Source: Rhodovulum visakhapatnamense (GTDB lineage: Bacteria > Pseudomonadota > Alphaproteobacteria > Rhodobacterales > Rhodobacteraceae). From it: a stretch of 64,000 nt of DNA. Below the pieces are notes generated by a model. That model was not told where the DNA came from and made no database searches. It was given only the letters and a program-made list of their open reading frames with translations. The stretch is taken from contig NZ_SOEB01000009.1 in assembly GCF_004365965.1 (NCBI RefSeq), positions 62,001 to 126,000 on the forward strand, in the 5' to 3' direction. The position numbers were made by a program, and so were the translations under genes. This document shows, piece by piece, positions 1-64,000 of this stretch (positions are counted from its first letter, which is position 1; every line of letters starts with the position of its first letter).

Positions 1-3000
1 CGGAACACCGTCAGCCCCTTGCCCAGCACCACCGCCTGCTGTTCGTGCAGCCACAACAGCGCGCGTTCCATGAGCTTGGTCATGTCCTTCACGCCCGCGT
101 CCCGGATCAGCGCATCGCCGGTCAGCGCCCCCAGCAGCGCGCCCGCGGTCGTCTCGACCTGAATATCCTTGCCTTTCGTGCCGGGCGGCACCTTGGCGAT
201 CAGCAGATCCAGAAGCTTTTCGGCCGCCATCCAGCGCACCGAAGCCGTCTGTTCCACGACCCGCCACGTTCGCTGAAGCACCACCTCCAGCGTCTTGGCG
301 GACAGCTTGCGCAGCCGGATATTGCCGAAGCCCCCGTCGCTGTCGCGCCCGTCCCGTTCGATGCTGCGCAAGAGCCTTTCCAGAACATGGGGGCTTGCCT
401 CCTCATGGCCTTCGCCGCGCAGACACTGGCTGGCCGCCGCCAGATCGAGCGGCGCGCCATCGCCCACTCCGGTGTCGGGCGCAAGCTCGCGCATCCGGGC
501 GACCAGCGCCTCTTCCAGCCGCATCGCGCGCCTCATGCGCTGGCGCGACTGGTTCTCGACGCCGACATGCACCGAAACGGTGATGGCGATGTCGTTGCGC
601 GCAATCCCCAGCGTTTCGAGATCCGCCATCGCCTTGCTCAGCGCCCGGTGCGTCAGCCCGCTGATCCCGGTCAGCTCGTCGGTGGTAATCCCCCGGTCGG
701 GCGGCGTCGCCATCACATGGCGCACGATGCTCAGAAGCTGGTCGCGCCGCGTCGTGCTGATGTCGTCCCGGGTCAGGCGGGTTTCGGCCTCGGCCAGGGT
801 GCGCACCAGGAGCGACGAGGGAAACACCTGCACCCGGTTTTCCTCGCGCGAGACCAGAGCCGCCTCTTCCAGCCACGAGACGGCCGTCTTGATGCGGGTG
901 TCATCGGTCGCGCTGTCGCGCACGAAGTCGCGCTCCTTTTCCTCGCGCATGATTTCGCCCGGGGTCGCGACCACCCTGCCGCTGTTGCGGGTATGTTCGT
1001 CGATCCGGCGCAGGGCCCTGAGAATGGCGCCGATTTCCCGCTGCGTGAGGCGCGAGCGCGCGGTCAGCGTGAACTGCCGTTCGACATCGTCCGACAGGTA
1101 CAGCAACACACAATCGGCCGGATCGCGGTCGCGCCCCGCCCGCCCGGCCTCCTGCAGGTAGTTCTCCAGCGATCCGGGAATGTCGGCATGGACCACCAGG
1201 CGAATGTCGGGCTTGTCGATGCCCATGCCGAAAGCGTTGGTCGCCGCGATCACCCGCAACGCGCCCCGGCGAAACCGGTCCTGCACCGCCAGCTTGTCGT
1301 CGGCGGTCAGACCTGCGTGAAAATGCGCGGCGGCAAGCCCCTGATCCTTGAGAAACTGCGCCACGCGTTCGGTTTCGTTTCGGGTGGCGCAATAGACCAC
1401 CGCGCCCGACGTGTCGCCCTTGGGCAATCGGTCGGACAGGACCGTCAGGATGTCACTCAGCTTGCTTTCCTTGCCGGTCGGCTGCACCGAGAAGGTCAGG
1501 TTGGTCCGCGTGGCCCCGCCATCGAACAGCCGCAGCTCGACGCCCAGCCGGTCGCGGAAATGGTCGGTGATGTCGCGCACCACCTCGGGTTTCGCGGTGG
1601 CCGTCAGGCACAGCACCGGCGCGGGTGCGGCATCGCCCGAAAACTCGCGGACGAAGCGCCCGACATAGCGGTAGTCCGGCCGGAAATCGTGCCCCCATTT
1701 CGAAACGCAATGCGCCTCGTCCAGCACCCAGAGCCCGACCTCGCGCTGCGCCAGCACCGACCGGACCGAGACGCTGCGCAGTTGCTCGGGCGAAATCAGA
1801 AGGATCGCCGCCTGCCCCAGCCGCACCCGGTCCAGCGCGTCCTGCCGTTCGGGCATCGACAGCATCCCGTTGACGGTCACCGCGGACGAGATCCCGGCCC
1901 GTTCCATCCCCTGCACCTGGTCGGCCATCAGCGCCACCAGAGGCGAGATCACCACCGTCAGCGCGCCGGTCTTCTCGTAAAGGCTGAGCGCCGGAACCTG
2001 ATAGCAGACCGATTTGCCCGTGCCGGTGGGCAGGATGCCAAGGACATTCGCATGCCGCATCACCTCGGCCACGATGACCTGTTGCAGGGGTATGCCGTCG
2101 CGGTCCACCGGCTGGGGCCGAAAGCCGTCAAAGCCGAACCACGACCTCAGCGCCGCGACCGGGTCGTTCTTCGTGGCGCACCAGGCGCAGGCATCGTCGC
2201 CGCAGCTTGTGTCGCGCAGGTCGCGCACGATGAGTCCCGCCTGCGGAAAGCTGGCCCGCACCCAGGGCGGCATCACCGACTCTCCGCCCGCGACCGAAAT
2301 CCAGGCCAGCGCATAGGCCATCGGCCAGCCCGCGTTCGGGTCGGAAAGCGAGTCCAGCACCGGCCCGACCCGCGCGCCGCAGACCTGTCCGGCCAACAGG
2401 GTCTCGATGGCGGCGAAGGCAGCGGCGCGATCCGGCCGGGGCGCCTTGCGGACATCGCTGAAGACGGCGTCAAACCCCTCGGACCGGTCCATGAGCGTGG
2501 CGAGGTAATGATAGGCAATCAGGCTTTCGGGCGATGTCGTCCCGATCCCGGTCAGCGCCTCGATCTGGTTTTGCAGCACCTCGAAGACCAGCCGCGCATC
2601 CAGTTCGGGATCGTTCACATGCCCCGCCTGCAGGCGCCCGTCGCGGTAATGCTTGACAAGATGGTGGTAGGGATTGCGCGGAAAGGCCAGCGGATTGAGC
2701 CAGAGCGTATCGATCGGCGCGGCCAGTTTCGCGGCCAGCCTCGGCCGGACCGCCAGCAGGTGTTCGATATCGTGGCGCAGGATGTTATGGCCGATGACAT
2801 GCGCGGATTTGCCCAGCGCCTTTTCAAGCTGGTCGAGCCCCCGGGCGACCGGCCCTTTGGGCGCCACGACCGCGGGTCCGCCGCCAAACCGGACCGCGGC
2901 CAGATCGAAGATCCGGGCCGTCTTGGGATCGACTTCCAGATCGACCGACAGACACCGCTCCAGCAGGGGCGTCTTGTCCTCGGTTCGCGATCTTTTGAAA

Positions 3001-3014
3001 CTCAGAAACGCCAT
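1..3014 (-). CDS. DEDDh exonuclease-RecQ family DNA helicase fusion (5' part, cut by window edge)
   Basis: About 1004 codons are visible from the ATG at 3014 and the frame is still open at the left edge. The N-terminus looks like a DnaQ-type 3'-5' exonuclease: acidic pair D25/E27, then an HNxxxHD motif, then a DPELDAR motif. A RecQ superfamily-2 helicase core follows: Walker A GTGKS with K334, DEAH box at 432-435 in the context DEAHCVSKWGHDFRP, LTATAKPEV, and motif VI QEAGRAGRDRDP. The following ~350 residues do not resemble the usual RecQ HRDC tail to me. Expected role is 3'-5' DNA unwinding with strand trimming during repair. Very large RecQ proteins with an exonuclease head and a UvrD-like tail exist in proteobacteria; whether this one has such a tail lies outside the window. 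Neighbours are housekeeping genes, not defence genes. Confidence 0.85.
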   Translation of the reverse strand, partial: MAFLSFKRSRTEDKTPLLERCLSVDLEVDPKTARIFDLAAVRFGGGPAVVAPKGPVARGLDQLEKALGKSAHVIGHNILRHDIEHLLAVRPRLAAKLAAPIDTLWLNPLAFPRNPYHHLVKHYRDGRLQAGHVNDPELDARLVFEVLQNQIEALTGIGTTSPESLIAYHYLATLMDRSEGFDAVFSDVRKAPRPDRAAAFAAIETLLAGQVCGARVGPVLDSLSDPNAGWPMAYALAWISVAGGESVMPPWVRASFPQAGLIVRDLRDTSCGDDACAWCATKNDPVAALRSWFGFDGFRPQPVDRDGIPLQQVIVAEVMRHANVLGILPTGTGKSVCYQVPALSLYEKTGALTVVISPLVALMADQVQGMERAGISSAVTVNGMLSMPERQDALDRVRLGQAAILLISPEQLRSVSVRSVLAQREVGLWVLDEAHCVSKWGHDFRPDYRYVGRFVREFSGDAAPAPVLCLTATAKPEVVRDITDHFRDRLGVELRLFDGGATRTNLTFSVQPTGKESKLSDILTVLSDRLPKGDTSGAVVYCATRNETERVAQFLKDQGLAAAHFHAGLTADDKLAVQDRFRRGALRVIAATNAFGMGIDKPDIRLVVHADIPGSLENYLQEAGRAGRDRDPADCVLLYLSDDVERQFTLTARSRLTQREIGAILRALRRIDEHTRNSGRVVATPGEIMREEKERDFVRDSATDDTRIKTAVSWLEEAALVSREENRVQVFPSSLLVRTLAEAETRLTRDDISTTRRDQLLSIVRHVMATPPDRGITTDELTGISGLTHRALSKAMADLETLGIARNDIAITVSVHVGVENQSRQRMRRAMRLEEALVARMRELAPDTGVGDGAPLDLAAASQCLRGEGHEEASPHVLERLLRSIERDGRDSDGGFGNIRLRKLSAKTLEVVLQRTWRVVEQTASVRWMAAEKLLDLLIAKVPPGTKGKDIQVETTAGALLGALTGDALIRDAGVKDMTKLMERALLWLHEQQAVVLGKGLTVF

Positions 3015-3172
3015 CGGGCCCGAAAAATAACACGCTATGAAATAAAGTTAGACGGCGCCCCTTTGCACCGCAATAGGACAGGTCAGCCCGGAGCGAGGCA
3101 TTGCTGCGGCCGAACCGTCACTGCGACGCCGGTCCGGGACACGCGAAATCCGTCCCGAAAAGGCGCTGCGGC

Positions 3173-3985
3173 CTAGCGGCCGAGCACCCGATCCATAAGG
3201 TCTGGCGGCACCACCCCGGCGATCCAGTCCCGGGCCGCGTCCACCGCGCCGACATAGGCCGCGACCTGCGGCTCCAGGGCGGGGTCGAGCCCGGCCAGCA
3301 CGGGCGCGTAGACATAGGCCGCGAGTGCCCCGGCCGCCACCAGAACCGCCAGCAGGAAGCCGCCCAGAAAGGCGCGGCGGCGGCTCCCCTCGGGTTCGGG
3401 TGCGGGCGGGATGCTGTGCGCGCCCCGGTCGGAACTGGCCGACAGGGTCGAGGTGATTTCCTCGACATCCGGCAGCAGATCGCGCCGGGCGGGGGGGCTG
3501 CGGGTCGGTTCGGGCGGGGCCGTGGCGCGCGCCGGTTCCGGCTCGGGATCGGGGCGGCGGGGGCGCGGCGGGCTCGCGAGCCCCAGATCGGCCTGTTCGG
3601 AAAAGGTCTCGACGGTGGCCTCTTCCTCGCGGGCGCGCTGCTCGCGCTCGGCCTCCTCGCGCAGGATGCTCAGCACATCGTCGTCAAGGCTGCGGCGTTG
3701 CGGCTCGGGTGCTGTCCCTGCCGCCATCTCGGGGTCGGCCGTCCCGGAGCGGGGCGCGTCGGCCTCCGACTCGCCCTCGGGCTTCGACGCGGACGGCGCA
3801 GAGGCCCGCCCGGCCGCAGCGCGCGGCATGGCGAAGGCCGCCAGCGGGTCCCGGGCCGCCAGCGCGGGCGAGTCCTGGAACCAGATATGATTGCAGTTCG
3901 AGCACTGGACGTCGCGGCCCTCTTCGGGGATCACCGCCTCGTCGACCTCGTATTGGGCGCCGCATTTCGGGCACGTCAATCGCAT
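3173..3985 (-). CDS. zinc-ribbon domain membrane protein
   Basis: A 270-residue protein beginning MRLTCPKCGAQYEVDE. Two CxxC pairs (CPKC and CSNC) form an MJ0042-type zinc ribbon in the first ~40 residues. A long, acidic, Pro/Glu/Arg-rich and probably disordered middle follows, then one transmembrane helix (RRAFLGGFLLAVLVAAGALAAY minus its ends) and a short C-terminal tail. The start at 3985 was chosen because the zinc ribbon begins there and a run of G lies just upstream; the open frame extends further but upstream residues look non-coding. It is divergent from ftsE, an arrangement I associate with Rhodobacteraceae. The function is not established; a cytoplasmic metal-binding head anchored in the membrane is what can be seen. 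Confidence 0.8.
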   Translation of the reverse strand: MRLTCPKCGAQYEVDEAVIPEEGRDVQCSNCNHIWFQDSPALAARDPLAAFAMPRAAAGRASAPSASKPEGESEADAPRSGTADPEMAAGTAPEPQRRSLDDDVLSILREEAEREQRAREEEATVETFSEQADLGLASPPRPRRPDPEPEPARATAPPEPTRSPPARRDLLPDVEEITSTLSASSDRGAHSIPPAPEPEGSRRRAFLGGFLLAVLVAAGALAAYVYAPVLAGLDPALEPQVAAYVGAVDAARDWIAGVVPPDLMDRVLGR

Positions 3986-4161
3986 TCCGCTTAACCCCCC
4001 GGGGCGCATCGGCCCGCCGGACCTGCCTGCCGTTTCCGCGCCATGTTGTATCACCGCCTGCGGAAATTCAAAGCCTTTGCGTCCCGCCACGATTGCAACC
4101 CGCGCAACCCTGCGCAATACCTTGGGCAAACGGACCCGGACACCGGCCGACGGAGCGGACC

Positions 4162-4839
4162 TTGATCGAGCTCGAAAACGTCTCGCACAGCTATGGCGGA
4201 AGCGAGCTTTTATGCGACATGTCGCTGAATCTGGCGCCAGCCTCGTTCCATTTCCTGACCGGCCCCTCGGGCGCCGGAAAGACGACTTTTCTCAAGATCT
4301 GCTATGCCGAGCTGCATCCGAGCCACGGCGCGGTACGGCTTTTCGGCGCCGATCTGGCCGGGCTCGACCGCGACGGAGTGGCGCGGATGCGACGCCGGAT
4401 CGGCGTGGTGCATCAGGATTGCGGGTTTCTCGACCATCTGCCGCTGCGCGAGAACATCACCCTGCCGCTGCTGGCCGCGGGACGCGACGTCGCCGCCGAG
4501 GACCGCAACATGGCCGAGCTGCTGAACTGGGTCGGGCTGACCCAGAGGGCCGATGCGCTGCCGCCCCAGCTGTCGGGCGGCGAGCGGCAGCGCGCGGCGC
4601 TGGCCCGGGCGGTGATCCTGTCGCCCGACGTGATCCTGGCCGACGAACCCACCGGCAATGTCGACTGGGAGATGTCCTTGCGCATCCTGCAACTGCTGAT
4701 CGAGCTGAACCGGATGGGCAAGGCGATCGTGATTGCCACCCATGACATGAACCTGATCCGGGCAGCCAAGACCCAGGTCGCGGCCCGCGTGCTGCGGATC
4801 CAGGACCGGCGGCTGTATCTGGCGGGGGCGGATCTGTGA
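4162..4839 (+). CDS. ftsE: cell division ATP-binding protein FtsE
   Basis: A 225-residue ABC ATPase of the FtsE type. Walker A is GPSGAGKTT (K40), the signature is LSGGERQR at 137-144, Walker B is VILADEPTG and the switch histidine is H194. With FtsX it forms the inner-membrane complex that couples ATP hydrolysis to activation of periplasmic murein hydrolases at the septum. The start is a TTG at 4162 preceded by GGAG at the right distance; it gives the usual family length. The stop overlaps the ftsX start by four bases (GTGA), so the two are translationally coupled. The residues just after the signature and the aspartate loop are intact, so it should be catalytically active. Confidence 0.93.
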   Translation: MIELENVSHSYGGSELLCDMSLNLAPASFHFLTGPSGAGKTTFLKICYAELHPSHGAVRLFGADLAGLDRDGVARMRRRIGVVHQDCGFLDHLPLRENITLPLLAAGRDVAAEDRNMAELLNWVGLTQRADALPPQLSGGERQRAALARAVILSPDVILADEPTGNVDWEMSLRILQLLIELNRMGKAIVIATHDMNLIRAAKTQVAARVLRIQDRRLYLAGADL

Positions 4840-5747
4840 AGGCGCTCCTGACCCCTCTGGGCCGGATCGCCGCGCTGCTGGCCTCGGACCCCGAAGCCAG
4901 CCGGGTCGTGCCGCCGACCGGCTTTGCCGCGCGGCTGACGCTGTTCACCGCCGCGACCATGGCGTTCCTGGCGGTTTTCGCGCTGGCGCTGGCGCTCGCT
5001 TCCGGGCGGCTTGCCGACCGCTGGGCCGATGCGCTGGCGCGCACCGCCACGGTGCGGATCTCGGCCCCGCCCGGGCAGATGGGTACCCAGACCGAGGCGG
5101 TGCTGCGGATCCTGCGCACGACACCCGGCATCGCCTCGGCCCGGGCGATGAGCGACATCGAACAGCGCCGCCTGCTCGAGCCCTGGTTCAGCCCCGACCT
5201 GCCGGTCGAGACCCTGCCCCTGCCCCGGCTGATCGAAGTGACCGAGACCCGCGCGGGCACCGATGCCGAGGCGCTGCGGCTGCGCCTTGCGGTCGAGGCC
5301 CCGGGCGCGGTCTTCGACGACCATACCCGCTGGCGCCAGCCTCTGGTGCGCGCGGCCGGGCGGCTGCGGCTTCTGGGCTGGACGGCGGTTCTGCTGATCG
5401 GGGCCAGCATGGCGGCGATGATCGCGCTGGCCTCGAATGCGGCGCTCGCCGCCAATGCCCAGGTGATCGGCGTGCTGCGGCTGGTGGGGGCGCGCGATAT
5501 TTTCATTGCGCGCGCCTTCGTGCGGCGCTTTACACGGCGGACGCTGGAAGGCGCGGCGATCGGCACCCTGGCGGGCATGGGCGTGGTCGCGCTTTTGCCG
5601 GGCGACGGGCCCGACGGGTTCCTGACCGGGCTCGGCTTTTCCGGCGCGCAATGGATCGTGCCGCTGCTTTTGCCGGTGCTGGCCGGGGCCATCGGCTTTG
5701 CCGCCACCCGCTGGACCGCGATGCGGATGCTGAGAAGGATCACCTGA
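4836..5747 (+). CDS. ftsX: cell division permease FtsX
   Basis: A 303-residue membrane protein with the FtsX layout: a cytoplasmic N-terminal stretch, a first helix around residues 35-57, a periplasmic domain of about 110 residues, then three helices towards the C-terminus. The region GWTAVLLIGASMAAMIALAS and the segment QVIGVLRLVGARDIFIARAF match the conserved FtsX core that docks with FtsE. The GTG start lies inside the ftsE stop. It transmits FtsE ATP hydrolysis across the membrane to peptidoglycan hydrolase activators. It is followed after three bases by plsC, so ftsE-ftsX-plsC is one transcription unit. Confidence 0.92.
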   Translation: MKALLTPLGRIAALLASDPEASRVVPPTGFAARLTLFTAATMAFLAVFALALALASGRLADRWADALARTATVRISAPPGQMGTQTEAVLRILRTTPGIASARAMSDIEQRRLLEPWFSPDLPVETLPLPRLIEVTETRAGTDAEALRLRLAVEAPGAVFDDHTRWRQPLVRAAGRLRLLGWTAVLLIGASMAAMIALASNAALAANAQVIGVLRLVGARDIFIARAFVRRFTRRTLEGAAIGTLAGMGVVALLPGDGPDGFLTGLGFSGAQWIVPLLLPVLAGAIGFAATRWTAMRMLRRIT

Positions 5748-5750
5748 CCG

Positions 5751-6485
5751 ATGCGCTCTCCCCTGCAATACCTGCGCTCGCTGGTCTTCGTCGGCCAGAT
5801 GTACCTGGCGATGCCGGTCATCGGCCTGTTGTACCTGCCCCTTGCGCTGGCCTCGCCGCGCGGCGCCACGCTGGCGGCGCGGCATTATTGCCACTGGGTG
5901 CGCTGGACCGCGCACTGGATGATCGGGCTGAGATCCGAGGTGCGCGGCACGCCGCCCGAGGGCGAGGTGCTGATCGCCGCCAAGCACCAGTCGTTCTTCG
6001 ACATCATCCTGCTGGCGGGCTCGCTGCCCCGGCCGCGGTTCATCATGAAGAAGTCGCTGACCTGGGCGCCGGTGCTGGGCTGGTATGCGCTGAGGATCGG
6101 CTGCGTGCCGGTCGACCGCGGCAAGCGCGGGCAGGCGATCCTGGCCATGAGCCAGCAGGTGGCCGAGGGGCGGCAGGCGCCGGGACAGCTGATCATCTAT
6201 CCGCAGGGCACCCGGGTCGCGCCGGGCGTGTCGCGGCCCTACAAGATCGGCGCGGGCGTGCTGTACCAGCAGTTCGGCCAGCCCTGCGTGCCCGCCGCCA
6301 CCAATGTGGGCGTGTTCTGGCCGCGCACCGGGATCTATCGCAAGCCCGGGCTGGCGGTGCTGGAATACCTTCCTCCCATCGCGGCGCAAAAGCCCCTTGC
6401 CCTGTTCATGGCCGATCTGGAAGAGACCGTCGAGACCGCCTCGAACCGGCTGATGGCCGAGGCGGGCTTCGTGGCAGAGGCCTGA
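5751..6485 (+). CDS. plsC: 1-acyl-sn-glycerol-3-phosphate acyltransferase (PlsC family)
   Basis: A 244-residue lysophosphatidic acid acyltransferase, which adds the second acyl chain to make phosphatidic acid. The catalytic HX4D motif is H79-QSFF-D84 and the glycerophosphate-binding motif is YPQGTR at 150-155, a known-style variant of FPEGTR. One or two hydrophobic segments near residues 10-35 and 45-60 anchor it to the inner membrane. It begins three bases after ftsX and probably shares its transcript, linking septal activity and phospholipid supply only by position. Genomes of this group usually carry several PlsC paralogues, so it may not be the main enzyme. Confidence 0.88.
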   Translation: MRSPLQYLRSLVFVGQMYLAMPVIGLLYLPLALASPRGATLAARHYCHWVRWTAHWMIGLRSEVRGTPPEGEVLIAAKHQSFFDIILLAGSLPRPRFIMKKSLTWAPVLGWYALRIGCVPVDRGKRGQAILAMSQQVAEGRQAPGQLIIYPQGTRVAPGVSRPYKIGAGVLYQQFGQPCVPAATNVGVFWPRTGIYRKPGLAVLEYLPPIAAQKPLALFMADLEETVETASNRLMAEAGFVAEA

Positions 6486-6500
6486 GGCCGCCGGGCGCGA

Positions 6501-6942
6501 TCAGCCGCGCCCGTCACCGTCCTCGTTCCCCACAAGCGTCAATCGCAGCCGCCGCTCCCGGCGGGGGCCGGTCGCCGCCGCCACGCGGCGCGGCCGGACC
6601 GGCGGCACGGCAAGATCGACCGCAACGCCCTCGACCAGATCGCCATCAGGACAAGTGGCCGAAGGCTGAGGGCCGGGCTGTCCGGCCGTCCCGTCGGCAT
6701 GGGCCTTGCGCGGCCGACGAAACACCAGCACATGGCGCGCCCGGCGCCATGCGAAGGGCCAGAGCCCGACCCGGCAGGACAGCCGCTCGGCCCCGGCGAA
6801 GTCTCGGCCAGACTGACCCATCTCGTTCATGATCTCGCCCAGCGCCAGCGAAAAACCGGCCTCTGCCCCGGCAGCAGAATTACGGCGCAGGCGCGCCGGG
6901 GCGGGGCGGGGCGGGAAGAACGGTGAACTCGTAACACTGCAT
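6501..6942 (-). pseudogene. DUF4177-like protein gene, reading frame broken near its 5' end
   Basis: From the ATG at 6942 the first residues read MQCYEFTVLPAP, the typical opening of DUF4177 proteins. That frame then stops at 6880-6882. The rest of the domain is found in a second frame: GFSLALGEIMNEMG, then DFAGAERLSC and HVLVFRRPR, which match the middle and end of the family, followed by a ~60-residue Pro/Arg-rich tail to the TGA at 6501. The break coincides with a tandem GGGGC repeat (plus strand 6898-6915). Adding one 5-base unit, or deleting one base, would join both parts into a protein of about 148 residues. A sequencing error, a true pseudogene, or slipped-strand phase variation are all possible. 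An intact short gene starting at ATG 6830 is less likely because it would lack half the domain. Confidence 0.6.
6898..6915. repeat. GGGGC pentamer tandem repeat, 3.6 copies
   Basis: Three full GGGGC units (6898-6912) plus GGG. It lies in the 5' part of the DUF4177-like gene exactly where its reading frame is lost. Because the unit is five bases, gain or loss of one unit changes the frame. Confidence 0.8.
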
Positions 6943-7088
6943 GAAAGGCCCTGCCCTGGAATTACGGACAGGAAGCCATGGACCCGCAACAAGCGCGGCG
7001 GCGCCCGATCCGGGGCAAAACCGTGTCCACAATATGGCAACAGGCCCGACCGGCAGCCGACGCGCCCTCCGGTGCCCAGGGAGATACC

Positions 7089-8048
7089 TTACGCAGCCAG
7101 CCCTTTCGAGCCCATGTCGAGGAACTTTCGGCGCCGCTCGGCGATCAGCGCGGCGCGGTCCTTGCCCGCCAGTTCGCCCAACATCCCCGCGAGGTTGCGG
7201 CCGACGCGCTCGATGGTCTCCTCGCGGCCGCGCTGGGCGCCGCCGATGGGTTCGGCGATGATCCGGTCGATCACCCCGAGCTTGAGCAGATCCTGCGCGG
7301 TCAGCCGCAGCGCCTCGGCCGCCTCGCGCATCTTCTCGGCATCCTTCCACAGGATCGAGGCGCAGCCCTCGGGCGAGATCACCGAATAGACCGAATGTTC
7401 CAGCATCGCGACCTTGTTCGCCGTCGCGAAGGCGACCGCGCCGCCGGACCCGCCCTCGCCGATCACGATCGAGATCAGCGGCACACCGATCTGCAGGCAT
7501 TTCTCGGTCGAGCGTGCGATGGCTTCGGACTGGCCGCGCTCTTCGGCGCCCTTGCCGGGATAGGCGCCGGGCGTGTCGACCAGGGTAACGACCGGCAGGC
7601 CGAACCGGTCGGCCATGTCCATCAGCCGCACCGCCTTGCGATAGCCCTCGGGGCGGGCCATGCCGAAATTGCGTTCCAGCCGGGTCTTGGTGTCAAAGCC
7701 CTTCTCATGGCCGATCACCACCAGCGGCTGGTCGTTGAAGCGCGCCAGCCCGCCCATCACGGCCGTGTCCTCGGCGAAGTTCCGGTCGCCCGCGAGCGGC
7801 GTGTATTCCTGGAACAGCGCCTCGATATAGTCCTTGCAATGCGGGCGGTCGGGATGGCGCGCGACCTGGCATTTCCGCCAGGGGGTGAGGTTCTTGTAGA
7901 GTTCCCTCAACAGGTCCGCGGCCTTGCGGTCGAGCGCCGACGCCTCCTGCACCACGTCCATCTCGGCATTGGCGCGGGCCAGCGCCCGAAGCTCTTCGGC
8001 CTTGCCTTCGATCTCTGCCAGGGGCTTTTCGAATTCGAGATAGTTCAT
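7089..8048 (-). CDS. accA: acetyl-CoA carboxylase carboxyltransferase subunit alpha
   Basis: A 319-residue AccA, the usual length. It starts [16 protein letters not shown] and contains the carboxyltransferase core with [22 protein letters not shown] and the oxyanion-hole stretch [12 protein letters not shown]. With AccD it transfers the carboxyl group from carboxybiotin on AccB to acetyl-CoA, making malonyl-CoA, the first committed step of fatty acid synthesis, in the cytoplasm. The ATG at 8048 has a clear AAGGAG ribosome-binding site; the frame extends upstream but without coding character. As in most proteobacteria, accA stands alone, apart from accD and accBC. Confidence 0.95.
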
Positions 8049-8213
8049 CGACGCGGCTCCTTGATGCTGGCGGGGTATATGACGCCCGGCGCGGCGATTT
8101 GCAACGCCGCCGCGCGTCGACGATGCCGCGCCCGGCCTGCCACGGAACCACGGGCGGTTGACGGCTGCGGATCCCGGGGTATCGTCGGCCGACCTGCCGC
8201 CGTCGGGACGAAG

Positions 8214-8678
8214 ATGTATCCGGTCGAGATCCGCAAGATGCCGCCGCTGACGCTGTTCGGCCTCCCGCACCGGGGGCCCTATCCCGGGATCGGCGCCACC
8301 TTCCTCAAGCTCGGCCACCTGCTCGACGCAAGCGGGCTGAGCGGGCAGGTCGTGCTGCGCGCCGGGGTCTATCACGACGACCCGGCACGGGTCGCGCCGG
8401 ACAGGCTGCGCAGCCATGCCTGCTGCGGCTTCGGGGCCGAGATATGGGTGCCGCTCGCCTTCGACCGGATCGTCATCGAGGGCGGCCGGTCGGCGGTCAT
8501 GACCTGTTCCGGTCCCTATTCCCGCCTCGCGGCGGCCTGGGCCTGGCTTTATGCCGAAGGTCTTCCCTCGGGCGAAAGCCCGGCTGCGGCCCCGCCTTAC
8601 GAAATCTACCGAAGCCTGTACCCGGCCGTGCCGGTCGAGAGGCAGCTGACCGAAGTCGTGGTGCCGCTGACCTCATGA
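8214..8678 (+). CDS. GyrI-like small-molecule-binding domain protein
   Basis: A 154-residue protein made of a single GyrI/SbmC (AraC effector-binding) fold: [20 protein letters not shown] opens the domain, [20 protein letters not shown] is the conserved central stretch, and [13 protein letters not shown] near the end matches the family's Y-E-x-Y motif. No DNA-binding domain is present, so it is a stand-alone effector-binding protein. Members bind or degrade small hydrophobic compounds, or protect gyrase. The ATG at 8214 has only a weak upstream GGGACG. It is convergent with cysK across a strong hairpin. The exact ligand cannot be read from the sequence. Confidence 0.8.
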
Positions 8679-8680
8679 CG

Positions 8681-8715
8681 CCGGCGCGCGCCCGCAAGGG
8701 AGGGCGCGCGGCCGG
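8681..8715. terminator. GC-rich hairpin between convergent genes
   Basis: A perfect 9-bp stem, CGCGCGCCC (8685-8693) with GGGCGCGCG (8702-8710), extended by CCGG/CCGG with one bulged G. It sits between the stops of the GyrI-like gene and cysK. There is no T-run on either side, so intrinsic termination is plausible but not certain. Confidence 0.5.
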
Positions 8716-8720
8716 GCGAC

Positions 8721-9800
8721 TCAGCCGATCTGAAAGCCCGGGGTCGAGGCCGAGATCGCCTCTTCCTCGTCGTTCATTCCTTCGCCCACCGCCTCGAACA
8801 GCGGGGTCGAAAGATACCGCTCGCCGGTATCGGGCAGCATCGCAAGGATGACCGAGCCCGGCTCGGCGGTTTCGGCCACCTGCAGCGCCACCGCGAAGGT
8901 CGCGCCGCCCGACACCCCGGTCAGGATGCCCTCTTTCGCCGCCAGCGCCCGCGCCTGTTTCAGCGCCTCGGGGCCCTCGACCGGAATGAGCTCGTCATAA
9001 AAGCCGTTGTCGAGCGCCTCCTGCAGCACCAGCGGAATGAAATCGGGCGTCCAGCCCTGGATCGGGTGCGGATGGAAGGCCGGGTGGCTTTCATCCGCCT
9101 CGCCCTCGGCATTGCGCTTTTGCGCCCGGCCCGACGCGATCAGCGCGGCATCGGCCGGTTCGCTGAGGATGATCCTGGTCCCGGGGCGTTCCTTGCGCAG
9201 GACCCGCGCGATGCCCGTGACGGTGCCGCCGGTGCCATAGCCCGACACGACATAGTCGAGCCGCTCGCCCTCGAAATCGGCCAGGATCTCGCGGGCCGTG
9301 GTGGCCTCGTGGATATCGGCATTGGCCGCCGTCTCGAACTGATGGGCCAGGAACCAGCCGTTTTTCTCGGCCAGTTCCTGGGCCTTGCGATACATCCCCA
9401 TCGCCTTGTCGGCCTTGGGCGTCAGCACGACCTTGGCGCCCAGCATCCGCATCAGGCGGCGTCGCTCGACCGAAAAGCTCTCGGCCATGGTGATGACCAG
9501 CGGATAGCCCTTCTGCGCACAAACCAGCGCCAGCCCGATCCCGGTATTGCCCGAGGTCGCCTCGACCACCGTCTGCCCAGGCTTCAGCGCGCCCGACCGC
9601 TCGGCCGCCTCGATGATGTTCAGCGCCAGCCGATCCTTGACCGAGGCGCCGGGGTTGAAAAATTCGGCCTTCACGTACAGCGTGACATGGTTCGGGCCGA
9701 GATTGTTGATCCGGATCACGGGCGTGTCGCCGATCGTGTCAAGCACGCTGTCGTAGCGCCGCCCCCGTCCACTGGTTTTGCGGATTTCGTCCTCTGCCAT
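8721..9800 (-). CDS. cysK: cysteine synthase (O-acetylserine sulfhydrylase)
   Basis: A 359-residue fold-type II PLP enzyme that makes L-cysteine from O-acetylserine and sulfide. The PLP lysine is K55 in NPGASVKDR, followed by the substrate loop ATSGNTGIGLA, the phosphate-binding GTGGTVTG loop and TGVSGGATFA. It is longer than the ~310-residue E. coli CysK because of an inserted stretch around ESHPAFHPHPIQGWTPDFIP and a ~25-residue acidic C-terminal tail; I believe the insert is typical of the alphaproteobacterial branch. The ATG at 9800 has an AAGGAAGGGG ribosome-binding site. A LysE-type exporter lies upstream on the same strand, 238 bases away. A cystathionine beta-synthase-like variant is less likely. 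Confidence 0.9.
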   Translation of the reverse strand: MAEDEIRKTSGRGRRYDSVLDTIGDTPVIRINNLGPNHVTLYVKAEFFNPGASVKDRLALNIIEAAERSGALKPGQTVVEATSGNTGIGLALVCAQKGYPLVITMAESFSVERRRLMRMLGAKVVLTPKADKAMGMYRKAQELAEKNGWFLAHQFETAANADIHEATTAREILADFEGERLDYVVSGYGTGGTVTGIARVLRKERPGTRIILSEPADAALIASGRAQKRNAEGEADESHPAFHPHPIQGWTPDFIPLVLQEALDNGFYDELIPVEGPEALKQARALAAKEGILTGVSGGATFAVALQVAETAEPGSVILAMLPDTGERYLSTPLFEAVGEGMNDEEEAISASTPGFQIG

Positions 9801-10038
9801 GACCTTACCCCTTCCTTCGGTGCCGGGCCGCTCCTTGCGGGCGGCCGCCCTGAACATGCCCCGAACCATAGCACGCCCGCCGGAAAGGGCACGGGGGGCG
9901 CGGCCGGGGCGCGGCGGATAGGGAGGATGGCGGCGCGTTTCGCGATGGATCGGAACAAACGGGATCAAAGGCTCTCCGTCACGGAAATTTCGCCCCGAAA
10001 GGCGACCCAAGACGGAAAGATTTCCTGCGCGCGCCGCC

Positions 10039-10635
10039 TCAGTGCAAGAAGACCGGCACCAGCGATCCCAGCAGCAGAACGGCCATTGTCCGGTTGAAAA
10101 GCCGCAGCCGCTCGGGCCGCGTCAGCACGCGGCGGATCCGGGTGCCAAGCACGGTCCAGAGACCGGTCGCGGGCAGGCTCACCGCCGCGAAGGCCGCCGC
10201 CACCAAGAGGACCCCCGCAATCTCCTGCCCCGGCGCATACAGCGTCAACGCGGCCAGCGACATGGTCCAGCCCTTGGGATTGACCCACTGGAAAGCCGCG
10301 GCCTGCCAGAACGTCATCGGGCGGCCCGGGGCCGCGTCGGGCGCGGGCGGCGCGGCCCGGGCGATCTTCCAGGCCAGCCAGACCAGATAGGCCGTGCCGA
10401 CCCAGGTCAGCGCGACCCGCAGCCCGGGCCAGGCCTCGAAGGCCCGCATCGCCCCAAGGCCGACCAGCACGATCATCGCGACAAAGCCAAGCGCCACCCC
10501 AAGAATATGCGGCAGGCTCCGCCTGAGCCCGAAATTGGCCCCCGAGGCCATCAGCATCAGGTTGTTCGGCCCCGGCGTGATCGAGGCGACAAGGGCGAAG
10601 GCGCCAAGCGCCAGCAGAAGGTCGAAATCGTCCAT
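10039..10635 (-). CDS. LysE/RhtB family amino acid exporter
   Basis: A 198-residue inner-membrane protein with about six helices. The N-terminus contains the family hallmark TPGPNNLMLMASG, followed by ILGVALGFVAMIVLVGLGA and the mid-protein motif AAFQWVNPKGWTM. RhtB/LysE proteins export amino acids such as lysine, threonine, homoserine or cysteine/O-acetylserine. It lies upstream of cysK on the same strand, which makes cysteine or O-acetylserine (as for E. coli EamB, same family) a reasonable guess, but the gap of over 200 bases means co-transcription is uncertain. There is little ribosome-binding site signal before the ATG at 10635. Confidence 0.85.
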   Translation of the reverse strand: MDDFDLLLALGAFALVASITPGPNNLMLMASGANFGLRRSLPHILGVALGFVAMIVLVGLGAMRAFEAWPGLRVALTWVGTAYLVWLAWKIARAAPPAPDAAPGRPMTFWQAAAFQWVNPKGWTMSLAALTLYAPGQEIAGVLLVAAAFAAVSLPATGLWTVLGTRIRRVLTRPERLRLFNRTMAVLLLGSLVPVFLH

Positions 10636-10688
10636 GGTCTGAACTATTGCATGTCCCGCCCCGATTGTCCGCGCTTTCCCCGCCCCTT

Positions 10689-10743
10689 GGGGGTCCGGGG
10701 GCAGAGCCCCCGGCGGGTCGGGGCGCGTCAGCGCCTCGAAACC
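10689..10743 (+). repeat. structured intergenic repeat, copy 1
   Basis: Starts with GGGGGTCCGGGGGCAGAG. Hairpin 1 is CCGGGGGC/GCCCCCGG around AGA; hairpin 2 has an 8-bp stem (one G-T pair) around the loop GTCA at 10727-10730; then GAAACC. The first 33 bases are identical to copy 2 at 10795. Confidence 0.85.
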
Positions 10744-10794
10744 GGGCTGTCAGGCACGGAGAGCACCCCGGCCACCTTTTCGGGCCTCATGCCC

Positions 10795-10851
10795 GGGGGT
10801 CCGGGGGCAGAGCCCCCGGCGGGTCGGATCGCGTCAGCGATCCGAAACCGG
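10795..10851 (+). repeat. structured intergenic repeat, copy 2
   Basis: Same layout as the copy at 10689: hairpin 1 CCGGGGGC/GCCCCCGG, then hairpin 2 CGGATCGC/GCGATCCG closed by the same GTCA loop (10833-10836), then GAAACCGG. The stem of hairpin 2 differs from copy 1 but both sides changed together, so pairing is kept. It ends just before the malyl-CoA lyase stop. Confidence 0.85.
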
Positions 10852-10869
10852 ACACCCCGGTTCGCGGCT

Positions 10870-11829
10870 TCAGCCGGCCGCGATCATCTCGGCCTGGCGC
10901 ACGATCACCTCGGCCTGCTTGATCGAGGCGATGTCCACCAGCCGCCCCTTGTAGACCGTGGCGCCCGCCCCTTCGGCCTTGGCCTTCTCCATCGCGGCCA
11001 GGATCTCGCGGGCCTCGCTCACCGCTGCCTCGGAGGGCGTGAAGACCTCGTTGGCCAGTGCCACCTGTTTGGGATGGATCGCCCATTTGCCCACCATCCC
11101 CAGCGTCGCCGACCGCAGCGCCTGGGCGCGGAACCCCTCCTCGTCCGAGAAATCGCCGAACGGCCCGTCCACGGGCAGCACGCCATGGGTCCGGCAGGCG
11201 GCCACGATCGCGGTCTGCGCCCAGTGCCACGGGTCCGACCAGTATTTCGCACCCTCCCGGATCATGTAGTAATTCTCCTGGGTGCCGCCGATGCCCGTGG
11301 TCTGCATCCCCATCGAGGCCGCGAAGTCGGCCGCGCCAAGGCTCATCGCCTGCAGCCGCGGGCTGGCCGCCGCGATCTCCTCGACATGGGCGATGCCCGC
11401 GGCCGATTCGATGATCACCTCGAAGCCCAGCCGCTTGCCGCGCCCCGTCGCCCGCTCGACCGCCGTCACCAGCGCATCGACAGCGTACAGATCGGCGCCG
11501 CAGCCCACTTTCGGGATCATGATCAGGTCCAGCCGGTCGGACGCCTTTTCCAGCAACTCGACCACATCGCGGTACCAGTAGGGCATGTCCAGCCCGTTGA
11601 TCCGCACGCTCAGCGTCTTCGTGCCCCAGTCGATATCGCCGATGGCCTGGATCACATTCGCCCGCGCGGCGGCCTTGTCGTCGGGCGCCACCGAATCCTC
11701 GAGATCGAGGTTGATCACGTCCGCCGCACTGGCCGCCATTTTCTCGAAGATCGCGGGGCGCGAGCCCGGGCCGAACAACTGGCAGCGGTTCGGGCGGGAG
11801 ACGGGCGCGGGCTGGATACGGAAGCTCAT
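10870..11829 (-). CDS. mcl1: L-malyl-CoA/beta-methylmalyl-CoA lyase
   Basis: A 319-residue HpcH/HpaI-family lyase starting MSFRIQPAPVSRPNRCQLF and continuing through GSRPAIFEKMAASAADVINLDLEDSV, which I recognise as the Rhodobacter Mcl1 N-terminus. The metal-binding acidic residues lie in VIIESAAGI and LSLGAADFAAS. It cleaves malyl-CoA to glyoxylate and acetyl-CoA, and beta-methylmalyl-CoA to glyoxylate and propionyl-CoA. In Rhodobacter it serves the ethylmalonyl-CoA pathway for growth on acetate, in place of isocitrate lyase. The start at 11829 matches the family; a longer upstream frame has no similarity. It is divergent from dgcN. Confidence 0.93.
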   Translation of the reverse strand: MSFRIQPAPVSRPNRCQLFGPGSRPAIFEKMAASAADVINLDLEDSVAPDDKAAARANVIQAIGDIDWGTKTLSVRINGLDMPYWYRDVVELLEKASDRLDLIMIPKVGCGADLYAVDALVTAVERATGRGKRLGFEVIIESAAGIAHVEEIAAASPRLQAMSLGAADFAASMGMQTTGIGGTQENYYMIREGAKYWSDPWHWAQTAIVAACRTHGVLPVDGPFGDFSDEEGFRAQALRSATLGMVGKWAIHPKQVALANEVFTPSEAAVSEAREILAAMEKAKAEGAGATVYKGRLVDIASIKQAEVIVRQAEMIAAG

Positions 11830-11876
11830 GATCGGATCTCTCGGTAAGGATGTGTCGTCAACGTCGGTCGGGTTGA

Positions 11877-11882
11877 TATAAT
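11877..11882 (+). promoter_or_regulatory. TATAAT-like element in the mcl1/dgcN divergent region
   Basis: A TATAAT hexamer within the 284-base gap between divergent mcl1 and dgcN. On the minus strand the same bases read ATTATATCA, 48 bases upstream of the mcl1 start, which could be its -10 element. No convincing -35 is seen for either direction. The rest of the gap shows nothing else I can name. Confidence 0.3.
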
Positions 11883-12113
11883 GTTGCGCCGCAGCACGCA
11901 AGCCATTTTGCCGCGCCGCAGCGCTCCCAAGGCGGGGCGCCGGCAGATCCACAGGACGAACCGCGAACGTTCCCCGTCCGCACGCATGTTTCTTCGACAT
12001 AAGCGCCGCCTTTTCGCACGATCTTCGTCAAGGGGCGCGGTCTGCGCCTCAGATGCGCAACCTCTTCCGCCGCCGGGTGATAGGGTCTGCGCGACTATGA
12101 AGGAAACGCCACG

Positions 12114-13115
12114 ATGATCGAAACCCCCTATCTTCTGTTTCTGGGCGACGCGCCCGACTCGCTGGCCGCCAAGGTGGCCCAGGGCATCCGCGACTGGCGC
12201 CCGGAGAACGCCATCGGCCAGTTCCGGATGGAGGGCTGCAAGGCCGATCTGAAGCTGCCCGATCTCGACCTCGTCGATGCCAAGGCGCGGGGCGCGAAGA
12301 CGCTGGTGGTGGGCGTGGCCAACCGCGGCGGCGTGATCTCTCCCGCCTGGAAGAAGGTTCTGGTCGCCGCGCTCGAGGAAGGCTTCGACCTGGCCTCGGG
12401 GCTGCACAACCTCCTTCGGAACGAACCCGATCTTGCCGCCGTCGCCGAAGCGACCGGCCGCACCCTGCATGACGTGCGCATTCCGACCGTCGCCTACCCG
12501 ATCGCCACCGGCAAGAAACGCTCGGGCAAGCGCTGCCTCGCGGTCGGCACCGACTGCTCGGTCGGCAAGATGTATACTTCGCTCGCCATGGACCGCGAGA
12601 TGAAGGCGCGCGGGCTGAAATCCTCGTTCCGCGCGACCGGCCAGACCGGCATCCTGATCACCGGCGAGGGCGTGCCGCTCGATGCCGTGATCGCCGATTT
12701 CATGGCCGGCGCCGTCGAATGGCTGACGCCCGACAATGACGACGATCACTGGGACATGATCGAGGGGCAAGGCAGCCTCTTTCACGTGTCCTATTCCGGC
12801 GTGACCATGGCCCTTGTGCATGGCGGCCAGCCCGATGCGCTGGTCCTCAGCCACGAACCGACCCGCCCGCACATGCGCGGCCTGCCCGACTATCAGCTGC
12901 CGAGCCTCGAAGACCTGCGCGACGTCGCCCTGACGCTCGCCCGCGTCGCCAACCCGAAAGCCCAGGTGGTCGGCATCTCTGTAAACACCGCCGCGATGGG
13001 CGAGGACGAGGCGCTGAGCTGTCTCGAGGGTATCGAGAAACGCATGGGCCTGCCCACTGTCGACCCGTTCCGCCAGGGCGCGGGCCGTCTGGTCGACGCG
13101 CTCGACGCGATCTGA
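12114..13115 (+). CDS. dgcN: N-acetyltransferase DgcN (DUF1611), D-glutamate catabolism
   Basis: A 333-residue DUF1611 protein with an N-terminal Rossmann-like half and a C-terminal P-loop-like half. The stretch VGTDCSVGKMYTSLAMDREM is the nucleotide/CoA-binding loop of the family, and ATGQTGILITGEGVPLDAV and GQGSLFHVSYSGVT are further conserved blocks. DgcN acetylates D-glutamate to N-acetyl-D-glutamate, the first step of the DgcN-DgcA pathway described in marine bacteria. The ATG at 12114 follows AAGGAAACG. dgcA starts nine bases after its stop and an aminotransferase follows, which fits the pathway. Older annotation would call it only DUF1611. Confidence 0.88.
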   Translation: MIETPYLLFLGDAPDSLAAKVAQGIRDWRPENAIGQFRMEGCKADLKLPDLDLVDAKARGAKTLVVGVANRGGVISPAWKKVLVAALEEGFDLASGLHNLLRNEPDLAAVAEATGRTLHDVRIPTVAYPIATGKKRSGKRCLAVGTDCSVGKMYTSLAMDREMKARGLKSSFRATGQTGILITGEGVPLDAVIADFMAGAVEWLTPDNDDDHWDMIEGQGSLFHVSYSGVTMALVHGGQPDALVLSHEPTRPHMRGLPDYQLPSLEDLRDVALTLARVANPKAQVVGISVNTAAMGEDEALSCLEGIEKRMGLPTVDPFRQGAGRLVDALDAI

Positions 13116-13124
13116 GGCGGGCGG

Positions 13125-14090
13125 ATGCAGATTTCGGTCACTCCCGAAAGCTTCCGCCTGAAGGAGGCCTTCACCATTTCGCGCGGCTCGCGCACCGAGG
13201 CGCGCGTGCTGACCGTCCGGATCGCGTCGGGCGGCGCCACCGGCTGGGGCGAATGCGTGCCCTATGCCCGCTATGACGAGACGCTGGACAGCGTCACCGC
13301 CCAGATCGGGTCCCTGCCCCGCACGCTGACCCGCCATGGGCTGCAGGATCTGCTGCCCCCCGGGGCCGCGCGCAACGCCGTCGATTGCGCGCTTTGGGAC
13401 TGGGAGGCCAAAACGGCCCGCGCCCGGGTCTGGGATCTGGCCCGCCTGCCCGCGCCGGGGCCCGAGATCACCGCCTTCACGCTGTCGCTCGACACGCCCG
13501 AGAACATGCGCGCGGCGGCGGCCAGGAACGCCCACCGGCCGCTTCTCAAGATCAAGCTCGGCACCGATGCCGACATGCCCCGGCTGGAAGCGGTGCGCGC
13601 GGGCGCGCCGAAGGCCAGGATCATCGTCGATGCCAACGAGGGCTGGACCGCCGAGGTCTATGCCGATCTCGCGCCGCATCTGGTGCGGCTGGGCGTGGCG
13701 CTGGTCGAACAGCCCCTGCCCGCCGGTCAGGACGACATGCTGGCCGAGATCGCGCGCCCGCTGCCGGTCTGCGCGGACGAAAGCTGCCATGACCGCGCCA
13801 GCCTGCCCGGACTGAAAGGCAAGTACGATCTGGTGAACATCAAGCTCGACAAGACCGGCGGGCTGACCGAGGCGCTGGCCCTGAAGAAACAGGCTCTGGC
13901 CGAGGGCTATGGCATCATGGTCGGCTGCATGGTCGGCTCGAGCCTCGCGATGGCGCCTGCCGTGCTGCTGGCGCAGGGCGCGGCGGTGACGGATCTTGAC
14001 GGGCCGCTGCTTCTGGCCGAAGACCGGCCCGAACCCCTCTGCTTCGACGAGGCGGGCGTGCATGCCCCCGCCGCCGCGCTCTGGGGATGA
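13125..14090 (+). CDS. dgcA: N-acetyl-D-glutamate racemase DgcA (enolase superfamily)
   Basis: A 321-residue enolase-superfamily enzyme of the dipeptide-epimerase type. The catalytic lysine region is LLKIKLGTDAD, the metal ligands are in IIVDANEGW, ALVEQPLP and VCADESCHD, and the second acid/base lysine is in VNIKLDKTGG, so the active site is complete. By itself it resembles L-Ala-D/L-Glu epimerase; next to dgcN it is better read as DgcA, which converts N-acetyl-D-glutamate to N-acetyl-L-glutamate for deacetylation to L-glutamate. The ATG at 13125 follows GGCGGGCGG. The next gene follows after 58 bases. Confidence 0.85.
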   Translation: MQISVTPESFRLKEAFTISRGSRTEARVLTVRIASGGATGWGECVPYARYDETLDSVTAQIGSLPRTLTRHGLQDLLPPGAARNAVDCALWDWEAKTARARVWDLARLPAPGPEITAFTLSLDTPENMRAAAARNAHRPLLKIKLGTDADMPRLEAVRAGAPKARIIVDANEGWTAEVYADLAPHLVRLGVALVEQPLPAGQDDMLAEIARPLPVCADESCHDRASLPGLKGKYDLVNIKLDKTGGLTEALALKKQALAEGYGIMVGCMVGSSLAMAPAVLLAQGAAVTDLDGPLLLAEDRPEPLCFDEAGVHAPAAALWG

Positions 14091-14148
14091 CCACCGGACC
14101 CCGGAGACCGGAGACGCCCAGCCCCGGCCCGAACGAAAGGACCTCGCG

Positions 14149-15009
14149 ATGACCCGAACCGTCTATGTGAACGGCGACTACCTGCCCGAGACCGAAGCCC
14201 GCGTCTCGATCTTCGACCGCGGCTTTCTCTTCGCCGACGGCGTCTACGAGGTGGCGAGCGTCGTGGGCGGCAAGCTTCTGGACTTCCACGGGCACACCGC
14301 CCGCCTGCAACGCTCGCTGAAAGAGCTGGAACTGCGCTGCCCGGTCGACATGGACGAGCTGCTGGCGATCCATCGCGAACTGATCGCCCGCAACGCGGTC
14401 GACGAGGGCATGGTCTACATGCAGATCACCCGGGGCGCGCCCAGCGACCGCGACTTCCACTTCCCGGACCCCGAACAGGTGCCGCCGACCCTGGTGATGT
14501 TCACCCAGTCGAAACAGATCGTCGCGAGCAAGACTGCCGAGACCGGCATCAAGGTCATCTCGATCGACGACCTGCGCTGGGCGCGGCGCGACATCAAGAC
14601 GGTGCAGCTTCTCTACGCGTCGATGGCCAAGATGGCGGCCGAAAAGGCCGGGGCCGACGATGCCTGGATGGTCGAGGACGGCTTCGTGACCGAAGGCAGC
14701 TCGAACAACGCCTATATCGTCAAGAACGGCAAGATCATCACCCGTCAGCTTGGCACCGAGATCCTGCCGGGCATCACCCGCGCCGCGGTGCTGAAATTCG
14801 CCGCCGAGGCGCAGATGGAAATCGAGGAACGCGCCTTCACCGTCGAGGAAGCCAAACAGGCCGACGAGGCCTTCTACACCTCGGCCTCGGCCTTCGTGAT
14901 GCCGGTCGTGTCGGTCGATGGCGTCAGCCTCGGCGACGGCCTGCCCGGCCCGGTCTCGCGCCGCCTGCGCGAGATCTATCTCGACGAGGCGGTCAAGACC
15001 GCGATCTGA
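14149..15009 (+). CDS. dat: D-amino-acid aminotransferase (class IV PLP)
   Basis: A 286-residue fold-type IV aminotransferase. It starts MTRTVYVNGDYLPETEARVS with the FDRGFLFADGVYEV block, the PLP lysine is K150 in RRDIKTVQLL, and the cofactor stretch is VTEGSSNNAYIV. It moves the amino group of D-amino acids such as D-alanine onto 2-oxoglutarate to give D-glutamate, or the reverse. Placed after dgcN and dgcA it would feed D-glutamate into that pathway. A branched-chain aminotransferase is the main alternative in this fold, but the length and sequence favour the D-specific type. An AAAGGACC ribosome-binding site precedes the ATG. Confidence 0.88.
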   Translation: MTRTVYVNGDYLPETEARVSIFDRGFLFADGVYEVASVVGGKLLDFHGHTARLQRSLKELELRCPVDMDELLAIHRELIARNAVDEGMVYMQITRGAPSDRDFHFPDPEQVPPTLVMFTQSKQIVASKTAETGIKVISIDDLRWARRDIKTVQLLYASMAKMAAEKAGADDAWMVEDGFVTEGSSNNAYIVKNGKIITRQLGTEILPGITRAAVLKFAAEAQMEIEERAFTVEEAKQADEAFYTSASAFVMPVVSVDGVSLGDGLPGPVSRRLREIYLDEAVKTAI

Positions 15010-15036
15010 GCCTTCGGGCACCTCAATCGCCTCATT

Positions 15037-15068
15037 CGGCCCGGGCCCGCCGCCCGGGCCGTTTCCTT
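15037..15068 (+). terminator. rho-independent terminator of the dgc operon
   Basis: A perfect 10-bp stem, CGGCCCGGGC (15037-15046) with GCCCGGGCCG (15052-15061), loop CCGCC, followed by TTTCCTTT. It lies 27 bases after the aminotransferase stop. Confidence 0.8.
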
Positions 15069-15239
15069 TGCGGCCTCCCGGATCGGCCGCACGATCCATC
15101 GTCGCCCGCCTGCGGTGCGGTTGGCCTCGCCCAAGCACGCCCCCGGCACAAAGGCCCCGCTGCCGCCGCTGCGCAACTGCGGGCTGTGCCCGGCCCGGCC
15201 CCGTGCTAGCCTTCGCCAAACGCCCTGCCGGAGCCCCGC

Positions 15240-17123
15240 ATGATCCGCCCTCTCGCCGCCCTCGCCCTCACCGCCGCTCTTGGCCTTCCGCTCGCGCTGC
15301 ACGCCCAGACCGCCCCGCCTGCCGCCCCCGCATCCACCGCCGAAGGCGTGGTCACCAGCCACGGCATCTCGACCTTCGGCGAACTGAAATACCCCGCCGA
15401 TTTCGCTCATTTCGACTATGTGGTCCCCGACGCCCCCAAGGGCGGCACGATGAGCTTTCGCGGCACCGGGGCCTCGCGCACCTTCGACAGTCTCAACATG
15501 TTCCTCCTCGCCGGAGAGCCCGCCCAGGGGATGGAGTTGATCTATGACAGCCTGCTTGCCCCCTCTTTCGACGAACCCGACGCGGCCTACGGGCTGCTGG
15601 CCGAAAGCGTCACCTACCCGCCCGACCGGTCCTGGGCGGTGTTCCGGCTGCGCCCCGAGGCGCGCTTTGCCGATGGCAGCCCGGTCACCGCCGAGGATGT
15701 GGTCTTCACCTTCCTCACACTGCAGCAGAAGGGCGCGCCGCTTTACCGGATGGCGCTGCGCGATCTTGCTTCGGCCGAGGCCCTGTCGCCGACCGAGATC
15801 CGGATCGCCTTCGCCGAGGGGGCGCCGACGCGGGACCTGATCGGCCAGCTGGGCCAGCTGCCGATCCTGCCCGCGCATTTCTACGATGCCGTCCCCTTCG
15901 AGCGCAGTTCGCTGGAACCGCCGCTGGGTTCGGGCCCCTATGTCGTCTCCAGGGTCGAGCCCGGCAAGGCGATCGCCTATTGCCGCAATCCCGCCTACTG
16001 GGCGGCCGATCTGCCGGTGAATGTCGGCAAGGACAATTTCGACTGCTACCGCTATGAATACTACGCCGACGAGACCGGCGCCTTCGAGGCGTTCAAAAGC
16101 GGCGGCTACCTTTTCCAGGAAGAGTTCAGCTCGGCGATCTGGGCCACGGCCTACGATTACCCGGCGGTGGCGCGCGGCTGGGTCAAACGCGACGAGTTGC
16201 CCGATGCCCGGCCCTCGGGCGCGCAGGGCTTCTGGTTCAATCTGCGCCGTGCGCAATTCGCCGATCCGCGCGTGCGCGAGGCCATCGCGATGATGTTCAA
16301 CTTCGAATGGGCCAATGCGACGCTGTTCTACGGGATATACCAGCGGACCGACAGTTTCTGGGAAAACACCGATCTGCAGGCCCAGGGCCTGCCCGAGGGC
16401 GACGAACTGGCCGTGCTGGAGAAATACCGCGACCGTCTGCCCGAGACCGTCTTCACCGAGCCCGCGGTCAGCCCCCCGGACCATGATGCCGCGCGCAATC
16501 TCGACCGCCGCACGCTGCGCGCGGCCGGGCGGCTCCTGGACGAGGCCGGCTGGACGGTCGACGCCCGGGGCCAGCGGCGCGACACCTCGGGTCAGGCGCT
16601 GCGGGTCGAGTTCGTCTCGGACAGCCCGGTATTCGAACGGGTCGTGCTGCCCTATCTGGCCAATCTGCAACAGCTCGGGATCGAGGCGGTCAACACCACC
16701 GTCGATGCCGCCCAGATGCAGCAGCGGCTGGAGGAGTTCGACTATGACATCACCAGCACCCGTTTCGTGCTGTCGCTGAGCCCCTCGATCGAGCTGCGTA
16801 GCCTCTTCGGCAGCGAGGCCGCCGATGCCAAAGGAAGCTACAACCTCTCGGGTCTGAAGGACCCGGTGGTCGATGCGCTGATCGAAGAGGTGATCGCGGC
16901 CCCCGATCGCGACGCGCTCGACGTTAGGGTGCGGGCGCTCGACCGGGTGCTGCGGGCGCGGCACATCTGGGTCCCGAACTGGTACAGCGGCAAGCACCGG
17001 ATCGCCTATTGGGACGTGTTCGGGCGGCCTGCAAGCAAGCCGCCCTACGACCGCGGGGTCGATTTCTGGTGGTGGGACCAGGCCCGCTACGAGGCGCTCA
17101 GGTCGGCCGGGGCGCTTCGTTAG
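15240..17123 (+). CDS. YejA-like periplasmic oligopeptide-binding protein
   Basis: A 627-residue family-5 extracellular solute-binding protein. Residues 1-23 are a signal peptide ending LALHAQT. The mature start HGISTFGELKYPADFAHFDY and the block DAPKGGTMSFRGTG are the YejA hallmark; SWAVFRLRPEARFADGSPVTAEDVVFTF is the general family-5 signature. It would deliver peptides to an inner-membrane ABC permease of the Yej type. No yejB, yejE or yejF lies beside it here, so it is either an orphan receptor or its partners are elsewhere. Its last 26 bases overlap the end of the convergent yihY gene. An upstream terminator separates it from the dgc operon. Confidence 0.88.
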   Translation: MIRPLAALALTAALGLPLALHAQTAPPAAPASTAEGVVTSHGISTFGELKYPADFAHFDYVVPDAPKGGTMSFRGTGASRTFDSLNMFLLAGEPAQGMELIYDSLLAPSFDEPDAAYGLLAESVTYPPDRSWAVFRLRPEARFADGSPVTAEDVVFTFLTLQQKGAPLYRMALRDLASAEALSPTEIRIAFAEGAPTRDLIGQLGQLPILPAHFYDAVPFERSSLEPPLGSGPYVVSRVEPGKAIAYCRNPAYWAADLPVNVGKDNFDCYRYEYYADETGAFEAFKSGGYLFQEEFSSAIWATAYDYPAVARGWVKRDELPDARPSGAQGFWFNLRRAQFADPRVREAIAMMFNFEWANATLFYGIYQRTDSFWENTDLQAQGLPEGDELAVLEKYRDRLPETVFTEPAVSPPDHDAARNLDRRTLRAAGRLLDEAGWTVDARGQRRDTSGQALRVEFVSDSPVFERVVLPYLANLQQLGIEAVNTTVDAAQMQQRLEEFDYDITSTRFVLSLSPSIELRSLFGSEAADAKGSYNLSGLKDPVVDALIEEVIAAPDRDALDVRVRALDRVLRARHIWVPNWYSGKHRIAYWDVFGRPASKPPYDRGVDFWWWDQARYEALRSAGALR

Positions 17124-18183
17124 TTTGCCCCTCGTCCCGGGTCCCGGCGCCGTTGCGCGCGGGCACCGGGCCGACGTCCTCCGGATCGGCGCCGTTCAGC
17201 GCCCCGGTCTCGTCGCGCACATGATCGGCCACGTGGGCGCCCCGATGGCCTTCGGCGCGCTCGGGCCCGGTGGTGCTGTCGCGCCGGGTCAGAAGTTCCA
17301 GCTCGGCATTCAGCGCCGCGCCGATCAGCGTCACGGCCGCGCTGAGATAGAGCCAGAACAGCAGCGCCACCACCGCCCCGAGCGACCCATAAACCTCGTT
17401 CAGCCGGTCGAAGCTGCGCACATAGGCGGCCAGCGCCACCGACCCCAGCGCCCAGGCGATCACCGCGAAGATTGCCCCCGGCGTCACCCATTGCAGACGC
17501 GCGGCGCGCCGGTTCGGGCCGTAGCGGTAGACCAGCGCGATGGCGATGAACACGACGCCCAGCATCAAGAGCCATTTCAGCAGGATGATCGGCAACTCGA
17601 TGGCCACCGGCAGCTTGACGAAGGCCAGGACTGCCGGGATCAGAACCACCGCCGAGAAGGCCAGCAGCGCCACGACGATCAACACCCCTGTCAGCCCGAC
17701 CGCCACCGCGATGCGCAGGATAGGATTGCCACGGTTCCTTTCGCCGTAGATCGCGTTCAGGCCGCGGATCAGCCCCGCGACCGCGGCCCGCGCACTCCAG
17801 ATCGCCAGAAGGACCGAGATCACGCTGGTCCAGCCCAGCGCCGAGGAACTGGCGCTGACCAGCACAGTCACCTGGCGTTGCAGGATCTCGTAGGCACCGG
17901 CCGGCAACACCTCGGCCGCCATCGAAACCTGTTCCTGCACCATCGCCGGATCAGCCAGAAAGCCCCAGATCGCGATCAGCGCAGCCAGCGCGGGAAAGAT
18001 CGACAGAAAGCTGTAAAAGGCGACGCCCGCCGCGATCAGCGCGACATTGCGTTCGTCCATGCCCTGCCAGACGCGAAAGACGGCCACCCGCCAGTCGCGG
18101 GCGCTGTATTGCGCGGGACGAATCACTGCCTCGCGGCGGCGCGGGGCGGATCGGGTTTCGGTTCCGGCTTCGGCGGGGCTCAT
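17098..18183 (-). CDS. YihY/BrkB family inner-membrane protein
   Basis: A 361-residue YihY family protein with about six transmembrane helices between residues ~30 and 290. The N-terminal block DERNVALIAAGVAFYSFLSIFPALAAL and the later RGLNAIYGERNRGN and GSLGAVVALLFWLYLSA are the family's conserved motifs. The C-terminal ~60 residues are hydrophilic and acidic. YihY proteins were once misnamed RNase BN; their function in the membrane is still unclear, possibly transport. The ATG at 18183 has a GGAGGG ribosome-binding site; upstream frame extension has no similarity. The 3' end overlaps the yejA-like gene by 26 bases, in convergent orientation. Confidence 0.85.
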   Translation of the reverse strand: MSPAEAGTETRSAPRRREAVIRPAQYSARDWRVAVFRVWQGMDERNVALIAAGVAFYSFLSIFPALAALIAIWGFLADPAMVQEQVSMAAEVLPAGAYEILQRQVTVLVSASSSALGWTSVISVLLAIWSARAAVAGLIRGLNAIYGERNRGNPILRIAVAVGLTGVLIVVALLAFSAVVLIPAVLAFVKLPVAIELPIILLKWLLMLGVVFIAIALVYRYGPNRRAARLQWVTPGAIFAVIAWALGSVALAAYVRSFDRLNEVYGSLGAVVALLFWLYLSAAVTLIGAALNAELELLTRRDSTTGPERAEGHRGAHVADHVRDETGALNGADPEDVGPVPARNGAGTRDEGQTNEAPRPT

Positions 18184-18443
18184 GCCATGCCCTCCGACCG
18201 GAAACAGGCTGTGCCGGACCGGGGGCCCGGGCGGGCAGACGGGAACGAAAGGTTCAAGGGCATCTCCTCCGGGGCTGCAAGATCGTGGCATTCAACGCGC
18301 GAGACCGCGCGCGGTTCCCGCCATTGGCGAACGTGGCCTCGCAGGCAAGCGTTGACGGGTTGCGGCATGGAACGGCTGGCAACCCGGGGCGTTGCGGCTC
18401 TGCCCTGCCCGGAACCGGGCGCTTCAAAGGACACCCGCCACCG

Positions 18444-19355
18444 ATGACCCGCCCCGCCGCCGTCTGCCTCATCGTCAACGACCGCGCCGGAGACCATTCC
18501 GGCCCGGCCTCTCGCAGCGAGATGCTGCGCGATCTTCTCGACCGAACCGGGCTCGAGGCCGAGATCCGCAGCCCGCGCCCCGGCCAGAGCCTGACGGCGC
18601 TGGCCCATGAGGCGCTGGACCAGGGTTGCGGCACGCTGGTTGCAGCGGGCGGCGACGGCACGATCTGCGCCGTGGCCGAGGCCTGCCATGACCGCGACGC
18701 GACGCTTGGCGTGATCCCGCAAGGCACGTTCAACTATTTCGCGCGCGGGCTCGGCATCCCGCTGGACCCCGAGGCGGCGGTCGCAGCACTGGCCGGAGGA
18801 ACCACCGCCGAGCTGCGCCTTGGCGAGGTCAACGGCGCGGTCTTTCTCAACAATGCAAGCCTCGGGCTTTATCCCGCGATCCTCGAACGGCGCGAGACCA
18901 CCTATCGCCGCTGGGGCCGGAGCCGCGCCGCCGCCTACTGGTCGGTGGCCCAGACGCTGGTCGGCATGCGCCGGGCGATGCGGCTGCGGATCGACCTTGA
19001 CGGCCAGACCCTGACCCTGCGCACACCGCTGGCTTTCGTTGCCAACAGCGCCTACCAGCTGCGGCAGTTCAATCTCGGCGGCATCGATGCGCTCGAGACG
19101 GGCGCCTTCCCGCTGTTCACCGCCCCCGCCGCCAGCCGGGCCGAGATCGCCCGGGCGACGCTGGGGCTTGCGCTGCGCGCGGCGCAGGAGGGTCAGGATT
19201 TCGAACTGCACCGCGCGTCGCGGATCGTGATCGACCCGGGGCGGCCCAGGGTCCTGGTCGCGCGCGACGGCGAACGGCAGATGATGCAGGCGCCGCTGAC
19301 GATCCGCCGCCGCGACCGGCCGCTGCGCGTGCTGGTGCCGGGCGCGGCCGCGTGA
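18444..19355 (+). CDS. diacylglycerol/lipid kinase family protein
   Basis: A 303-residue protein with a diacylglycerol-kinase catalytic domain. GGDGT at 69-73 is the ATP-binding motif, followed by GVIPQGTFNYFARGLGIP and the substrate block FLNNASLGLYP. Such proteins (YegS/DagK group) phosphorylate diacylglycerol or other lipids; the true substrate is unknown. The start at 18444 was chosen because residues before it lack similarity, although the upstream AAAGGACACC is somewhat far. Its stop overlaps the GTG start of the metallophosphoesterase gene (GTGA), so the two are coupled and may act on the same lipid or phosphate metabolite. Confidence 0.82.
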   Translation: MTRPAAVCLIVNDRAGDHSGPASRSEMLRDLLDRTGLEAEIRSPRPGQSLTALAHEALDQGCGTLVAAGGDGTICAVAEACHDRDATLGVIPQGTFNYFARGLGIPLDPEAAVAALAGGTTAELRLGEVNGAVFLNNASLGLYPAILERRETTYRRWGRSRAAAYWSVAQTLVGMRRAMRLRIDLDGQTLTLRTPLAFVANSAYQLRQFNLGGIDALETGAFPLFTAPAASRAEIARATLGLALRAAQEGQDFELHRASRIVIDPGRPRVLVARDGERQMMQAPLTIRRRDRPLRVLVPGAAA

Positions 19356-20140
19356 TCCGGATCGCGCATATCTCGGACCTGCATTTCGGCCGCACCGCGC
19401 CCGAACTGCTGGACCCGCTGCTTGACGCGCTGAACGGGGACAAGACCGATCTGGTGGCGGTCACCGGCGATCTGACCCAGCGCGCCCGGACCGGCCAGTT
19501 CCGCGCCGCGCGCGGCTTTCTCGACCGGATCGAGGCCCCCTGGCTGGCGGTGCCCGGCAATCACGACGTACCGCTCGACAATCCTTGGCTGCGGCTGCTG
19601 CGCCCTTACGCCCGCTATCGCCGCCATATCTCGGCCGATCTGGCGCCCCGGACCCAAATCGGCACGCTGACGGTTCAGGGGTTCAACACCGTCGATCCGC
19701 TGCGCTGGCAGCGCGGCAAGGTCAGGCGCCGCGATCTCGACGCGGCCTGCGCGGCCTTCGAGGGCGCGCCGGGCCCGCGTCTTGCCATGGCACATCACCC
19801 GTTCGAACAGGCCCCCGGCACGCCGAAACGTCTGATGAAACATGCCGCGCCCTCGCTCGAGGCGCTGGCGCGCTGCGGCGCCGACATCGTGCTGTCGGGC
19901 CATCTGCACCGCTGGCGGGCCGAGCCGTTCCTGACCCGCGAGGCTGGACGTCGGGTCTTGCAGGTGCATGTGGGCACCGGGCTCTCGACCCGGCTGCGCG
20001 GGCAGGAAAACGACTTCGCCCGGCTGGCCATCGAGGGCGACCAGATCGAGCTGACCCGGATGGTGGCGCGCGAGGGTGCGTTCCGGCCCGAAAGCGTCAC
20101 GGTCTTCCGCAAGGGGTTGTCGGGCTGGACCGGGGTCTGA
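19352..20140 (+). CDS. calcineurin-like metallophosphoesterase
   Basis: A 262-residue metallophosphoesterase with all signature motifs of the fold: D9-x-H11 in ISDLHF, GDLTQRA, GNHD, AHHPF and GHLH. The two metal ions would sit between these residues. It resembles the Icc/CpdA group that hydrolyses phosphodiesters such as cAMP or nucleotide-lipid intermediates, but the substrate cannot be deduced. It starts with GTG overlapping the stop of the lipid kinase-like gene. It ends 15 bases before the convergent emrB stop. No signal peptide, so it is cytoplasmic. Confidence 0.85.
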   Translation: MIRIAHISDLHFGRTAPELLDPLLDALNGDKTDLVAVTGDLTQRARTGQFRAARGFLDRIEAPWLAVPGNHDVPLDNPWLRLLRPYARYRRHISADLAPRTQIGTLTVQGFNTVDPLRWQRGKVRRRDLDAACAAFEGAPGPRLAMAHHPFEQAPGTPKRLMKHAAPSLEALARCGADIVLSGHLHRWRAEPFLTREAGRRVLQVHVGTGLSTRLRGQENDFARLAIEGDQIELTRMVAREGAFRPESVTVFRKGLSGWTGV

Positions 20141-20155
20141 GCCGGATCGCCCGCG

Positions 20156-21700
20156 CTAGTGGCCGCCCCCGCCCGCCCGCTGCGGTGCCCGCATCAGGAA
20201 AGCGGTCACCGCAAGCCCCGCGAACAGCACCGCCAGCATCAGGAAGACGTCGATGAAGGACATCACCGTTGCCTGCTGGCGCACCCGCGCGGCCATCTGC
20301 GCCAGCGCCCCGGTCTGCCCGTCGAGACCGCGCGACGAGAGGTTCCCGGCCATCAGCGAAAGCTGCCGCATCGCCTCGTCATTGGTCCAGGTGATGGCCT
20401 CGCGCAGGCGGTCGTAATGGAGCGCACCCCGGTCGGAAAGCTGGGTGTTGATGACCGCCAGCCCGACCGCACCGCCAAGGTTGCGCATCAGGTTGAACAG
20501 CCCCGAGCCGCCCTTCATCTTGTCGCGCGACAGCGTGCCGAGCGCGAGGTTGTTGATCGGCACCATGCTCAGCATCAGCGACATGCCGCGCAGGATCTGC
20601 GGCACCAGCAGTTCCTGGAAATCCCACTCGGCGGTCATGCCGGTCAGCATCCAGGTCGAGATCGCGAAGCCGACGAAGCCTACAAGCAGCATCAGTCGCA
20701 GATCGACCCGGCCCGCCAGAAAGCCCGCAATCGGTGCTGTGACGAACATCGCCAGCCCCGAAACGAAGACCGTCTCGCCGATCATCAGGCTGTCATAGCC
20801 GCGGATCGAGGCCAGATAGAGCGGGTAAAGATAGGTCAGCCCGTAAAGCCCGATCCCCATCACGAAGCTGAAGGCCGACCCGACCGCGAAATTGACATTG
20901 CCGAAGGCCGACAGATCGACGATGGGCTCGTCGCGGGTCAGCACCCTGTAGAAGGTGACGATGCCGCCGACCAGCGTCACGACGACGAAGACCGCGACCG
21001 TTTCATCGGCCAGCCAGTCATTGCCCGGCCCCTCTTCCAGCACGTATTCAAGCCCGCCCAGAAACGCCGCCAGCGACAGCAGGCCCCACCAGTCGAACCG
21101 CTCGAAGAGGCTCCAGTTCGGGCGGTCGAAATCGATCAGCAGGAAGGCCCCCAGCGTCACGCCGATGCCGGGCAGCACATTTACCAGAAAGAGCCAGTGC
21201 CAGGACAGCGTGTAGCTGAGATAGCCGCCGACCGTCGGCCCGACGGTCGGCGCCAGCGTGGCGATCAGACCGATGATCGGCGAGACCACGTTGCGTTTCG
21301 AGGGCGGAAAGATGGTGAAGGCCGCAGCAAAAACCGAGGGGATCATGCCGCCGCCCAGGAACCCCTGCAGCGCGCGCCACAGGATCATCTCTTCGATGCT
21401 GGTCGAGGTGGCGCAAAGAAAGCTCGAAATGGTGAAGCCCGCCGCCGACAGCGCGAACAGATAGCGCGTCGACATCATCCGGGCGAGAAAGCCCGACAGC
21501 GGGATCATCACCACCTCGGAGATCAGATAGCTGGTCTGGACCCAGCTGATCTCGTCGGGGCTGGCGGCAAGCCCGGCCTGGATCTCGGACAGCGAGGCCG
21601 AGACGATCTGGATGTCCAGGATCGCCATGAACATGCCGAACACCATGACCACGAAGGCGATGGCGCGGCGCGGCGTCAGATGCGGCTCGTCGGCGGACAT
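20156..21700 (-). CDS. emrB: DHA2-family multidrug efflux MFS transporter (EmrB-like)
   Basis: A 514-residue, 14-helix major facilitator of the drug:H+ antiporter-2 type. The N-terminal segment FGMFMAILDIQIVSASLSEIQ has the family D-x-x-I-V pattern in helix 1, and the motif FRALQGFLGGGMIPS-like stretch WRALQGFLGGGMIPSV follows in helix 4. With the membrane-fusion protein encoded just upstream and an outer-membrane channel, it pumps hydrophobic drugs out of the cell. It is the second gene of an emrA-emrB operon, 27 bases after emrA, and is predicted to be controlled by the divergent TetR gene. Confidence 0.92.
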   Translation of the reverse strand: MSADEPHLTPRRAIAFVVMVFGMFMAILDIQIVSASLSEIQAGLAASPDEISWVQTSYLISEVVMIPLSGFLARMMSTRYLFALSAAGFTISSFLCATSTSIEEMILWRALQGFLGGGMIPSVFAAAFTIFPPSKRNVVSPIIGLIATLAPTVGPTVGGYLSYTLSWHWLFLVNVLPGIGVTLGAFLLIDFDRPNWSLFERFDWWGLLSLAAFLGGLEYVLEEGPGNDWLADETVAVFVVVTLVGGIVTFYRVLTRDEPIVDLSAFGNVNFAVGSAFSFVMGIGLYGLTYLYPLYLASIRGYDSLMIGETVFVSGLAMFVTAPIAGFLAGRVDLRLMLLVGFVGFAISTWMLTGMTAEWDFQELLVPQILRGMSLMLSMVPINNLALGTLSRDKMKGGSGLFNLMRNLGGAVGLAVINTQLSDRGALHYDRLREAITWTNDEAMRQLSLMAGNLSSRGLDGQTGALAQMAARVRQQATVMSFIDVFLMLAVLFAGLAVTAFLMRAPQRAGGGGH

Positions 21701-21727
21701 GATTTCGCGGGCCCCGGAGCGCGGCGC

Positions 21728-22879
21728 CTAGTGCACGCTGGCCAGCCGCGAGGCAGCCGCGTCGCCGGTGCGCGTGTCGACCGACACCACCGCCGACAGC
21801 CCGGCGCGCAGCTGTCCGGTCGCCAGCGCCTCGGGCGGCAGCTGGATGCGCACCGGCACCCGCTGCACGACCTTGGTGAAGTTGCCGGTCGCGTTCTCGG
21901 CCGGAAGCAACGAAAAGACCGCCCCGGTCGCGGGTGCGGCCGAGGTGACCTTGCCCTCGAAGCGCCGGCCGGGCAGCGCGTCCAGCGTGACCTCGACCGT
22001 GGCGCCGGGGGCGATGCCCTGCATCTGGGTTTCCTTGAAGTTCGCCTCGACATAGAGCGCATCGTCAGGGACCAGCGCGGCCAGCCGGGTGCCTGCGGTC
22101 ACCAGATCGCCGGGCTCGAGCCCCAGATTGGCCAGCGTGCCGTCGGTCGGCGCACGCAGCACCGTGCGGTCGAGGTCGCGGCGGGCCTGATCCACAGCGA
22201 GTTCGAGCTGGTGCTTGTCGCCCTCGGCCTCGGCCCGCTGGGCGATCAGCACATTGACCTCGGCGCGCGCGCTGGCCACGGCGGCGGTGGTCTTGGCCAG
22301 CGTCGCCCGCGCGGTGTCGTGATCCTCGGTCGCGGTATCGAGCTGGGCCACCGCCGCAAAATTGCGCTCGACCAGCCCCTTGACCCGCTCAAGCGCGTTG
22401 GTCGCGGTGCGAAGCTGGGCCTCGGCGGCGTCGCGGTCGGCCTCGGCCTGCACGACGGCGGCGCGCGCGGCAGCGATCTGGGCGTCGATCCGGCCAAGCG
22501 TGCGATCGGCCGTGGCGGCGCGGCTTTCGGCGGTGGCCAGCGCGATGCGATAATCGTCATCCTCCAGCCGCACCAGCACGTCGCCCGCATGGACATGGGC
22601 GTTTTCCTCGACCGGCAGGCTTTTGACATAGCCCTGCACCCGGCTGGAAATCATGGCGATATCGGCCTGGACATAGGCATCGTCGGTATGCTCGACGAAC
22701 CGGCCATGGGTCCAGTAACCCCAGCCGGCATAGCCCGCCCCGCCCAGCGCCAGCACCGCCAGAACCGCCAGCACCGGCTTGCGGCGCGACCGTTTCGGCG
22801 CGGCGGGACCGTCGCCGGTCGGCGGCACGGCACCGGCATCGGCAGGGGGCTCGCGCATCAGGGTTTCCGGCTTCGACAT
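21728..22879 (-). CDS. emrA: HlyD-family membrane-fusion protein (EmrA-like)
   Basis: A 383-residue periplasmic adaptor. One transmembrane helix near residues 25-48 (KPVLAVLAVLALGGAGYAG) anchors it; the lipoyl-type half GRFVEHTDDAYVQADIAMISSRV minus its ends and VEENAHVHAGDVLVRLEDDDY follow; a long Ala-rich coiled-coil hairpin occupies ~100-200; then the second lipoyl half with APTDGTLANLGLEPGDLV. It links EmrB to an outer-membrane channel. The start at 22879 (MSKPETLM) is the first ATG; a GTG at 22903 is possible but has no ribosome-binding site. It is the first gene of the pump operon. Confidence 0.9.
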   Translation of the reverse strand: MSKPETLMREPPADAGAVPPTGDGPAAPKRSRRKPVLAVLAVLALGGAGYAGWGYWTHGRFVEHTDDAYVQADIAMISSRVQGYVKSLPVEENAHVHAGDVLVRLEDDDYRIALATAESRAATADRTLGRIDAQIAAARAAVVQAEADRDAAEAQLRTATNALERVKGLVERNFAAVAQLDTATEDHDTARATLAKTTAAVASARAEVNVLIAQRAEAEGDKHQLELAVDQARRDLDRTVLRAPTDGTLANLGLEPGDLVTAGTRLAALVPDDALYVEANFKETQMQGIAPGATVEVTLDALPGRRFEGKVTSAAPATGAVFSLLPAENATGNFTKVVQRVPVRIQLPPEALATGQLRAGLSAVVSVDTRTGDAAASRLASVH

Positions 22880-22949
22880 CGGGACAGCTTTCGGAGAAGG
22901 CACAGGAGCGGCGGGACGTGAGAAAGTCTGGCGGGACCGGCACAGGGCC

Positions 22950-22973
22950 GGATCGAACCGCGCGGTTCGATCC
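22950..22973. promoter_or_regulatory. perfect palindrome, predicted TetR operator O1
   Basis: A 24-bp perfect palindrome with arms GGATCGAACCG and CGGTTCGATCC around CG. The inner half-sites ATCGAACCG/CGGTTCGAT recur at 23010-23029. It lies 71 bases upstream of emrA, between the pump operon and the divergent TetR gene, the normal place for a TetR operator. Confidence 0.8.
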
Positions 22974-23009
22974 CCGTCTAGGGCATCGCCGCGAGTCGAT
23001 CAAGGCTTT

Positions 23010-23029
23010 ATCGAACCGGTCGGTTCGAT
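23010..23029. promoter_or_regulatory. inverted repeat, predicted TetR operator O2
   Basis: Half-sites ATCGAACCG (23010-23018) and CGGTTCGAT (23021-23029) separated by GT, the same half-sites as at 22950-22973. The two centres are 58 bp apart. On the minus strand a TTGATC at 22998-23003 with 17 bases to TAGACG could be the emrAB promoter lying between the two operators. Confidence 0.75.
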
Positions 23030-23113
23030 TAAATGGTCTGACGGCGACGGGCCTGTCGACTCCCGTCAGGCCGCCAGGATCATGCCCTCGGGACCAAGAA
23101 AGGACCGGCACAG

Positions 23114-23794
23114 ATGCCGCAAGGCGCCAGCCGAACCGACAGCGACACCTGCCCCGGCGGCCGCGTTTGCCGGCGCCATGCGGCGGGCGAGGACCCCGCC
23201 AAGCGCGACCAGATCCTGCAGGGCGCGATGAAGGAGTTCCTGGAAAAGGGCTTCGACGGCGCCAGCATGAACGAGATCTGCCGGGCCGCCGGGGTCTCGA
23301 AGGGTACGCTTTACGTCTATTTCGAGGATAAGCTCGATCTTTTCGTGGCCCTTGTAGCGCGCGAGCGCCAGGCGATCTTCGCGGGCTTCGACGCGCTTTT
23401 GAAAGGCGATCTGCCGCTCGAGGACAAGCTGACCCGGTTCGGCCAGCGCCTCGCCTCGACGATCTGCACCGATCATGTGATCCAGTGGCAGCGCACCATC
23501 GCGGGCATCGTCGACCGCATGCCCGAACTTGGGGCGCGGTTCTACGAGGCGGCCGCCCAGCGGACCCATGACGACCTGAACGCGCTTTTGCGCCGCGAAC
23601 GCGCCGCCGGGCGGCTGGACGTCCCCGACCCCGAGCGGGCCAGTGCCCAGTTCATCGAACTGACCGTGGCCGGCATCTGGCGCGCCCGGCTCTTCGGCAA
23701 ACGCCGGACCGACCCCGAGCCCGACGAGATCGAGGCCTCGGTCGCCTCGGCCGTTCAGGTCTTCATGGCGGCCTACGGCCGGACCAGCGGCTGA
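23114..23794 (+). CDS. TetR family transcriptional regulator
   Basis: A 226-residue TetR repressor. The helix-turn-helix is at about 51-71 (SMNEICRAAGVSKGTLYVYF), preceded by ILQGAMKEFLEKGFDG, the usual first helix. The C-terminal ligand-binding domain, residues ~80-220, is of the AefR/AcrR-like type. It is divergent from emrAB and the gap holds two matching inverted repeats, so it most likely represses the pump and itself until a drug binds. The ATG at 23114 follows AAAGGACCGG. The ~25 residues before the DNA-binding domain are Cys/Arg-rich and unusual for TetR; a downstream start near residue 26 cannot be excluded. Confidence 0.88.
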   Translation: MPQGASRTDSDTCPGGRVCRRHAAGEDPAKRDQILQGAMKEFLEKGFDGASMNEICRAAGVSKGTLYVYFEDKLDLFVALVARERQAIFAGFDALLKGDLPLEDKLTRFGQRLASTICTDHVIQWQRTIAGIVDRMPELGARFYEAAAQRTHDDLNALLRRERAAGRLDVPDPERASAQFIELTVAGIWRARLFGKRRTDPEPDEIEASVASAVQVFMAAYGRTSG

Positions 23795-23828
23795 CAGGGG
23801 CCTGTTGCGCCGGGCCCGAGGGGCGGCC

Positions 23829-24590
23829 TCAATCTGCGATCTCGACCCGGGTGTTCCAGGCCCGGCACCGCTCGGCCAGCATCCCGGGCAAGGGGCGGTC
23901 GGTGAACAGCGCATCGAGATCGCCCAGCGAGGCGATCCGCACCGGCGCGGTCCGTTCGAACTTGGTGGCGTCGGCGACCAGAAAAGTGCGCCGGGCCTGC
24001 GAAATCACGGTCTGGCTGACGCCGACCTCGCGGATGTCGAAATCCAGCAGATCGCCATCCTCGTCCAGCGCCGAACAGCCGATCACCGCGTAATCGACCT
24101 TGAAGGCCTGGATCGCCCGCATGGTCAGCGTACCGACCAGCCCCGCATCCGACCGCCGAAGCGTGCCGCCCGCCACCACGATCTCGCAATCGGGATTCTC
24201 GACCAGAATATTGGCCACGTTCATGTTGTTGGTCACGACCAGAAGGTTGCGGTGATGCGAGAGCTCGCGCGCGACCGCCTCGGTCGAGGTCCCGATATTG
24301 AGAAAGACCGACGCCTCGTCGGGGATCGCCCGGGCACAGCGCCGGGCAATGGCGGCCTTGGCCTCGGGGTTCAGGTCGCGCCGGTGTTCGTAGCCGATAT
24401 TGGTCACGCCCGAGGGCAGGATCGCCCCGCCATGCACCCGCTCGAGCTTGCCCGCCTCGGCCAGATCGGCGAGGTCGCGGCGGATGGTCTGGACCGTCAC
24501 CCCGAAATGTTCGGCCAGCGCCTCGACGGTGACACGGCCATCGCGGCGGGCGATGTCGAGGATGTCGGGGGCGCGCAGGGTCTGGGACAT
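23829..24590 (-). CDS. glpR: DeoR-family repressor of glycerol metabolism
   Basis: A 253-residue DeoR/GlpR regulator. The N-terminal winged helix reads ILDIARRDGRVTVEALAEHF, then VTVQTIRRDLADLAEAG and the VHGGAI signature; the C-terminal sugar-phosphate-binding domain contains FLNIGTSTEAVARELSH and the later YAVIGCSALDEDGDLLDFD. GlpR of this type releases DNA when sn-glycerol-3-phosphate binds. It is divergent from glpD and the glycerol ABC transporter operon, which it should repress. The ATG at 24590 has an AAGGAAAG ribosome-binding site; the frame upstream shows no coding similarity. Confidence 0.92.
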   Translation of the reverse strand: MSQTLRAPDILDIARRDGRVTVEALAEHFGVTVQTIRRDLADLAEAGKLERVHGGAILPSGVTNIGYEHRRDLNPEAKAAIARRCARAIPDEASVFLNIGTSTEAVARELSHHRNLLVVTNNMNVANILVENPDCEIVVAGGTLRRSDAGLVGTLTMRAIQAFKVDYAVIGCSALDEDGDLLDFDIREVGVSQTVISQARRTFLVADATKFERTAPVRIASLGDLDALFTDRPLPGMLAERCRAWNTRVEIAD

Positions 24591-24613
24591 CGGCTTTCCT
24601 TTCCGCTCCAAAT

Positions 24614-24822
24614 TGTTCGATTTGCCGACGCCCCGCAAGCGGCGCGACCCGGATTGGCGGCACAGATCGCCTGCGTTCCGCGGCGAAGACGCGCGCATGC
24701 TGCAAATGCGAAAGGCATGTTCGGCCAATCGCGCATAAGGCTGCGCGCTTCAGATCATAGCGAACAGAAAGGGAATAAAAACGAAGATTCCGATTGACGC
24801 AACTTGTCGCAGCGTGGTTCGT
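24614..24822. promoter_or_regulatory. glpR-glpD divergent control region with TGTTCG half-sites
   Basis: TGTTCG occurs at 24614-24619 and 24718-24723, its complement CGAACA at 24761-24766, and GTTCG at 24817-24821. These resemble the half-sites of the E. coli GlpR operator (consensus ATGTTCG...CGAACAT). The copy at 24717 reads ATGTTCGGCCAATCGCGCAT, a degenerate palindrome. A TTGACG at 24794-24799 may be a -35 element for glpD; no good -10 follows. Confidence 0.45.
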
Positions 24823-24846
24823 TGAGTCTACCGAAAGGACCGATTC

Positions 24847-26457
24847 ATGCCCGCGCCCCTTGCGTCACCGCCCCGGCCCGATCCGACCGACCTGCTGATC
24901 GTGGGCGGCGGCATCAATGGCTGCGGGATCGCCCGCGACGCCGCCGGGCGCGGCCTGACGGTGACGCTGGCCGAAATGGGCGATCTGGCCTCGGCGACCT
25001 CCTCGGCTTCGACCAAGCTCTTTCATGGCGGGCTGCGCTATCTCGAGTATTTCGAGTTCCGACTGGTCCGCGAGGCGCTGATCGAGCGCGAGACTCTGCT
25101 GCGCGCGATGCCCCATATCAGCTGGCCGATGCGCTTCGTGCTGCCACTCGACACGCGGATGCGGTTCGATGCCAGCACGCCCGCGTCGAAACTGCTGACC
25201 TCGGTGCTGCCCTGGATGAAGGGACGGCGCCCGGCCTGGATGATCCGTCTGGGGCTTTTTCTTTACGACAGCCTCGGGGGCCGCAAGATCCTGCCCGCGA
25301 CCCGCACGCTGGATCTGGCGACAGACCCGGCAGGCCAGCCGCTGAAGGACAGCTTCCAGCGGGCCTATGAATATTCCGACTGCTGGATCGAGGACGCGCG
25401 CCTGGTCGCGCTGAACGCCCGCGATGCCGCCGACCGCGGCGCCGAGATCCTGGTCCGCACCCGTGTCATCGGGGCCGCGCGCGGCCCGGACGTCTGGACG
25501 GTCACGCTGCGCGACCAGCAGACCGGCGAGGTCTTCACCCGCCGCGCCCGGATGCTGGTCAATGCCGCCGGTCCCTGGGCCGGAGAGGTGATCGGCGAGA
25601 CCCTGCACGAAACCTCGTCCGACCGGGTGCGTCTGGTGCGCGGCAGCCATATCGTGACGCGAAAGCTCTTCGATCACGACCGGTGCTATTTCTTTCAGGG
25701 GCAGGACGGCCGGATCGTCTTTGCCATCCCCTACGAGACCGATTTCACCCTGATCGGCACGACCGATGCCGAACATGCCGACCCCGACACGCCCCCCGTC
25801 TGCACCGAGGCCGAGCGCGATTACCTGCTGGCCTTTGTGAACCGCTATTTCCGGCAGGACGTCACCGTCGAGGATATCGTCTGGACCTATTCCGGCGTGC
25901 GGCCGCTGCATGACGAGGGCGAGGGCTCGGCCACCGCCGCCTCGCGCGATTATGTGGTCAAGCTCGACCGCGCCGGCGCGCCGCTGCTGAACATCTTCGG
26001 CGGCAAGATCACGACCTATCGCCGCCTCGCGGAATCCGCGCTGGAGAAGATCGCCGAGGTGCAGAAGGGCCTGCCGGGCCGCTGGACCGCGGGCGTGCCG
26101 CTGCCGGGCGGGGATTTTCCGGTCGACGGCGTCGAGGATCTGATCGCGCGGCTCAGGGCGGCGCACCCGTTCCTGACCGATTGCTGGGCGCACCGTCTGG
26201 TGCGCGCCTATGGCACCCAGGCGGCAGACCTGCTGGACGGCGCGCGCAGCCCCGAGGATCTGGGCCGCGACTTCGGCGCGACCTTGACCGAAGCCGAGGT
26301 GCGCTGGCTGATGGACCGCGAATTCGCGCGCGAGGCCGCCGATGTGGTCTGGCGCCGCAGCAAGCTTGGGCTCAGACTGAGCCGGGATCAGATTGCCGGG
26401 CTTGACGCCTGGATGACGGAAAGACGCCTGGAGGACATGCCAGCCGCCGCCGAATAG
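24847..26457 (+). CDS. glpD: aerobic glycerol-3-phosphate dehydrogenase
   Basis: A 536-residue FAD enzyme that oxidises sn-glycerol-3-phosphate to dihydroxyacetone phosphate at the inner membrane and feeds electrons to quinone. The FAD-binding motif is LLIVGGGINGCGIARDAAGR near residues 17-36, followed by SSASTKLFHGGLRYLEYFEF, the GlpD signature. LVNAAGPWAGEV and IFGGKITTYRRLAE complete the FAD-dependent oxidoreductase domain; the last ~130 residues form the C-terminal helical domain. The ATG at 24847 follows AAAGGACC. It heads the operon glpD-glpS-glpT-glpP-glpQ-x-glpU-glpV, and glpR is divergent. Confidence 0.95.
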   Translation: MPAPLASPPRPDPTDLLIVGGGINGCGIARDAAGRGLTVTLAEMGDLASATSSASTKLFHGGLRYLEYFEFRLVREALIERETLLRAMPHISWPMRFVLPLDTRMRFDASTPASKLLTSVLPWMKGRRPAWMIRLGLFLYDSLGGRKILPATRTLDLATDPAGQPLKDSFQRAYEYSDCWIEDARLVALNARDAADRGAEILVRTRVIGAARGPDVWTVTLRDQQTGEVFTRRARMLVNAAGPWAGEVIGETLHETSSDRVRLVRGSHIVTRKLFDHDRCYFFQGQDGRIVFAIPYETDFTLIGTTDAEHADPDTPPVCTEAERDYLLAFVNRYFRQDVTVEDIVWTYSGVRPLHDEGEGSATAASRDYVVKLDRAGAPLLNIFGGKITTYRRLAESALEKIAEVQKGLPGRWTAGVPLPGGDFPVDGVEDLIARLRAAHPFLTDCWAHRLVRAYGTQAADLLDGARSPEDLGRDFGATLTEAEVRWLMDREFAREAADVVWRRSKLGLRLSRDQIAGLDAWMTERRLEDMPAAAE

Positions 26458-26503
26458 GCGGTCGAGACGGGGCCAGGGGCGCGACAAAGGGAGGAGTGCC
26501 GCG

Positions 26504-27592
26504 ATGGCGCTGACGCTTGACGGCCTGTCGAAGGTCGTGAACGGCCGGACGCATATCCATGCGACCGATCTGACGCTGGACCCCGGCACGATGAACGTGC
26601 TGCTGGGACCGACGCTGTCGGGAAAGACCACGCTGATGCGGCTGATGGCCGGGCTCGACCGGCCCTCGACGGGCCGCATCCTGTGGCGGGGCGAGGACGT
26701 CACCGGCAAGCGGGTGCAGGACCGCCGCGTCGCGATGGTCTATCAGCAATTCATCAACTACCCCTCGATGACGGTCTACGACAACATCGCCTCGCCCCTG
26801 CGGCTTGAGGGCCGCAGCCGCGACGAAATCGACCGCGCGGTGAAGAAGACGGCCGATCTGATGCGGCTGTCGCCTCTGCTCGACCGCAAGCCGCTGGAGC
26901 TGTCGGGCGGCCAGCAGCAACGCTGCGCGCTGGCCCGCGCGCTGGTGAAGGACGCGGGCCTCGTGCTGCTGGACGAGCCGCTGGCCAATCTCGACTACAA
27001 GCTGCGCGAGGAGCTTCGGGCCGAGATCCCGCGGATCTTCGCCGAGTCCGGTGCGATCTTCGTCTATGCCACCACCGAACCCGAAGAGGCGCTTTTGCTG
27101 GGCGGCAACACCGCGACGCTGTGGGAGGGGCGGATCACCCAGTTCGGGCCTGCGCCGAAGGTCTATCGGCAACCGGCGGACGCGATCACGGCGCGCGTCT
27201 ATTCGGACCCGCCGATGAACTTCCTCAGGATCTCGAAGACCGGCGGGCGGCTGATGTTCGGCGACGGCCAATGGGTCGAGGCGAAAGGTGCGCTCGCGGC
27301 ATTGTCCGACGGGCGCTACACTGCCGGTTTCCGCCCCAACCATGTCGAGATCGAGCGCCACAGCGCCGATGCCATGGTCTTTCACACCGGGCTTGCGGTC
27401 TTCGAGATCACCGGGTCCGAAACCTTCATCCATCTCGACCATCACGGCGAGCGCTGGGTGGGCGTGATCCACGGTATCCGGGATCTTCAGATCGGGGCGG
27501 CGCTGCCGGTCTATCTGGACCCGTCCCATGTCTACATCTTCGGCGAGGACGGCGCGCTTGTGGCCCCCGCCGCCTATGCCCTGGCGGCCTGA
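26504..27592 (+). CDS. glpS: glycerol ABC transporter ATP-binding protein GlpS
   Basis: A 362-residue CUT1-type ABC ATPase with a C-terminal regulatory (MOBE/TOBE) domain. Walker A is GPTLSGKTT (K41), the signature LSGGQQQR is canonical at 133-140 and Walker B is LVLLDEP. The switch-histidine region reads VYATTEPEEAL, so threonine T191 replaces the usual histidine. It pairs with GlpT, which has the reverse defect. The pair powers glycerol uptake through GlpP and GlpQ. The ribosome-binding site is GGGAGGAG. It lies 46 bases after glpD. Confidence 0.9.
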   Translation: MALTLDGLSKVVNGRTHIHATDLTLDPGTMNVLLGPTLSGKTTLMRLMAGLDRPSTGRILWRGEDVTGKRVQDRRVAMVYQQFINYPSMTVYDNIASPLRLEGRSRDEIDRAVKKTADLMRLSPLLDRKPLELSGGQQQRCALARALVKDAGLVLLDEPLANLDYKLREELRAEIPRIFAESGAIFVYATTEPEEALLLGGNTATLWEGRITQFGPAPKVYRQPADAITARVYSDPPMNFLRISKTGGRLMFGDGQWVEAKGALAALSDGRYTAGFRPNHVEIERHSADAMVFHTGLAVFEITGSETFIHLDHHGERWVGVIHGIRDLQIGAALPVYLDPSHVYIFGEDGALVAPAAYALAA

Positions 27593-27602
27593 GGAGAAGA
27601 CC

Positions 27603-28687
27603 ATGGCCCGGATCACGCTGGAACACCTCGCCCATTCCTACCTGCCCGCCCCGCAATCGCCCGAGGACTACGCCCTGAAAGAGCTGAACCTCGACTGGGA
27701 GGACGGGGCGGCCTATGCCCTGCTGGGCGCCTCGGGCTGCGGCAAGTCCACGCTTCTGAACATCATCTCGGGGCTCGTGCATCCCAGCCGGGGGCGCATC
27801 CTCTTCGACGGGGTCGACATGACCGCCGCCCCCACCGCCCAGCGCAACATCGCGCAGGTGTTCCAGTTTCCCGTGGTCTACGACACCATGACCGTGCGCG
27901 AGAACCTGGCCTTCCCGTTGCGCAACCGGGGCCGCGACCCGGCCTATATCGCCGAACGGGTGCAGGCGGTGGCCAGGATGATCGGCATGGAGGATCAGCT
28001 GGGCCGCAAGGCGCGCGGGCTGACGGCGGACGCCAAGCAGAAGATCAGTCTGGGTCGTGGAATGGTGCGCCGCGAGGTCAACGCGCTTCTGTTCGACGAG
28101 CCGCTGACGGTGATCGACCCGCATATGAAATGGGAGCTTCGGACCCAGCTGAAATCGCTGCATCACGAATTCGGCCACACGATGATCTACGTCACCCATG
28201 ACCAGACCGAGGCGCTGACCTTCGCCGACAAGGTCGTGGTGATGCATGACGGCCGCGTGGTGCAGGTGGGTACGCCGCAGGAGCTGTTCGAGCGGCCTGC
28301 CCATACCTTCGTGGGCTATTTCATCGGCTCGCCGGGGATGAACCTGCTGCCCGCGACGATCGAGGGCGACCGGGCCTATGTGAACGGAACCCATGTGCCC
28401 CTCGGAGGCCGCTACGGAGCGCTGGCGGGCAGCACCCGGATCGGGGTGCGGCCCGAATTCGCCCGGCTGTCCAGGGATGAGGGGCTGCCGGTCCGGATCA
28501 GCCGCATCGAAGATGTGGGCCGCCACAAGATCCTGCGCGCGACCTGTTTCGGTACCGAGATCAACATTCTCGCCAGCGAGGGCGAGGCCATTCCGGCCGA
28601 TGCCGCGCGCGTGGTCTTCGACCCGGCCAACGTCAACGTCTATGCCGACGACTGGCTGGTCGCTCCGGCGCAGGGGAGTGCCGCCTG

Positions 28688-28688
<1 letters not shown>
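27603..28688 (+). CDS. glpT: glycerol ABC transporter ATP-binding protein GlpT
   Basis: A 361-residue CUT1-type ABC ATPase. Walker A is GASGCGKST with K48, Walker B is ALLFDEP and the switch histidine H199 is present in YVTHDQTEAL. The signature is degenerate: LTADAKQK at 140-147 replaces LSGGQ. It therefore complements GlpS, which has a good signature but no switch histidine, and the heterodimer should have one working and one weak ATP site. The name follows the rhizobial glpSTPQUV system and is unrelated to the E. coli GlpT antiporter. The start at 27603 follows GAGGAG, 10 bases after glpS; the stop overlaps glpP. Confidence 0.9.
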
Positions 28689-30401
<1,713 letters not shown>

Positions 30402-30402
<1 letters not shown>

Positions 30403-30629
30403 TGACAGCAGATCAGGAAGCCATGATCCGGGATGCGCTCGACGCGCTGGCGCCCGGCGAGTTCCACCTGCCCGACGCGATAGGCGCCCGGTGGGACACG
30501 CTCTGGATCGGCGAGAAGGTGGGGATCGGCAACGATTTCCTGCAGGCGGTGCGCGAGGGCCGCTATGCCGGGATCGAGGATACCGGCCGCAAGGAACACG
30601 GCCTGCATGTCTACGTGAAGACGGGGTAG
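30402..30629 (+). CDS. small conserved protein inside the glycerol transporter operon
   Basis: A 75-residue soluble protein starting MTADQEAMIRDALDALAPGE and ending GLHVYVKTG. It has no signal peptide, helix or cysteine. The pattern (short amphipathic helix, then W-D-x-L-x-I-G-E-K-V-G-I-G-x-x-F, then a basic beta-like end) reminds me of the small DUF1413 family, but I am not sure. It is coupled to glpQ by a one-base stop/start overlap and glpU follows after four bases, so it is a true operon member. It is not part of the classical rhizobial glpSTPQUV set as I know it. Confidence 0.7.
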
Positions 30630-30633
30630 CCAC

Positions 30634-30906
30634 ATGGACTGGATGGCCTGGACCTGGCCCACGGCGGCCTTCTTCGCCACGATCGCGGCGCTTCTGGTGC
30701 TGTTCACCGTGCTGGCGATCCGGTTTCCGGAAACCCCGCGCGTGGGCGTTCTCAGGATCGAGACGACCCGGGGCGACCGGCTCTTCATCACGCTGCTGGG
30801 CTCGGCCTTTCTCAATCTGGCCTGGCTGGGGCTTGCGCCCTGGCCGCAATGGGGCGCGCTGATCCTTTGCGCGGGCTGGGCCGCGGCCGTCTTCCGCTGG
30901 GTGTGA
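30634..30906 (+). CDS. glpU: small membrane protein GlpU (DUF2160)
   Basis: A 90-residue integral membrane protein with three helices (about 9-28, 48-66 and 70-88). The block TPRVGVLRIETTRGDRLFIT between helices 1 and 2 is the DUF2160 signature. It corresponds to GlpU of the rhizobial glycerol transporter operon; its role in the complex is not established, though it always accompanies these transporters. It is in line with glpQ and the 75-residue gene, and 96 bases separate it from glpV. Confidence 0.85.
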   Translation: MDWMAWTWPTAAFFATIAALLVLFTVLAIRFPETPRVGVLRIETTRGDRLFITLLGSAFLNLAWLGLAPWPQWGALILCAGWAAAVFRWV

Positions 30907-31002
30907 CCCGCGCAGGACGGTCGGGCGGCGGGATTGGAGGCCCGCCGCGCTGACGCACGGCCCGACGACACGAAGAATACTGGGTTCAATAGGGAGGAAA
31001 CC

Positions 31003-32730
31003 ATGACCCACGGATACCGAAGCACAACCGCGCTGGGGCTGGGGCTATCGCTTCTGGCGCTGCCCGCCTGGGCCGGGATGGACGAGGCGCGCAGCTTCCT
31101 CGATGCCGAGATCGGCGACATGTCGGTGCTGTCGCGCGCCGATCAGGAGGCCGAGATGCAATGGTTCGTCGACGCCGCCCAACCCTTCGCGGGGATGGAG
31201 ATCAAGGTCGTCTCGGAAACCATCACCACCCATGAATACGAATCCAAGGTGCTGGCCCCGGCCTTCAGCGCGATCACCGGCATCAAGGTCACCCATGACC
31301 TGATCGGCGAGGGCGACGTGGTCGAAAAGCTGCAGACCCAGATGCAGTCGGGCGAGAACATCTATGACGCCTATATCAACGACAGCGACCTGATCGGCAC
31401 CCATTGGCGCTATCAGCAGGCCCGCAACCTGACCGACTGGATGGCGGGCGAAGGCGCCGACGTGACGAACCCCGGCCTCGATCTGGACGACTTCATCGGC
31501 ACCAGCTTCACCACCGGCCCGGACGGCAAGCTGTATCAGCTGCCCGACCAGCAATTCGCGAACCTCTACTGGTTCCGCTACGACTGGTTCACCGACCCGA
31601 AGACCATGGAGGATTTCAAGGCCAAATACGGCTACGATCTGGGCGTCCCGGTCAACTGGTCGGCCTATGAGGACATCGCCGAGTTCTTCACCGGCCGCGA
31701 CATGTCCTACATGGGCGCCGAGGGCGAGATCTACGGCAACATGGATTACGGCAAGAAAGATCCCTCGCTCGGCTGGCGCTATACCGATGCCTGGATGTCG
31801 ATGGCGGGCATGGGCGACAAGGGCGAACCCAATGGCCTGCCGGTCGACGAATGGGGCATCCGGGTGAACGAGAACAGCCAGCCCGTGGGGTCCTGCATGG
31901 CCCGCGGCGGCGCCACCAATTCGCCCGCGGCGGTCTATGCGGTGACGAAGGCCATCGAATGGCTGCAGAAATACTCGCCCCCCACGGCGGCGGGGATGAC
32001 CTTCTCGGAGGCCGGTCCGGTGCCCGCCCAGGGCCAGATCGCCCAGCAGATGTTCTGGTACACCGCCTTCACCGCCGACATGGTGGGCGACGGCGCGGGC
32101 GCGGTGCTGAACGAGGACGGCACGCCGAAATGGCGGATGGCCCCCAGCCCGCATGGCGCCTATTGGGAAGAGGGCATGAAGATCGGCTATCAGGATGCCG
32201 GATCCTGGACGCTGATGGAATCGACGCCCGTGGACCGGGCCAAGGCGGCCTGGCTTTATGCCCAGTTCGTCACCTCGAAGACGGTCGATGTGAAGAAATC
32301 GGACGTGGGTCTGACCTTCATCCGCGACTCCACCATCAACTCGCAGCACTTCACCGACCGCGCGCCCATGCTGGGCGGGCTCGTCGAGTTCTACCGCTCG
32401 CCCGCCCGGGTGCAGTGGTCGCCGACGGGCACCAACATCCCCGACTATCCGAAGCTGGCCCAGCTCTGGTGGCAGAATATCGGCGATGCGATGTCGGGCG
32501 CGAAGACCCCGCAAGAGGCACTGGACGCGCTTTGCGCCGATCAGGAAAAGGTCCTGAGCCGTCTCGAACGCGCGGGCGTGCAGGGCGATCTGGGGCCGAA
32601 GCTGAACGAAGAACGCGACGCCGAATACTGGCTGGAACAGCCCGGCGCGCCGAAACCGAAGCTCGCCGACGAGGAAGAAGAGCCCAAGACCGTCGCCTAT
32701 GACGATCTGATCCAATCCTGGAGTAACTGA
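31003..32730 (+). CDS. glpV: glycerol-binding periplasmic protein GlpV
   Basis: A 575-residue extracellular solute-binding protein. The signal peptide is residues 1-24, with a hydrophobic core LGLGLSLLALPAWAG. The mature protein opens MDEARSFLDAEIGDMSVLSR and runs through QWFVDAAQPFAGMEIKVVSE and NIYDAYINDSDLIGTHWRYQ, typical of the large glycerol-binding proteins of this transporter, which are longer than ordinary sugar-binding proteins. It delivers glycerol to GlpPQ. It has its own near-perfect GGGAGGAAA ribosome-binding site, suiting the high amounts of binding protein needed. The operon ends with a strong terminator after it. Confidence 0.92.
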   Translation: MTHGYRSTTALGLGLSLLALPAWAGMDEARSFLDAEIGDMSVLSRADQEAEMQWFVDAAQPFAGMEIKVVSETITTHEYESKVLAPAFSAITGIKVTHDLIGEGDVVEKLQTQMQSGENIYDAYINDSDLIGTHWRYQQARNLTDWMAGEGADVTNPGLDLDDFIGTSFTTGPDGKLYQLPDQQFANLYWFRYDWFTDPKTMEDFKAKYGYDLGVPVNWSAYEDIAEFFTGRDMSYMGAEGEIYGNMDYGKKDPSLGWRYTDAWMSMAGMGDKGEPNGLPVDEWGIRVNENSQPVGSCMARGGATNSPAAVYAVTKAIEWLQKYSPPTAAGMTFSEAGPVPAQGQIAQQMFWYTAFTADMVGDGAGAVLNEDGTPKWRMAPSPHGAYWEEGMKIGYQDAGSWTLMESTPVDRAKAAWLYAQFVTSKTVDVKKSDVGLTFIRDSTINSQHFTDRAPMLGGLVEFYRSPARVQWSPTGTNIPDYPKLAQLWWQNIGDAMSGAKTPQEALDALCADQEKVLSRLERAGVQGDLGPKLNEERDAEYWLEQPGAPKPKLADEEEEPKTVAYDDLIQSWSN

Positions 32731-32750
32731 GGCCTTTTGCATAACCGTCA

Positions 32751-32780
32751 CGCCCGGCCTTCCCTGGCCGGGCGTTTTTC
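32751..32780 (+). terminator. rho-independent terminator of the glp operon
   Basis: A perfect 9-bp stem CGCCCGGCC/GGCCGGGCG (32751-32759 with 32766-32774), loop TTCCCT, followed by TTTTTC. It lies 20 bases after the glpV stop. The ~150 bases from here to the antiporter gene hold nothing else I can name. Confidence 0.9.
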
Positions 32781-32933
32781 GTTTGGCGGGGGAAGATCCC
32801 GGCCCCGGCCGGGGCGGACAGCGCCGCGCGCCGGCGTCTGACGCCGGTCCGATCCATGCAGAGCGATTGCAGGCCGCCCAACGAGCCCGGTCCGAAAACG
32901 CCGCCCGTCTTCGGGGGACGGCCCTGCCAGTGC

Positions 32934-35447
32934 CTATGCGGCGGGCGCTTCGGCGGGCAGGATCTTTTCGGGGGCCATGCCGCGCCTGGCCGCGCTTTCA
33001 AGGACGGCTTCGCGCATCGCGGGGCTGTTCGACAGCAGCTTGCGGAACCGTGCCTCGTCGAGGACCAGAAGCGTCGAGGGGGCAATCGCCCGCACCTCGG
33101 CCCGGCGCGGCCTGCGGGTCAGGATCGCCATCTGCCCGAACATCTCGCCCCGGCCAAGCCGCGCGATCTGGCCCGCCATCTCCATCTCGACCGCGCCGCT
33201 GGCGATGAAGAAGACCGAACGCGCGGGCATCTCCTTGCGGAAGATCACCTCGCCCGGATCGGCATGGCGGGTTACCAGCGCGCGCACCAGCCGCCGCAGC
33301 ACGGGCTCGTCGAGCCCCGCGAAAAGCGGGAAGCGCCGGACCAGATCGGCCTTGCTCATCGCAAGATCCAGACGCGGGCGCTCTTCGGCGGCGGCGCGGC
33401 GGCGGGCGATTTCCTGCATCAGCACGGCGAAAAGCTCGGCTCCGATCAGCCCGTCCTCGCGCAGCGACCGGTATTCGCGCTCTTCCAGCCGCAACGCGGT
33501 GCGACGGATGAAGCGGCGTTCCAGTTCCTCGGCATAGCCCGGGAATTGCAGCCTCAGCCCGTCCAGCGCGGTTTCCAGCGCCTCGTCGCGCCGTTCCAGC
33601 AATTCCTGCAGCAGGTCGGCCACCCGACGTCCGTGGATGCGCCGGATGCGCGCCTCGATGAACCCGCCCAGATCGTGCAGCACCAGCCGCTGGATCAGCA
33701 GATCCTCGAACCGGTCCGCGGTCAGCCGCGCCAGCGGCCCGCCGATCCGCAACCGGTTGTTCAGCACCACCGCCAGCCGGAACGCGCTGTTATAGGCGGT
33801 GCTGGCTTTCGACGCGGTCCGGTAGCCTGACCGCCCGCCGGTGCGCGCGCCCTCGATCAGCCGGTCGGCATTCGACAGCATCCGTTCGGCAAGTCCAAGC
33901 GGGATGGTGCGGTCGCGGATGCGGTTCAGTATGCCATCCCGCTCGGCCCCGGCCAGCGCCACCAGCCCCAGCGTCACGCGGTCCCGATCCAGGATCTCGG
34001 CATCCGCATCGGCCGCCTTCACCGCCTCGTCCAACCGCTCGCCGAAGCGCTTGGCCTCGGACCGGACGATATCGTGCGACAGGTCATAGGTTTCGGTGGT
34101 GCGGGCCACGTCCTCGCGCACCGTTTGCAACGCCACCGCCACCACCTGGTTGGACAGCGCCCGGTCGATGGGCGACAGCCGGTCAAGCCCCAGAAGCCGG
34201 ATCACCGCCCGCAGCGTCGTCCCCTGCACGAGCAGGGTGAACAGCGTGAACCCCGTGGCGAGGATACCGACCACGCGCTTGACCTCGACCGGGACATGCA
34301 CGCTTTCGGTCACCGCCAGCGCCAGCGCCAGCGTGACCGCGCCGCGCAAACCGCCCCAGAGGATCGCCACGCGATAGGGCCGCTCGACCATGGGCGACAG
34401 TCGCAGCAGGGTCAGAAGCGGCAAGAGCCCGAACAGGATCACCACCCGCGCCGCGATGGCCGCCAGCGCCACAGCGGCGACAAGGCCCAGATCGTCCAGT
34501 CGCACCTCTTCCATCAGGCGCGGGATCAGCAGCGCGGCCAGCACGAAGATCAGCGCCCCGGCCCAATGCGCCAGCAGGTCCCAGACCTCGCGCAGGTTCG
34601 TCATCGCCGAGGGCGCCAGCCGCCCCGGCCCCATCAGGTTCAGCGTCAGGCCCGCCGCCACCACGGCGATCACGCCCGAGGCGCCGACGCTGCGCTCGGC
34701 GAGGATATAGGCCAGATAGGGCAGCGCCACCGACAGCGAGATCTGCGCCAGCTCGAACCGCTGGAACAGCGTCATCGCCCAGATCGCCACCCGCGCGCAG
34801 ACCCAGCCGGTGACGGCCCCGCCCGCGATCAGCATCGGAAAGCGCCCCAGCGCCGAGGAAAAGGCGGGGTCGGGCACGTTGTCCATGACAAAGCTCATGA
34901 ACAGGCCGAACAGCGCGATGGCGGCGGCGTCATTCAGGAGGCTTTCGCCTTCGATGATGCGGGCCAGCCGCCGCGGCGCCGAGATCGACCGGAAGATGCC
35001 CACCACGGCCGAGGGGTCGGTGGTGGAAACGATGGCGCCGATCAGCAGGCAGACGGTGATCGGCCAGGGGCTGACCCAGGCCAGCGCATAGCCCACCGAC
35101 AGCGTCGCGACCACGACCGCGACCACCGCCAGCATCAGGATCGGCACCCAGTCGTCCAGCATGCGGCGCAGGTTCATCCCCAGCGTGACCTGAAAAAGCA
35201 GCATCGGCAGGAAGACATAAAGAAAGACGTTGGACCGGATCGGCAGGTTGAGGATCGCCTCGGCCACCGGATTGAGCGCATCGGTCAGGTCGGTCCGCAG
35301 GAAGAAGATGGCGCCCGCGCCGATCATCATCCCCAGACCCGCCAGGATCACCGCATAGGGCAGCCTCAGCCGCGCGGCCAGCGGCTCGGCCGCGGCGATG
35401 ACCACGAAAAGGCAGGCGGTAATGGTGGTGAGAACGACAATGTCCAT
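32934..35447 (-). CDS. Na+/H+ antiporter (CPA1) with C-terminal cyclic-nucleotide-binding domain
   Basis: An 837-residue protein in three parts. Residues 1-420 are a 12-13 helix CPA1 exchanger with the ion-binding pair in STTDPSAVV and the essential GESLLNDAAAIALF motif. Residues ~430-690 are a long, charged, helical cytoplasmic region. Residues ~700-815 form a cyclic-nucleotide-binding beta barrel: LFAGLDEPVLRRLVRALV, PGEVIFRKEMPARSVFFIASG and RLGRGEMFGQMAILTRRPR. The layout is like that of plant SOS1 and sperm NHE exchangers. It should exchange Na+ (or K+) for H+ with regulation by cAMP, cGMP or a related ligand; the arginine of the phosphate-binding cassette is uncertain, so ligand binding is not proven. 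No close operon partners. Confidence 0.9.
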   Translation of the reverse strand: MDIVVLTTITACLFVVIAAAEPLAARLRLPYAVILAGLGMMIGAGAIFFLRTDLTDALNPVAEAILNLPIRSNVFLYVFLPMLLFQVTLGMNLRRMLDDWVPILMLAVVAVVVATLSVGYALAWVSPWPITVCLLIGAIVSTTDPSAVVGIFRSISAPRRLARIIEGESLLNDAAAIALFGLFMSFVMDNVPDPAFSSALGRFPMLIAGGAVTGWVCARVAIWAMTLFQRFELAQISLSVALPYLAYILAERSVGASGVIAVVAAGLTLNLMGPGRLAPSAMTNLREVWDLLAHWAGALIFVLAALLIPRLMEEVRLDDLGLVAAVALAAIAARVVILFGLLPLLTLLRLSPMVERPYRVAILWGGLRGAVTLALALAVTESVHVPVEVKRVVGILATGFTLFTLLVQGTTLRAVIRLLGLDRLSPIDRALSNQVVAVALQTVREDVARTTETYDLSHDIVRSEAKRFGERLDEAVKAADADAEILDRDRVTLGLVALAGAERDGILNRIRDRTIPLGLAERMLSNADRLIEGARTGGRSGYRTASKASTAYNSAFRLAVVLNNRLRIGGPLARLTADRFEDLLIQRLVLHDLGGFIEARIRRIHGRRVADLLQELLERRDEALETALDGLRLQFPGYAEELERRFIRRTALRLEEREYRSLREDGLIGAELFAVLMQEIARRRAAAEERPRLDLAMSKADLVRRFPLFAGLDEPVLRRLVRALVTRHADPGEVIFRKEMPARSVFFIASGAVEMEMAGQIARLGRGEMFGQMAILTRRPRRAEVRAIAPSTLLVLDEARFRKLLSNSPAMREAVLESAARRGMAPEKILPAEAPAA

Positions 35448-35544
35448 GGCTCTGAGATAGGCGAAAGCGACAGGGGGGGAAGCGCCGCCCGGAAAACCCG
35501 TGTGGTCCGCGCTGCGTCAGGGCGCCGCGGCAGGTGCAGCCCTG

Positions 35545-35563
35545 CCCCGGCGTCTTGCCGGGG
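35545..35563 (-). terminator. hairpin downstream of aroQ
   Basis: CCCCGGC/GCCGGGG with a 5-base loop, 19 bases after the aroQ stop on the minus strand. No T-run follows, so termination is only possible. Confidence 0.35.
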
Positions 35564-35581
35564 CCGCGACACCCGGGGTGC

Positions 35582-36016
35582 TCAGGCCAGAAGCGAACAG
35601 ATCCGCCGCACAGCCAGTTCGTAGCCCTCGATCCCGCAGCCCGCGATGACCCCATCGGCGCGCAGCGAGACATAGGACCGGTGGCGGAAGGCCTCGCGCT
35701 TGTGGATGTTCGAGATATGCACCTCGATCACCGGGCCCTCGAAGGCGTTCAGCGCATCGAGGATCGCGACCGAGGTATGGGTGTAGGCGGCCGGGTTGAT
35801 GACGATGCCAGAGGCCTCCTGCCGCGCCTCGTGGATCCAGTCGACGATCTGGCCCTCGTGGTTCGACTGCCGCAGCGCGACGGCAAATCCCTTCTCCCCG
35901 GCCACCCGCGCGCAGGCGCTCTCGACATCGGCCAGCGTCTCGCGGCCGTAGATCTCGGGCTCGCGCTGCCCCAGCAGGTTCAGGTTCGGACCGTTCAGGA
36001 TGTGGATCGTCTTCAT
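35582..36016 (-). CDS. aroQ: type II 3-dehydroquinate dehydratase
   Basis: A 144-residue AroQ, the usual length. It opens [20 protein letters not shown], with the catalytic tyrosine at Y23 in EIYG and the flexible lid before it, then [12 protein letters not shown] and [17 protein letters not shown] with the catalytic histidine. It converts 3-dehydroquinate to 3-dehydroshikimate in the shikimate pathway, forming a dodecamer in the cytoplasm. In many proteobacteria it precedes accB-accC; here it stands alone, between the antiporter gene and ychF. Confidence 0.95.
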
Positions 36017-36101
36017 GGGAGGCTCCCGAAACCGCGCCTCATCTCTCTAGCGCGGATCGGCGCGGCCGAAAAGGCCGCCCCGCCCGGTCCGGCTTGAGGG
36101 C

Positions 36102-37199
36102 TCAGGTATTAAAGAGGAAGTGCATCACGTCGCCGTCCTGGACGACATAGCCCTTGCCTTCAGAGCGCATCTTGCCCGCGTCCTTCGCCCCCTGCTCGCC
36201 GCCATGGGCGATGAAATCGCCAAAGGCGATGGTCTCGGCCCGGATGAAGCCGCGCTCGAAATCGCCATGAATGACGCCCGCGGCCTTCGGCGCCGAGGTG
36301 CCCACGGGGATCGTCCAGGCGCGGGCCTCCTTGGGGCCGACGGTGAAATAGGTCTCGAGCCCCAGAAGCCCGTAGCCCGCCTTGATCAGCCGGTCGAGGC
36401 CGGCTTCCTCCAGCCCAAGCTCTTCCAGAAAGACCTCGGCCTCCTCGGGATCGAGCTGGCTGATCTCTTCCTCGATCTTGGCCGAGATCACGACGCTGGC
36501 CGCGCCCTCCGCCTCGGCCATGGCCGCCACGGCGGCCGAGAAGGCATTGCCGGACGCGGCCTCGTCCTCGGCGACGTTGCAGACGTAGAGCACGGGCTTG
36601 GCGGTCAGAAGCTGCAGCATGCCCCAGGCCCTGGCATCGTCCTCGGCGACCGCGACGGTCCGGGCGGGGCGGCCCGCGTTCAGGGCATCGAGCGCGGCCT
36701 TCAGCAGGCGCTCCTGCTGGACCGCCTCCTTGTCGCCGCCACGCACCTTGCGGACGAGCCCCTGCAGACGCTTCTCGATCGATTCCATGTCGGCGATCAT
36801 CAGCTCGGTCTCGATCACCTCGGCATCGGCGACCGGATCGACCCGGCCCTCGACATGGGTGACGTCGCCATCCTCGAAGCAGCGCAGCACATGGGCGATG
36901 GCATCGCATTCGCGGATATTGGCCAGGAACTGGTTGCCGAGCCCCTCGCCCTTCGAGGCGCCCTTCACCAGCCCCGCGATGTCGACGAAGGTCATGCGGG
37001 TCGGGATGATCTGCTTCGAGCCCGCGATTGCCGCCAGCTTGTCGAGACGCGGGTCGGGAACGGCGACCTCGCCCACGTTGGGCTCGATGGTGCAGAACGG
37101 GAAATTCGCCGCCTGCGCCGCCGCGGTGCGGGTCAGCGCGTTGAAAAGGGTCGACTTGCCCACGTTCGGCAGGCCGACGATGCCGGTCTTGAAGCCCAT
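36102..37199 (-). CDS. ychF: redox-regulated ATPase YchF
   Basis: A 365-residue OBG-family P-loop protein. The G1 motif is GLPNVGKSTLFNAL, G3 is DIAGLVKGASKGEGLGNQF, and the usual NKxD specificity motif is replaced by NVAE, which is why YchF prefers ATP to GTP. The C-terminal TGS domain contains TYFTVGPKEARAWTI and ends with the conserved DGDVMHFLFNT. It associates with ribosomes and is linked to oxidative stress responses. The ATG at 37199 has a CAGGAGAG ribosome-binding site. Confidence 0.95.
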   Translation of the reverse strand: MGFKTGIVGLPNVGKSTLFNALTRTAAAQAANFPFCTIEPNVGEVAVPDPRLDKLAAIAGSKQIIPTRMTFVDIAGLVKGASKGEGLGNQFLANIRECDAIAHVLRCFEDGDVTHVEGRVDPVADAEVIETELMIADMESIEKRLQGLVRKVRGGDKEAVQQERLLKAALDALNAGRPARTVAVAEDDARAWGMLQLLTAKPVLYVCNVAEDEAASGNAFSAAVAAMAEAEGAASVVISAKIEEEISQLDPEEAEVFLEELGLEEAGLDRLIKAGYGLLGLETYFTVGPKEARAWTIPVGTSAPKAAGVIHGDFERGFIRAETIAFGDFIAHGGEQGAKDAGKMRSEGKGYVVQDGDVMHFLFNT

Positions 37200-37349
37200 G
37201 ATCCCGTCTCTCCTGGCTTGGGTCCGCGCGCATGTAGGGGGCGCGGACCCCGCCCGTCAAGCGTCCCCGTCGGGCCGGATCCTCCCACCGACCGGTTAGT
37301 CCGGCCCAATCGCCAGCCGGGAGCCGTCGCCAACGGCCGGACCCGGGCG

Positions 37350-37370
37350 CAATTCTTCGCAGAAGAATTG
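37350..37370. repeat. AT-rich perfect hairpin
   Basis: CAATTCTTC (37350-37358) and GAAGAATTG (37362-37370) around GCA, in a GC-rich gap between ychF and the acetyltransferase gene. It resembles the CAATTCTTC-type hairpins often seen between genes in this family. It may end the acetyltransferase transcript, though no T-run follows. Confidence 0.6.
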
Positions 37371-37405
37371 GGGCCCCGCCCAAACCGGCCCTCGCCCAAT
37401 CGCAG

Positions 37406-37897
37406 TCAGTCCGAAGCCGCGCGCGTCACGAGGCCAGCCACCCCGTCCCAGGCGCCGGGAGACAGCGCGATCCCGAGAACCCGCTCGGGGTTCGTGGGCG
37501 GCGGCATCTCGACCGCGTCGAGCTTCGTGAACCCGAACCGCGCATAATAGGGCGCGTCGCCCACCAGCATCACCCGTTCCACCCCCAGCGCCTCGGCCCG
37601 CGCCAGCGAGTCGCGGATCAGAAGCGCGCCGAGCCCCTCACCCTGACGCGTCGGGTGCACCGCGACCGGCCCCAGAAGCAGCGCCCCGACCTCGCCGATC
37701 CGGATCGGCCAGTAGCGGATCGCCGCCGCCAGAATGCCGACCCCGTCCCGCGCGGTCAGGCACAGCGCCGCGACCGGCGGCACCCCGTCCCGCAGGCGGT
37801 AGGACGACAGCGCCGTGCGCCCCGGCGCGAAACAGAGGTCGTAAAGCGCCTCGACGTCCCACCAGTCCTCGGCCGTTTCTTCCGCCACCCGGATCAC
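37406..37897 (-). CDS. GNAT family N-acetyltransferase
   Basis: A 163-residue acetyltransferase. The acetyl-CoA-binding motif is LLGPVAVHPTRQGEGLGALLIRD minus its ends, with Q/R-x-x-G-x-G/A spacing, followed by LVGDAPYYARFGF, a feature of the YhbS-like group whose C-terminus often reads PPP.NPERVLGIAL. The substrate is unknown. The GTG start at 37897 was chosen because it has a strong AAGGGAGAG ribosome-binding site; the open frame runs further up through the opposite flavin-reductase gene, which is coincidental. It is divergent from that gene. Confidence 0.85.
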   Translation of the reverse strand: MIRVAEETAEDWWDVEALYDLCFAPGRTALSSYRLRDGVPPVAALCLTARDGVGILAAAIRYWPIRIGEVGALLLGPVAVHPTRQGEGLGALLIRDSLARAEALGVERVMLVGDAPYYARFGFTKLDAVEMPPPTNPERVLGIALSPGAWDGVAGLVTRAASD

Positions 37898-37969
37898 CGC
37901 GCTCTCCCTTGTTGCTGGAACCGGCCCTAGCACGAGGTTATGCCGGGGGAAATGCCCGAGAGGACCGCC

Positions 37970-38575
37970 ATGTTCTACCGCCCCGAAGTCGGCCACGGCC
38001 TGCCGCACAACCCGTTCGGCGCCATCGTCGCCCCCCGGCCCATCGGCTGGATCTCGACCCGCGACGGCGCGGGCCGCGACAACCTCGCACCCTATTCCTT
38101 CTTCAATGCCGTGGCCTACGAGCCGCCCCAGGTGATGTTCGCCTCGACCTCGACCAAGCCGGATCGCGACGGCACCAAGGACAGCGTGGCCAATATCCGC
38201 GACACCGGCGTCTTCTGCGTCATGATCGTCGAGGAGGCCGCCACCGATGCGATGAACGCGACCTCGGCCCCCGCCCCGCGCGAGACCGACGAATTCGCCC
38301 TCGCCGGGATCGCCCGCGCCCCTTGCGAGACCATCGCCTGTTCGCGGGTGGCCGGAGCACCGGCCGCGCTGGAATGCCGGCTGACCCGGATCGTGCCTTT
38401 GCCGGGGGCGGCCAATTTCGCCGTCTTCGGCGAGGTCACCGGCATCCATCTGCGCGACGACTGCCTGGTCGACGGCCGCTTCGAGGTCACCCGGTTCCGG
38501 CCGCTCGCCCGGCTCGGCTATCGCGATTATGCCGTGGTGCGCGACACCTTCGAACTGAAGCGTCCCGGCGACTGA
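37970..38575 (+). CDS. flavin reductase family protein
   Basis: A 201-residue protein with the flavin reductase-like FMN-binding split barrel. Conserved blocks are FGAIVAPRPIGWISTRDGAGRDNLAPYSFF minus its ends, and PPQVMFASTSTKPDRDGTKD, with VFGEVTGIHL near the end. Members bind FMN and reduce it with NAD(P)H or act as the reductase half of two-component monooxygenases; some bind heme or F420. No monooxygenase gene is near. The ATG at 37970 was chosen for its AGAGGA ribosome-binding site. Confidence 0.82.
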   Translation: MFYRPEVGHGLPHNPFGAIVAPRPIGWISTRDGAGRDNLAPYSFFNAVAYEPPQVMFASTSTKPDRDGTKDSVANIRDTGVFCVMIVEEAATDAMNATSAPAPRETDEFALAGIARAPCETIACSRVAGAPAALECRLTRIVPLPGAANFAVFGEVTGIHLRDDCLVDGRFEVTRFRPLARLGYRDYAVVRDTFELKRPGD

Positions 38576-38706
38576 GACCGGACGAAATAAACCGGCATGG
38601 CATCCGTCGAATTGACGGACATGCGGCCTCGGCGCCGTTTCCATTCCGGAACGAGACGCTTAAAAGGGCGTCGGCATGCCAGAACCAAAAAAGAGGGACG
38701 GATGAC

Positions 38707-39579
<873 letters not shown>

Positions 39580-39593
39580 GACGCCAGTCACGC

Positions 39594-39620
39594 CATGCCC
39601 GGTCCGCGCGGCCGGGCATG
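39594..39620. terminator. hairpin between convergent mtnP and antiporter genes
   Basis: A perfect 9-bp stem CATGCCCGG (39594-39602) with CCGGGCATG (39612-39620) around TCCGCGCGG. Its position between convergent stops suggests bidirectional termination; there is no T-run. Confidence 0.5.
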
Positions 39621-39642
39621 CGCGCCCCTGACTGCAGTGCAC

Positions 39643-40599
39643 TCAGGCCGCCGCGGTCAGCAGAAGTGTCGTCATATAGACGCCATAGCAGATCGCCAGC
39701 ACCGCCCCCTCGGCCCGCGTGATCCGCCCGCCGGTCCAGGCCACGAGGATCAGCCCGACCGTGGCCGCCAGCATCACCCAGACATCGAACCCGGCGATCC
39801 GTTCGGCCACAGCCAGCGGCTGCACCAGCGCGGTCACGCCAAGAATGCCCAGAAGGTTGAAGATGTTGCTGCCGATGACATTGCCGATGGCAACACCGCT
39901 TTCGCCCCGCCGCGCCGCCATCAGCGAGGTCACGAGCTCGGGCATCGAGGTGCCGATGGCGACCACGGTCAACCCGATCGCCGCCTCGGACAGGCCCGCC
40001 GCGGCCGCAAGCGCCACAGCCCCCGCCACCAGAAGCTTGGCCCCGGCCAGCGTCAACCCCAGCCCAAGCGCCATCACCGGCAGGGCCGTCCAGGGCCGGC
40101 CCACCGGGCCGAGCGTGTCGGCCTCGGCCTCGTAAACCTCCCCGGCTGCGGTCGTGGCCCGCCGCTCCTGCCAGATCGTGTAAGCAAGATAGGCCACCAG
40201 CAGCGCCAGCCCCGCCGCTCCGGCACCGCGCCCCAGCGCGCCGCCCAGCATCGCCAGCACGGCAAGGCCGGTCGCAAGCGCCAGCGCGCCGCCGTCGCGC
40301 CGCAGCGCGGCCGGACAGACCCGCATCGGCCGCACCAGCGCCGCAAGTCCCAGAATGAGAAGGATATTGCCGATATTGCTGCCGACGACATTGCCAAGGG
40401 CAATGTCGGGCGCGCCGGTCAGCGCCGCCTGCAGGCTCGTCACCAGTTCGGGCGTCGAGGTGCCGAACCCGACGAAGGTCAGCCCGATGATCATCGGCGA
40501 CACGCCAAAGCGTCGGGCCAGCGCGACCGCGCCGCGCACCAGAAGCTCGCCGCCCGCGATCAGCGCTGCGAGCCCGGCCAGGACCAGAACGATATCCAA
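39643..40599 (-). CDS. calcium/sodium antiporter (CaCA family, YrbG-like)
   Basis: A 318-residue cation:Ca2+ exchanger with about ten helices in two homologous halves. The two alpha-repeats are clear: GLTFVGFGTSTPELVTSL with GNVVGSNIGNILLILG in the first half, and GLTVVAIGTSMPELVTSL with GNVIGSNIFNLLGILG in the second; the conserved glutamates bind the ion. It exports Ca2+ in exchange for Na+ or H+. The TTG at 40599 was chosen because GGAG lies seven bases before it; the TTG at 40620 has a weaker signal. Confidence 0.88.
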   Translation of the reverse strand: MDIVLVLAGLAALIAGGELLVRGAVALARRFGVSPMIIGLTFVGFGTSTPELVTSLQAALTGAPDIALGNVVGSNIGNILLILGLAALVRPMRVCPAALRRDGGALALATGLAVLAMLGGALGRGAGAAGLALLVAYLAYTIWQERRATTAAGEVYEAEADTLGPVGRPWTALPVMALGLGLTLAGAKLLVAGAVALAAAAGLSEAAIGLTVVAIGTSMPELVTSLMAARRGESGVAIGNVIGSNIFNLLGILGVTALVQPLAVAERIAGFDVWVMLAATVGLILVAWTGGRITRAEGAVLAICYGVYMTTLLLTAAA

Positions 40600-40721
40600 G
40601 GGAAAACTCCAAGGCCCCAACCCCGCCGGCCGCGCCCGGACCCGGGACGCAGCGCAGCCGACCTAGGATGGCGCCGCGTCCCCTTCAAGGGGCGCAAGGC
40701 GCGGTCTTTGGCGCCGCGCCG

Positions 40722-40892
40722 CTACTTTCGCGGCTCGGAACCGTTCTCGCGCACGAATTTCCGGATAAAGGCCCGGATTTCGCGCGCCGCGCTGGTATCG
40801 AGCGCCTTGCAGAGCGCGACGAATTCCTCGCGCTCATCCTTGTCGAGCCGCAACACCAGCTGACTGTCCTTCTTGCCGCCCTTCTTCCCCAT
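40722..40892 (-). CDS. small ribbon-helix-helix-like protein
   Basis: A 56-residue basic protein, MGKKGGKKDSQLVLRLDKDE at the start. SQLVLRLD is a likely beta strand, then REEFVALCKALDTSAAREI and RAFIRKFVREN are two helices: the Arc/CopG ribbon-helix-helix plan used by small dimeric repressors. The start at 40892 follows GTGAGG. A 12-bp perfect palindrome (40929-40940) lies 37 bases upstream over predicted divergent promoters, which fits autoregulation. There is no toxin gene beside it in the same direction, so it does not look like an antitoxin. I do not recognise a named family. Confidence 0.7.
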   Translation of the reverse strand: MGKKGGKKDSQLVLRLDKDEREEFVALCKALDTSAAREIRAFIRKFVRENGSEPRK

Positions 40893-40910
40893 CCGGACCT
40901 CACGCCGCCA

Positions 40911-40940
40911 TTGATTTTTGCCTAGGCGATGTATATACAT
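40911..40940 (+). promoter_or_regulatory. divergent promoter with perfect palindromic operator
   Basis: On the plus strand TTGATT (40911-40916), 17 bases, then TATACA (40934-40939) is a good promoter. The 12-bp perfect palindrome ATGTATATACAT at 40929-40940 covers the -10. On the minus strand TTGAGG and TATACA/TACATC give a candidate promoter for the ribbon-helix-helix gene through the same palindrome. Confidence 0.6.
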
Positions 40941-41000
40941 TTTCCATTAACCTCAAGCGGGCACGGATCCACAAGAGGAAAACGGGAAGGGATTGGAAAA

Positions 41001-41117
41001 ATGAATCTTCATGTCGCGCAGACCCTGTTGACGCGGGACCGGATGGACTGGCGCAAACCGCATCTCAACTGGATTTCCGACCGGTTCTACCGCTATTTCA
41101 TGACCTCGCGCAGCTGA
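41001..41117 (+). CDS. short hypothetical protein, 38 residues
   Basis: Begins MNLHVAQTLLTRDRMDWRKP and ends RFYRYFMTSRS. It has a good GGGAAGGGATTGGAAAA leader and lies 61 bases after a well-formed promoter. The composition (aromatic and basic) is unlike random GC-rich translation, which supports coding, but I know no family for it. It precedes apt by about 100 bases and could also be a translated leader for it. A non-coding transcript is the alternative. Confidence 0.45.
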   Translation: MNLHVAQTLLTRDRMDWRKPHLNWISDRFYRYFMTSRS

Positions 41118-41222
41118 TCCGTCGCAGCCGACCCGGGGCTTGCGTCAAACCACGCCCTTGCGGGGGGCACAGCCTTGCGCCAGAACCGGGGCCCGAAGGA
41201 TCTGAAGCAGAGGGCCCCCGGG

Positions 41223-41762
41223 ATGATCGCCAGCAGCAGCGTCAAGGACTATATCCGTACCATCGTCGATTTCCCCCATGAGGGGATCATGTTTCGCGAC
41301 GTGACCACGCTTTTCGCCGATCCGCGCGGGTTTCGGATGGCCATCGACCAGTTGCTGAACCCCTATGCCGGGGCGCAGATCGACAAGGTCGTGGGGCTCG
41401 AGGCGCGCGGCTTCATCCTTGGCGGCGCCATCGCCCACCAGCTTTCCAAGGGCTTCGTGCCGATCCGCAAGAAAGGCAAGCTTCCGGCCGCGACCATCGC
41501 CGAGGAATACAAGCTTGAATATGGCGAGGCGGTGGTCGAGATCCATGACGACGCGCTGGCTCCGGGGGAAAAGGTGCTGATCGTCGACGATCTCCTGGCC
41601 ACCGGCGGCACCTGCGAGGCAGGCATCAAGCTGTGCGAACGGCTTGGCGCCGAGGTGATCGGCTGCGCCTTCATCGTCGACCTGCCCGATCTTGGCGGCC
41701 GCAAGCGGCTGGAAGAGATGGGGATGGACGTGCATACGCTCTGCGCCTACGAGGGCGCCTGA
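41223..41762 (+). CDS. apt: adenine phosphoribosyltransferase
   Basis: A 179-residue type I phosphoribosyltransferase. The PRPP-binding motif is [13 protein letters not shown], the adenine-specific regions are [18 protein letters not shown] and [16 protein letters not shown], and [11 protein letters not shown] is the flexible loop. It makes AMP from adenine and PRPP, salvaging the adenine released by MtnP. The ATG at 41223 gives the standard length; the weak GAGGG upstream is a little distant. Its stop codon lies in the outer part of a structured repeat. Confidence 0.95.
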
Positions 41763-41849
41763 CGACGGCGCCGGGGGCGTTGCCCCCGGACCCCCAAGGT
41801 ATTTCTGCCAAGAAGAAAAGAACGTCGGCTTCTTCTTGGAGAAAATACC
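41763..41849 (-). repeat. structured intergenic repeat, copy 3, joined to a second hairpin
   Basis: Read on the minus strand it contains CCTTGGGGGTCCGGGGGC and hairpin CCGGGGGC/GCCCCCGG (41771-41789), matching the copies at 10689 and 10795. On its other side lies a longer imperfect hairpin: GGTATTT (41798-41804) and CCAAGAAGAA (41808-41817) pair with TTCTTCTTGG (41830-41839) and AAATACC (41843-41849). Located after apt, it could also end that transcript. Confidence 0.75.
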
Positions 41850-41880
41850 CACGACGCGACCGTGCCGTCCGCCCGCGAGA

Positions 41881-43299
41881 TCAGGACAGGGCCCGCAGCA
41901 CCGCACCCGGGTTCATGATCCCGGCGGGATCGAGCGCGGCCTTGATCGCCCGCATCGCCGCCAGCCGCGCCGGATCGCCGTAGCGTTCCAGATCCTCGAC
42001 CTTCATCCGCCCGATCCCGTGTTCGGCGCTGACCGAGCCGTCGAAGGAGGCCACCAGATCGTGGACGCAGCGCTTGATGGCGCCGCGGCGCGGCTCGTGA
42101 TCGGCCCGGGTCTCGCCCGGCATCGGGAAGACGTTGTAATGCAGGTTGCCATCACCCAGATGGCCGAAGCAGTTGATCCGGAAGCGGCCGATCCGGGCCA
42201 GCGCGGGTCCGGCCGCGGCGATGAAGTCGGGGATCGCCGAAAGCGGCACCGAGATGTCGTGGGACGAGATCGCCCCGATCCGCCGATTGGCCTGCGGAAT
42301 CGATTCGCGCACCATCCAGAAATCGTGCCGCTGCGCCTCGGACTGCGCCACCAGACCGTCCGAGACCAGCCCCGCCTCGAAGGCCTCGGCGAAAAGGCCC
42401 TCGAGCGCCGCGCCCGGGTCCTGTCCGGCACCGAGCCCGAGGTCGATCAGCACCGTCCAGTCCGGCGGATCGGCAAAGGGACGGCGCAGGTCGGGCAGGG
42501 TCTCGGCGAGGAAGTCGAACCCGGCGCGGTGGATCAGCTCGAAGGCCGAGACCCCCTCGCCCACACGGTCCCGCGCCAGGGCCAGAAGCGCCAGCGCCGC
42601 CGCCGGATCGCGCACCGCCAGAAGCGCCGCGCCCGTCCTCGCAGGCCGGGGCGCCAGTTTCAGCGCTGCCGCGGTGATCAGGCCCAGCGTACCCTCGGCC
42701 CCGATCAGAAGATGCCGCAGATCGTAACCGGTATTATCCTTCCGGAGCCGTTTGAGCCCCTTCAGGATCGACCCGTCGGGCAGCACCGCCTCGATCCCGA
42801 GGCAGAGATCGCGCGCATTGCCGTAGCGCAGGACATTGACACCCCCGGCATTGGTCGACAGCAGCCCGCCGATGCGCGCCGACCCCTCGGAGGCCAGCGA
42901 CAGCGGAAACAGCCGCCCCGCCGCCTCGGCCGCGTCCTGCACCTCGGTCAGGATGCAGCCCGCCTCGGCGACCAGCACGTTCTCGTCGGCATGGACCGCA
43001 CGAATGGCCCGCATCCGGTCCAGCGTGATGATGACCGGGGCGGGCCCCGTTTCCAGGATCTGCCCGCCGACAAGCCCGGTCCCGCCGCCATAGGGCACGA
43101 TCCCGACCCGCGCGGCGGCACAGGCGCGCACGATCTCGGCCGCCTCCTCGACCCGGCCGGGCGCCAGCAACAGTCCTCCCTGCCCCCGGAACCGGCCGCG
43201 CGGCTCTTCGAGATAGGCGGGCGTCAGTTCTCGGAAGACGGCGGCGGGCAGGCGGGTGCGCAGATCGGCGGCAAAGGCGTCGGTGACGGGGTTCAGCAT
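41881..43299 (-). CDS. FAD-linked oxidase (GlcD / D-2-hydroxyacid dehydrogenase type)
   Basis: A 472-residue protein with an N-terminal FAD_binding_4 (VAO/PCMH) domain and a C-terminal FAD-linked oxidase domain. VGIVPYGGGTGLVGGQ and ASEGSARIGGLLSTNAGGVNV minus its ends are the FAD-binding blocks; RLRKDNTGYDLRHLLIGAEG follows; CFGHLGDGNLHYNVFP carries metal/substrate histidines and VSAEHGIGRMK closes the active site. It belongs with D-lactate, D-2-hydroxyglutarate and glycolate dehydrogenases; the substrate is not determined. There are no glcE or glcF genes next to it, arguing against glycolate oxidase. The start follows AAAGGACC. Confidence 0.87.
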   Translation of the reverse strand: MLNPVTDAFAADLRTRLPAAVFRELTPAYLEEPRGRFRGQGGLLLAPGRVEEAAEIVRACAAARVGIVPYGGGTGLVGGQILETGPAPVIITLDRMRAIRAVHADENVLVAEAGCILTEVQDAAEAAGRLFPLSLASEGSARIGGLLSTNAGGVNVLRYGNARDLCLGIEAVLPDGSILKGLKRLRKDNTGYDLRHLLIGAEGTLGLITAAALKLAPRPARTGAALLAVRDPAAALALLALARDRVGEGVSAFELIHRAGFDFLAETLPDLRRPFADPPDWTVLIDLGLGAGQDPGAALEGLFAEAFEAGLVSDGLVAQSEAQRHDFWMVRESIPQANRRIGAISSHDISVPLSAIPDFIAAAGPALARIGRFRINCFGHLGDGNLHYNVFPMPGETRADHEPRRGAIKRCVHDLVASFDGSVSAEHGIGRMKVEDLERYGDPARLAAMRAIKAALDPAGIMNPGAVLRALS

Positions 43300-43362
43300 G
43301 GGCGGTCCTTTCCCCCCCGGTGAAGCATGGCCGGACGCCCGCTGGCAAGTCGGTCGGAGACG

Positions 43363-44178
43363 TCAGTCCGACAGCGGCTCCAATACCGCGACGGTCGGAC
43401 GCGCGGGCAGCGTGCGGAGCGAGACCTCCAGCGACGAGGTGCCCGGCCGGGTCACCGCGAACTCGTCCGCCATGCCGGCCAGAAAGCGGTCGAGCGTCCG
43501 GGGACCGAACCAGTGCATCGGGATCACCACCGAGCTTTTCAGCCGGGTCAGCACCGCGATCATCGAGGGCAGGTCCAGCGTCAGCCGCCCGTCGACCGGC
43601 GCCATCACCACGTCGAGCCGCCCGAGCGCCGCGAACTGCGCCTCGTCCGGGATGTGGTGCAGGTGACCCAGATGCCCGATGCAAAGCCCCGCCACCTCGA
43701 AGACGAAGATCGAATTGCCGTTCGGGTGCACCGCCCCGCTGTCATGGCCGCGAATGTCGGTCGGCACGTTGCGCACCAGCATCTCGCCCAGATCGAGGTG
43801 ATGATCGGCCGCGCCCCCGCCCCTGGCCCAGCCTTCAAGAACGTGGGGAATGGCCGGGTCGGGGAAGGCGGTGAAATGGGTCTCGTGGGCATTGTTCATG
43901 GTCACAACGTCGGGCGTGACCTGCATCGGGCCGAGATAGCCGGTATAATCGGTCGCCGCCACCAGACCGCCCGGCGTCTCGAGCAGAAAGGTCGCGTGAT
44001 CGACGAAGGTCAGCCGCACCGTGTTCTCGCCGAGCGGCGTGCCGAAGGACGCGCGGTGCAGATAGGCGATGCCGGGGGCCGCATCGGCGATGGCGATGCA
44101 ATGGCTGAGCCGCCGGCCCTCGGCAGCGGCGGACGAGGCGGTCAGGACCGCAAGCAGGATCAGGCAAGATCGCAGCAT
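43363..44178 (-). CDS. periplasmic metallo-beta-lactamase-fold hydrolase (UlaG-like)
   Basis: A 271-residue protein with a signal peptide (residues 1-20, LLAVLTASSAAAEG). The mature part looks like the UlaG/metal-dependent hydrolase branch of the metallo-beta-lactamase fold: FVDHATFLLETPGGLVAATD, NNAHETHFT, GHLGHLHHIPDEAQ with clustered histidines, and VVIPMHWFG. The H-x-H-x-D-H motif is not in its usual form; N-A-H-E-T-H stands in that place, so activity may differ. The ATG at 44178 has GGGAGGTG ahead. It is divergent from the methyltransferase gene. Confidence 0.75.
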   Translation of the reverse strand: MLRSCLILLAVLTASSAAAEGRRLSHCIAIADAAPGIAYLHRASFGTPLGENTVRLTFVDHATFLLETPGGLVAATDYTGYLGPMQVTPDVVTMNNAHETHFTAFPDPAIPHVLEGWARGGGAADHHLDLGEMLVRNVPTDIRGHDSGAVHPNGNSIFVFEVAGLCIGHLGHLHHIPDEAQFAALGRLDVVMAPVDGRLTLDLPSMIAVLTRLKSSVVIPMHWFGPRTLDRFLAGMADEFAVTRPGTSSLEVSLRTLPARPTVAVLEPLSD

Positions 44179-44319
44179 GGCATGCACCTCCCGCCCGGAA
44201 AATAGCGCCCGGCCTGCGCCGGTCACGCCCGGGCATTCCGATTTACGCCGCGTCAATGCAAGCGTGGCTATCTGCGCCGAGGCCCGGACAGCACGTCCGG
44301 CCAGGCGCAGAGGGTTCTC

Positions 44320-45108
44320 ATGCAACTGCCGAAACTCACACCCCCAGCCGACCCCCATGTCGTGCAGGATTTCTTCGTTCCGGTTTTCTGGGGCATCACC
44401 GATGCCGACGAGATCGCCGCCTTCGCCCGGGCGATGGCCAAGCGGATGGCGGGCGGCGTCCATTTCGCCGACAATTTCCTCAGCTGGGGGCGCAACAACT
44501 CGATGTTCGACGACCAGCCCTTCATGACCGCCTGGCAGGGCAATCTGGGCGATCACGCGATCGACCAGGCCACGGTCTGGCGGCGGTATATCCTGGCCTG
44601 CGCGGGCTATCACGCGGTCCAGATCGAGGGCGACTTCGTCGAATGCGGCTGCTATCGCGGCACCGCGGTCAAGGTCGTGGTCGACTACCTGGGCGGGCCG
44701 GAATTCCCGCGCCAGTTCTGGGCTTACGACCTTTTCGAACATGACGACAGCGACCCGCATCACGCGATGCCCGAACACGGGCCGGACCTTCACGCCCAGG
44801 TACAGGCACGGTTCGCGGGCTATCCGACGGTGCGGATCGTGCGCGGCCGCATCCCCGAGGTCCTGCGGGCCGAGGCGCCGCAGAAGATCTCCTACCTGCA
44901 TCTCGACCTCAACCAGGTCGGAGCGGAACTTGCCGCGCTGGAGATGCTGTTCGACCGGGTGGTGCCCGGTGGCATCGTCATTCTCGACGATTACGAATGG
45001 TCGATGGGCTACCGTCCGCAGAAACTGGCCGAGGACCCGTGGTTCGACGCGCGCAACTACCGGGTCTTTCCGCTGCCGACCGGTCAGGGGCTGGTGCTGA
45101 AACGCTAG
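44320..45108 (+). CDS. class I SAM-dependent methyltransferase, TylF-like
   Basis: A 262-residue protein resembling TylF/macrocin O-methyltransferases. IEGDFVECGCYRGTAVKVVV is the AdoMet-binding first strand-loop, FWAYDLFEHDDSDP the acidic second strand, and VPGGIVILDDYEW the metal/substrate region with the characteristic DDYE. Such enzymes O-methylate sugars or polyketides with Mg2+. No sugar or polyketide cluster surrounds it, so the substrate is unknown. The ATG at 44320 follows AGAGGG. Confidence 0.75.
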   Translation: MQLPKLTPPADPHVVQDFFVPVFWGITDADEIAAFARAMAKRMAGGVHFADNFLSWGRNNSMFDDQPFMTAWQGNLGDHAIDQATVWRRYILACAGYHAVQIEGDFVECGCYRGTAVKVVVDYLGGPEFPRQFWAYDLFEHDDSDPHHAMPEHGPDLHAQVQARFAGYPTVRIVRGRIPEVLRAEAPQKISYLHLDLNQVGAELAALEMLFDRVVPGGIVILDDYEWSMGYRPQKLAEDPWFDARNYRVFPLPTGQGLVLKR

Positions 45109-45126
45109 GCCCTGCGGCGGACCGGC

Positions 45127-45717
45127 TCAGGCCAGACCGGTCTCGGTCCGGCCGCGCCGGTCGCGGCGAAGGTTCGAATAAAGCACATGGTTGCGCCAGC
45201 GCCCGTTGATCTGCAGATAGCTCTGGGCCACGCCTTCGTATTTGAAGCCGCATTTTTCCAGCACCCCGCGCGAGGCGGCGTTCTCGGGCAGGCAGGCGGC
45301 CTCGATCCGGCTCAGATCCTTGTGGGTGAAGGCGTACTGCACCAGAGCCTCGATCGCCTCGCGCATATAGCCGTGGCGGGCATGGCATTCGCCGATCCAG
45401 TAGCCGAGCGTGCCCGACTGCGAGGGGCCGCGCCGGATGTTGTCAAGCGTGATCGCGCCCAGCAGCGCATCGTCCGACTGGCGAAACAGGAAAAGCGGCA
45501 CCGCCGACCCTGTGCCCAGCGCCCGCTGCGCCCAGTAGACCCGGTTGGTGAAGGCCTTGCGCGACAGATGGTCGGGCGACCAGGTCGGCTCCCAGGGCGT
45601 GAGAAAGCCCATGCTCTCGGCCCTCAGCATCGCCCAGGGCCGGAAATCGGCGTGAACCGGGGGGCGCAGGGTCATGCGCTCGGTCTCGATCCGGACCTTG
45701 CGCCTGAACCCCAGCAT
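45127..45717 (-). CDS. RimJ/RimL-type GNAT acetyltransferase
   Basis: A 196-residue GNAT enzyme of the ribosomal-protein N-alpha-acetyltransferase type. It opens with RIETERMTLRPPVHADFRPW, has GTLGYWIGECHARHGYMREA (the acetyl-CoA-binding turn) and ends with the typical ACLPENAASRGVLEKCGFKY and EGVAQSYLQINGRWRNH. It probably acetylates a protein N-terminus or a small molecule. It is the third gene of thrC-peptidase-acetyltransferase: its start overlaps the peptidase stop by one base. Confidence 0.85.
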   Translation of the reverse strand: MLGFRRKVRIETERMTLRPPVHADFRPWAMLRAESMGFLTPWEPTWSPDHLSRKAFTNRVYWAQRALGTGSAVPLFLFRQSDDALLGAITLDNIRRGPSQSGTLGYWIGECHARHGYMREAIEALVQYAFTHKDLSRIEAACLPENAASRGVLEKCGFKYEGVAQSYLQINGRWRNHVLYSNLRRDRRGRTETGLA

Positions 45718-46979
45718 CAGGCGGCGAGCCTGCCTTGCAGCGCGTCAAGCGCCGGTGCCCCCGAGACGGGGCCGTAAAGGGCCAGCGCCGGACGGGCGGA
45801 TCCGGCCAGCCGGGCCGCGAATTCGCGCACATCGCCGGTGGTGACCGCGTCGATATTGGCGACCGTCTCCTCGACCCCGGGCACGCGGTCCCAGATCGAG
45901 ACCAGCCGCGCCAGCCGCTCTGCCCGGTTGGACGGGCTTTCCAGCCCCATCAGCAGCCCCGCCTTCATCTGCACCCGGGCGCGCGCCACCTCGGCGGGGG
46001 TCATGTCCTGGGCGGCGCGGGCCAGTTCGGCCATGGTCAGCTCGGCCATCGGCCCGACCTGTTCGGCGCTGGTGCCCGCATAAAGCGTCAGCATCCCGGT
46101 ATCGGCATAAGCGCCGGTCTGGGCGAAGACGGTATAGCACAGGCCGCGTTTCTCGCGCAGTTCCTGGAACAGCCGCGAGGACATGCCGCCCCCCAGCGCG
46201 GTCGAGAAGACCTGCGCGGTATAGATGCCCGGGTCGCGATAGCCGGGGCATTCGAAGGCCAGCGCCATATGCGCCTGTTCCAGCGGCTTGATCTCGCGCC
46301 GCTCGCCTCCGGCGAACCGTGCGGGCTCCAGCAGGCCGCGCGCGGACGGTGTCTGGCCCGCGAACAACGCCTCGGCCAGACGCACGATCTCGGCGTGATC
46401 GACGGCGCCCGCGGCAGCAAGGATCATCCGGTCGGGCGTGTAATGGGTGCCAATGAAACGGAAAAGATCCTCGCGGGTAAAGCCCCGCACCCGTTCGACG
46501 GGGCCAAGGATCGAGCGGCCCAGAGCCTGAGCGGGATAGGCGACCTCTTGCAGCCAGTCGAAGATCACGTCGTCGGGCGTGTCAAGCACCTGCCCGATTT
46601 CCTGCAGGATCACGCCGCGCTCGACCTCGATTTCGTCCTCGGCGAAAAGCGGGTTCACCAGAATGTCGGCCAGCACATCAAGCGCCAGCGGCACGTCGGC
46701 TTCCAGCACCCGGGCGTAATAGGCGGTCATCTCGCGCGAGGTATAGGCGTTGATATAGCCGCCCACATCCTCGATCGCCTCGGCGATCTGAAGCGTCGTG
46801 CGCTTTTCGGTGCCCTTGAAGGCCATGTGTTCCAGGAAATGCGCGATGCCGTTTTCCTCGGGCCGCTCGTCGCGCCCGCCGGCCATGATCCAGATCCCGA
46901 TGGCCGCGGATTTCAGACCGGGCATCCGTTCGGTCACGATACGAAATCCGTTTGGCAGCCTGTGCAGCTCGACGCTCAA
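45717..46979 (-). CDS. M16 family zinc peptidase
   Basis: A 420-residue pitrilysin-family peptidase similar to the mitochondrial processing peptidase beta subunit. The inverted zinc motif HxxEH is H47-F-L-E50-H51 in AHFLEHMAFKGT, and the third ligand is the glutamate in EDEIEVERGVILQEI. The second, inactive half carries GGGMSSRLFQELREKRGLCY. A single M16 gene of this type follows thrC in many alphaproteobacteria. It starts with TTG overlapping the thrC stop by four bases, so it is translationally coupled. It presumably degrades peptides in the cytoplasm or periplasm; no signal peptide is seen. Confidence 0.9.
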   Translation of the reverse strand: MSVELHRLPNGFRIVTERMPGLKSAAIGIWIMAGGRDERPEENGIAHFLEHMAFKGTEKRTTLQIAEAIEDVGGYINAYTSREMTAYYARVLEADVPLALDVLADILVNPLFAEDEIEVERGVILQEIGQVLDTPDDVIFDWLQEVAYPAQALGRSILGPVERVRGFTREDLFRFIGTHYTPDRMILAAAGAVDHAEIVRLAEALFAGQTPSARGLLEPARFAGGERREIKPLEQAHMALAFECPGYRDPGIYTAQVFSTALGGGMSSRLFQELREKRGLCYTVFAQTGAYADTGMLTLYAGTSAEQVGPMAELTMAELARAAQDMTPAEVARARVQMKAGLLMGLESPSNRAERLARLVSIWDRVPGVEETVANIDAVTTGDVREFAARLAGSARPALALYGPVSGAPALDALQGRLAA

Positions 46980-48367
46980 CGCTTGCGCCTTTCATTGATG
47001 AGGGCTTCGAGGGCGGCAAGGTCGTTCTCGACCGGGCTCACCCGTTCCGGCCGGTCATACAGATCGGCCATCGACTTGGGAAGGGGGGGCCGCGCGCCGG
47101 TGGCGGCCTCGACCGCATCGGGGAATTTCGCCGGATGCGCCGTCGCGAGCGTCACCATCGGCGCGGCCGAGGCGGGCTGGTCGGCCGCCACCTTCACGCC
47201 GACCGCCGTATGCGGGCAGATCGTCAGCCCGGTCGCGGCGAAGGTCGCGCGGATCGTGTCGGTGGTCTCGGCCTCGGAGGCACGCCCCGAGGCAAAGGTC
47301 TCGCGCAGGAATTCCAGCGCGCCCTGGCTGATGGCGAACCCGCCCTTCGCCTTCAGATCCTCCATCTGGCCCGCCACGGCGGCACCGTCGCGGCCATAGG
47401 CCTCGAACAAGGCGCGCTCGAAGTTCGAGGACACCTGAATGTCCATCGACGGGCTGATCGAGGGCGCGACGCCCTTCGTTTCATAGGCCCCACCCGTCAG
47501 CGCCCGGTGCAGGATGTCGTTCTGGTTGGTGGCGATCACCAGCTTCTCGACGGGCAGGCCCATGCGCTGTGCGATATAGCCCGCGAAGATGTCGCCGAAA
47601 TTGCCGGTCGGCACGGTGAAGCGGACCGGGCGGTGCGGCGCGCCCAGGCTGACGGCAGAGGTGAAGTAATAGACGACCTGGGCCAGCACCCGCGCCCAGT
47701 TGATCGAGTTGACGCCCGCAAGCCCGACCGCGTCGCGGAACTCGAAATGGTTGAACATGTCCTTCAGCCGCGCCTGGCAATCGTCGAAGTCGCCCTTCAA
47801 GGCCAGCGCATGGACATTGTCCTCGGCGGGGGTGGTCATCTGGCGCCGCTGGACCTCCGAGACCCGGCCCTCGGGGAAGAGGATGAAGACATCGACATTG
47901 GACAGGCCGCGGAAGGCCTCGATGGCAGCCGAGCCGGTATCGCCCGAGGTTGCCCCGACGATGGTCACCCGCTGGCCCGAGCGTTCGAGCGCCGCCTGGA
48001 ACAGCTGGCCGATCAGCTGCATCGCGAAATCCTTGAAGGCCAGCGTAGGCCCGTGGAACAGCTCCAGCAGGAACTGGTTCGGGCCGATCTGGGCCAGCGG
48101 CGCGCGGGCGGCGTGGGTAAAACCCGCATAGGCGCGGGCGATGATCGCCTCGAAGTCCGCGTCGGTGAACGTGTCGCCCACGAAGGGGCGCATCACCGGG
48201 AACGCGGCCTCTTCATAGGAAAGCCCGGCAAGCGCGGCGATGGCCTCGGGGGTCATCGTGGGCACGGTCTCGGGCACGTACAGCCCGCCGTCACGGGCCA
48301 GCCCGGTCAGCATTGCCTCTTCGAAACTCAGGACCGGGGCCTGCCCCCGGGTCGACACATAACGCAT
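46976..48367 (-). CDS. thrC: threonine synthase
   Basis: A 463-residue threonine synthase that converts O-phosphohomoserine to threonine with PLP. It opens MRYVSTRGQAPVLSFEEAML; the PLP lysine is K112 in HGPTLAFKDFAMQL; VGATSGDTGSAAIEAFRG is the phosphate-binding loop; and FTVPTGNFGDIFAGYIA a conserved block. It leads the operon thrC-M16 peptidase-GNAT. The ATG follows GAGGGAAAG. A region of tandem hairpins lies about 200 bases upstream and could be a separate small RNA or part of the thrC leader. Confidence 0.95.
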   Translation of the reverse strand: MRYVSTRGQAPVLSFEEAMLTGLARDGGLYVPETVPTMTPEAIAALAGLSYEEAAFPVMRPFVGDTFTDADFEAIIARAYAGFTHAARAPLAQIGPNQFLLELFHGPTLAFKDFAMQLIGQLFQAALERSGQRVTIVGATSGDTGSAAIEAFRGLSNVDVFILFPEGRVSEVQRRQMTTPAEDNVHALALKGDFDDCQARLKDMFNHFEFRDAVGLAGVNSINWARVLAQVVYYFTSAVSLGAPHRPVRFTVPTGNFGDIFAGYIAQRMGLPVEKLVIATNQNDILHRALTGGAYETKGVAPSISPSMDIQVSSNFERALFEAYGRDGAAVAGQMEDLKAKGGFAISQGALEFLRETFASGRASEAETTDTIRATFAATGLTICPHTAVGVKVAADQPASAAPMVTLATAHPAKFPDAVEAATGARPPLPKSMADLYDRPERVSPVENDLAALEALINERRKR

Positions 48368-48559
48368 TGACTGCTCTTTCCCTCAACCTGACGCGTGATA
48401 CGCCAGACGCCGAGCCATGTCACCCCGCGGCGCGGCCCACCGACGATCGGGGAAGCGACGCAGGGCGAGGGGTGCACGACCGACCGCTACAGCGCGCAGA
48501 GGCCGCCAGCCGGGCGACACTGCGGCAAACTGAGGTCTGCAGGTGCATTGCGGTTTCCG

Positions 48560-48668
48560 ATAAACAAGAAATCCGGCGCTGCGGGAGCGCGCAGCGCCGG
48601 ACTCTTGATGGGTCTGGCCCGGCAATCGCCGGTCCCCTAAAGGCCCATGTGGAGCGACATGGGCCTAT
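48560..48668 (-). ncRNA. candidate small RNA: three tandem hairpins, two with the same CGCTCC hexaloop
   Basis: Read on the minus strand: a 10-bp perfect hairpin AGGCCCATGT/ACATGGGCCT (48641-48666), a 5-bp hairpin CCGGC/GCCGG (48619-48632), and an 11-bp perfect hairpin CCGGCGCTGCG/CGCAGCGCCGG (48573-48600). The first and third have unrelated stems but the identical loop CGCTCC. The last is followed by ATTTCTTGTTTAT, a U-rich tail typical of a rho-independent terminator, which sets the strand. The intergenic gap is 477 bases (48368-48844) between divergent thrC and tldD, and no gene in it is convincing. C-rich loops could pair with GGAG ribosome-binding sites. A cis-acting thrC leader is the alternative. 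The 5' end is not defined. Confidence 0.6.
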
Positions 48669-48844
48669 TCCCCGGTTCCCTGACGTGACGCCTTGCGCCA
48701 TCGTTGCAGTGGATCGCGACTGGATCGCGTCGCACCGTTGCATCTTGGGATCAGAGAAACATATTGAGCGGGGCGGCACAAGCGAAACCTGCGACATTCT
48801 GCCGCTTTTTCCAAAGCCCGCCCCGCGCCAGTTCAGGAGATCCC

Positions 48845-50266
48845 ATGCAACACCCCCCGTTCCGCCCCTTCGAGACCGCGCTGGACCGCGACCGGGCGCT
48901 GTTGCTTTTGCAGGCCGCAACGCTTGGGGCGGATGATGGCGAGCTGTTTCTGGAACGGCGCCGTTCGGAGGTTCTAAGCTTCGACGACGGGCGGCTCAGA
49001 ACGGCCAGCTACGATGCCTCCGAGGGGTTCGGCCTGCGCGCCGTCCGGGGCGAGGCTGCGGGCTATGCCCATTCCACCGAGATTTCCGAAGCCGCGCTGA
49101 AACGCGCGGTCGAGACGGCGCGGCTGGCCGTGGCCGATGGCGGCGCGTCGCTGGCGCTGGGGCCGCAGCCGACCAACCGGCGGCTTTACACCGATGCCGA
49201 CCCGCTGGCCGAGGCGCCTTTCGCGCAGAAGATCGACACGCTTCGCGAGATCGACGCCTTCGCCCGGGCGCTCGACCCGCGCGTGGTGCAGGTGACCGCC
49301 TCGGTTGCCGCCTCGTTGCAGGAGGTCGCGATCCTGCGGCCCGACGGGAGGCTGCTGTCCGACATCCGGCCGATGACCCGGCTGAACGTCTCGGTGATCG
49401 TCGAAGAGAACGGTCATCGCGAATCGGGCAGCCATGGCGGCGGCGGCCGCACCGGGCTGGCCGGGCTGATCGACCGCGCCTCCTGGGAGGCCTCGGCGCG
49501 CGAGGCGCTGCGCGTCGCGCTGGTCAATCTGGACGCCGAGCCCGCCCCTGCCGGAACCATGGATGTGGTGCTGGGCCCCGGCTGGCCCGGCATCCTGCTG
49601 CACGAGGCGGTGGGCCACGGGCTCGAGGGCGATTTCAATCGCAAGGGCAGTTCGGCCTTTGCCGGGCTGATGGGCCAGCAGGTGGCGGCGAAGGGCGTGA
49701 CCGTTCTGGACGACGGCACGATCCCCGACCGGCGCGGCTCGATCACCTTCGACGACGAGGGCACGCCCTCGAACCGCACCGTGCTGATCGAGGACGGCGT
49801 GCTGGTGGGCTACATGCAGGACCGCCAGAACGCCCGGCTGATGGGGGTTGCGCCCACCGGCAACGGGCGGCGCGAAAGCTATGCCCATCCGCCGATGCCA
49901 CGGATGACGAATACCTGCATGCTGGGCGGCGACGCCGCGCCCGCCGACATCCTGGCCGATCTGAAGGACGGGATCTATGCGGTCGGCTTCGGCGGCGGGC
50001 AGGTGGACATTACCAATGGCAAGTTCGTCTTCAGCTGCACCGAGGCCTATCGGGTGAAGAACGGCAAGCTCGGCGCCCCGGTCAAGGGCGCCACGCTGAT
50101 CGGCGACGGCCCCGCCGCGATGAAGCAGATTCGCGCCATCGGCAACGACATGGCGCTGGACCCGGGAATCGGCAACTGCGGCAAGGCCGGACAATGGGTG
50201 CCGGTGGGCGTCGGCCAGCCGACCCTGCTGATCGGCGGGCTGACCGTGGGCGGTGCCGGGGCCTGA
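48845..50266 (+). CDS. tldD: metalloprotease TldD
   Basis: A 473-residue TldD. The zinc motif HExxxH is H253-E-A-V-G-H258 in LLHEAVGHGLEGDFNRKGSS, followed by the conserved DDEGTPSNRTVLIEDG and SYAHPPMPRMTNT, and GFGGGQVDITNGKF near the end. With PmbA (TldE), not present here, it forms a heterodimeric peptidase that trims small peptides such as microcin precursors and the CcdA antitoxin. The ATG at 48845 has a CAGGAG ribosome-binding site. dprA and topA follow on the same strand with gaps over 150 bases, so separate promoters are likely. Confidence 0.95.
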   Translation: MQHPPFRPFETALDRDRALLLLQAATLGADDGELFLERRRSEVLSFDDGRLRTASYDASEGFGLRAVRGEAAGYAHSTEISEAALKRAVETARLAVADGGASLALGPQPTNRRLYTDADPLAEAPFAQKIDTLREIDAFARALDPRVVQVTASVAASLQEVAILRPDGRLLSDIRPMTRLNVSVIVEENGHRESGSHGGGGRTGLAGLIDRASWEASAREALRVALVNLDAEPAPAGTMDVVLGPGWPGILLHEAVGHGLEGDFNRKGSSAFAGLMGQQVAAKGVTVLDDGTIPDRRGSITFDDEGTPSNRTVLIEDGVLVGYMQDRQNARLMGVAPTGNGRRESYAHPPMPRMTNTCMLGGDAAPADILADLKDGIYAVGFGGGQVDITNGKFVFSCTEAYRVKNGKLGAPVKGATLIGDGPAAMKQIRAIGNDMALDPGIGNCGKAGQWVPVGVGQPTLLIGGLTVGGAGA

Positions 50267-50348
50267 GGCGGCATTTCCCCGGTCCACCAAGGGCTTTCCG
50301 CCGTGTCGGGCGCACGGGCCGGACATCAGATAGGAAGATTTCTTGTAA

Positions 50349-50377
50349 AAGGTGAAATTCTCGATTCCGTTCACCTT
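50349..50377. promoter_or_regulatory. inverted repeat upstream of dprA
   Basis: AAGGTGAA (50349-50356) and TTCACCTT (50370-50377) around a 13-base loop, in a comparatively AT-rich gap. It could be an operator or promoter-proximal stem for dprA; a terminator for tldD is less likely because no T-run follows. Confidence 0.35.
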
Positions 50378-50431
50378 GTATTAACCCATTCCGCTGCACA
50401 TTGGCCTCACGGATGAGCGGAGCTGCGAAAC

Positions 50432-51604
50432 GTGGAGATTGTTTCTTCCTACCACCCCCTCGCACCACCCACCCGGGAAGACTTCCTGGTTACGTGGCTT
50501 CGTCTCATCCGGTCGCGCCGTGTCGGCGCGACCACTTTTTTCAGGCTGATCGAGGATCATGGCAGTGCCGCGGCAGCGCTCGATGCCCTGCCGCGGATCG
50601 CCGAGGAAGCAGGCGTCGAGGATTACGCGCCCTGCTCGCAAGAGACCGCCCAGGCCGAGATCGCCCGCGCCCGCAAGGCCGGTGCCGTCGCGGTGCTGCA
50701 TGGCAGCCCCGCCTACCCCCCCGCCCTTCTGGACCTGCCCGACGCGCCGCCCGTGCTGTGGGCGCTGGGTCACACCGATCTGCTGCACCGGCCGATGGTG
50801 GCGCTGGTCGGCGCCCGCAACGCCTCGTCGCTGGGGCTGCGCATGGCCCGGCGGCTGGCCGAGGGACTGGCCGGGGCGGGCTATGTCATCGTCTCGGGGC
50901 TTGCGCGCGGGATCGACCGCGCCGCCCATATCGCGGCTCTGGAAACCGGCACCATCGCCGTGCAGGCGGGCGGGATCGACGTGCCCTACCCGGTCGAAAA
51001 TACCGGGCTTGCCAATGAAATCGCGCAACTGGGCCTGCGGCTGTCCGAACAACCCCCCGGGCTCGACCCGCAGGCGCGGCATTTCCCGCAGCGCAACCGC
51101 ATCATTTCGGGCCTCGCCCGCGCCGTCGTCGTGGTCGAGGCCGCCGCGCGCTCGGGCAGCCTGATCACCGCCCGATCCGCGCTCGATCAGGGCCGCGATG
51201 TGCTGGCGGTGCCCGGTCATCCCTTCGATGCCCGCGCCTCGGGCTGCAACATGCTGATCCGGGACGGCGCCGTGCTGGTGCGCCATCCCGACGATGTGCT
51301 CGAGGCGCTCGGCCCCGCCCCTTCCCTGACCGAGGCACGGCAACCCGAGGCCCCCGCGCCGCGGGCAAGGCCACGGGTGACCGAGGTGCCCGAAACCCCC
51401 GCCGCGCACCATCGCGTCCCGGCCGACCCGGCCGTGCTGCATGCCCGCATCCTCGACCGGCTCGGCCCCTCGCCCTTGGCCGAAGACCAGCTGATCCGCG
51501 ATCTCGGCCTTCCTGCGGGCGCCGTGACCCCCGAACTGGTTACGCTGGAACTCGACGGCCGGATCGCCCGCGCGCCCGGCGGGCTTCTGTCGCGCACCCG
51601 CTGA
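50432..51604 (+). CDS. dprA: DNA-processing protein DprA
   Basis: A 390-residue DprA/Smf. The Rossmann-fold core carries VALVGARNASSLGLRMARRL, VSGLARGIDRAAHIAAL and PQRNRIISGLARAVVVVEAA; a short SAM-like domain precedes it and a winged-helix DML1-like domain (ILDRLGPSPLAEDQLIRDLG) closes it. It loads RecA onto single-stranded DNA taken up in transformation. The start is GTG at 50432 with GGAG about ten bases ahead. It stands between tldD and topA; dprA-topA adjacency is common in bacteria. Confidence 0.93.
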   Translation: MEIVSSYHPLAPPTREDFLVTWLRLIRSRRVGATTFFRLIEDHGSAAAALDALPRIAEEAGVEDYAPCSQETAQAEIARARKAGAVAVLHGSPAYPPALLDLPDAPPVLWALGHTDLLHRPMVALVGARNASSLGLRMARRLAEGLAGAGYVIVSGLARGIDRAAHIAALETGTIAVQAGGIDVPYPVENTGLANEIAQLGLRLSEQPPGLDPQARHFPQRNRIISGLARAVVVVEAAARSGSLITARSALDQGRDVLAVPGHPFDARASGCNMLIRDGAVLVRHPDDVLEALGPAPSLTEARQPEAPAPRARPRVTEVPETPAAHHRVPADPAVLHARILDRLGPSPLAEDQLIRDLGLPAGAVTPELVTLELDGRIARAPGGLLSRTR

Positions 51605-51756
51605 ACGGCCCGTCACAGCCCCGATCCGATCTGACGCAGCGGAGCCTCAACCCAGAGGCGAATCCCGCCCGTCATCCAGCCGTGCATTGACATTCGCGGC
51701 CTCCCCCCCACATCTTGCGCCGCCAAGGCACCCGCCCCCCGAGTCGAGAGAAATCC

Positions 51757-54510
51757 ATGCCCGTCGTCGTCGTCGAGTCCCCGGCCAAAGCCAAGACAAT
51801 CAACAAGTATCTGGGCTCCGATTACACGGTTCTCGCGTCCTATGGCCATGTCCGCGACCTGCCGCCCAAGGATGGATCGGTCGACCCCGAGCACGGCTTC
51901 GAGATGACCTGGGAGGTCGCCTCGGACAGCAAGAAGCACGTGAAGGCCATCGCCGACGCGCTGAAGGACGACAATGCGCTGATCCTCGCCACCGACCCCG
52001 ATCGCGAGGGCGAGGCGATTTCCTGGCACCTAGAAGAGACCCTGCGCGCCCGCCGGGCGATCAAGAAGGACACGCCGGTCAGCCGCGTCGTCTTCAACGC
52101 CATCACCAAATCGGCGGTGACCGAGGCGATGAAGAACCCGCGCACCGTCGATGAACCGCTGGTCCATGCCTACCTGGCACGCCGCGCGCTGGATTATCTT
52201 GTGGGCTTCAACCTGTCGCCGGTCCTGTGGCGCAAGCTGCCGGGCGCGAAATCGGCGGGCCGGGTCCAGTCGGTCTGCCTGCGTCTGATTGTCGAGCGCG
52301 AGATGGAGATCGAGGCCTTCCGTGCCCGCGAATACTGGACCGTCGCGGCGGTGCTGGAAACGCCCCGCGGCCAGAGCTTCGAGGCGCGGCTGGTCACGCT
52401 GGGCGGCCAGAAGCTCGACAAGTTCGACCTGACCACCGCGACCGATGCCGAACTGGCGGTCAAGGCCATCGACAGCCGCGACTTCACCGTCGCCTCGGTC
52501 GAGGCCAAGCCCGGCACCCGCAATCCCGCGCCGCCCTTCATGACCTCGACCCTGCAGCAGGAAGCCAGCCGCAAGTTCGGCTTTGGCGCGCGCCAGACGA
52601 TGCAGGCGGCGCAGCGGCTTTATGAGGCGGGCATCATCACCTACATGCGGACCGACGGGATCGACATGGCGCCCGAGGCGGTGATGGCTGCGCGCGACGC
52701 GATCAAGGACCGCTACGGCGCGGACTACGTGCCGAAATCGCCGCGGATGTACAAGAACAAGGCCAAGAACGCGCAGGAAGCGCATGAATGCATCCGGCCG
52801 ACCGAGATGACCCGCGATCCGTCCAAGCTGAAGGTGACGGATGACGACCAGCGCAAGCTTTACGATCTGATCTGGAAGCGCACCATCGCCAGCCAGATGG
52901 AGGCCGCGCGGCTGGAACGCACCACCGTCGAGGTGGAAAGCGCCGACCATCAGGTCGCGCTGCGCGCCACCGGCCAGGTGGTGATGTTCGACGGCTTCCT
53001 CAAGGTCTACGAGGAAGGCCGCGACGACGTCGAGGAAGGCGACGACAAGCGCCTGCCGCAGATCATGCAGGGCGAAAAGGCCAAGCCGGCTCCGGCGGAT
53101 CGTTACGCCGTCGAATACTCTAATCTGGCGGCACCGGACCGGGTCGATTTCGAGCCGCCCCTGGTCGAGGAAGAGGAATGGCTGCTTCGTTGTGATCGTG
53201 CGATTCTCAATGGCGATAAAGCGATCCTCGCCCAGCAGCACTTCACCCAGCCGCCGCCGCGCTATACCGAGGCGACGCTGGTCAAGCGGATGGAAGAGCT
53301 CGGCATCGGGCGTCCCTCGACCTATGCCTCGATCGTCACCACGATCCAGGATCGCGGCTATGTGCTGAAGGACAAGAACCGGCTGATCCCCGAGGACAAG
53401 GGGCGGCTGGTGACGGCCTTCCTGTCGAACTATTTCAGCCGCTACGTGGGTTACGAATTCACCGCCAATCTGGAAGACGAGCTTGACGACGTCTCGGCGG
53501 GCGCACGCGACTATCACGAGGTGCTGGACCGGTTCTGGAAGGATTTCTCGGCCGCCATCGCCGAAACCGCCGATCTGCGGATATCCGAGGTTCTGGAAAA
53601 GATCGACGAGGTTCTGGCGCCGCATCTTTACCCGCCGCGCGAGGACGGCTCCGACCCGCGCATCTGCCCCAAATGCGGGGCGGGGCGGCTGAATCTCAAG
53701 ACCGCGCGGTCGGGCGGGGCCTTCATCGGCTGCACGAACTATCCCGACTGCCGCTATACCCGCTCGCTTTCGGCGGTGAACGGCGATGACGGGTCCGAGC
53801 TTGACGGCAAGGTTCTGGGCCATGACGGCGAGGACGAGATCAGCCTGCGCATCGGCCGCTTCGGCCCCTATGTGCAGCGCGGCGAGGCCACCGAAGAGGT
53901 CCCGAAACCGCCGCGCGCCAGCCTGCCCAAGGGCTGGAAACCCGAAGAGATCGACCTCGACAAGGCGCTTATGCTCTTGAGCCTGCCGCGCGAGATCGGG
54001 CCGCACCCCGAGGATGGCGAGACCGTCGAGGCCGGGATCGGGCGCTATGGTCCCTTCGTCAAGCATGGCAAGAAATACGCCAACCTGCCCGATGTCGAGG
54101 AAGTCTTCACCATCGGCATGAACCGCGCGGTCGAGGTGCTGGCCCAGAAGAAGACCCGGGGCGGCGGCACGGCGGCGAAACCGCTGCGCCAGCTGGGCGA
54201 GCATCCCGAGAAGGGCGGCGCCATCGATGTCATGGCCGGACGCTACGGGCCTTACGTCAAATGGGAGAAGGTCAACGCGACCCTGCCCAAGGATGTGGAG
54301 CCGGGCGACGTAACGCTGGCGCAGGCGATCGAGCTGATCGACGCGAAGGCCGCCAAGGGCGGCAAGACCAAGGCCAAGGCCGCCCCCGCCAAGACGGCGA
54401 AGGCGCCCAAGGCCGCGGGCAAGACAGCCAAGAAGACAACCGCCAAGGCCGCTTCGGCCAAGACCGCAAAGCCCGCCGCGCGCGCGAAATCGACCAAGGC
54501 GGCGGAATAG
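51757..54510 (+). CDS. topA: DNA topoisomerase I
   Basis: A 917-residue type IA topoisomerase that relaxes negative supercoils. The Toprim domain reads VVVESPAKAKTINKYLGSDY and ATDPDREGEAISWHL; the active-site tyrosine is Y296 in GIITYMRTDG. One C4 zinc finger (CPKCGAGRL...CTNYPDC) and several topoisomerase C-terminal repeats follow, ending in a Lys/Ala-rich tail of ~60 residues. Residues about 448-492 form an extra segment before HFTQPPPRYTEATLVKR; its codons (TCT, AAT, CGT, TGT, GAT, ATT, AAA) differ from the rest of the gene. The ATG at 51757 was chosen because MPVVVVESPAKAK is the standard start. Confidence 0.95.
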   Translation: MPVVVVESPAKAKTINKYLGSDYTVLASYGHVRDLPPKDGSVDPEHGFEMTWEVASDSKKHVKAIADALKDDNALILATDPDREGEAISWHLEETLRARRAIKKDTPVSRVVFNAITKSAVTEAMKNPRTVDEPLVHAYLARRALDYLVGFNLSPVLWRKLPGAKSAGRVQSVCLRLIVEREMEIEAFRAREYWTVAAVLETPRGQSFEARLVTLGGQKLDKFDLTTATDAELAVKAIDSRDFTVASVEAKPGTRNPAPPFMTSTLQQEASRKFGFGARQTMQAAQRLYEAGIITYMRTDGIDMAPEAVMAARDAIKDRYGADYVPKSPRMYKNKAKNAQEAHECIRPTEMTRDPSKLKVTDDDQRKLYDLIWKRTIASQMEAARLERTTVEVESADHQVALRATGQVVMFDGFLKVYEEGRDDVEEGDDKRLPQIMQGEKAKPAPADRYAVEYSNLAAPDRVDFEPPLVEEEEWLLRCDRAILNGDKAILAQQHFTQPPPRYTEATLVKRMEELGIGRPSTYASIVTTIQDRGYVLKDKNRLIPEDKGRLVTAFLSNYFSRYVGYEFTANLEDELDDVSAGARDYHEVLDRFWKDFSAAIAETADLRISEVLEKIDEVLAPHLYPPREDGSDPRICPKCGAGRLNLKTARSGGAFIGCTNYPDCRYTRSLSAVNGDDGSELDGKVLGHDGEDEISLRIGRFGPYVQRGEATEEVPKPPRASLPKGWKPEEIDLDKALMLLSLPREIGPHPEDGETVEAGIGRYGPFVKHGKKYANLPDVEEVFTIGMNRAVEVLAQKKTRGGGTAAKPLRQLGEHPEKGGAIDVMAGRYGPYVKWEKVNATLPKDVEPGDVTLAQAIELIDAKAAKGGKTKAKAAPAKTAKAPKAAGKTAKKTTAKAASAKTAKPAARAKSTKAAE

Positions 54511-54650
54511 CCGCCCCGCGGCCCGCCGCGCGCCGCCGAAGATGACGCAAGGTCAGCGCGCAATCCGGTGAGCGGAGTTGATTGGCCAGACCGCGCCGTT
54601 CACCCCAGTTTGCCCGGGATCAGAACCCGGAGCAGGCAAGGGGGCATTCC

Positions 54651-55208
54651 ATGGCAGACCGGACATTTTCGCGCCGCGCGGCGCTTGTGACGCTGGGCGC
54701 GGGCCTGGGGGCGCCCGCGCTTCTCAGGGCCGAGCCCGCACCGATGGCCCGCCGCAATATCTCAAGCTTTGCGCGGCAGGACTGGCGCGACCATTTCGAC
54801 GGGCTGGGCACAGCGGTGATCGTCGCGGATACCAGCTCGCGCGCGCTGCATTTCTGGTCCGGGGACGGCTCGGACTACCGGATCTACCCGACCTCGGTGC
54901 CGATCAGCGAAGAACTGACCAAACGCGGTTATACCAAAGTCGTCCGCAAGAAGATCGGCCCCGACTGGACCCCGACCCCCTCGATGGTCGAGCGCAATCC
55001 CGATCTGCGCTACATGCCGCCCGGTCCCGACAACCCGCTTGGCACCCATGCGATGTATCTGTCCTGGCCCGCCTATCTCATTCACGGCACCCATGACACG
55101 CGCAAGATCGGCCGACCGTCCTCGGACGGTTGCATCGGCCTTTACAACGACATGATCGCCGAGCTGTACGACATCGCCCCCATAGGCACCCGGGTCCGGA
55201 TCATCTGA
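54651..55208 (+). CDS. L,D-transpeptidase (YkuD domain) with Tat-type signal
   Basis: A 185-residue exported protein. The N-terminus RTFSRRAALVTLGAGLGAPA carries the S-R-R-x-A-L pattern of a twin-arginine signal. The YkuD catalytic motif is HGTHDTRKIGRPSSDGCIGL, with H145 and catalytic C161. It would form 3-3 cross-links in peptidoglycan or attach lipoproteins to it, in the periplasm. The ATG at 54651 has an AAGGGGG ribosome-binding site; it begins 140 bases after topA. Confidence 0.9.
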   Translation: MADRTFSRRAALVTLGAGLGAPALLRAEPAPMARRNISSFARQDWRDHFDGLGTAVIVADTSSRALHFWSGDGSDYRIYPTSVPISEELTKRGYTKVVRKKIGPDWTPTPSMVERNPDLRYMPPGPDNPLGTHAMYLSWPAYLIHGTHDTRKIGRPSSDGCIGLYNDMIAELYDIAPIGTRVRII

Positions 55209-55296
55209 TTGGCACCGTGCCGCGAGAGCGCAGTCGATTGACTCGCCCATGACCCTTCGTCACAACTTCAGCCAGAGGAGCAGAGGGGAGACTTTC

Positions 55297-55992
55297 ATGC
55301 AGAAGATCTATGGCACTGCCGCCGAGGCCCTGGACGGGCTCTTGTTCGACGGCATGCTCATCGCCGCGGGCGGTTTCGGGCTGTGCGGCATTCCAGAGCT
55401 TCTGATCCAGGCGATCCGCGAGGCAGGCACCAAGGATCTGACCTTCGCCTCGAACAATGCAGGCGTCGACGATTTCGGGATCGGCCTCCTGCTGCAGACC
55501 CGCCAGGTCAGGAAGATGATCTCGTCCTATGTCGGCGAGAATGCCGAATTCATGCGGCAATACCTGTCGGGCGAACTGGAACTGGAATTCAACCCCCAGG
55601 GCACGCTGGCCGAACGGATGCGGGCGGGCGGCGCCGGGATTCCGGGCTTCTACACCAAGACCGGCGTCGGCACCGTGATCGCCGAGGGCAAGGAGCACAA
55701 AGACTTCGACGGCGAGACCTATATCCTCGAACGCGGGATCGTCGCCGATCTGTCCATCGTCAAGGCCTGGAAGGCCGACGAGACCGGCAACCTCGTCTTC
55801 CGCAAGACCGCCCGCAACTTCAACCCGCCCGCCGCGATGTGCGGCAAGGTCTGCGTCTGCGAGGTCGAGGAGATCGTGCCGGTGGGCAGTCTCGAGCCCG
55901 ACCAGATCCACCTGCCGGGGATCTACGTGCACCGCCTGATCCAGGGCGACCACGAAAAACGGATCGAACAGCGCACCACGCGCGCGGCGTAA
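55297..55992 (+). CDS. scoA: 3-oxoacid CoA-transferase subunit A
   Basis: A 231-residue family I CoA-transferase alpha subunit. It opens [20 protein letters not shown] and has the coenzyme A-binding [16 protein letters not shown] and the [20 protein letters not shown] block. With the B subunit it transfers CoA from succinyl-CoA to acetoacetate or a similar 3-oxoacid, for ketone body or polyhydroxyalkanoate use. A 3-oxoadipate CoA-transferase (PcaI) is an alternative, but no pca genes are here. The start at 55297 has an AGAGGGGAG ribosome-binding site. scoB follows after 13 bases. Confidence 0.9.
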
Positions 55993-56005
55993 AGGGGGAA
56001 TAGGT

Positions 56006-56635
56006 ATGGCCTGGGACCGCAACCGGATGGCGGCGCGCGCCGCCGAGGAACTCAAGGACGGGATGTATGTCAATCTGGGCATCGGCATTCCGACGCTGGT
56101 GGCCAATTACATCCCCGAGGGCGTGAACGTCACGCTGCAATCGGAAAACGGGATGCTGGGCATCGGCCCCTTCCCGGTCGAGGGCGAGGAAGACCCCGAC
56201 CTCATCAATGCCGGCAAGCAGACCATCACCGAGCTGCCGCATTCGGCCTATTTCGACAGCGCCACCAGCTTCGGCATGATCCGGGGCGGCAAGATCGCGA
56301 TGGCGATCCTCGGCGCGATGGAAGTGGCCGAAAACGGCGACCTGGCGAACTGGATGATCCCCGGCAAGCTGGTCAAGGGCATGGGCGGCGCGATGGACCT
56401 GGTCGCGGGCGTCGGCCGGGTGGTGGTGGTGATGGACCACACCAACAAGCATGGTGAGTCGAAGGTCCTGAAGGCCTGCACCCTGCCGCTGACCGGGACC
56501 GGGGTCGTGAACCGGATCATCACCAATCTCGGCGTGCTCGACGTGGTCGAGGGCGGGCTGAGGATCGTCGAATGTGCGGACGGCGTCACCGAGGACGAAA
56601 TCCGCGCCGCGACCGAGGCCCGCATCGTCGACTGA
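56006..56635 (+). CDS. scoB: 3-oxoacid CoA-transferase subunit B
   Basis: A 209-residue family I CoA-transferase beta subunit. [20 protein letters not shown] leads in, and the catalytic glutamate is in [16 protein letters not shown], where it forms the CoA thioester; [20 protein letters not shown] and [18 protein letters not shown] are further family blocks. It forms the active heterodimer with ScoA. An AAAGGGGGAATAG leader precedes the ATG. The operon ends at a strong terminator 25 bases after the stop. Confidence 0.92.
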
Positions 56636-56659
56636 CCGGTCCTCCTGCCGGACATGAAG

Positions 56660-56692
56660 AAGGCCGCGCCGGTGCCCCGGTGCGGCCTTTTT
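56660..56692 (+). terminator. rho-independent terminator of scoAB
   Basis: Stem AAGGCCGC (56660-56667) with GCGGCCTT (56682-56689), an inner CCGG/CCGG pairing in the loop, and TTTTT at the end. It also faces the convergent gene at 56780 and may act in both directions. Confidence 0.88.
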
Positions 56693-56779
56693 GCAGTTCA
56701 CCTCTCCGGCACGGGCGGTGCGCTCTGGCACCTTCCGTGCGGGTCGGGCGGAACTCGTCAGAGCCCTGCCCTCTGCAGA

Positions 56780-57163
56780 TCAGTCAGCGCTCGCAGCCAG
56801 TTCGGCGGCGATTTCGGCAACGCGGGCGTTGGCGATTTTTTCGTTCGCCGGGCCGTTGTCGCGGTAGCCGACAACCGAGGTGTAGCCGTTATCGCTGGCT
56901 TTCGCATGGGCGGCCACGATCCGGGCGACGCGCGCATCGGCATAGCCCGAGGTCGACATGGAGACATTGGTCGCCGGCGCGGCGGTGTCGAAGCGCACCC
57001 AGCCATTCACGCCGTCTTTCTCGGCGGCCGCTTTCAGCTCGATCAGCTGGTTGAGCGAGTAGGCGCCGGGCTGGACGCTCAGGTCCTGTTCCAGCTGCGA
57101 CTGGGCAAAGACGGGCGCAGAGAGGGCGACAAGAGCGGCGGCGGTAAGAGCAAGAGTTTTCAT
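56780..57163 (-). CDS. small secreted protein of unknown function
   Basis: A 127-residue protein with a clear signal peptide, MKTLALTAAALVALSAPVFA, cleaved before QSQLEQ. The mature part (about 107 residues) has no cysteine or helix and contains AYSLNQLIELKAAAEKDG, VSMSTSGYADARVARIVAAH and NARVAEIAAELAASAD, suggesting a small periplasmic alpha/beta fold. The start at 57163 follows AAGGAACG. An inverted repeat GTGCG/CGCAC lies 114 bases upstream. I do not recognise a family. Confidence 0.7.
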   Translation of the reverse strand: MKTLALTAAALVALSAPVFAQSQLEQDLSVQPGAYSLNQLIELKAAAEKDGVNGWVRFDTAAPATNVSMSTSGYADARVARIVAAHAKASDNGYTSVVGYRDNGPANEKIANARVAEIAAELAASAD

Positions 57164-57276
57164 CGTTTCGTTCCTTGTGTGCTTGTTATGACGGCTTGTT
57201 GCCGTCCGATGAGGCATAAATGGCATGAGCCCTTCCCAATTTCAAAGCACAAAAGCTTGTTTATTCCGTGTAGATG

Positions 57277-57290
57277 GTGCGTTATCGCAC
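57277..57290. promoter_or_regulatory. inverted repeat in the divergent gap
   Basis: GTGCG (57277-57281) and CGCAC (57286-57290) around TTAT, in an AT-richer stretch between the secreted-protein gene and the divergent flippase-like gene. It may be an operator; no regulator is nearby. Confidence 0.35.
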
Positions 57291-57398
57291 ATACAAATGT
57301 CAGAAATCAGCCAGCCGGACCGAGGTGCCGGACAATCTTAAGTTTCCGGGAAAACGGTTCGCAGTCTTCCGGCAATGCCGTGCTATCTGGCCGGTGAG

Positions 57399-58409
57399 AT
57401 GACCATGACAAAGATTCCCTCTGCCTCGGACGCCGCGCCCGCCTCCCGTCGCCTCCGCGACGCCCTGCTGATGGGCGGCCTTCTGAGTCTGGTGCTGGCC
57501 AGCCTTGCCGGTCTGGCTGCGGCCACGGGCTGGGACCAGACCATGGGCCAGCTTGCACGGCTTGGCTGGATGCAGGGGGCAGCCCTGCTGGCCCTGTCGC
57601 TGGCCAACTACCTGCTGCGGTCGCTGCGCTGGAACCTGTTCGGCCGCCGGGTCGGCCTGCCGCCGGGACTCTGGCGCGACATCCGCCATTATCTGGGCGG
57701 GTTTCTGATGATCGCGACGCCCGGGCGGCTGGGCGAGCTGGTGCGCATGCGCTGGATCCGGCGCGAGACCGGGCTGCCGCTGGACCGCTCGGCCCCTCTT
57801 TTCGTGATGGACCGGGCCGCCGATCTGGTGGCGATGGCGCTGATCCTCTGCGCGGCACTGGCGCTGTCCTCGGGCCATATCGCCGGGGCGATTCCGGTGG
57901 CCGCGCTGGCGCTGGGGGCGGCGGCGGCCGCGACCCACGGGCGGCTGATGGCGGCGCTGGTGACCCGCGGCTACCGGATCGTCGGCCGCTGGCCCCGGCT
58001 GTTCGGGCGGCTGCGCGGCATGGCGCGGACGCTGGGCCAGTTCACCGACGCCCGGGTCCTTGCGGCCTCGATCCTGCTGGGGTCCCTTGGCTGGATGGCC
58101 GAGGGCTATGCCTTTCACCTGTTGCTGGTCTGGCTCGGAGCCGATATCGGGCTCTGGAAGGCCGTCGGGATCTTCGTCTTTGCCACGCTGGCGGGCGGGT
58201 TGACCGGCGCGCCGGGCGGTCTGGGCGGTGCCGAGGCTGCGATGATTGCGCTTCTTGCGCTCGAGGGACTGCCGCTGGAGACTTCGGTCGCGGCCACGGC
58301 GGTGATCCGGGTGACCACGCTGTGGTTTGCGATCGGGATCGGCGCACTGGTCTTTCCGGTGGCGGAACGGATGTCGAAAAGGACGGCTGATGCAGTGGAA
58401 GACCGCTGA
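57399..58409 (+). CDS. flippase-like (LPG-synthase transmembrane domain) membrane protein
   Basis: A ~336-residue protein of the UPF0104/lysylphosphatidylglycerol-synthase transmembrane type with about eight helices. The conserved blocks are ANYLLRSLRWNLFGRRVG, GGFLMIATPGRLGELVRMRW and PLFVMDRAADLVAMAL, with GGLTGAPGGLGGAEAAMIAL near the end. It lacks the catalytic LPG-synthase domain. Its stop overlaps the start of the DprE1-like gene by 20 bases, so it belongs to that operon; a role in moving the polyprenyl-phosphate sugar across the membrane is a reasonable inference. ATG 57399 and ATG 57405 are both possible, using the GGTGAG in front. Confidence 0.82.
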   Translation: MTMTKIPSASDAAPASRRLRDALLMGGLLSLVLASLAGLAAATGWDQTMGQLARLGWMQGAALLALSLANYLLRSLRWNLFGRRVGLPPGLWRDIRHYLGGFLMIATPGRLGELVRMRWIRRETGLPLDRSAPLFVMDRAADLVAMALILCAALALSSGHIAGAIPVAALALGAAAAATHGRLMAALVTRGYRIVGRWPRLFGRLRGMARTLGQFTDARVLAASILLGSLGWMAEGYAFHLLLVWLGADIGLWKAVGIFVFATLAGGLTGAPGGLGGAEAAMIALLALEGLPLETSVAATAVIRVTTLWFAIGIGALVFPVAERMSKRTADAVEDR

Positions 58410-59700
58410 CTATGCGGGATGGGGCCGGGCCCTTCGGGCCAGGGGGCGGATCGCCCGGCCAGAGCGGGTTTCGGCCCTAAGGGACGCGCTGGCCGAAGGC
58501 GGTCCCGCGATCGGCAATCGCCTGTCCTATGGCGACGGCGCGCTGAACGCCGACGGCGCCGCGGTGCAGATGACGCGGATGGACCGGCTTCTGGCCTTCG
58601 CCCCCGAGACGGGCGTGATCGAGGTCGAGGCCGGCGCCACCATCGGCGCGCTGCTGAAGCTGCTGGCGCCGCAAGGCTGGATGCCCGCGGTGATGCCCGG
58701 CACCGGCCTGGCCACCATCGGCGGCTGCATCGCCAATGACGTCCACGGCAAGAACCATCATGGCGCGGGCAGCTTCGGGCAACATGTGCTGGCGGTGACG
58801 CTGATGACGCAGACGGGCCCGCGCGAGGTGAGCCCGGCCTCCGATCCCGCACTGTTCCGCGCCACGATGGGCGGTCAGGGCCAGACCGGCGCCATCCTTT
58901 CGGCGCGGCTGAAACTGATGGCGATCCCGGGCCAGCGGATGAAGGTGGTGGAAACCCGGATGCGGGATTTCGACAGCTTCATCGCCGCGCTCGACGCGTC
59001 CGAGGCCGACTTCACGGTGGGCTGGATCGACGCGACGGCGAAACGCAAGCGGCTTGGGCGCGGCATTCTCGAAGAGGGCACGCTGGTCGAGGGCACCCGC
59101 CCCGGCCCCGAGCGCAGGCCGAAGCCCGTGCCCTTCGACGCGCCTCGGGCGCTTTTGTCCTGGCCGGTGGTGAAGATCTTCAACCGCTGGTACGGATCGG
59201 GCGTGCCCGATAGCGGGCGCAAGCGGACCCGGGCGCTGGACGAATTCTTCTTCCCGCTCGACGCGCTGACCGACTGGAACCGGCTGTACGGCAAGCGCGG
59301 CTTTCACCAGTTCCAATGCGTGGTGCCTGCCGACCGGGCGCCCGCGCTGAAGGAGATCCTGACCACCATCGCGCGGGGCGGCGTCGCCTCGCCGCTGGCG
59401 GTCCTGAAACGGATGGGGCCGGGCCGCGCCGGGCATCTGTCCTTCCCGATGGACGGCTACACGCTGGCCGTCGACCTGCCCGCCCGCGCCAGGGTGCCAG
59501 CGCTTTACGCGCGGCTCGAGGAACAGGTGATTGCCGCGGGCGGCCGCATCTATCTGGCCAAGGACGCCCTGGCGCGGCCCGAAAGCATGGCCGCGATGTA
59601 TCCCGAACTGGAGGCCTGGCGCGCCGAGGCGGCCAAGGCCGACCCCGAGCGGCGTCTCGCCACCGATCTGGTGCGGCGGCTGAAACTGAGGAGCGCGTGA
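58390..59700 (+). CDS. dprE1: DprE1-like FAD-dependent oxidase (decaprenylphosphoryl-ribose oxidase family)
   Basis: A 436-residue flavoenzyme. The FAD-binding block PGTGLATIGGCIANDVHGKN and HHGAGSFGQHV match mycobacterial DprE1 closely. Near the C-terminus, LAVLKRMGPGRAGHLSFPMD, GYTLAVDLPARA and GGRIYLAKDALARPESMAAM align with the DprE1 substrate site; K391 corresponds to the catalytic Lys418 and A360 to Cys387, the benzothiazinone target. It would oxidise the ribose C2 of a polyprenyl-phosphoryl-ribose, the first half of its epimerisation to arabinose. The ATG at 58390 follows AAAAGGACGG. The dprE2-like gene overlaps its stop by one base. Confidence 0.87.
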   Translation: MQWKTADYAGWGRALRARGRIARPERVSALRDALAEGGPAIGNRLSYGDGALNADGAAVQMTRMDRLLAFAPETGVIEVEAGATIGALLKLLAPQGWMPAVMPGTGLATIGGCIANDVHGKNHHGAGSFGQHVLAVTLMTQTGPREVSPASDPALFRATMGGQGQTGAILSARLKLMAIPGQRMKVVETRMRDFDSFIAALDASEADFTVGWIDATAKRKRLGRGILEEGTLVEGTRPGPERRPKPVPFDAPRALLSWPVVKIFNRWYGSGVPDSGRKRTRALDEFFFPLDALTDWNRLYGKRGFHQFQCVVPADRAPALKEILTTIARGGVASPLAVLKRMGPGRAGHLSFPMDGYTLAVDLPARARVPALYARLEEQVIAAGGRIYLAKDALARPESMAAMYPELEAWRAEAAKADPERRLATDLVRRLKLRSA

Positions 59701-60437
59701 TGGCAGAGACCTGGATCGTTCTCGGGGCCTCGTCCTCGATGGCGCGGGCGCTGGTGCGCCGGTTGGCTGCGCGCGGCGACGGGCTGATCCTTGCCGGGCG
59801 CGACCTGGCGGACCTCGAACGCGACGCGGCCGACGCGCGCGTCCGGGGCGCGGCCTTCGCCGAGGTCGTCCGCTTCGACGCGCGCGAGCCCGCCTGCGTG
59901 GCCCCGATCCTTGCCCGCGCCAAGGCCTGCGAGGGCACGGTCTCGGCCGCGGTCTTCGTCGGCTCGATGCCGCCCCAGGCCGAGATCGACGCCGATCCCG
60001 GCCTGATCGAGGGCGTCGTCACCGACAGCTTCACCGGCCCGGCCCGGCTGTTGCAGGGGCTGGCCCCGATCATCGAGGCCCGGGGGGCTGGCACCGTCAT
60101 CGGCGTGGGCTCGGTTGCGGGCGATCGCGGGCGGATCAGCAACTATGTCTATGGCGCGGCCAAGGCGGCCTTTGCCACCTATCTGTCGGGGCTGCGCAAC
60201 CGGCTGGGCCGCGCGGGCGGGCATGTGCTGACGGTCAAGCCCGGCTTTACCGATACCGCGATGACCTGGGGGATCGAGGGGATGTTCCTCGTGGCCTCGC
60301 CCGACAAGGTCGCCACGGACATCCTGAGCGCGCTGGAAAAACAGCGCAACGTGATCTACACGCCGTTTTTCTGGATGGGGATCATGGGCATCATCCGGCT
60401 GATCCCGGAACGGGTCTTCAAGAAGCTTTCGGTCTGA
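59700..60437 (+). CDS. dprE2: DprE2-like short-chain dehydrogenase
   Basis: A 245-residue short-chain dehydrogenase. The cofactor loop is VLGASSSMARALVRRLAARG near residues 7-26, and the catalytic tyrosine and lysine are in NYVYGAAKAAF with the serine in VGSVAGDRGR. It is the expected partner of DprE1: it reduces the 2-keto intermediate to the arabinose form. The gene overlaps dprE1 by one base and has a GAGGAGCG ribosome-binding site. It ends before the convergent HAD-UbiA gene. Confidence 0.85.
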   Translation: MAETWIVLGASSSMARALVRRLAARGDGLILAGRDLADLERDAADARVRGAAFAEVVRFDAREPACVAPILARAKACEGTVSAAVFVGSMPPQAEIDADPGLIEGVVTDSFTGPARLLQGLAPIIEARGAGTVIGVGSVAGDRGRISNYVYGAAKAAFATYLSGLRNRLGRAGGHVLTVKPGFTDTAMTWGIEGMFLVASPDKVATDILSALEKQRNVIYTPFFWMGIMGIIRLIPERVFKKLSV

Positions 60438-60450
60438 GACCGGCGCCGTC

Positions 60451-60476
60451 CGGCCCTGTCCGATGCCGGGGCCGGG
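60451..60476. terminator. hairpin between convergent dprE2 and HAD-UbiA genes
   Basis: CCGGCCC (60451-60457) pairs with GGGCCGG (60470-60476) over a 12-base loop, in the 43-base gap between the two stops. No T-run; termination in either direction is possible. Confidence 0.4.
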
Positions 60477-60480
60477 CGGC

Positions 60481-61917
60481 TCAGAAGCCGAACCAGCGCT
60501 GCCAGAGCCCGGCGCTGTAGAACATGAAAGACAGCGCGAAGAAGATCAGCCCCAGCCCCGCCCGGTCGCGGAGCGCAAAGACGATGGGGTCGTAATCCTG
60601 CTGTCCGCGAAAGCCGAGCCAGACCATCCGCACCAGCCAGACCGCCAGCGGAAGGGCCGCCGCCCAAAGCAGCCAGCGGGTCTGATAAAGCGCCTCGGCC
60701 TGCGCAGAAAAGCTGTAGGCGACGAAGACCACCAGCGCCCCCACCACGCCGATCCCGGCCATGTTCAGCAAATCGCCCCGGTCGCCCCGGCCATAGCCCC
60801 GGCCGGGCAGGCGCTCGTCGGTCTCGGCCCGGGCCAGTTCGGTCATCCGCTTGACGCAGCCCAGCGTCACGAAGACCGGAAAGACGAAGACCAGCATCAG
60901 GAAGGACGCCTCGCCTCCGCCGGCCGCCGCCCCCGCCACCACGCGGATCGTGTAAAGCGCGGCCAGCGTCGCGATATCGACCCAGCGCATCCGCTTGAGC
61001 CGCAGCGAATAGGCCAGCGACAGCGCCATATAGAGAAGAACCACGGCCAGGAAGGACGGCCCCAGCGCCGCGCCGACACCGAGGGCCATCAGCGCCAGTA
61101 CCGCGCCCGCCGCCATGCCCGCGCCGATGGGCACCTTGCCGCAGGCAAAGGGGCGGCGGCATTTGGTTTCGTGCAGCCGGTCGGCCTCGAGGTCGAGCAG
61201 GTCGTTGACGATATAGATGCAGGACGCGGCAGCCGAGAAGGCCAGGATGCCCAGAAGCACCAGCGCCAGCGTTTCGGGCCGGAAATCATGCGCGGCCAGC
61301 GCGGGCAACAGCAGCAGCACGTTCTTGACCCATTGATGCGGCCGGAGCGCCCGGCCGAGGTCGCGCAGCTTCCAGCCCGCCGGGATCTCTTCGACCGGAT
61401 GGCCCGCCGCCGACAGTTCGGCCGCCAGCCGGTGCTGCCGCCCCAGCAGCAACGCCCGGTCGGCCTCGCGCCAGACGGGGCGGTCGGCGGCCCTGGCGCC
61501 GGCATAGTCGAAACCGCGACGCCCGAACCGTTCGGCCAGCGCCCGCGCCTTGGCGGCCCCCTCGGGCGGGGCTGCCCCCTCTGCGCCGGCGCCCTCTTCG
61601 ACAAATCCGTAATGCCCGGCCAGCGCGGCGACGAGCCCCGGATCGGCCCCGCCTGCCAGCACCACCGGCCGCCCGGCCTCGCAGGCCTCAAGCGCGCGGG
61701 TCGCCATCTCGGGGCTAAGCGGCAAGAGATCGACCCGGGGCGGAGCGATCCGCGCCAGCTCGCGGCAAAGCCCGGCCCGGTCGCGAAGATGCATGGCCGT
61801 CGCCCTGAGCGTCTTCAGCGGCGCCCGGCCGAGCCCGTTCCAGAAGCATTCAAGCCCGAGATCAGTCTTCAGAAAGGTCCCGTCGACGTCGAGGACCAGC
61901 GGTTTCTGGCGTTGCAT
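60481..61917 (-). CDS. HAD-UbiA fusion, decaprenyl-phosphate phosphoribosyltransferase-like
   Basis: A 478-residue two-domain protein. Residues 1-175 are a HAD-like phosphatase domain with the D10-x-D12-G-T motif in LDVDGTF; the usual motif IV appears as YAGARAADRPVW, so it is altered. Residues ~185-478 are a UbiA prenyltransferase with about nine helices; its metal-binding motif NDLLDLEADRLHETKCRRP (238-256) matches the mycobacterial DPPR synthase Rv3806c. The expected reaction joins a polyprenyl phosphate to PRPP, and the HAD half would remove the 5-phosphate, giving the substrate of DprE1. It is convergent with dprE1-dprE2 and one base after the lytic transglycosylase gene. Confidence 0.85.
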   Translation of the reverse strand: MQRQKPLVLDVDGTFLKTDLGLECFWNGLGRAPLKTLRATAMHLRDRAGLCRELARIAPPRVDLLPLSPEMATRALEACEAGRPVVLAGGADPGLVAALAGHYGFVEEGAGAEGAAPPEGAAKARALAERFGRRGFDYAGARAADRPVWREADRALLLGRQHRLAAELSAAGHPVEEIPAGWKLRDLGRALRPHQWVKNVLLLLPALAAHDFRPETLALVLLGILAFSAAASCIYIVNDLLDLEADRLHETKCRRPFACGKVPIGAGMAAGAVLALMALGVGAALGPSFLAVVLLYMALSLAYSLRLKRMRWVDIATLAALYTIRVVAGAAAGGGEASFLMLVFVFPVFVTLGCVKRMTELARAETDERLPGRGYGRGDRGDLLNMAGIGVVGALVVFVAYSFSAQAEALYQTRWLLWAAALPLAVWLVRMVWLGFRGQQDYDPIVFALRDRAGLGLIFFALSFMFYSAGLWQRWFGF

Positions 61918-61918
61918 C

Positions 61919-62779
61919 CTATCCCCTGCCCTTGGCCCGGAACACGCAGCCGTCGCTGATCAGCTCGGGCGGGGTCCGGCACAGCCCCCGGGCCACCGCC
62001 CAGGCTGCCAGCACTTTCGGCACATAATCGCGCGTTTCCGGATAGGGCGGAACGCCGCCATGGGCGCGCACCGCCCCCTCTCCGGCATTATAGGCGGCCA
62101 GCACCAGCACCGGATCGCCGCCGAACTCGCCCATCAGCCAGTCGAGATAGGCCACGCCGCCGCGGATATTGGCGACGGGATCGGCGGCATCGGCCACGCC
62201 GAAGCGCCGGGCCGTGGCGGGCATCAGCTGCATCAGACCCAGCGCCCCCTTCGGGCTGAGCGCCCGGCCGCGCCCGCCGCTTTCGACCCCGATCACCGCC
62301 AGCGCCAGCGCGGGCGAGACCCGGGTGCCGACCGTGGCCGACAGGATCGCGCGACCATGGGTCTCGGCGATGTCCTGCAAAAGCTGCAGCCGGGGCGCGC
62401 GCGCCGCTTCGCCGGGCGGCGCCTCGCCCAGTGCCACCAGCGCAGGCGCCAGCCGCCCCGGCCTGCTGTCGCTCAACGCGGGCGACACCCGCGACCAGAA
62501 CCAGGCCGGACCCGGGTCCGCTGCATTGCCGGCGGGCGGCTCGGCGGCAGCGTCGGGGCTGCGGGCCAGCGGAGCGGCCGACGGGCTCAGTGCTTCCGGC
62601 ACCACGGTCGCGCGCGGCTCGATCTGAACGGTGATGCGTCTTGACGCACCCGGGGCGGGCGGTTTGACCCTTCGAAAGGTGAACTCCGGCCAGGGCGGCG
62701 GCTCGGCCCGCACCGGTCCGGGCACCGCGCTGGTCAGAACCAGCCCGGCCAGAACCAGACCTTCCAGATGACGCCGCAT
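61919..62779 (-). CDS. lytic transglycosylase (SLT domain)
   Basis: A 286-residue exported enzyme. Residues 1-25 are a signal peptide (LVLAGLVLTSAVPGPVRA). A Pro/Ala-rich region fills ~30-125; the SLT domain covers ~140-280, with catalytic E166 in VIGVESGGRGRALSPKGALG and the GLMQLMPATARRFGV motif, then AYNAGEGAV. It cleaves the murein glycan strand to form 1,6-anhydro ends. It is directly upstream of the HAD-UbiA gene (one-base gap), so co-transcribed. It is divergent from the tad pilus genes. Confidence 0.88.
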   Translation of the reverse strand: MRRHLEGLVLAGLVLTSAVPGPVRAEPPPWPEFTFRRVKPPAPGASRRITVQIEPRATVVPEALSPSAAPLARSPDAAAEPPAGNAADPGPAWFWSRVSPALSDSRPGRLAPALVALGEAPPGEAARAPRLQLLQDIAETHGRAILSATVGTRVSPALALAVIGVESGGRGRALSPKGALGLMQLMPATARRFGVADAADPVANIRGGVAYLDWLMGEFGGDPVLVLAAYNAGEGAVRAHGGVPPYPETRDYVPKVLAAWAVARGLCRTPPELISDGCVFRAKGRG

Positions 62780-62859
62780 GTTCTGCCCTGCCCGACCTTG
62801 CGGTTCTTTGCGGTTCCGCTTTGCGGCAGGGGTCTGACGGACCCGTCCGGCGTGCGGAG

Positions 62860-62940
62860 AGTTTTCGAGGCAATTGTTATTGCATTTTCGATCAATTCCC
62901 AAGGTTTCGATGGTCTTTTTCCGCTTGGGCGGAAATTGCC
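62860..62940 (+). promoter_or_regulatory. AT-rich control region upstream of the pilin gene
   Basis: Within the 296-base gap, GCAAT/ATTGC around TGTT (62870-62883) and TTTCCGC/GCGGAAA around TTGG (62918-62935) are inverted repeats in the only AT-rich stretch nearby. They may mark the promoters of the divergent transglycosylase and pilin genes. No -35/-10 pair is convincing. Confidence 0.35.
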
Positions 62941-63075
62941 AAGGCCCAGCCCAACTCTTGCCCGATTCCGGTGGCCCTATGGCGCGGTCGAAGCGGTTGC
63001 GGCCCCGTTGGTGGGGGTCCGGCCCTTCACCCAAGGGCATTTGAACTGAGCGAGCATCCTACTGGAGGGACCCCC

Positions 63076-63306
63076 ATGAAACTCTTCAAACTCTTCAAGA
63101 CCTTCGCCAAGGACGAGTCCGGCGCCGTCACCGTCGACTGGGTCGTGCTGACCGCCGCCATCGTCGGCCTCGGCATCGCTGTCCTGACCGCCGTGCGTGG
63201 CGGCGTGAACGACCTCGGCGGCGACATCGCCAGTTCGCTGTCGGGCGCACAGGTCCAGTCTCTGACGAACCTCGGCTGGGGCAGCGAAACCACCACGTCC
63301 GAATAG
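63076..63306 (+). CDS. Flp/Fap-type pilin-like protein
   Basis: A 76-residue prepilin. A basic leader MKLFKLFKTFAKDESG ends at G16, the expected prepilin peptidase site, followed by the hydrophobic helix AVTVDWVVLTAAIVGLGIAV and a short Ser/Thr-rich tail. In classical Flp pilins the glycine is followed by ...E-Y at positions +5/+6; here they are D21 and W22. The ribosome-binding site is TGGAGGG. A hairpin terminator follows, and then cpaB, so it is the major pilin of a tad locus at the window edge. Confidence 0.8.
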   Translation: MKLFKLFKTFAKDESGAVTVDWVVLTAAIVGLGIAVLTAVRGGVNDLGGDIASSLSGAQVQSLTNLGWGSETTTSE

Positions 63307-63331
63307 TGCGAAATCTGCACCTCACGTCAGC

Positions 63332-63360
63332 AAGGCCGCTCCTCCGCGAGCGGCCTTTCC
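63332..63360 (+). terminator. terminator after the pilin gene
   Basis: A perfect 10-bp stem AAGGCCGCTC (63332-63341) with GAGCGGCCTT (63348-63357), loop CTCCGC, then TTTCC. It stands between the pilin gene and cpaB, allowing much higher pilin than assembly-protein expression. The rest of the 236-base gap shows nothing else I can name. Confidence 0.75.
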
Positions 63361-63542
63361 TGCTGTGCCGGCCGTGCGCCGTTTGCGAACCACTGGGCGA
63401 TCCCTTCGATCTTTAACCGAATATCCACCGGCCCCCGTCAGGATCCCCCGGAGATGGCCGCATTCCCGTGGCAAATCCGGCAAATCGAAGGGCATTCCGC
63501 GGCCAACGCACGGTCCGCGGGTCGGCGACGAAAGGACATGCC

Positions 63543-64000
63543 ATGCGCCTGATCTTCGGACTGGTCCTTCTGCTGGGGCTCGGTCTGGCAGGGTTCGCGG
63601 TCTATATGGCTCAGGGCTATTTCGACCAGACCAAACGCGAACTGGCCGCGGCCCGCGCCGCCCAGTCTCAGCAGGTTGCGCTGGAACCGGTCGTCGTCGC
63701 CAGGGAACCGCTGCGCTATGGTCAGCAGATCACGCTGGACAACCTGCGCCCGGTGCTCTGGCCGAAGGACTCGATGCCCGAAGGCGTGTTCCAGACCAAG
63801 GAAGAGTTGTTTCCCGAAGGCCAGCCGCAATTCCGTACCGTCCTGCGCGCGATGGAGGCGGGCGAACCGCTCCTGCGGGTCAAGGTCACCGATCCCGGCG
63901 CCGATGCCGGCATCACCTCGCGCCTGACCAAGGGCATGCGCGCCTTCGCGATCCGGGTGGATGTCAGTTCCGGCGTTTCCGGCTTCCTACGGCCGGGCGA
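63543..64000 (+). CDS. cpaB: Flp pilus assembly protein CpaB (5' part, cut by window edge)
   Basis: About 152 codons are visible and the frame is open at the right edge. An N-terminal anchor helix, LIFGLVLLLGLGLAGFAVYM, is followed by a periplasmic part containing a SAF/ChapFlap domain: LEPVVVAREPLRYGQQITLD, then PKDSMPEGVFQTKEEL and RVLRAMEAGEPLL-like FRTVLRAMEAGEPLL. SGVSGFLRPG near the edge matches the CpaB/RcpC family. It is part of the secretion apparatus of the tad pilus. The ATG at 63543 follows AAAGGAC. Confidence 0.9.
   Translation, partial: MRLIFGLVLLLGLGLAGFAVYMAQGYFDQTKRELAAARAAQSQQVALEPVVVAREPLRYGQQITLDNLRPVLWPKDSMPEGVFQTKEELFPEGQPQFRTVLRAMEAGEPLLRVKVTDPGADAGITSRLTKGMRAFAIRVDVSSGVSGFLRPG

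Follow-up and report, generated by a model that had tools for sequence, protein, structure and literature searches.

The RNA closest in kind to the one proposed here is UpsM of Rhodobacter sphaeroides, described in PMC5089854 as a 5' leader in which termination at a Rho-independent site produces a non-coding RNA believed to act in trans. UpsM still precedes a live gene cluster, dcw, whereas at the locus reported here, a different one, the leader has lost the gene it preceded; the likeness, a terminated 5' leader RNA, is one of description. The CcsR1-4 RNAs (CIN1) form a set of four homologues, located behind a DUF1127 gene and with an RpoH promoter, according to PMC8307010 and PMC10253847; what they would have in common with our RNA is a C-rich loop able, by inference, to pair with GGAG. 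PcrZ and PcrX, small RNAs placed under PrrA, AppA and FnrL in PMC8307010, are likened to it by description, for possible redox control by RegA/PrrA.

Our locus resembles UpsM in its homology to the 5' leader of a gene: the coxB leader of one relative, Rhodovulum genome G010, is 63-72% identical to each of 14 Rhodovulum leaders, each comparison scoring above 200 of 200 mononucleotide shuffles. Kinship with the CcsR family, brought up in an earlier sequence-only reading of this DNA, is not borne out: the directly neighbouring genes are thrC and tldD and not a DUF1127 gene, there is one locus per genome in place of several homologous tandem copies, and the loop is CGCTCC (CGCUCC in RNA) in 13 of 13 genomes instead of the CUCCUCCC named in that reading. 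A literature search, from whose reach most subscription papers lay outside, returned no record of the RNA.

The window (the whole stretch analysed, 64,000 nt) carries thrC on the minus strand and tldD on the plus, so that the 477 bases between them form a divergent intergenic region. Its features are as follows.

46976-48367, minus strand: thrC, threonine synthase (Pfam).
48395-48423, minus strand: thrC promoter-like site GTGACA-N17-TATCAC, remnant of the surf1 3' end (14 of 14 loci).
48560-48571, minus strand: T-rich, terminator-like tail after SL-T, TTTCTTGTTTAT (terminator scan).
48572-48601, minus strand: SL-T, terminal hairpin with a 12-bp stem and loop CGCTCC at 48589-48584 (minus sense).
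48619-48632, minus strand: SL-C, middle hairpin, CCGGC GATT GCCGG on minus.
48641-48666, minus strand: SL-B, second hairpin with loop CGCTCC (L001-L004 only).
48670-48680, minus strand: GGGAACCGGGG, former coxB ribosome-binding region.
48686-48700, minus strand: SL-A, small hairpin, inherited from the coxB leader.
48738-48765, plus strand: proposed tldD promoter TTGCAT-N16-CATATT (other-genus comparison).
48760-48782, minus strand: CTTG-N15-TATG, minus-direction control element (recurrence across loci).
48789-48805, minus strand: GCGGC-N5-GTCGC inverted repeat, possible RegA/PrrA site (loose pattern).
48845-50266, plus strand: tldD (Pfam PmbA/TldD domains).

Read along the minus strand, SL-A comes first, then GGGAACCGGGG, SL-B and SL-C, and last SL-T with its T-rich tail. 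No Rfam 15 family reaches its gathering cut-off anywhere in the window, and Rfam at E<=1 over 48300-48900 gave a sole match, sbcD on the plus strand, whose 20.8 bits fall short of its cut-off of 40 and which we take as chance.

Both hairpins described in the sequence-only reading lie at the places it gave, sharing the loop it noticed (GGAGCG on plus, CGCTCC on minus), and the small hairpin it put between them is found at 48619-48632. The second has the ten pairs claimed, around loop 48651-48656; the length of the first had been slightly understated, at 11 bp, since it forms 12 Watson-Crick pairs (48572-48583 with 48590-48601), or 15 when G-U pairs are included. Only nine perfect 9-bp stems with an unextendable hexaloop occur in 359,704 bases (the window plus 44 loci); three of them carry CGCTCC, two in the window and one that is the same hairpin in R. 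adriaticum, and none of the other six does. The terminator scan returned two overlapping minus-strand sites at SL-T against 0.3 expected, SL-T itself being the longest match.

On either strand a 161-nt stretch of the locus folds better than each of 200 dinucleotide shuffles, with z of -3.42 for minus and -4.44 for plus, so the strand has to be told by covariation and not by folding energy. Perfect inverted repeats fold on both strands in any case, and z-scores by species, lower on minus in nine of 13 and equal in L013, are slightly lower on plus in three (L001, L002, L005); this much speaks for a feature of the DNA itself, such as protein binding sites, or for a plus-strand RNA bearing GGAGCG loops, a CsrA-like motif. 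Covariation points the other way. Read on the minus strand, the four helices comprise 310 Watson-Crick, 12 G-U, 0 A-C and 2 other cells, the stems having been paired by hand because the RNAalifold alignment misplaced six bulged sequences; the limits of SL-A and SL-C were chosen on the minus strand, which makes the count for SL-T plus SL-B, 5 G-U against 0 A-C cells, the fairer test. Wobble pairs are G·U on minus and never on plus, so that in this comparison the minus strand shows itself to be the RNA strand. The hairpins also lie upstream of the proposed tldD promoter, and we consider a DNA-level or plus-strand feature very improbable.

A covariance model of SL-T finds a match at the locus in 13 of 16 genomes of Rhodovulum, the window's genus of marine bacteria, with E of 2.6e-8 or better. 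Conservation of the loop in close relatives, on which the RNA proposal had been made to depend, holds for SL-T (48584-48589), where CGCTCC is kept in these 13 of the 16 genomes; for the other loop (48651-48656) it reaches less far, SL-B being found only in four of the 13, the window's genome and three relatives (L001-L004). The loop played no part in choosing the loci: overall likeness across the intergenic region brought in 14, of which 13 have CGCTCC, the 14th, G002, being without SL-T. In all 13 the six loop bases are invariant, and the stem is altered by compensating substitutions: five of its eight loop-proximal pairs are substituted on both sides with pairing retained (pairs 7 and 8 judged only on the seven sequences that have no one-base bulge), and in L007 and L009 the closing pair has gone from G-C to A-T with the loop unchanged. 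Among fourfold sites of five neighbouring genes in the same 13 genomes (tree length 4.4), 180 of 987 are invariant. By this comparison the SL-T loop is shown to be under constraint, and an RNA-level function on the minus strand, argued earlier from a loop kept while stems change, gains support from the genus-wide loop, the compensating substitutions and the G-U cells. In the two lesser hairpins, SL-B varies at one stem pair (C-G, T-A or T-G), and SL-C has a variable stem that keeps its pairing and, in seven relatives, a loop ending in TCGACTG.

Searches for further copies were made with the SL-T model (R1) and a looser CGCTCC-hairpin model (R2). Each genome yields a single locus with them; no more than two CGCTCC hairpins occur there, and the pair, seen in four genomes, has unrelated stems. 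R2, run on 16 genomes with up to 150 candidates scored in each, recovers SL-T in 13 and SL-B in four; its ten further matches, at E 0.02-0.84, have other loops by eye, so that no hairpin family is visible. Run under stricter filters on 198 family genomes (one per genus, own included), R1 gave only two weak matches in other genomes, one of them in G061. Of its three weak matches away from the locus, those in G000:C7 and G160 have other loops. When 61 genomes were searched at the DNA level, 15 proved to carry the region (14 Rhodovulum, including the window's own, and one of another genus), and a pattern scan of named genomes gave nine records: seven Rhodovulum (marinum, steppense, strictum, euryhalinum, adriaticum, bhavnagarense, tesquicola), a Gemmatimonadales MAG and one from Microbacteriaceae. 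The weak R1 match in G061, of another genus, has a 12-bp minus-strand hairpin, GTCCGGGGCCGC / GCGGCCCCGGAC, with loop CGCTCCC (L041, 1231-1263); it lies at an unrelated place between other genes, and may be chance or a relative.

The origin of the element emerges from what faces tldD elsewhere. A tldD match was obtained in 147 other genomes; in all of the 29 best-scoring loci from other genera, tldD diverges from coxB, the first gene of the aa3 oxidase operon. The order is the same in G010, whose tldD-thrC interval holds COX2, UbiA (ctaB), CtaG, COX3 and SURF1 by Pfam. The remaining 15 Rhodovulum genomes yielded no true coxB: COX2 goes unmatched in 13, and in two (G006 and G008, loci L044 and L045) it gives a partial match, scoring 23.7 bits, to frames of 672 residues that we take to be, probably, nitrous oxide reductase. 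Across the family COX2 is present at E<=1e-20 in 191 of 198 genomes. Yet 14 of the 15 Rhodovulum without coxB keep its leader and ribosome-binding region. GGGAACCGGG is present in 13 of the 14 leader-bearing loci and GGGAACTGG in L014; G010 has GGGAACCAGGGAG at the same position, immediately 5' of the coxB ATG. In 13 leader-bearing genomes the leader runs into SL-T, ahead of thrC's promoter-like site.

At the other end, six of 14 queries with the thrC promoter-like region find, at E<=1e-3, the 3' end of G010's surf1 or the equivalent position in G031; in a blastn-short search against cox coding sequence at the same threshold the middle part had no match, and the surf1-end region alone matched. 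Leader homology at the coxB start, taken with the surf1-end match, points to a deletion with one end near the coxB start and the other in the last surf1 codons. At the level of sequence comparison both the operon deletion and the leader homology are shown, and by that comparison the element is a relic of the coxB leader from a deleted oxidase operon, an origin that had been missed before. A further loss is seen in another genus: at L104 (G189) coxB is gone and a UbiA-type gene (ctaB-like, by eye) stands directly behind a truncated leader.

A five-gene protein tree places G009 outermost, then G010, then the 14 leader-bearing genomes, with support of 71 for the 14 and 100 for the 14 plus G010. 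In the nucleotide tree G010 goes with G003 (support 28), as it does in a thrC-only tree (support 57). The protein-tree order implies two losses within the genus, one of them leaving the RNA, which we favour without regarding it as proven. Two genomes are exceptions: G002 keeps the leader, and has about where SL-T would be a different GC-rich hairpin with a different loop; in G009 leader, elements and hairpin are all gone.

The control elements have been maintained and show no decay. CTTK-N15-TRTG occurs in 14 of 14 leader-bearing Rhodovulum, in 23 of the 29 other-genus coxB loci and in G010, and in none of three coxB-less loci that lack the RNA (G009, and G150 and G189 of other genera); further coxB-less genomes of the family were incomplete or had no good tldD match. 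A loose RegA-like repeat is present in 14 of 14 and 22 of 29 respectively; the coxB-less loci without the RNA give one loose match, in G009, at the thrC promoter site, and the repeat of G010, GCGGC-N5-GCCGC, is not caught by the loose pattern. A search for sigma-70 sites gave no match here. A motif like the proposed tldD promoter recurs in 24 of 29 other-genus loci, and the promoter is retained in G150 and G189. Its other-genus form, TTGTNN-N16-CATATT, has fixed spacing and overlaps the minus-direction TATG, which could possibly serve as a shared -10 for divergent promoters. As this TATG is common to both, tldD may account for some of the conservation seen upstream. An earlier candidate for the minus-strand promoter, CAATATGTTT...GATACAAC, was dropped in part, other genera fitting a tldD promoter on plus.

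The thrC promoter-like site outlives the loss of the operon: a pattern finds it in 14 of 14 loci, and it can be made out by eye in G009 and G150 as well. In G010 it already exists, inside the surf1 3' end. It bears on whether the hairpins, upstream of thrC and on its strand, are a cis-acting thrC leader working by attenuation or a ligand. The site, thrC's own, lies downstream of SL-T; the window's sole short frame behind GGGAACC, MSLHMGL, has no threonine; and no Rfam riboswitch was found in the window at gathering cut-off or at the locus at E<=1. Such a leader seems to us improbable. The kept ribosome-binding region could alternatively mark a small mRNA, the old coxB site now driving a short protein: GGGAACCGGG is there in 13 of 14 loci, and L001-L004 have an ATG 11 nt behind it. 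We rejected a reading frame at this place because five of the 14 loci offer no start codon near enough, and in the rest the frames are unlike in length and sequence; among the explanations weighed this is the one we credit least.

The best explanation of these data would be a non-coding RNA of about 150-190 nt, transcribed from the minus strand of the tldD-thrC interval, that was formerly the 5' leader of coxB. When the aa3 operon (coxB, ctaB, ctaG, coxC, surf1) was deleted, leader and control elements would have stayed, and SL-T, a new hairpin, would end the transcript ahead of thrC's promoter-like site. Its unpaired CGCUCC loop would present a CUCC able to pair with GGAG ribosome-binding sites, and most likely would serve a trans-acting small RNA under redox control as its pairing loop. 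That the RNA is transcribed, that RegA/PrrA controls it (compare PMC4263372), that it ends at SL-T and that it pairs with mRNAs are all inferred steps. SL-T may be a releasing terminator, being terminator-like in the window, and the T-rich tail follows it in five of 13 species (L001-L004, L013), the sequence elsewhere being C-rich or mixed by eye.

The main rival grants the origin and denies the action: SL-T would be an insulator that merely stops transcripts of the orphaned coxB promoter before thrC. Its position between the old coxB control region and the thrC promoter-like site in 13 of 13 genomes, its terminator-like form in the window, and the different strong hairpin of G002 at about the same place all suit this. 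A terminator does not need a fixed loop, however, and here six loop bases are invariant; the SL-C loop is recurrent too, and the old ribosome-binding region is kept though the gene behind it is gone. An insulator alone is on these grounds rather unlikely, though the most serious of the alternatives. Against the small-RNA reading itself count the restricted T-rich tail, the exceptions G002 and G009 and the lack of a sigma-70 match, and also the plus-favouring folds of three species and the uncertain position of G010. Weighing these, we lean, if narrowly, towards a redox-controlled trans-acting small RNA derived from the orphaned coxB leader and terminated at SL-T. That the operon deletion made of a redox-controlled leader a stand-alone trans-acting small RNA maintained by selection, its CGCUCC loop acting on other mRNAs, we put forward tentatively, as a possibility falling a little short of probable.

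How bacteria come by new small RNAs is an open question. In the present case living relatives display every stage: the coxB leader as ancestor, deletion of the operon as the event, and a conserved hairpin RNA as the outcome. Among them are G010, its operon intact, and lineages in which the minus-direction elements disappeared along with the gene, so that the birth of a small RNA becomes testable step by step in harmless phototrophs. If the proposal is true, a regulatory RNA would have been born by gene loss, and what was a respiratory signal would now act on other mRNAs.
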